From positions 1 through 20,412 of the IMG/VR virus record IMGVR_UViG_3300017783_000273: DNA of 20,412 nucleotides, one strand, 5' to 3'. This DNA comes from a virus. Under the pieces are notes generated by a model. It ran no database searches and was not told the origin of the DNA. It saw nothing but the letters and a program-made list of their open reading frames with translations. The position numbers and the translations under genes were made by a program. Shown one piece after another: positions 1 to 20,412 of the stretch (position 1 is its first letter; each line of letters starts with the position of its first letter).

Positions 1-2
1 CT

Positions 3-125
3 AAGTCTGAGTATGTTCAGCTTGAAGCTAGTAAGGATTTATTAGACAGGGCTGGCTACAAGCCTATAGATAGAAGCCAAGTACAGGTGGCTGGTGACAT
101 CAAGGTGAGCATAGATCTAGGGTGA
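3..125 (+). CDS. Probable small terminase subunit, C-terminal end (partial)
   Basis: An open frame enters from the left edge and stops with TGA at 123-125, leaving about 40 residues. The visible end contains KDLLDRAGYKPIDRS followed by GDIKVSIDLG. From memory, this AxDLLDRAGxKP...G-D-(I/L)-(K/R)-V-x-I-D-L-G tail is common at the C-terminus of phage small terminase or HTH-type DNA-recognition proteins. The large terminase follows 2.2 kb downstream on the same strand, which fits a packaging module. The N-terminal DNA-binding part is outside the window, so the call rests on the tail and context only. Confidence 0.5.
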   Translation, partial: KSEYVQLEASKDLLDRAGYKPIDRSQVQVAGDIKVSIDLG

Positions 126-140
126 TTTGTTGCTGGCTAT

Positions 141-163
141 GGTGTGGCAGTGGGGGTAGGGGG
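141..163 (+). other. G-rich tract in the gap after the terminase fragment
   Basis: Four G runs lie close together: GG at 141-142, GG at 146-147, GGGGG at 152-156 and GGGGG at 159-163. The loops between them are 3, 4 and 2 nt. This could fold as a two-tier G-quadruplex and stands out in an AT-leaning genome. The rest of the 126-265 gap contains no open frame. It holds the short odd palindrome CAGTTACTG at 178-186 and the promoter-like motif at 222-232. The function is unknown; a packaging or regulatory role is speculation. Confidence 0.3.
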
Positions 164-221
164 AAAAGTTAGCTAGTCAGTTACTGTAATAGTCCACCAC
201 ACACATTATTAGCCCTAAAGG

Positions 222-232
222 TTTGTGCATTG
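222..232 (+). promoter_or_regulatory. Promoter-like motif TTTGTGCATTG, copy 1
   Basis: The 11-nt sequence TTTGTGCATTG is repeated exactly at 3813-3823 and 18252-18262, each time in a non-coding gap on the coding strand. Here it starts 44 nt before the ATG at 266. It is followed by a T-rich stretch (eight T at 242-249) and then TAG/GTGTAGGGG. Position and strict conservation suggest a promoter element, either for a phage RNA polymerase or as part of a host-polymerase promoter. No classical -35/-10 pair is evident. This copy would drive the small-gene chain and the large terminase. Confidence 0.6.
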
Positions 233-265
233 TCAGTTATATTTTTTTTAGTGTAGGGGTATTTT

Positions 266-373
266 ATGAGTAGGTATAAGAAGAAGCCAGAGGCACAGCC
301 ACCGCGAGTGGACATGAGTGTTGTCAAGGCTGCATTGAAGAGTGTTGGGCATGCGAAAAGAGCACAAGAGTAA
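266..373 (+). CDS. Small basic protein of unknown function (35 aa)
   Basis: ATG at 266 follows AGGGG at 255-259 at a workable ribosome-binding distance. The frame reads MSRYKKKPEAQPPR and stops at TAA 371-373. Nine of 35 residues are K or R, with only three acidic ones. It is the first gene after promoter-like copy 1, and its end overlaps the next gene by 23 nt. I do not recognise a family. The start signal and the position at the head of a tightly packed series support it as real. Confidence 0.5.
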   Translation: MSRYKKKPEAQPPRVDMSVVKAALKSVGHAKRAQE

Positions 374-620
374 GACTGGTGGATTGACTGCTGCGGGTCG
401 TGCTTATTTCAAGCGGACTGAGGGCGCTAATTTAAAGCGTCAATTAAAGAGTGGTACGAATCCAAGGCGTGTTTCTTTTGCTGCTCGGTTTGCTGGTATG
501 AAGGGCCCGATGAAAGATGAGAAGGGTCGCCCTACTCGAAAGGCGTTGGCCTTAAAGAAGTGGGGCTTTGGTTCTGTTGAGGCGGCTCGTAACTTTGCTA
601 GGAGGCATAAGAAAAGCTGA
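351..620 (+). CDS. Small basic phage protein, GPMKDEKGRPTRKALALKKW family (89 aa)
   Basis: The protein begins MRKEHKSKTGGLTAAGRAYF, has a middle FAARFAGMKGPMKDEKGRPT and ends in a basic RRHKKS. From memory this is the K(T/G)GGL-A-GR ... GPMKDxKGRPTRKALALxKW family, widespread in marine phages and some bacteria. I recall it as DUF6321, but the identifier is unchecked. The function is unknown. I chose ATG 351; a GTG at 342 in frame would add three residues (M-L-G). The upstream gene overlaps by 23 nt, and the TGA stop (618-620) overlaps the next ATG by one base. The composition suggests nucleic-acid binding or a minor structural role, which is inference. Confidence 0.75.
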   Translation: MRKEHKSKTGGLTAAGRAYFKRTEGANLKRQLKSGTNPRRVSFAARFAGMKGPMKDEKGRPTRKALALKKWGFGSVEAARNFARRHKKS

Positions 621-796
621 TGTGTTTTGGTAGTAGAGGCAAGAGTGCCGAACAGATGTATCAAGAGAGGAAGCCTGAAGATCAGCCGCTTCCTTCTTTG
701 AGTATGAAGCCTGTTGATCGCCCTGAGCAGGAGTTAGCTGATGTTCCGTATCGTCGGAAGGGTATGAAGCGCAGAAGTTTATTAGGAGGTTATTGA
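620..796 (+). CDS. MCFG-type small phage protein (58 aa)
   Basis: The ATG at 620 overlaps the upstream stop as TGATG. The protein begins MCFGSRGKSAEQMYQERKPE, is proline-rich in the middle (QPLPSLSMKP), and ends RRKGMKRRSLLGGY. The MCFG start and RRSL(L/F)..GG end are shared with the 77-aa protein at 3872-4105, so the two look like divergent relatives. Small MCFGG... proteins next to the portal or terminase are familiar from marine podophages, with no known role. It contains a strong AGGAGG at 784-789, which serves the next gene. Confidence 0.65.
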   Translation: MCFGSRGKSAEQMYQERKPEDQPLPSLSMKPVDRPEQELADVPYRRKGMKRRSLLGGY

Positions 797-873
797 TGCC
801 AAAGGGAAAAGGAACTTACGGATCTAAGGTTGGTCGCCCTCCCAAGCAGAAGCCAAGTGGAAAGAAGAAGTAG
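796..873 (+). CDS. Tiny AT-hook-like basic peptide (25 aa)
   Basis: The frame starts at ATG 796 (overlapping TGA as TGATG) and stops at TAG 871-873. It has the strongest ribosome-binding site in this group: AGGAGG at 784-789 with 6 nt spacing. The peptide begins MPKGKGTYGSKVGRPP and ends in a lysine cluster, with nine K/R and no acidic residue. The core GRPP flanked by lysines resembles an AT-hook minor-groove binder. The MPKGKGTYGSKVGRPP start is one I recall from many marine phages, which argues against chance. No function is established. Confidence 0.65.
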   Translation: MPKGKGTYGSKVGRPPKQKPSGKKK

Positions 874-1121
874 TGGCTGAGACTGTTGAGCAGCGCTATG
901 ACCGTCTTTCTAAGGAGATGGCTAAGTTCGAGGAGATGGTTCCTGACGTTGCTCGAGACGAACCTGATGCCTCTACGTCTGACAAGATGAAGCGTAGATA
1001 TGTTAATAAAACGCGCAAAGCTGTAGAGTATTTTCGCGACAGGCATCCTAAGTATAAGAGTTTATTAAAGCAGCTTGAGTCTATTGAGGCCAAGTGGGAT
1101 AAAGAAGGGAAGCATATGTAA
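873..1121 (+). CDS. Small helical protein of unknown function (82 aa, GTG start)
   Basis: A GTG at 873 overlaps the preceding TAG (TAGTG), and the frame runs to TAA 1119-1121. The protein starts MAETVEQRYDRLSKEMAKFE and is rich in alternating charged residues, as expected for helices or a short coiled coil. It ends in a basic segment, WDKEGKHM. The first in-frame ATG would remove the conserved-looking helical start, so GTG is preferred because it fits the overlap pattern of its neighbours. I do not recognise a family. The antisense frames here are shadows. Confidence 0.6.
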   Translation: MAETVEQRYDRLSKEMAKFEEMVPDVARDEPDASTSDKMKRRYVNKTRKAVEYFRDRHPKYKSLLKQLESIEAKWDKEGKHM

Positions 1122-1288
1122 TGGCTGTTAATGCTGCTGGTAATTACACTAAGCCTAAAATGCGGAAGTCTTTATTTAACAGAATAAAGGCTGCTAATGT
1201 TCAAGGTACTGCTGCTGGCAAGTGGTCAGCAAGAAAGGCGCAACTCTTAGCAAAGCGGTACAAGGCCGCTGGTGGAGGATATAGATAA
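1121..1288 (+). CDS. WSARKAQ-type small basic phage protein (55 aa)
   Basis: ATG 1121 overlaps the upstream TAA (TAATG), and the frame ends at TAA 1286-1288. The protein begins MAVNAAGNYTKPKMRKSLFN and ends WSARKAQLLAKRYKAAGGGY-R. It has 13 K/R residues and no D or E. From memory, NYTKPxMRxxLxxRIKA...G-x-WSARKAQ(L/M)LAxxYKAxGGGY is a recurrent small domain in marine phages, bacteria and large DNA viruses. There it is often fused to the domain seen in the gene at 1689-1925. The role is unknown; the composition suggests DNA or RNA binding. Confidence 0.7.
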   Translation: MAVNAAGNYTKPKMRKSLFNRIKAANVQGTAAGKWSARKAQLLAKRYKAAGGGYR

Positions 1289-1689
1289 TGGCTTCATTGT
1301 TTGAAAAATTTAAAGAGCTCGACAAGAAATCAAATGATCTTCGCAAGCTTGCGGCAAAACACGAGGATCGGTTAAGCCCAAAGGTTGTTAATAAAGTTGC
1401 TACTCGCTCACAGGTTATAATGATGGAGGCTGATAATATTCGCAGACTTCTTCGTGGGCCAAGTAAAAAGAAAGAAGATCGTCAAAAGGTCAAAGAAAAA
1501 ATAGAAAATCAAGAGAATCGTAAAAAGGTCATAGAAGAAAAGCAAGCTGCTAAAGCTGAAAAAAAAGAAAACGCAAAGACAAAGCTTAAGTCTCTTTCTT
1601 TACGTGGGAAAAGTGGCGGTGCTGGCGGCAGAATGATGATGCCTCAAGAATATTCTAAGCGTTCTTTGTATAAACCTAAGACGAACTAA
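1288..1689 (+). CDS. Lysine-rich coiled-coil protein of unknown function (133 aa)
   Basis: ATG 1288 overlaps the upstream TAA, and GGAGG at 1274-1278 lies 9 nt upstream. Residues 1-60 look helical (MASLFEKFKELDKKSNDLRK). Residues 60-100 are an almost uninterrupted K/E/Q/A run typical of a coiled coil. The tail is glycine- and methionine-rich (SGGAGGRMMMPQEYSKRSLY). The stop TAA 1687-1689 overlaps the next ATG. No family is recognised. It lies between two domains that I recall as fused in other genomes. Confidence 0.65.
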   Translation: MASLFEKFKELDKKSNDLRKLAAKHEDRLSPKVVNKVATRSQVIMMEADNIRRLLRGPSKKKEDRQKVKEKIENQENRKKVIEEKQAAKAEKKENAKTKLKSLSLRGKSGGAGGRMMMPQEYSKRSLYKPKTN

Positions 1690-1925
1690 TGAAGGCTCCG
1701 CAAAAGTCATTACTTAACTGGGGCAAGCAGAAGTGGCGCACCAAGTCTGGCAAGAAGTCTAGTGAGACTGGTGAGCGCTATCTTCCTAGTAAGGCTATCG
1801 CTGCTCTTAGTAGTTCTGAATATGCAGCTACAACCGCAGCTAAACGAAAGGGTAAGGCAGCAGGTAAGCAGCATGTGGCTCAACCGAAAGCTATTGCCAA
1901 GAAAGTAAGGAAATACAGAACATAA
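1689..1925 (+). CDS. GERYLP/EYAATT-type small basic phage protein (78 aa)
   Basis: ATG 1689 overlaps the upstream TAA, and TAA 1923-1925 overlaps the next ATG. The order of motifs is KSLLNWGKQKWRTKSGKKSS, GERYLPSKAIAALSSSEYAA, then KRKGKAAGKQ and a basic end AIAKKVRKYRT. From memory this W-xKQ-WRTKSGK..GERYLPxKAI..LS..EYAATT..KR...KGKQ..xQP..IAKK family is found in marine phages and many bacteria. I recall it as DUF5872, unchecked. No function is established. It is strongly basic, so nucleic-acid contact is plausible. Confidence 0.7.
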   Translation: MKAPQKSLLNWGKQKWRTKSGKKSSETGERYLPSKAIAALSSSEYAATTAAKRKGKAAGKQHVAQPKAIAKKVRKYRT

Positions 1926-2086
1926 TGGCTTGGTACACAGCAAACGATAATAAGATTTACACAGGGCCGACTCACACATTGGGCAGTACAACTTACTCTG
2001 GGGCTACTCGAACCCCTTCTTCGCGGCGACTTGTTGAAGGCCCAGATCCAAAGCCAGCACCAAAGAAGAAAGCTGCTAAGAAGTGA
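1925..2086 (+). CDS. Small phage protein with YTGPTHTLG motif (53 aa)
   Basis: ATG 1925 overlaps TAA of the previous gene, and TGA 2084-2086 overlaps the next gene by 4 nt. The protein begins MAWYTANDNKIYTGPTHTLG, continues with SGATRTPSSRRL, and ends in a P/K-rich tail (PKPAPKKKAAKK). The Y-TGPxHxL...G-TH/RT-xxSxRL pattern is one I recall in small proteins of marine phages; its role is unknown. The lysine-alanine-proline tail resembles histone-H1-type tails in composition only. Confidence 0.6.
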   Translation: MAWYTANDNKIYTGPTHTLGSTTYSGATRTPSSRRLVEGPDPKPAPKKKAAKK

Positions 2087-2289
2087 GCTTTATAAGCACG
2101 ATTAAACAGGAAGACTTAAATCTTTTGCGCAATATTGTGCGCAAGGTTCATCTTGCCTACGTTGTAGAGAAGTTTGGCGAAAGCAGCCACTTGGTTAGTG
2201 ACTCTGCTTGCGATAAGCTGATTGAAAGCATTGCGCCTGAAGTAGTGGAAGAGATGATCCGCTTTGGAGTCAACAAAGGTTATAGATGA
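2083..2289 (+). CDS. Small acidic-helical protein preceding the large terminase (68 aa)
   Basis: The start is GTG at 2083, in a 4-nt GTGA overlap with the previous gene, and the stop TGA overlaps the terminase ATG (ATGA, 2286-2289). The protein reads MSFISTIKQEDLNLLRNIVR and ends APEVVEEMIRFGVNKGYR. Unlike its neighbours it is not strongly basic. Similar short proteins ending (I)APE..E..I......G(Y/F)(R/K) sit directly before terL in marine podophages, as I recall. It could be a packaging accessory factor, which is inferred only from the coupling. Confidence 0.6.
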   Translation: MSFISTIKQEDLNLLRNIVRKVHLAYVVEKFGESSHLVSDSACDKLIESIAPEVVEEMIRFGVNKGYR

Positions 2290-3809
2290 TTAACTTCAAG
2301 TACAAACCCGATGGCGATGTACTCAAGACCTTTATGAAAGATGACACCTTCTTTCGTGGCGTAAGAGGCCCAGTTGGTTCTGGTAAATCTGTTGGCTGTT
2401 GTGTTGAAGTGTTTCGCCGCGCTATTCAACAGAAGAAAGGCCCAGACGGAATACGCAAAAGCCGCTGGGCTATTATTCGTAATACCAATCCACAGCTTAG
2501 AACTACTACTATCAAGACTTGGCTAGACTGGTTTCCGGAATCAGACTGGGGCAAGTTTACTTGGTCAGTGCCATACACGCATAGGATTCAAAAGGGAGAC
2601 ATAGATCTTGAGGTTCTTTTCTTGGCTCTTGATAGGCCCGAAGACGTTAAGAAGCTTCTTTCTTTGGAGCTTACAGGGATTTGGATCAACGAAGCTAGAG
2701 AAATTCCTAAGAGTATTATCGATGCCTGTACGATGCGTGTTGGCCGGTTTCCTTCTATGCGTGATGGCGGGCCTTCTTGGACTGGCGTTATTGCCGATAC
2801 AAACGCCCCTGAGGAAGATCACTGGTGGCCGATTATGTCTGGCGAAGTTCCAATCCCAGATCATATACCGCGTGAGCAAGCTAAGATGCTGGTCAAACCA
2901 GATAACTGGTCTTTCTATACCCAGCCCTCTGGGATGGTTGAGAGGAAAGCAGAAGACGGAGAAATAGAAGACTATGATCCAAACCCAAAGGCTGAAAACA
3001 CAAAGAACATGCTTAAGAGCTACTATCCAAACCTCATTCGAGGAAAGACTAAATCATGGATAGATGTTTATGTGATGAACCGATTGGGGCATATTCAAGA
3101 CGGAAAGCCTGTATATCCAATGTTTGCATCCGAAGTTCACATAGCTCAAGAAGAAATACCCGTTGCTGCAAACATGCCAGTCTATGTTGGTGTGGATTTT
3201 GGTCTAACTCCTGCTGCGGTCTTTGGTCAAAAGGTAAGGGGGCGGTGGTTTCTACAGTCAGAAATTGTGGCGGTAGACATGGGCATCGTGCGTTTTGCCG
3301 AGGTTCTTAGAAATGAACTATCCACTAGGTTTGCTGCTGCCTCTGAGGTAATTATTTACGGCGATCCTGCGGGTGATTTTAGAGCGCAGACTGATGAATC
3401 GACTCCCTTTCATATTCTGCGCGGTGCTGGCTTGAAGGCGTTTCCTGCGCCTTCCAACTCTGTTGACCTCCGACTAGAGTCGGTTTCCTCCCAGTTGACG
3501 AAGATGGTCGAAGGTAAGCCAGCACTATTAATAGACAGGCGATGCCCCCAGTTAATTAAGGGGTTTGAGGGCGGCTATGCCTATAAGCGTATGGAAGTAA
3601 GCGGCGAGAGGTACGCAGACAAACCAGATAAGAATATGTTTAGCCACGTTCACGATGCGGCTCAGTATTTATTCTTGGGTGCTGGTGAAGGCAGGGCTTT
3701 GATGAATAGTCAAAAACCAGCAAAGCCAGTGGTTGCGAAACGTAACTTTGATGTGTTCAGTAGGGGCGCAAAACAGAGAAACAAACCTAGCTTCTGGTCA
3801 CGGCTGTAG
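2286..3809 (+). CDS. terL: Terminase large subunit (packaging ATPase and nuclease)
   Basis: This 507-aa protein is the motor that translocates DNA into the prohead and cuts it. The Walker A motif GPVGSGKS is at residues 28-35. A Walker B-like segment GIWINEARE (131-139) has E136 as likely catalytic glutamate and Asn135 where Asp is usual. DTNAPEEDHW at 171-180 fits the coupling motif. The RNase H-like nuclease half shows VGVDFG with D304, IIYGDPAGD with D360, and HVHDAAQY with D457, the expected three acidic metal ligands. Length is normal for TerL. The ATG at 2286 overlaps the previous stop (ATGA). In T7 the terminase genes follow the tail fiber; here TerL precedes the portal. Confidence 0.95.
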   Translation: MINFKYKPDGDVLKTFMKDDTFFRGVRGPVGSGKSVGCCVEVFRRAIQQKKGPDGIRKSRWAIIRNTNPQLRTTTIKTWLDWFPESDWGKFTWSVPYTHRIQKGDIDLEVLFLALDRPEDVKKLLSLELTGIWINEAREIPKSIIDACTMRVGRFPSMRDGGPSWTGVIADTNAPEEDHWWPIMSGEVPIPDHIPREQAKMLVKPDNWSFYTQPSGMVERKAEDGEIEDYDPNPKAENTKNMLKSYYPNLIRGKTKSWIDVYVMNRLGHIQDGKPVYPMFASEVHIAQEEIPVAANMPVYVGVDFGLTPAAVFGQKVRGRWFLQSEIVAVDMGIVRFAEVLRNELSTRFAAASEVIIYGDPAGDFRAQTDESTPFHILRGAGLKAFPAPSNSVDLRLESVSSQLTKMVEGKPALLIDRRCPQLIKGFEGGYAYKRMEVSGERYADKPDKNMFSHVHDAAQYLFLGAGEGRALMNSQKPAKPVVAKRNFDVFSRGAKQRNKPSFWSRL

Positions 3810-3812
3810 TTT

Positions 3813-3823
3813 TTTGTGCATTG
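3813..3823 (+). promoter_or_regulatory. Promoter-like motif TTTGTGCATTG, copy 2
   Basis: This is an exact 11-nt copy of the motif at 222-232 and 18252-18262, in the 62-nt gap after the terminase stop. It starts 59 nt before the ATG at 3872. A pyrimidine-rich stretch follows (GTTTTCTATCTTCTATG). It would start the transcript for the portal, scaffold, capsid and tail genes. Neither a canonical bacterial promoter nor a terminator hairpin is obvious in the gap. Confidence 0.6.
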
Positions 3824-3871
3824 ATGTTTTCTATCTTCTATGCTTACGAGTAAAAAACAAAGGAGATTAAT

Positions 3872-4105
3872 ATGTGTTTTGGTGGTGGCGGCCCTAGTCA
3901 GGCTGAAAAGCAAGCTGCAGCAGATCAAAGAATAGAAGCTGATCAAGCTAAGTCTGAAGAGATTCAGAAAAAAGCCGAGCAAAAGCGTGAAGATATTTCT
4001 ACAGCTTTAGAAAGCAGAACGCGTAGAAGCGGTATGCGTGGTGGCGCTGGTCGCCGTTCTTTGTTTAGAGCCGGTGGCGGTGGATTTTTAGGTAGGTTTG
4101 GCTAA
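3872..4105 (+). CDS. MCFG-type small phage protein before the portal (77 aa)
   Basis: The ATG at 3872 has a clean AAGGAG ribosome site at 3860-3865, 6 nt upstream. The protein starts MCFGGGGPSQAEKQAAADQR, has a charged helical, probably coiled-coil middle (residues 10-50), and ends in a Gly/Arg-rich tail (RRSLFRAGGGGFLGRFG). The start and end match the pattern of the 58-aa protein at 620-796. TAA 4103-4105 overlaps the portal ATG. Such MCFGGGG proteins commonly precede the portal in marine podophages, as I recall. The role is unknown; a minor virion component is plausible. Confidence 0.75.
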   Translation: MCFGGGGPSQAEKQAAADQRIEADQAKSEEIQKKAEQKREDISTALESRTRRSGMRGGAGRRSLFRAGGGGFLGRFG

Positions 4106-5634
4106 TGGCTGATATAGCAAAGCAATATATTCAAAGTTATCAGAAGGCAAAAGCCTTTCGTGAGAACTGGGTTCCGTTGTTTGAGGAATGCTATGAGTAT
4201 GCTTTGCCTCAGCGTGAGTCATTTTATTACGAAGAAGCTGGTCAGCGCAGAGATGATAAGATCTTTGATGAAACAGCAGTGGTTGGTGTGCAGGAGTTTG
4301 CTAGCCGCTTGCAGTCTGGCTTAGTTCCCAACTTTGCTCGATGGGCTGATCTTATGGCTGGTAGTGAAGTGCCGCCTGAGCAGCGTGAAGCTGTAGATAA
4401 TGATCTTGATGAAGTAACCGAGTATGTATTTGAGGTTCTTCAAAACTCTAATTTCAGCCAAGAGGTTCATGAATCCTTCATGGATTTGGCTGTGGGTACT
4501 GGTGTCTTGTGCGTAGAAGAGGGGGATGCAATCAATCCTGTAAACTTCTCAGCAATTCCGCTCCCTCATGTGGTCCTTGACACCGGTCCCGATGATAAGA
4601 TCGATCACGTTTATCGTGAACGAAAAAAGGTTAAGTTTGATCATCTTCCTATTATGTACCCCAAGGGAACCTTTGATCAAAAGGTAACCTCCCTAATGGG
4701 ATCTGATCGTGAAACGACTGTGCTTGAGGTTGTTTGCCGCGACTACAAAAAGAAGAATGAAGAAGCTTACTTTCACTATGCAATCTGTATGACCACTAAG
4801 ACTTTGCTTTACGCTAAAGAGATGACTGGCCTTGGCTCTAACCCGTTTGTTTGCTTCCGCTGGGGTAAGTGTGCTGGTGAGATTTACGGACGCGGCCCGC
4901 TTCTTAATGCGCTATCTGCTATTAAGACTACGAATCTTACTATCGAGCTTATTCTTGAGAATGCTCAGATGTCTATCTCTGGGATTTACCAGATGGAAGA
5001 TGATGGCGTAATCAACCCTGACACGATTAATTTAGTGCCTGGATCTATCATACCGAAAGCTATGGGCTCTGCTGGCCTTCAGCCTATACAAGCTGCCGGT
5101 CGGTTCGATGTAGCGCAGCTTGTTCTTAGTGACATGCGCTTGAATATTAAGCGAGCGCTATACAATGACATGCTTGGGAACCCTGACAAAACACCTGCAA
5201 CTGCAACTGAGGTAGCGGAGCGCATGGGTGATTTAGCTAGAAGAATGGGATCTGCATTTGGTCGTTTGCAAGCAGAACTCGTGCAGCCCGTACTTCAGCG
5301 TGTAATATACATCTTAAAGAAGCAGGGCCGCATAGAAGTTCCTACAGTAAACGGACGGGAAGTTAAAGTCCGTTCTGTGTCTCCCCTTGCACAAGCTCAA
5401 TCAAATCAGGACATTTCGAGTGTTGCTCGCTTCCTTGAATTGGTTGGTGGAGCCTTTGGTCCAGAGATGCTGCAGCTTCTAATTGACGGTGAACAAACAG
5501 CAATTCACCTTGCAAAAAAATTTGGTGTGCCAGAGAGCTTGATTCGTGACGAAGAACAGCGTAGACAAATAGCTGCATTAGCGCAGCAAATGGCGCAACA
5601 ACAGCAAGGACAGATGATTGCCGAACAAGGTTAA
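4105..5634 (+). CDS. Portal protein (T7-type head-tail connector)
   Basis: This 509-aa protein would form the dodecameric ring at the capsid vertex through which DNA passes. The N-terminus (AFRENWVPLFEECYEYALPQ) followed by DDKIFDETAVVGVQEFASRL and QSGLVPNFARWADL is characteristic of the podovirus head-tail connector family (T7 gp8 type). The central region is mixed alpha/beta. The C-terminus is glutamine-rich (ALAQQMAQQQQGQ), as is common in this family. The length is close to T7 gp8 (536 aa). ATG 4105 overlaps the previous stop, and the scaffold and capsid genes follow downstream. Confidence 0.93.
   Translation: MADIAKQYIQSYQKAKAFRENWVPLFEECYEYALPQRESFYYEEAGQRRDDKIFDETAVVGVQEFASRLQSGLVPNFARWADLMAGSEVPPEQREAVDNDLDEVTEYVFEVLQNSNFSQEVHESFMDLAVGTGVLCVEEGDAINPVNFSAIPLPHVVLDTGPDDKIDHVYRERKKVKFDHLPIMYPKGTFDQKVTSLMGSDRETTVLEVVCRDYKKKNEEAYFHYAICMTTKTLLYAKEMTGLGSNPFVCFRWGKCAGEIYGRGPLLNALSAIKTTNLTIELILENAQMSISGIYQMEDDGVINPDTINLVPGSIIPKAMGSAGLQPIQAAGRFDVAQLVLSDMRLNIKRALYNDMLGNPDKTPATATEVAERMGDLARRMGSAFGRLQAELVQPVLQRVIYILKKQGRIEVPTVNGREVKVRSVSPLAQAQSNQDISSVARFLELVGGAFGPEMLQLLIDGEQTAIHLAKKFGVPESLIRDEEQRRQIAALAQQMAQQQQGQMIAEQG
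5606..5610 (+). promoter_or_regulatory. Ribosome-binding site deciding a TTG start
   Basis: AAGGA lies inside the 3' end of the portal gene, 7 nt before TTG 5618. The nearby ATG at 5614 is in the portal frame (M-I-A-E-Q-G-stop) and is not a gene start. The site therefore supports TTG 5618 as the start of the 86-aa gene. Confidence 0.5.
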
Positions 5635-5878
5635 TATCGGATTAGATGGAATCCAGAGAGGTTCTGACAAGGATGTTCAAATAAGTCAGAACATTGCTGA
5701 GATATTTAATACACCTACGGGCAAAGAGGTTCTTCGTTATTTGCGTTCCGTTACTATAGAAATGGTTAATGGGCCTAATGTGACTACGGAAGAGTTGCGA
5801 CATATAGAGGGCCAGCGTTATATCGTTGGCCTGATTGAGCAGCGTATTGCACATTCACATAGGAGTAAGAACAAATGA
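5618..5878 (+). CDS. Bbp19-like small phage protein (86 aa, TTG start)
   Basis: The frame opens at TTG 5618, preceded by AAGGA at the right distance, and overlaps the portal gene by 17 nt. It ends at TGA 5876-5878 in an ATGA overlap with the scaffold gene. The core IFNTPTGKEVLRYLR followed by a helix and HIEGQRYIVGLIEQRI fits the Bbp19-type phage family pattern (F-x-TP-x-G-x-x-V-L ... EG-x-R-x-(V/I)-x-x-I), as I recall it. In other podophages such proteins sit in the structural module; the function is not established. No in-frame ATG is available before the conserved core. Confidence 0.7.
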   Translation: MPNKVNIGLDGIQRGSDKDVQISQNIAEIFNTPTGKEVLRYLRSVTIEMVNGPNVTTEELRHIEGQRYIVGLIEQRIAHSHRSKNK

Positions 5879-6603
5879 GCGAGAGCTTGATGGAAGGCAA
5901 TGAAGCGCCAGCAGCAGAAGAGCAGCGTGACTTTGTTGTAGCAGAAGATAGTCAGCCAGAACGTCCTGAATGGTTACCTGAGAAGTATAGCAGTGGTGAA
6001 GACTTAGCTAAGGCATACAAGGAGCTTGAGTCAAAGCTGGGAACTAAGGAAGAAGACATTCGCAGCAAGCTTCTTGAAGAAATTCAGGCTGAAGCATTTG
6101 GAGATCGGCCCGATTCTGCTGGCGATTATCAGCTTCCTGATATTGTTGATAATGATCTTGCTGTAGATAATGAGTTACTACAGTGGTGGTCAGAGCATTC
6201 ATTTGAAAACGGCTATGGTCAAGAAGAGTTTCAGAAGGGTATTGAGATGTATGCTCAAGCCGTTAATGGAAGCCAACCTGATCTTGAGGCTGAAGCTTCA
6301 AAACTTGGCGACAATGCAAATGACCGCATTCAAGCGGCGTCTATGTTTGCAAACAAGTTTTTTCCAGAGCAATCTTTGCCAGCTATTGAGCGCATGTGTG
6401 AAAGTCATGAAGGTATTCTTGCTCTTGAGGCAATCATGGAGGCAACTAAGGATGGTTCGTTTTCTGATGGTACTCAGCCTACAGGTCAGACAACTCAAGC
6501 TGAGTTAGATCAAATGATGCAAGATCCTAGATACTGGGATAAGAATGACACTGCTTACGTTAAGCAGGTAGAAGAGGGCTTTAAGCGTCTTTATGGAGGT
6601 TAA
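5875..6603 (+). CDS. Capsid assembly scaffolding protein
   Basis: This 242-aa acidic protein lies between the portal and the capsid genes, the usual place for the T7 gp9-type scaffold. The N-terminal third is disordered-looking and acidic, with the typical element RPEWLPEKYSSGEDLAKAYK-ELE. The C-terminus is a short helix ending VEEGFKRLYGG, preceded by DPRYWDKNDTAYVKQ, a pattern seen at the end of marine podophage scaffolds. It would direct capsid-shell assembly and then leave. ATG 5875 overlaps the upstream stop (ATGA), and the last 11 nt overlap the next gene. Confidence 0.85.
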   Translation: MSESLMEGNEAPAAEEQRDFVVAEDSQPERPEWLPEKYSSGEDLAKAYKELESKLGTKEEDIRSKLLEEIQAEAFGDRPDSAGDYQLPDIVDNDLAVDNELLQWWSEHSFENGYGQEEFQKGIEMYAQAVNGSQPDLEAEASKLGDNANDRIQAASMFANKFFPEQSLPAIERMCESHEGILALEAIMEATKDGSFSDGTQPTGQTTQAELDQMMQDPRYWDKNDTAYVKQVEEGFKRLYGG

Positions 6604-7114
6604 GATTCTTAAGAGGGGTAAGTTTTACTTAACCCCTTTTACTCTTGACCATATTGATGAGGTTGCTGCCAATCTAAGTCATGAGAATATAAGAGAGCTT
6701 GAAATCCTTGGACACTTGGATATTAAGCAAGCCATTACAGAAATGTACGAATGCTCTGAATGTTACCTAGTTCGCAAGGAGGGTGAAGTATTTACTGCAG
6801 TTGGTGGCCTTTGGTATAACGAAGACCAAGATTACCCCCAGATGTTCTTTATGTTTTCTCATAAAATCAAAGAAAACTTTACATCTATTGCTCGCGGCTC
6901 AAAGATGTTGCTTAATTATTTAGAGCAAACGCAGCCTCAAATGACTATGACTATACTTGCTGACTATGAGCTTATGGTGGACTGGGCAGTGTGGCTTGGC
7001 TTTGAGCCAGTGGGAGTAAGCATATCACCTCCGCATAAGTACGTTGATTTTGTGCGTTGCAATCCAAACAAAAAAAGTGTTTACGATGGGGAATTACGGC
7101 CCATAACGCACTGA
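6593..7114 (+). CDS. T7 gp13-like protein with GNAT-like fold (173 aa)
   Basis: ATG 6593 overlaps the scaffold gene by 11 nt, inside its GGAGG-like end. The region IRELEILGHLDIKQAITEMY, then GEVFTAVGGLWYN, then a helical stretch with IARGSKMLLNYL, and VDWAVWLGFEPVG follows the layout of the T7 gp13 family, small proteins with an acetyltransferase (GNAT)-like fold. T7 gp13 is needed for normal virion morphogenesis. The GNAT acetyl-CoA loop is not well kept here, so catalysis is doubtful. The position between scaffold and capsid suggests a role in head assembly. The TGA stop at 7112-7114 is followed by a 79-nt non-coding leader. Confidence 0.7.
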   Translation: MEVKILKRGKFYLTPFTLDHIDEVAANLSHENIRELEILGHLDIKQAITEMYECSECYLVRKEGEVFTAVGGLWYNEDQDYPQMFFMFSHKIKENFTSIARGSKMLLNYLEQTQPQMTMTILADYELMVDWAVWLGFEPVGVSISPPHKYVDFVRCNPNKKSVYDGELRPITH

Positions 7115-7125
7115 AAGGCCCGAAA

Positions 7126-7168
7126 GGATACCCTTGCCGAAGTGAAAGAGTGGATACCCGTTGGCAAC
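7126..7168 (+). promoter_or_regulatory. Structured 5' leader of the capsid gene with tandem GGATACCC
   Basis: Within the 79-nt gap before the capsid gene, GGATACCC occurs twice (7126-7133 and 7152-7159), 26 nt apart. Each copy is followed at once by a small inverted repeat: CTTGCCGAAG (7133-7142) and GTTGGCAAC (7160-7168). Their loops contain complementary GCC and GGC. Alternatively TTGCCGA (7134-7140) can pair with TTGGCAA (7161-7167) to enclose the second repeat. The capsid ribosome site AGGA (7183-7186) lies 7 nt before ATG 7194. A role in mRNA stability or translation of the most abundant virion protein is inferred. Confidence 0.45.
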
Positions 7169-7193
7169 TGTAACTTCAAAATAGGACTGTAAA

Positions 7194-8003
7194 ATGGCTA
7201 ATACTATTGACCAAGCTTTTATCAAACAGTTTGAATCAGAAGTTCACATGGCATATCAGCGTATGGGTTCTAAACTCCGCAACACAGTACGCTCAACCAA
7301 TGTGACTGGTTCAACTGCACGTTTCCAAGTAATTGGAAAGGGCACTGCATCAACTAAAACACGCAATGGCGATGTTTCTACAATGGAACTAGCGCACACC
7401 AATGTCGAAGCGACTATGGCTGATTACTATGCAGCTGAGTACATCGACAAGCTGGATGAATTGAAAATCAACATCAACGAGCGTCAAGCTGTAGCGCAAT
7501 CTGCTGCTGCTGCCTTGGGTCGCCAAACTGATGCTTTGATTGTAGCGGCTATGGATGCTGGTGCTAACTCAACTCAAATTGCTGATACAACTGGAGCGCT
7601 TGCTAAAGCAGATCTTCTTACCTTGTTCCAAACATTTGGTGCAGAAGATATTCCAGAAGACGGACAACGCTACTTGGCTATGTCTCCTGCTGGATTTGCT
7701 GACTTGTTTAACATCAATGAGTTTGCTTCATCAGACTACGTTGGGCCACAAAGCCTTCCGTTTGCTGGTGGCATGACAATGAAAGAGTTCTTGGGATTCA
7801 AGATCTTCTCAACTTCAGCAGTAGCTGGCGGCAAAAACTTTGCTTACCACGCTCGCGCTGTGGGCATTGGAATTAACTCTGATGTTCAAACCGAGGTTAA
7901 TTATGTACCGCAGAAGGTAGCGCACCTTGCGACATCAATGATGTCTATGGGCTCTGTCGTTATCGATGATGACGGTGTATTTGAAGTTCTCGACAACAAC
8001 TAA
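7194..8003 (+). CDS. Major capsid protein (HK97-fold, short podovirus form)
   Basis: This 269-aa protein begins MANTIDQAFIKQFESEVHMA, followed by GSKLRNTVRSTNVTGSTARF and the YIDKLDELKININERQAVAQ region, then ALGRQTDALIVAAM. This order is typical of the phage capsid family in marine podophages. It is shorter than T7 gp10A (345 aa) but complete: the C-terminal sheet (VVIDDDGVFEVLDNN) ends at TAA 8001-8003. All nine arginines use CGT or CGC, in contrast to frequent AGA/AGG in the neighbouring tail genes, as expected for a highly expressed gene. It has its own structured leader upstream and a hairpin immediately downstream. Confidence 0.9.
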   Translation: MANTIDQAFIKQFESEVHMAYQRMGSKLRNTVRSTNVTGSTARFQVIGKGTASTKTRNGDVSTMELAHTNVEATMADYYAAEYIDKLDELKININERQAVAQSAAAALGRQTDALIVAAMDAGANSTQIADTTGALAKADLLTLFQTFGAEDIPEDGQRYLAMSPAGFADLFNINEFASSDYVGPQSLPFAGGMTMKEFLGFKIFSTSAVAGGKNFAYHARAVGIGINSDVQTEVNYVPQKVAHLATSMMSMGSVVIDDDGVFEVLDNN

Positions 8004-8004
8004 T

Positions 8005-8010
8005 AGGAGG
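8005..8010 (+). promoter_or_regulatory. Distant ribosome-binding site of the tail adaptor gene
   Basis: AGGAGG follows the capsid stop by 1 nt and ends 24 nt before the adaptor ATG at 8035. No other purine-rich site lies closer. The hairpin 8009-8026 sits between them and overlaps the last two G. If it folds, AGGA (8005-8008) is brought to an effective distance of about 8 nt from the start codon. Confidence 0.4.
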
Positions 8011-8026
8011 GGGGCGAAAGCCCCCT
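8009..8026 (+). terminator. GAAA-loop hairpin after the capsid gene
   Basis: A 7-bp stem is formed by 8009-8015 (GGGGGGC) and 8020-8026 (GCCCCCT, the outermost pair a G-T wobble), closed by a GAAA tetraloop at 8016-8019. It lies 6 nt after the capsid stop. The following bases are TAACTTCTT, so the U-run is weak. The position matches T7 T-phi, between capsid gene 10 and adaptor gene 11, and it may act as a partial terminator or an mRNA-stabilising element. Confidence 0.6.
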
Positions 8027-8034
8027 AACTTCTT

Positions 8035-8613
8035 ATGCCAGCAAATACAGCAATCAAAATATGCTCCCGCGCTTCTATACTAATGGGTGGCTCTCCTATC
8101 CAATCGTTTGATGAGGGAACGGCTGAAGCTGATGTGGTTGACGCTGTATATGAAGACGTTGCTCGCGCTGCGCTAACTAACTCAAGATGGCGATTTGCCA
8201 CCAATCAACAGCAGATTAGTAGACTTGTAGCGGCACCAACTGGTCGATACGATGCAGCTTACCAGCTTCCGTCTGATCTTCTTATGCTAAGTGCTATAAC
8301 AATAAACGATGAGCCAATTATCTATGATACTTATGGAGATAAGGCTTATTGCGATGCTAACGAGACTGAGGTTCTTGTAGCTGATTATATATTTAGAGCA
8401 GATGAGGCTTACTGGCCTCCTTACTTTACAATGGCTGTAGAGTTTCAAGTAGCTGCTATGCTTTCTATTTCTGTTGCGCGTGATGCTCAGCTAGCTTCTT
8501 TGATGGAGCAAAAGGGTGAGCAGTTCTTGATGAGAGCGCGTAGACTTGATTCACAGCAGCAAACAACTAAAAAGCTAAACACTTCGAGGTTTATAAGTCA
8601 AAGGCGTAGCTAA
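8035..8613 (+). CDS. Tail adaptor / tail tubular protein A (T7 gp11-like)
   Basis: The 192-aa product begins MPANTAIKICSRASILMGGS and contains AALTNSRWRFATNQQQISRL and a YQLPSDLLMLSAITIND segment, the pattern of gp11-type gatekeeper proteins (196 aa in T7). It would form the ring joining the portal to the nozzle. The C-terminal helix (QLASLMEQKGEQFLMRARRL) and a basic tail are also usual. Arginine codons here include AGA and AGG, unlike the capsid gene. The TAA stop overlaps the next ATG (TAATG, 8611-8615). Confidence 0.85.
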   Translation: MPANTAIKICSRASILMGGSPIQSFDEGTAEADVVDAVYEDVARAALTNSRWRFATNQQQISRLVAAPTGRYDAAYQLPSDLLMLSAITINDEPIIYDTYGDKAYCDANETEVLVADYIFRADEAYWPPYFTMAVEFQVAAMLSISVARDAQLASLMEQKGEQFLMRARRLDSQQQTTKKLNTSRFISQRRS

Positions 8614-11282
8614 TGCAGAAAGTTAGAGTACCACAGAATAGCTTTCAATTTGGCGAAATCAGCGACTCTTTGATAACAAGAACCGATTCTCCTGTGTATT
8701 CCTCATCTGCGCAGAGAATAGAGAATATGGTTGTTACAGCAGAGGGTTCTCTTAAAAAGAGATACGGATTAAAAAACCATTACAACTATTCAATTACTTA
8801 TAGCAGCTCTTATCCTGAGCAATCTCATTTATTTAAGTTCGAGTTTGATGACAATGAAGCTTATGTTGTTTCTGTAGAGCATCAGAAAATTCGTTGCTTC
8901 TTCTTAGATAATTCTGGAACCTACACTACTGCTGGTGTCTTACATTTAGTAGAAACTATTACTCAAGATACAAGCAGTAATGCTCTGCCCTTTGATCAAG
9001 AGTATTTGCAGGAATATACATTTGCTCAGTACGGCGATGTAATGTTTATATGTCATCCTCTGTTTGCACCGCGTATGCTTACAAGAACTGCCTTAGACGC
9101 ATTTGAAGTTAGTGTTTATAGCTTTGATCAGCGCGCTGATAATAAAGTTACTTATCAACCTTACTCTACGTTTCAAGCTAATGATGTGACGCTAGATCCA
9201 TCAGCAATAACTGGCACTGGAATTACATTAACAACGAGCGCAGATTATTGGGTTCCAGATCATGTTGGGGTTACTATTAGGTATCACGAATCTGAAATCT
9301 TAATTACAGGTTATACCTCGGCAACAGTAGTTACTGGCAATGTTTTAGACACTCTTAAAATAAGATTGTCTGTTTTAAATCCATTAAGAACTGCTGATGG
9401 TTCTAATCTTGTTGAGGTCACTCATTTAAATCATGGCCTTAATGTTGGTGATGCAATTACGATTGAGGGTGCTAGCGCAACTGGTGGAATTAACACTGCT
9501 CAATTAAATGTTACTGATCAAGTCAGAGAAATTATTGACGATAATACTTATACCTATCAGGCTGGTGGAGCCGCTAATGATAGTGAAGATGGTGGTGGTA
9601 ATGTTAAAGTAGTTTCACATGCGCCCATTCGAGATTGGGATGAGCAGTCTTGGTCAGCTGTTCGAGGCTATCCCGCTGCTGTGACATTCCATGAAAACCG
9701 TTTGTGCTTTGGTGGAACAATAGCAGAGCCAGATAATATTTGGATGAGTAAAGTTGGTAGCTTTTTTAACTTTGATGTAGGTGAAGCTGCTGACGCAGAT
9801 TCAATACAGATTGTTGCTGCAACGGGTGATGTAAACCAAATCAGATATATGGTTTCTAACCGTGACTTGCAGATCTTTACTGCGACTGGTGAATTGTATG
9901 TACCTACTTACTTGAATCAAGCCATTACCCCAACAAATGCTCAGATCAGAAAGCAAACACCATATGGCACTGAGTTTGTTCAGCCTTCTTCTATTGATGG
10001 CGCTACTATCTTTGCAGAAATGGGCGGCAGGACTGTAAGGGAATACTTATACACAGATACAGAAGAGGCTTACACTGCGACTTCAATATCTACTATTGCT
10101 TCCCACTTAATAGATAAGCCTAAGTATTTAGCTGTTGCTCATAGTGGCTTTGGATTGCCAGATTCATACGCAGCCATAACTTTGTCAAATGGTGATATAT
10201 CTTTGTTTAGCTCTAACAGGGCTGAGAAGAAAGCCTCTTGGACTAGAGTTACTACAGATGGAACTTTTTCTTCTGTATGCGCTATTCACGACAGGTTGTT
10301 TGTTAATGTTTGGTACAATAACAAGCTTAATCTTTGTGAGTTTCACGACAATATATTCTTAGATAACTATAGTGTTCTTCAAGTTCAGCAGCTTGGTGGG
10401 TTATTTGACTCTGGGTTTAATAACAACTCAACCCCTGTTGAATACACATCTGGAGCAAGCACTGCCACTTGGTATTATCCGGCAGGAACATATGACGTTA
10501 ATTGGACAGTTGGTTCTGGTAGCCGCATAGATCTTAATATGACTAGGCTCCATTCGGATACTTATCCAAATGAAGTGTTTTATTTAGCTGAGTATCCTTT
10601 GCTTGCAGGTATAACCTATAGGCTGACATTTAGAATGCTTTTGCTTAGACAGGATATTAAGTATCAAATTATTGACGCCACTGATGATAGCGTAGTAGTT
10701 GATGGGTCTACTGGAAGTTATCCTAATGGATTGGATGAAACATTTATTCTTACCAGTAAGCTTAGCAATCCTAAAATTAAATTTATAATTGAAGGGGAGC
10801 CCGCAACTCTTGGGTTTTATGTTAATTTTGACAGAATAACATTGCAGATAGATTCTTTTGTTTATGACCTGAGTGATACTCTTGAGCCAAATTCAGAAGT
10901 TTATTTGTTCGATACCTCTGACAACTCTTTAATAGGTTTGTTTACTTTAGACTCAGAATCCAAAATAGATTTAAGTGCTTATACAGGAAGAACTATTGCA
11001 ATCGGTCAGGCGTTTACATCAAAGATTATTACCAATCCTGTAGACGCAAACTTAGGCAATGGCCCTGCTACTGGTGAAGTTAGGGGTATTACGAATGTGG
11101 TTGTTGACGTTAAGAATACCGAATCAATGAAGGTGAACAGCAGACCAGTTATAAATTCTAACTTTACTGGAAAGAAGGAAGTTAGATTACTAGGTTATAA
11201 TAGAAATCCACAGATAACTATTGAGCAGGATTCACCAGTTAGTATGCAAGTAAATGGATTAGTAGCGGAGTTAATAGTCTAA
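8613..11282 (+). CDS. Tail nozzle / tail tubular protein B (T7 gp12-like) with extra domain
   Basis: The 889-aa product starts VRVPQNSFQFGEISDSLITR after M-Q-K and contains SSSAQRIENMVVTAEGSLKK and DEQSWSAVRGYPAAVTFHEN, hallmarks of the gp12-type nozzle. It would form the distal tail tube that contacts the cell surface. It is about 95 aa longer than T7 gp12 (794 aa). The excess is explained by a stretch at about residues 600-747 that looks like an inserted beta-sandwich: TYDVNWTVGSGSRIDLNM, LAGITYRLTFRMLL, YQIIDATDDSVVVDG and FYVNFDRITLQI. After it the family sequence resumes with SKIDLSAYTGRTIAIGQAFT and GITNVVVDVKNTESMKV. The start and stop overlap the neighbours (TAATG at both ends). Confidence 0.87.
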   Translation: MQKVRVPQNSFQFGEISDSLITRTDSPVYSSSAQRIENMVVTAEGSLKKRYGLKNHYNYSITYSSSYPEQSHLFKFEFDDNEAYVVSVEHQKIRCFFLDNSGTYTTAGVLHLVETITQDTSSNALPFDQEYLQEYTFAQYGDVMFICHPLFAPRMLTRTALDAFEVSVYSFDQRADNKVTYQPYSTFQANDVTLDPSAITGTGITLTTSADYWVPDHVGVTIRYHESEILITGYTSATVVTGNVLDTLKIRLSVLNPLRTADGSNLVEVTHLNHGLNVGDAITIEGASATGGINTAQLNVTDQVREIIDDNTYTYQAGGAANDSEDGGGNVKVVSHAPIRDWDEQSWSAVRGYPAAVTFHENRLCFGGTIAEPDNIWMSKVGSFFNFDVGEAADADSIQIVAATGDVNQIRYMVSNRDLQIFTATGELYVPTYLNQAITPTNAQIRKQTPYGTEFVQPSSIDGATIFAEMGGRTVREYLYTDTEEAYTATSISTIASHLIDKPKYLAVAHSGFGLPDSYAAITLSNGDISLFSSNRAEKKASWTRVTTDGTFSSVCAIHDRLFVNVWYNNKLNLCEFHDNIFLDNYSVLQVQQLGGLFDSGFNNNSTPVEYTSGASTATWYYPAGTYDVNWTVGSGSRIDLNMTRLHSDTYPNEVFYLAEYPLLAGITYRLTFRMLLLRQDIKYQIIDATDDSVVVDGSTGSYPNGLDETFILTSKLSNPKIKFIIEGEPATLGFYVNFDRITLQIDSFVYDLSDTLEPNSEVYLFDTSDNSLIGLFTLDSESKIDLSAYTGRTIAIGQAFTSKIITNPVDANLGNGPATGEVRGITNVVVDVKNTESMKVNSRPVINSNFTGKKEVRLLGYNRNPQITIEQDSPVSMQVNGLVAELIV

Positions 11283-11743
11283 TGGACCCAATAACAATTG
11301 CTATGATTGGATCAAGTGCATTAAGTGTATTTGGTCAAATATCTGCAGGACAAGCAGCTCAAGAAGCAGCAAAGCTTAATGCTTTTAACATTAAGACTGA
11401 TAAAGAAATTAATAAAGCTCAGGCGATGCAACAGGCTCGCGCTAGAAAAGAAGAATATGATCTAGCTACCTCTGCTAACATTGCTGCATTTTATGCTGCT
11501 GGTCGTGATGTTGGCTCAGATAAGAGTGTTCAAGCTTTTCTTGAAAGACAAAAAGATATTGTTGGCAGTGATCTTGGGCGTATTGCGAGACAACAAAATA
11601 TACAAGGAATGAAATCTGAAATGGCTGCTATGGCTGAAAAACGCCGTGGTAGAAATGCTTATACTTCTTCTTTGTTTAGTGCCGCTGGTACTGTGGCTCA
11701 AGGGCTCTATGAATATCAAACTACAAAAGCAACACCGGAGTAA
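11282..11743 (+). CDS. Internal virion protein, T7 gp14-like by position (153 aa)
   Basis: The N-terminus ITIAMIGSSALSVFGQISAG is a hydrophobic, probably membrane-interacting helix. It is followed by a long Ala/Gln/Arg-rich helical region (KAQAMQQARARKEEY) and SANIAAFYAAGRDVGSDKSV. This layout and the place right after the nozzle gene match gp14-type ejection proteins (196 aa in T7). Such proteins are thought to form the outer-membrane end of the DNA-ejection channel. ATG 11282 overlaps the nozzle stop, and the next gene starts 3 nt after TAA 11741-11743. Confidence 0.75.
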   Translation: MDPITIAMIGSSALSVFGQISAGQAAQEAAKLNAFNIKTDKEINKAQAMQQARARKEEYDLATSANIAAFYAAGRDVGSDKSVQAFLERQKDIVGSDLGRIARQQNIQGMKSEMAAMAEKRRGRNAYTSSLFSAAGTVAQGLYEYQTTKATPE

Positions 11744-11746
11744 ACT

Positions 11747-14700
11747 ATGGCTGTAATTAGAGAAAGAACAAGAGTCTTTAATCAGCCAGTTGGTGTTGTC
11801 AGAGCGGATGCTGGAAGCGAAGACATTGGTCGCGCAATAAGCAATGTGGCTTCTACATTTCAACAAATTGCTTTTCGTGAAGCTGCTGAAAACGCTCAGA
11901 AGAAAGGCATAGAGATTGCCGAGTCTGTTGAGGAAAAAAAACTAAGAACAATTAATCCAGATACAGGTAAGCCAGAAGCATTCAAAGCCCCTAAAGGATT
12001 TGGTCGTATAGCATCTGCTGCTTATCAAAGTGTTATTGATAAGAGATACGAAGACTCAATTGGCACTGAGCTTAGAGTTAAGGCTCAAGAGATTGCTCTG
12101 AAATACCAGTATGACCCTGAATCATATGATGAAGTAATGAGTAATTACATTGGTCAAATGGCTGATGGCGCTGAAGGCAAGTATAAAACATTTGTAGAAA
12201 CAACAGGCGCTAAGTTCTTAGCTCTTACAAAACTAAATATTCAAGAGCGGGTTGCCTCAAGATCTAGGCAGAATGCTGCTGGATCTATTCTTACTGGAAT
12301 TAGTGCGAGTCAAGACGATGCTTATAGCCTTGCTCGTGCTGGTGGCTTTATTGCTCGTGAAAACGAGGACGTTAGTGAGGCTCAAGCAATACACGATAGA
12401 GAGTTTGCCAATGCTCAGAATGGTGTATCTTCTGCGCTGTTAAAGGTTGGCGCTGATCAGACTGCCTCACGGCAACTTAAGCAATCTATTGCGTTGGGTG
12501 CTGTTGAGTATCTTCTTTCTGGCACTGCAAACAAATCAGAGCGCAATGCAATTGATCTTGCTATCCGAACTCGCGGTAATCAGATGGCAGGATTGCCAAA
12601 GGGTTTGCAAGAAGAAGTTAAAAGTCTTTTAGCTTATGTTGAGCCAGCAAACATAGAAGCGGTTCTTAGACATAGCTCGGTTGTATCTAGTGATTACAAT
12701 GCTGTTGAGCAGGATCAAATCCAGCAAGCATCGAATCTAGCGAAGCTAAAAGCAAGACAGCTAGAGCTTACTTTACCTGATACTCTTGAAGCACTGTTTA
12801 CTACATCTAGCCTTAATGCGTCTGATGCCTTTACCTCAGATGAGGCTTACTCGATACAAGCTGGCCTTAACTTAACAGATGATCTGTATACAAATTTTCA
12901 GTCTAAGTTAGATCAACGTTTCTTATCTGATCAGACTTATTCAAGATCAGAACGAGAGAGCGATCTAAAGGATGCTCGTCAGAATCTTCTTCGCCCTTAC
13001 TTAATTCAAGCGGCTGCTGAAGGTAATATAGAAGAGTTTCGGATTGCATTAGTAAGCAATAATCCAGAAGATATGAGTAAGCTGTCGTTAAAGCAGCGCA
13101 CATTTATTTCTGAGATTTACAACACTGACTTCTTTGATCCCAATGAAGACACTGGGTTTGCTAGAGAAGTTCTATCAGCAAACATTAATCAGATTAGAAA
13201 AGACAGAGATAGAGATAATTTACGTCTTGATATTTACAACTCAGTAACAGAAGCCGCAACTGCTGCTGAAGCTGGTGCGCTTCGTGACGAAGAGTTTAAT
13301 TCTTTAGTGGCTAGAATTAAAGGCAGCGTTGGTCCAGATGGTTTAACGGCAGATAAAGCTGCATCTGAGTTAAACCGTCTAAATAAGTTTAGAGCTTTTG
13401 GTGAGGTTACAACCTTTGCTGCTCGCGCTAACTCTCGTAGTCTTAATAACCTTGCTGCATATGTAGACAGCCGAGGTAAGCGTGAAGGGATGTCGCCTGA
13501 TGTAGTTGCTGCTGGTAATCGGATCTTAGAAACCACAGATGACGTTGATGCTGTCGTTAGTAAGATTAATGGGCTTAGAGCAACAGTAGCTTCTGAAGAA
13601 GCGCAGATGAAAGATGCAATTGAGCTTCGCAATAATTCTATCCGTATTCGTGGTGGCGGCGGAAACGCTAACGATAAGGCTGACAGAGACATTAGTCAGG
13701 ATATGCTAGACAATGCTGGCATTGACTTGGCGCAGTTTGATCAGCTTCCCGATACACAACGGGCTGCTGCGCTTTCTATAATGAGAAGCGCTCCACCACA
13801 GGGATTAATAACTAATTTAGATAGAATTAGTTCTGGATTAAAAGTTCCTAATGCAGAACAGTATTTAGATCTGTTTGCTGTTCTATCCAATACTCCTACT
13901 GGAACTGGTACTTTTGTTAGTACGCTTGGGGATTCAATAAAAAATCCTCAACTTCTAACTGATATACATGAAATAAGGTTAATTACTGGTCAGGGCGTTA
14001 ATGAGATTGCAATGGACTTAATTGAGAGGCAGCGTGATCCTAAGTCTAAGCTTAATATGGATGTGGTTTTAGATAAGAAAACACCAACTGCATATGCCTT
14101 AGATCAAATAGGCGATCCTATTATTGCTGCTGAGTTAGCCCCTTTGGTTGAGTATATGGCACTTACTGGAAAAAGCGCATCGCAGATCGAGTCTGTTTTA
14201 GACACAACTGTTAATACAAAGTATGCAAAGAGCACCTTTATTGCTGATCCTCGTTTTCCTGCTGGTTCGATCAAGAGATCACGTTACTCTTTAGAGGCTG
14301 TATTTCCTGAGGAAGATGATCGTACTGCATTTATAGCAGCAGTAGAATCACAGCTTCCATTTGGATATTCGTTAGACCCAACTGTTACTGTTAAGGGAAC
14401 TACAGATATAGAGGTGGAAGATGTTAAGCGAGTGTACTTAGTTCCAGATGAAAGCACTTCTGGAGTAAATTACTTTTCTTACTTTGTAGATGAGAACGAA
14501 GAACTGCGCCCATTAATTATTGAGCAAGTTTCTAGAAAGGGCGAAAAGCCTGAGCTTATGTGGCCTACGTTTGATCGTAGTGATATTGCAGATCATACAG
14601 CTAAGAAGGCAAGTGTGCGTGATTCTGCATTAAAAGAGCAAGAGACAGAACAGAAAAGAAAGTTTCTTGTAAGAGAAGAGTTAGAAAACAGACTTAACCC

Positions 14701-14752
14701 TGACTATGTTCCCAAGACATATGAAGACATTAATAGGGCGCTAGAAGAATGA
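11747..14752 (+). CDS. Internal virion protein, T7 gp15-like by position (1001 aa)
   Basis: ATG 11747 has a CGGAG ribosome site just upstream (11736-11740). The protein begins MAVIRERTRVFNQPVGVVRA, followed by SEDIGRAISNVASTFQQIAF, and is predominantly helical throughout with A/E/K/R-rich segments. A glycine patch, IRGGGGNAND, lies near residue 640. No enzymatic motif is visible. Position and helical build match gp15-type ejection proteins (747 aa in T7), which form the periplasmic part of the channel. It is longer than the T7 protein, as is usual in marine podophages. The TGA stop overlaps the next ATG (ATGA). Confidence 0.75.
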   Translation: MAVIRERTRVFNQPVGVVRADAGSEDIGRAISNVASTFQQIAFREAAENAQKKGIEIAESVEEKKLRTINPDTGKPEAFKAPKGFGRIASAAYQSVIDKRYEDSIGTELRVKAQEIALKYQYDPESYDEVMSNYIGQMADGAEGKYKTFVETTGAKFLALTKLNIQERVASRSRQNAAGSILTGISASQDDAYSLARAGGFIARENEDVSEAQAIHDREFANAQNGVSSALLKVGADQTASRQLKQSIALGAVEYLLSGTANKSERNAIDLAIRTRGNQMAGLPKGLQEEVKSLLAYVEPANIEAVLRHSSVVSSDYNAVEQDQIQQASNLAKLKARQLELTLPDTLEALFTTSSLNASDAFTSDEAYSIQAGLNLTDDLYTNFQSKLDQRFLSDQTYSRSERESDLKDARQNLLRPYLIQAAAEGNIEEFRIALVSNNPEDMSKLSLKQRTFISEIYNTDFFDPNEDTGFAREVLSANINQIRKDRDRDNLRLDIYNSVTEAATAAEAGALRDEEFNSLVARIKGSVGPDGLTADKAASELNRLNKFRAFGEVTTFAARANSRSLNNLAAYVDSRGKREGMSPDVVAAGNRILETTDDVDAVVSKINGLRATVASEEAQMKDAIELRNNSIRIRGGGGNANDKADRDISQDMLDNAGIDLAQFDQLPDTQRAAALSIMRSAPPQGLITNLDRISSGLKVPNAEQYLDLFAVLSNTPTGTGTFVSTLGDSIKNPQLLTDIHEIRLITGQGVNEIAMDLIERQRDPKSKLNMDVVLDKKTPTAYALDQIGDPIIAAELAPLVEYMALTGKSASQIESVLDTTVNTKYAKSTFIADPRFPAGSIKRSRYSLEAVFPEEDDRTAFIAAVESQLPFGYSLDPTVTVKGTTDIEVEDVKRVYLVPDESTSGVNYFSYFVDENEELRPLIIEQVSRKGEKPELMWPTFDRSDIADHTAKKASVRDSALKEQETEQKRKFLVREELENRLNPDYVPKTYEDINRALEE

Positions 14753-17700
14753 AGAATGGGTTGACAGCATTAAGAGAGATTGAAACAGGGCAAAGGGTAA
14801 CACCTCTGCCCAATATTTCTTTCATAGATACAGTTAAGTCTTCATTAGCCTACAAATATGATCCGTTGATAAGCAGAGAGCAGGAAATAGCTCGCTTTCC
14901 TTCATTGCCTCAAGATGGATACAGAGCAATAGATAATATTCCTGATGACATGAAGCAGTATGGCTCGACATTGCTTAGAGCTACAAGCCAAGAGCATATG
15001 GAGTTTTTGGTTCAAAACCTAAGAGATGGGCTAAAGACACGCCAAGATCTTTCTAGGTCAGGTATTATACCACAGTTTGCTGCGGAACTGTTTGATCCTA
15101 TTAATTACATTGGCATTCCGTTTGCTCGCGCTGCAACCTTTGCTGGCGCTGCTGTCAGAGGTGGTGCGTCTACCGCTGCTGTTGTTGCTGGTCAGGAGGC
15201 TATTCGTTATCCGCTTGATCCTCTAGCAACACCAGAAGAAGTCGGCTTAAACATTGGCGCTTCATTTATTCTTGGCGGTGCCATCAGTGGCTTAGTTACA
15301 ATCCCAATGCAAAGAAGGATTGCCGCGCAGAAGTCTGCTGAAGAAGAGATAGCTAATTTGCAGAAACAGATTGAGCCAGTTGAAGGTGAGCCTGTTGCTG
15401 AGATAGCACCAAGCCTGTTTACTGACTCATGGCTATACAAAGGAGTGACTACTCCTATGAAACGTATTCTTACTGATGACAGCATCCCGAACTCAGTTAA
15501 GTTGCGTACACTCAAAATAGCTAACGACTCTGGCATACTGCTTGCAGCAAACAAGCAAGGTCAGAAGGTAGGGAACTCAGTCTTTCAGAACTCTAAGCTG
15601 CTCGAGGGCGAATGGGTAAAGACATATGATGACATGATGCTGATCTGGGGTGAGAGCACTGGCAAGGGTGTGGTCAATCCTTTGGACTACACATTCAAGC
15701 GCAAAGACTTTGAGACATGGCTTGAAGGCGTAGACTCAAAAGCAATGCGTGGCGTTGAAGCTGCGGATGACTTTGAAGCTCAGGCAATGAACAAACTCAA
15801 TAAGTTTTACAAGACTTGGGAGACTCGTCTTAGCGAGCAAGGTTTGATTGGATCTAAGGCGCACTACGAAAAGTTTATAACAGGCCGTGAGAGGCGCATA
15901 GAGGGCGTACAGAAGCGCTTAGAGACTGCTCGCAGCATAGACTACCGTATGAAGCTAGAGGCTCAGGTGCGGCGCTACAGCGATGAGGTAGATGAGGCTC
16001 GTGCTATTTTAGATGATATAACTGATGAGGTTATGCCAGCTAATGAAAAGATATTCCGTCCTAGATACTGGGATCAGGATGCAATCGAGGCAAACCGCGT
16101 AGAGTTTGAGCGCATTCTAACAGACTGGTATAAAAACAATCCGTCAATAGTTGTTGAAAAAGACGGTAAGTTTAGCAAGGTACAGCTATCTACAGATCCA
16201 GCTGCTATTAAGTCGCGTGTTGACGATACAATAGATAACATTATTGGCATCAAAGACATCTTAGATCCTGAGGCTGGTTACTATGGCGCTGGTAAATCAA
16301 AGCACTTTAAGCACCGCTTGGTAGATATTCCAAACGCACTGGTCTTAGATTTTATCCAAACCAATCCGATTGCTGTAATGAAGGCATACGTTCAGCGTAC
16401 TGGAACTCGCTATGAGTTTTCTCGACAGTTCGATGGGGCATCTATCGACGATGTATTAGATGATACGTTCAACGAAATGCTGGATGCTGGCAATACACCA
16501 GAGCAAGCTAACCGCGCTTTGCGTGATATGCGTCACCTGTATAGAAGAGTTACAGGTGGTTTGCAGCGTGATCCTGATCGCTGGGATCAATCAACAGCTA
16601 GAGTTCTTCGCAGCCTTGCACAGCTAAACTATCTAGGTTCTGCTGGTGTATCTACAATAACTGAACCAGCTAAGATTATGATGGAGCATGGGCTTGGACC
16701 TACGTTCCGTGGTTTGTTCTCAGTAATGAAGAACAATCAGCTAAGACTTGGCGGCAAAGAAGGCAGACTAGCTGGTGAAGCCTTAGATAATATTATGAAC
16801 TCGGCGCATCTGCGTCTTGTTGATGATGTAAATAACAATCCGTTTAGATCTGACATACTGGATAAGGCTAAAGAGCCCTTTTATCTACTTAATGGTCTTG
16901 GCCCGATTACTCGTATCTTCAAAGACTTTGACGCTATGATGCGCTCTCATAGCATTATTGATTACTCTGTGCGTTGGACGCAGGGCAAAGCAACAAAGCA
17001 AGAGCAAGAGTATCTACTGCGTTATAACATTGATTTAGAAGATGCTAAGAAGCTTGCGAATGCACCTTGGCAGAAGTCTGAGTCTGGTTTGTATATGGCA
17101 AACACAGAGGCATGGACTAATACGATTGAGTTTCCTGTGACCAAAGCTGAAGTCATATCTGGGCCAACAGGTGAGTTTGCTAAAGGTGGTCGCTATAAAG
17201 CAGCATTCTACCGTGACTCTGATAAGAAGATTTACATAGATGAAGAGTACATTAAGGATGTAATGTACGAGCAGCGCGGCTGGGAAAACCCACGAGTTGA
17301 AGGCGTTAAACCTATTAAAAAAGGTATCATCAATACGCCAGAAGATTATGTGACTTTTATTAAGATGCATGAGATTATGCACTCAATCAACAGGCCCAAA
17401 GAAATGGGCTTTGATATGAGAAAGAACGAAGACAAAGTTGCGTATGAGAATGCAATCAATGATCTAGCTGTTGCTGAGATAGAAAAGCAAGCAAGGGTAG
17501 ATCCTGAGACTGTGCGTACATTCCGCAATGCTCTTGGTTCTGGAATTATGAATACGATCTTAATGGGCACACCAGCAGATAAGCCAATAATTACTGATGG
17601 TATCGCCTACATTCCTATGCGTGTTGCTGAGAAGTTCGGCATGAAAGAAGACAGAGAGTTCAAAGGGTATGCTCGCATTGAAAGCGGATTGCTTGGACTA

Positions 17701-18237
17701 CCGTTTCAGTTCTATAGCTACAGCTTGGCTGCGGTAAATAAGATTACAGCGGCATATGGACATGGGCAGCTAAAGAACCAGTGGATTGGTACAGCTCTGT
17801 CTATGGGCTTGGGCTATATGGTGCTGCAATACAAAACGCCCGACTTTGTAGAGATGAGTTTCCAAGATCAGCTTGCTAGATCCTTTGATTACTCAGGTGT
17901 TACTGCTTTGTATTCTGATATGTTCTACACAGCCATGTCTACTAGCTTAGCATTGGGTGGCCCTAATCTAACTGGTGGCGTTCTTCAGCCTCGTTTCCCT
18001 CAGAAACCTGATGCATTAGATGCTGCAAACGGCTTACTAGGCGCTGGGCCTAGCATTGCTACTGATCTTGCTCGTGGGTCTTATGATCTGGTTACGGGCA
18101 ATGTTGGTGAGGGCACTAAAGAAGTTATTCGTAATTTACCTTTCGCCAGAATGTGGTTTTGGAAAGGTAAGATGAATGAATTTACGAATATGATTGAGGG
18201 CGAGCTTGATGCTCCTCTTGGATTTGGTCGATACTAA
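14749..18237 (+). CDS. Internal virion protein, T7 gp16-like by position, with HExxH peptidase-like domain (1162 aa)
   Basis: This is the last and largest ejection protein. Hydrophobic segments lie at about 118-148 (ARAATFAGAAVRGGAS) and 166-186 (VGLNIGASFILGGAISGLV), and another near 1012-1026 (WIGTALSMGLGYMVL). The N-terminus lacks an obvious lytic-transglycosylase motif, unlike T7 gp16. About residues 790-917 hold a separate-looking domain: GRYKAAFYRDSDKKIYIDEE, then MHEIMHS with H874, E875 and H878 forming HExxH, then AYENAIND with E900 as possible third zinc ligand. This is the gluzincin-type arrangement. The flanks (GLYMANTEAW before, ETVRTFRNALGSG and MNTILMGTPADKP after) look like one continuous family sequence, so the domain appears inserted. 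A peptidoglycan or protein cleavage role during entry is inferred. Confidence 0.8.
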   Translation: MKNGLTALREIETGQRVTPLPNISFIDTVKSSLAYKYDPLISREQEIARFPSLPQDGYRAIDNIPDDMKQYGSTLLRATSQEHMEFLVQNLRDGLKTRQDLSRSGIIPQFAAELFDPINYIGIPFARAATFAGAAVRGGASTAAVVAGQEAIRYPLDPLATPEEVGLNIGASFILGGAISGLVTIPMQRRIAAQKSAEEEIANLQKQIEPVEGEPVAEIAPSLFTDSWLYKGVTTPMKRILTDDSIPNSVKLRTLKIANDSGILLAANKQGQKVGNSVFQNSKLLEGEWVKTYDDMMLIWGESTGKGVVNPLDYTFKRKDFETWLEGVDSKAMRGVEAADDFEAQAMNKLNKFYKTWETRLSEQGLIGSKAHYEKFITGRERRIEGVQKRLETARSIDYRMKLEAQVRRYSDEVDEARAILDDITDEVMPANEKIFRPRYWDQDAIEANRVEFERILTDWYKNNPSIVVEKDGKFSKVQLSTDPAAIKSRVDDTIDNIIGIKDILDPEAGYYGAGKSKHFKHRLVDIPNALVLDFIQTNPIAVMKAYVQRTGTRYEFSRQFDGASIDDVLDDTFNEMLDAGNTPEQANRALRDMRHLYRRVTGGLQRDPDRWDQSTARVLRSLAQLNYLGSAGVSTITEPAKIMMEHGLGPTFRGLFSVMKNNQLRLGGKEGRLAGEALDNIMNSAHLRLVDDVNNNPFRSDILDKAKEPFYLLNGLGPITRIFKDFDAMMRSHSIIDYSVRWTQGKATKQEQEYLLRYNIDLEDAKKLANAPWQKSESGLYMANTEAWTNTIEFPVTKAEVISGPTGEFAKGGRYKAAFYRDSDKKIYIDEEYIKDVMYEQRGWENPRVEGVKPIKKGIINTPEDYVTFIKMHEIMHSINRPKEMGFDMRKNEDKVAYENAINDLAVAEIEKQARVDPETVRTFRNALGSGIMNTILMGTPADKPIITDGIAYIPMRVAEKFGMKEDREFKGYARIESGLLGLPFQFYSYSLAAVNKITAAYGHGQLKNQWIGTALSMGLGYMVLQYKTPDFVEMSFQDQLARSFDYSGVTALYSDMFYTAMSTSLALGGPNLTGGVLQPRFPQKPDALDAANGLLGAGPSIATDLARGSYDLVTGNVGEGTKEVIRNLPFARMWFWKGKMNEFTNMIEGELDAPLGFGRY

Positions 18238-18251
18238 TTTGTCTTAGATTA

Positions 18252-18262
18252 TTTGTGCATTG
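18252..18262 (+). promoter_or_regulatory. Promoter-like motif TTTGTGCATTG, copy 3
   Basis: This is the third exact copy of the motif (also at 222-232 and 3813-3823), in the 70-nt gap between the last ejection-protein gene and the tail fiber. It starts 56 nt before the fiber ATG and is followed by a pyrimidine-rich stretch (TTCTTCTCAGCTTCTTTATG). It would give the fiber its own transcript. Confidence 0.6.
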
Positions 18263-18307
18263 TTCTTCTCAGCTTCTTTATGACACAAGAAGTGGGAGAG
18301 GTGACAC

Positions 18308-20412
18308 ATGACAATAAATGTAGCAGATAACAATCCGCGTATAAATTACACAGCAATATCAGGGCAAACTGTATTTACAGTTCCCTTTAAGTTTTTTGAC
18401 AGCACTGATTTGACTGTATATGTAGACGGCTCGGTCTTGTCTGCATCTGATTACACGGTTACAGGCGGCAGCGGGTCAACTGGATCTATTACAACAGATA
18501 GCGGGCAAACTACTGGTGCAGAGATTGTTATTGTTAGAGATGTGCCTCTTGAGCGGACTACTGATCTCACCTCTACTTACAGCGCCTCTTCTTTAAATGA
18601 CCAGTTAGATCGGCTTGTTACTCAGGTTGCTGATTTAGATGATCGAGTATCGCGCTCTATATCTTTGAATGACTATGAAGTGGGTGTATCGCTAGATCTT
18701 CCTGCTAAGGCTAGTCGTTTAGGTAAAACTGTTCAGTTTAATAGTACCACTGGCGCATTAGAGGTTGGGCCAAGTGGAGATGATTTAACAAGTCTTGGTG
18801 ATATTACGTCTGATATTACTACGGTTGCAGGTATTTCATCTAATGTTACTACTGTTGCTTCAGCGGCTTCAAACGTAAACAATGTAGGCAATAATATTTC
18901 TAGCGTTTCTACTGTTGCCGGTGAAATGTCAAATATTCTTAATGTAAGAACTAACATATCAAATGTTAATTCTGTTTCTAGTTCTATCTCTGATGTGAAT
19001 GATGTTGCTGACAGCATTGATCAGGTTGAGCTTGTTGCTGGATCAATAAGTAATATTGATACGGTTGCCTTAGCAAACTCAAACTTAAGTTCAGTTGCTA
19101 GCAATATTACAAATGTAAACACAGTCGCCAATATTTCTTCTAATGTTACTACTGTTGCAGGCATTACTGGTGCAATTAGTACAGTCAACAGCAACGCTAC
19201 AAACATTAATCTTACAGCAACTAATATTGATGACGTTAATGATGTGGCTAATGTTATTACGAAGGTAACAATTGTTGCTGATAACATTGCAAGTGTTAAT
19301 ACGCTTTCACCTCAAGCTTCAAGCATTTCTGTTCTCGCTGGCATTTCAGGATCTATTACTTCTCTAGGATCTGTATCTAATGAAATCTCTACTTTAGCTG
19401 CTGTTGCTTCTGATATTGGAAATGCTAGTGCAAATGCTGCATCTGCCTTAGCATCTAAGGCGGCTGCTGAATCCGCTAGGGATGCAACTCTAGCTGCATA
19501 TGATAGTTTTGATGATCGTTATTTAGGTGCTAAATCCGAAGAGCCTGTTTTTGATAATGATAATAATCCTTTAGTTGCTGGCACTCTTTACTTTGATAAC
19601 AATTCAAACAGCATGAAGTTATACACTGGCTCGGCTTGGGTATCTGCCTATATTTCTGGCGATGATTATTTACCACTTACGGGTGGTTCTTTGACAGGTC
19701 AATTGACTGCTACTTCAAATGTTGCTTTTCCTGATAATAGCAAAGCTACATTTGGAACTACTACTGATTTAGAAATTTACAGCACGGGAACTGAAAGTTT
19801 TATTTCTGAAATAGGTTCTGGCAACTTAGTTATTAAAGGTCAGAATCTTGCCTTGCGAAGGGCCAACAATGCTAATTACTTTTTTGCTTTTGAGGAGGGA
19901 AGTACAGGTTTATATTACAACGGGGCTTTAAAACTTGAGACACTTACTAATGGCATTGATGTTACTGGAGATGTAAACGCAGAAGGCGCTTCATTTACAG
20001 GAAGCGTAAACATTAGTAATGGCAATCTTTTTCTTGGTGATAATGATAAGCTTTACTTTGGCAGCATAGGTGATCTGTCTATTTACCATGATGGGGCTGC
20101 GGGTCATAGCTATATTACAGAAAGTGGTACTGGTAGCCTTATTCTAAAAGGTCAAAATTTACGGCTGCGTGACGCTTCAAATAACAACTATTTATTTGCT
20201 GAGAGCGGAGGTGCTGTTACACTATACTACGACAACGCATCCAAACTCGCCACCACCAGCACGGGTGTAAATATCACAGGGACTTTGATCAGCGATGGGC
20301 TGACTGTAAACACTAACACTTTAAACGGTGAAGCAACTTTTTACGACACAAACACAGCCACAATTTACTTTCAAAACTCTGTAACTGGAACCACTGCAAC
20401 AGACGGTTTGTC
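18308..20412 (+). CDS. Tail fiber protein, T7 gp17-like N-terminus (partial, runs off the window)
   Basis: ATG 18308 has GGGAG at 18294-18298 and GAGGTG at 18298-18303 upstream. About 701 residues are visible with no stop. Residues 1-120 (NYTAISGQTVFTVPFKFF, VPLERTTDLTS, SLNDQLDRLVTQVADLDDRV) match the T7-type fiber domain that anchors to the tail. Residues about 160-372 are an I/V array, spaced every 3-4 residues (NVTTVAS, NVNTVAN), as in a long trimeric shaft. An Ala-rich coiled coil (SANAASALASKAAAESARDA) follows. At 452-464 is DDYLPLTGGSLTG, a common fiber motif. Then come two 102-aa beta repeats and the start of a third. The receptor-binding tip lies beyond the window. Confidence 0.85.
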   Translation, partial: MTINVADNNPRINYTAISGQTVFTVPFKFFDSTDLTVYVDGSVLSASDYTVTGGSGSTGSITTDSGQTTGAEIVIVRDVPLERTTDLTSTYSASSLNDQLDRLVTQVADLDDRVSRSISLNDYEVGVSLDLPAKASRLGKTVQFNSTTGALEVGPSGDDLTSLGDITSDITTVAGISSNVTTVASAASNVNNVGNNISSVSTVAGEMSNILNVRTNISNVNSVSSSISDVNDVADSIDQVELVAGSISNIDTVALANSNLSSVASNITNVNTVANISSNVTTVAGITGAISTVNSNATNINLTATNIDDVNDVANVITKVTIVADNIASVNTLSPQASSISVLAGISGSITSLGSVSNEISTLAAVASDIGNASANAASALASKAAAESARDATLAAYDSFDDRYLGAKSEEPVFDNDNNPLVAGTLYFDNNSNSMKLYTGSAWVSAYISGDDYLPLTGGSLTGQLTATSNVAFPDNSKATFGTTTDLEIYSTGTESFISEIGSGNLVIKGQNLALRRANNANYFFAFEEGSTGLYYNGALKLETLTNGIDVTGDVNAEGASFTGSVNISNGNLFLGDNDKLYFGSIGDLSIYHDGAAGHSYITESGTGSLILKGQNLRLRDASNNNYLFAESGGAVTLYYDNASKLATTSTGVNITGTLISDGLTVNTNTLNGEATFYDTNTATIYFQNSVTGTTATDGL
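18785..19420 (+). repeat. Shaft array of I/V-xx-V-type short repeats in the fiber
   Basis: The coding sequence repeats variants of (I/V)-x-x-V-(A/N/S) units 7 or 10 residues long, for example DITTVAG, NVTTVAS, NISSVSTVAG, NISNVNSVSS, DVNDVADS and NITNVNTVAN. N, S and T dominate the spacers. The regular hydrophobic spacing of 3-4 residues fits a trimeric coiled-coil or shaft fold. At DNA level the copies are only loosely alike, except for repeated fragments such as TCTAATGTTACTACTGTTGC (near 18838 and 19139). Confidence 0.65.
19718..20023 (+). repeat. Tail fiber 102-residue repeat, unit 1
   Basis: This unit covers about residues 471-572: KATFGTTTDLEIYSTG, FISEIGSGNLVIKGQNLALR, YFFAFEEGSTGLYYNGALKL and GIDVTGDV. 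It aligns with unit 2 through the shared pattern (K)x(Y/T)F-G-DL-IY ... SG-G-L-I-KGQNL-LR ... YxFA ... LYY ... KL-T-G-(I/V)-(V/I)-TG. I recall this DLxIYHDG...LYYDNxxKLxTT module from many marine phage fibers. Confidence 0.7.
20024..20329 (+). repeat. Tail fiber 102-residue repeat, unit 2
   Basis: This unit covers about residues 573-674: DKLYFGSIGDLSIYHDG, YITESGTGSLILKGQNLRLR, NYLFAESGGAVTLYYDNASK and GVNITGTL. The aligned phenylalanines F482 and F584 are 102 residues apart. A third unit starts before the edge (TATIYFQNS, F688, 104 residues on). From about 20222 the codons turn C-ending (TAC, GAC, AAC, ACC), unlike the first part of the unit. Confidence 0.7.

Follow-up and report, generated by a model that had tools for sequence, protein, structure and literature searches.

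A zincin-like metallopeptidase domain as a candidate exchangeable passenger in the T7-type ejection protein of marine podoviruses

Small metallopeptidases of the zincin type have a precedent in phage proteins that are injected into the host. Iyer et al. (2017) described such zincins (MPTases) in polyvalent proteins, with the virion RNA polymerase (vRNAP) of phage N4 included among the carriers (PMC5512222). The MPTase core consists of a three-stranded sheet, an N-terminal helix and two C-terminal helices that bear the HExxH motif and a glutamate (PMC5512222), and the HExxH of the C1 domain of the N4 virion RNA polymerase was also noted in a 2025 structure preprint (PMC12633501). Among giant polyvalent phage proteins and virion RNA polymerases of the N4 type, effectors that are zincins or ADP-ribosyltransferases (ARTs) are already known or have been predicted. 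In the open-access literature, we found no report of such effectors in the T7-type gp16 ejection protein of marine podoviruses.

We analysed a viral DNA stretch of 20,412 nucleotides from IMG/VR (below, the window), in which the last gene ahead of the tail fibre (14749..18237, + strand) encodes a gp16-like ejection (internal virion) protein of 1162 aa. Residues 70-684 of this protein match phrog_342, ‘internal virion protein with endolysin domain’ (E = 5e-38), and positions 274-1304 of T7 gp16 are collinear with it (hhalign, 857 columns, E = 6.8e-5); T7 gp16 and the gp16-like proteins of phrog_342 are likewise encoded by the last ejection gene, just ahead of the tail fibre. Upstream come a gp14-like gene (phrog_418, E = 6e-6) and then a 1001-aa gene at the gp15 position, and the scaffold (Phage_T7_Capsid), portal and tail-tube proteins encoded upstream of the ejection genes are T7-like. 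The structural gene cluster also contains, near its start, a DUF6321 protein (342-620, E = 5e-22) and, between the scaffold and major head protein genes, a 173-aa protein without a Pfam match (6593-7114). Relatives of the 1162-aa protein are encoded at 73 IMG/VR loci. Among cultured phages, Pelagibacter phage EXVC031P Hodr is the nearest, with a portal protein that is 63.7% identical and a gp16-like protein that is only 26% identical. Since the closest cultured relative is a Pelagibacter phage, the phage analysed here likely infects SAR11-like (SAR11-type) bacteria.

The left part of the ejection protein (14749..17127, +) comprises a membrane-associated region followed by a gp16-C-like region, and the most hydrophobic segment of the protein is at residues 169-187. 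The right part (17509..18237, +) was assigned with hhalign, in which LPFQFYSYSLAAVNK (about residues 984-998) aligned with T7 gp16 from ~1103, near the second membrane region of T7 gp16. The sequence on both sides of the domain described below belongs to one ejection-protein family, as the original prediction for this locus, made from the sequence alone, had stated. That prediction had also remarked on the lack of an N-terminal transglycosylase, and this is borne out: phrog_342 aligns only from profile position 275 on, which indicates that the transglycosylase of T7 gp16 is missing, no transglycosylase or hydrolase Pfam domain was found in the 1162-aa protein, and a lytic transglycosylase is absent from its first ~150 residues. 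Indeed, Pfam and phrog profiles recognised no peptidoglycan hydrolase in any of the three ejection proteins. Whereas T7 gp16 begins with its transglycosylase, the window protein instead carries a 127-residue metallopeptidase-like domain before the second membrane region.

This zincin-like domain comprises residues 794-920 (17128..17508, +), with edges set by homologues that lack the unit. The original prediction had placed it at 17116-17499, which by translation corresponds to residues 790-917 of the open reading frame, and the motifs that it listed are present (KMHEIMH at 872-878, AYENAIND at 898-905, and IYIDEEYI). HEIMH (residues 874-878; 17368..17382, +) contains the predicted zinc ligands H874 and H878 and the predicted catalytic E875, and ENAIN (residues 900-904; 17446..17460, +) contains the predicted third zinc ligand, E900, which follows H878 by 22 residues, together with an invariant N904. 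(The codons are 17368-17370 for H874, 17371-17373 for E875, 17380-17382 for H878 and 17446-17448 for E900.) N-terminal to the active-site helix is a strand-helix segment, KIYIDEEYIKDVMYEQ (about residues 828-843; 17230..17277, +; strand 38-41 and helix 43-53 of the model described below), and D831 and E832 are invariant among 36 non-redundant relatives.

At the window’s site, H874, E875, H878 and E900 are unchanged in 36 of 36 non-redundant relatives, a degree of conservation that the searches may overstate, as some of the patterns used to find relatives were motif peptides (HEIM was part of one pattern of six in one search, and both patterns were motif peptides in another). Only 22 positions of residues 790-924 are invariant in the same set, among them also Y899, N901 and N904, and they group at K872-M873-H874-E875..H878 and at Y899-E900-N901-A902-I903-N904. 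Loss of the predicted ligands from most homologues had been named as an outcome at odds with a zinc peptidase; we observed missing histidines only in a relocated copy in the clade of phage Hodr. The dN/dS of the insert (0.01-0.16 in 15 pairs) is similar to that of the flanks and indicates purifying selection. The domain has no Pfam match up to E = 10 and no PDB sequence match, contains no M15, M23 or M14 peptidoglycan-peptidase profile (Pfam), and had no relatives in a scan of 84,980 bacterial and archaeal genomes that reaches close relatives only. As judged from its sequence, it does not belong to any known metallopeptidase sequence family.

An AlphaFold2 model of the domain, built with an input of 25 natural sequences, is confident (pLDDT 89.4, pTM 0.84) and consists of three strands, a helix, the HExxH helix (75-91 of the domain) and the E900 helix (104-123). 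This modelled layout is compatible with H874, H878 and E900 meeting at one site. The best Foldseek match in the PDB is the selecase/minigluzincin of M. jannaschii (E = 0.042, prob 0.82), and none is below E = 0.001. Nearly all top PDB neighbours are nonetheless zincins, namely selecase, jannalysin (M. jannaschii), deuterolysin, PprI/IrrE and archaemetzincin, so that the structure prediction and comparison proposed for this domain yield a confident fold with zincin neighbours, though each match is weak. Among viral models, the neighbours are four phage proteins of 990-1325 aa (E <= 1.4e-4, best 1.1e-5), followed by SprT-like, IrrE-like and peptidase-annotated proteins at E ~0.1. Minigluzincins/selecase, SprT-like and IrrE/PprI-like zincins are thus the closest solved or annotated folds, but their structural E-values to solved structures are weak and they have no detectable sequence kinship with the domain; moreover, the cellular selecase-, SprT- and IrrE-type members are free-standing proteins, whereas the phage domain sits inside an ejection protein. 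A feature of gluzincins is also present, in that all 36 relatives have the conserved glutamate (E900) on the helix after HExxH.

Conservation, the confident predicted fold, its zincin neighbours and natural presence and absence (see below) together support the proposal that the last ejection protein contains a zinc-peptidase-like domain. We consider it highly probable, from the conserved residues and the model, that residues 794-920 form a catalytic zincin. HExxH is a short motif, and the lack of a Pfam match would also fit its chance occurrence in an ordinary helical segment with no enzyme domain, but the invariant H, E and H with the downstream E, the discrete edges and the confident fold with its zincin neighbours make such a coincidence very improbable.

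The model matches the MPTase core (PMC5512222), except that the first helix comes after the strands. Polyvalent MPTases and the window domain with its relatives are alike in being small zincins with an HExxH helix, a glutamate on the next helix and variable inserts between them, and in both cases the zincin is within a large protein injected with the phage DNA (as we infer for the window protein) and ART domains are found in relatives. The carriers are different: a T7-type gp16 that has only one enzyme domain in the window, as opposed to an RNA polymerase or a many-domain protein for the polyvalent MPTases. By hhalign, the domain has no significant relation to N4 vRNAP (E = 0.13, 19 columns) or to the zincins of giant polyvalent phage proteins (E of at least 0.0045, over only ~10-50 columns). 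Polyvalent proteins are recognised by several unrelated enzymatic domains, of which the window protein has one recognisable example; a relative, L142, has a nested second, ART-like domain. The window protein plausibly works like a polyvalent protein, though it is outside the multi-domain definition.

Although residues 794-920 are present in most of the 73 relatives, the unit is missing in one clade (L051-L062, L072, L074), in which the flanks join directly, without a scar (TDEL followed immediately by AQNRFRNALGSGVANTILMG). Ejection proteins lacking the insert, for which the original prediction had suggested a search, therefore exist. When the flanks were placed on a tree with the Hodr clade as root (a quick method, with long branches flagged), the clade without the insert fell within those that have it. 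Starred branches force two changes, for which a single gain and a single loss are the preferred reading. We thus rejected a recent insertion, since the flank tree suggests that the domain is ancestral to the family and that the empty site reflects a secondary loss. The earlier impression that the domain looks inserted holds in so far as it is a discrete unit with clean edges, but not in the sense of a recent arrival, as it appears ancestral and was lost once on the tree. A profile search detected no second copy of the domain in the insertless contigs, and found the diverged Hodr copy as a positive control (E = 5.5e-13). (L048-L050 have a 92-aa insert after residue 210, which we judged not to be a second copy; it looks by eye like a charged helical segment and has no HExxH.) Outside the missing unit, the protein of the insertless clade is still about 57-67% identical. 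This clean loss, with no copy elsewhere in the contigs, indicates that the protein can be built and ejected without the domain, at least in the insertless clade.

The insert also differs between phages whose flanks are nearly the same. Between L063 and L024 the flanks are 95-97% identical and the insert 72%, and between L142 and L048 the flanks are 95-100% identical and the insert 86%. These identities show that the insert region is swapped between close relatives, like an effector cassette.

Neither an insert at the window’s site nor any HExxH is present in Hodr and its relatives (L197-L207). They do have a homologous domain near the N-terminal membrane region (L075:4290-4820, L197-L207), which aligns with the window domain over 114 columns (profile-profile E = 9.6e-14, score 84, with single-sequence shuffles at <= 21). 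This copy has MKKE[IV] in place of MHEIMH, and [FY]ENR[IL]N, so that both zinc histidines are lost and the glutamates retained. Gp057 of Hodr (OQ414635) and the window protein are thus homologous ejection proteins with homologous domains, but the former has its domain at the N-terminal membrane-region site and without the zinc histidines, and the latter at the C-terminal site with HExxH intact. The degenerate copy at the other site indicates that the module has held two positions in the same protein and has decayed in one lineage. Since the Hodr-clade copy is conserved despite the loss of both histidines, the fold may be useful without catalysis, and the window domain could similarly be a structural, DNA-binding or metal-binding spacer. 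We regard this as quite unlikely for the window’s site, where the zinc-binding and catalytic residues are invariant in 36 of 36 relatives.

Additional domains are nested within the metallopeptidase of several relatives. In L142, a 94-aa domain lies between the metallopeptidase strands (L142:5719-6000); it is also found in L216 and L217 and is absent from L048. Since the aligner mispaired the metallopeptidase and the nested domain in a joint L142 model, the 94-aa domain was folded alone, which gave a confident model (pLDDT 88, pTM 0.79). Its closest structures in the PDB, KptA/Tpt1 phosphotransferases followed by diphtheria toxin, all have the ADP-ribosyltransferase fold, although none is individually significant. 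We therefore describe this mini-domain, from its model, as ADP-ribosyltransferase-like. Its homologues are in very large phage proteins of up to about 2400 aa, some with LPD22, LPD39 or ART-PolyVal, and often with HExxH. Xanthomonas phages 10KY502B (L208) and Usaquen (L209) also encode large proteins (1391 and 1778 aa) with HExxH zincin-like segments, and after the HExxH helix comes a segment similar to the 94-aa domain (E = 8e-4 for 10KY502B, and E = 0.2, not significant alone, for Usaquen). This ART-like segment reads YHGG...YFST...YAEGY, and the Usaquen gene is directly upstream of the tail fibre.

A second nesting site is the loop after residue ~887/888, between the HExxH and E900 helices, which is empty in the window (17407..17412, +). 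A 234-aa insert after residue ~888, between the active-site helices, is found in L045 and L063 and not in L024. It has no profile or phage match, and looks ART-like by eye (FVHYT ... GDVMYFT ... YDEV). L022 and L037 have a lysine-rich insert of 48-49 aa after residue ~887. The same loop is filled in both pairs and is thus a repeated insertion point. None of the open-access papers searched describes a T7-type gp16 as the carrier, a zincin of this unrelated sequence, a pair of insertion sites or a nested ART-like domain.

In T7, gp16-C (residues 411-1118 of gp16) was modelled as a cytoplasmic hub in the host (PMC8954989), and gp16 reaches into the cytoplasm (PMC11784390). By hhalign, the insert site corresponds to T7 gp16 ~1033-1064, just before the membrane region at 1119-1290, and the site of the Hodr copy to a position just after the first membrane region, both approximately, since confidence is low over much of the alignment. 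With the insertless clade alone, the hhalign match to T7 is weak (E = 0.0095) and ended near the site, and profile searches did not reach the T7 gp16 PDB chains. If the T7 topology is conserved, the domain would face the cytoplasm, bearing in mind that the cytoplasmic placement of T7 gp16-C is itself a model.

The original prediction favoured delivery into the periplasm, for cleavage of peptidoglycan cross-links, an envelope protein or the ejection proteins themselves. As a wall- or envelope-penetration enzyme, the domain would act on cross-links or an envelope protein there and so allow formation of the channel. In favour of such a role, every ejection protein passes through the periplasm, the T7-type transglycosylase is missing, and no other peptidoglycan hydrolase was recognised in the three ejection proteins. 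This role is unlikely, however, given that the insert site falls in a stretch of T7 gp16 that was modelled on the cytoplasmic side, that no substitute hydrolase is recognisable in the ejection proteins of the clade without the domain, and that the structural neighbours are selecase, IrrE and SprT zincins rather than M15, M23 or M14 wall-peptide enzymes; the P22-like gp16 likewise has no wall hydrolase (PMC8954989). The nested ART-type domain, of a kind known from injected host-directed effectors, also speaks against periplasmic delivery for wall cleavage. (An M15-type endolysin, Peptidase_M15_4, E = 1.5e-6, L054:14676-15188, is encoded in 22 of 26 related contigs, with or without the metallopeptidase.)

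Alternatively, the domain could cut its own polypeptide or its partners among the ejection proteins, either while still in the head or once ejected, and thereby remodel the ejectosome or free parts of gp16. Iyer et al. proposed such a role for polyvalent-protein zincins, citing the processing of P1 DdrB (PMC5512222), and a cut near the domain, which is located just before the segment aligned with the second T7 membrane region, would free the C-terminal domain. On the other hand, the zincin-bearing N4 vRNAP is packaged uncleaved (PMC5512222), and the insertless clade, with the rest of its protein conserved, implies that processing is not needed for ejection. We thus view autoprocessing as rather unlikely.

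The cytoplasmic mapping, the dispensability and exchange of the domain, the nested ART-like domain and the precedent of polyvalent zincins lead us to favour a host-directed effector on the cytoplasmic side, a reading by analogy to which we assign about even chances. By analogy with T7 gp16, the ejection protein would be carried in the head and leave it together with the genome. The domain, at the edge of the C-terminal part that would reach the cytoplasmic face, would hold zinc through H874, H878 and E900 and activate water with E875, and may cut a host protein early in infection, as an injected effector of the polyvalent-protein type. Against this reading, HExxH also occurs in proteins that are not proteases, and the window protein has only one recognisable enzyme domain. 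Host-directed cleavage nevertheless ranks above autoprocessing, envelope cleavage and a non-catalytic role, in that order. That the small zincin is an exchangeable passenger of the podovirus ejection protein, co-delivered with the genome and highly diverged from the polyvalent-protein metallopeptidases, may equally well be true or not.

More tentatively, the podovirus ejectosome could be an exchangeable effector bay, with a zincin at two membrane-adjacent gp16 sites that nests ART-type domains and is lost or swapped among close relatives. The natural pairs with and without the domain, the degenerate relocated copy in a cultured pelagiphage and the differences in nested ARTs between close relatives make the role of the domain directly testable. 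If the domain is an early host-directed protease, phages of abundant ocean bacteria would be using the core ejection machinery itself to carry functions in counter-defence or takeover, and, if the effector bay is real, the T7-type DNA-injection channel would also deliver host-directed proteases before phage gene expression.
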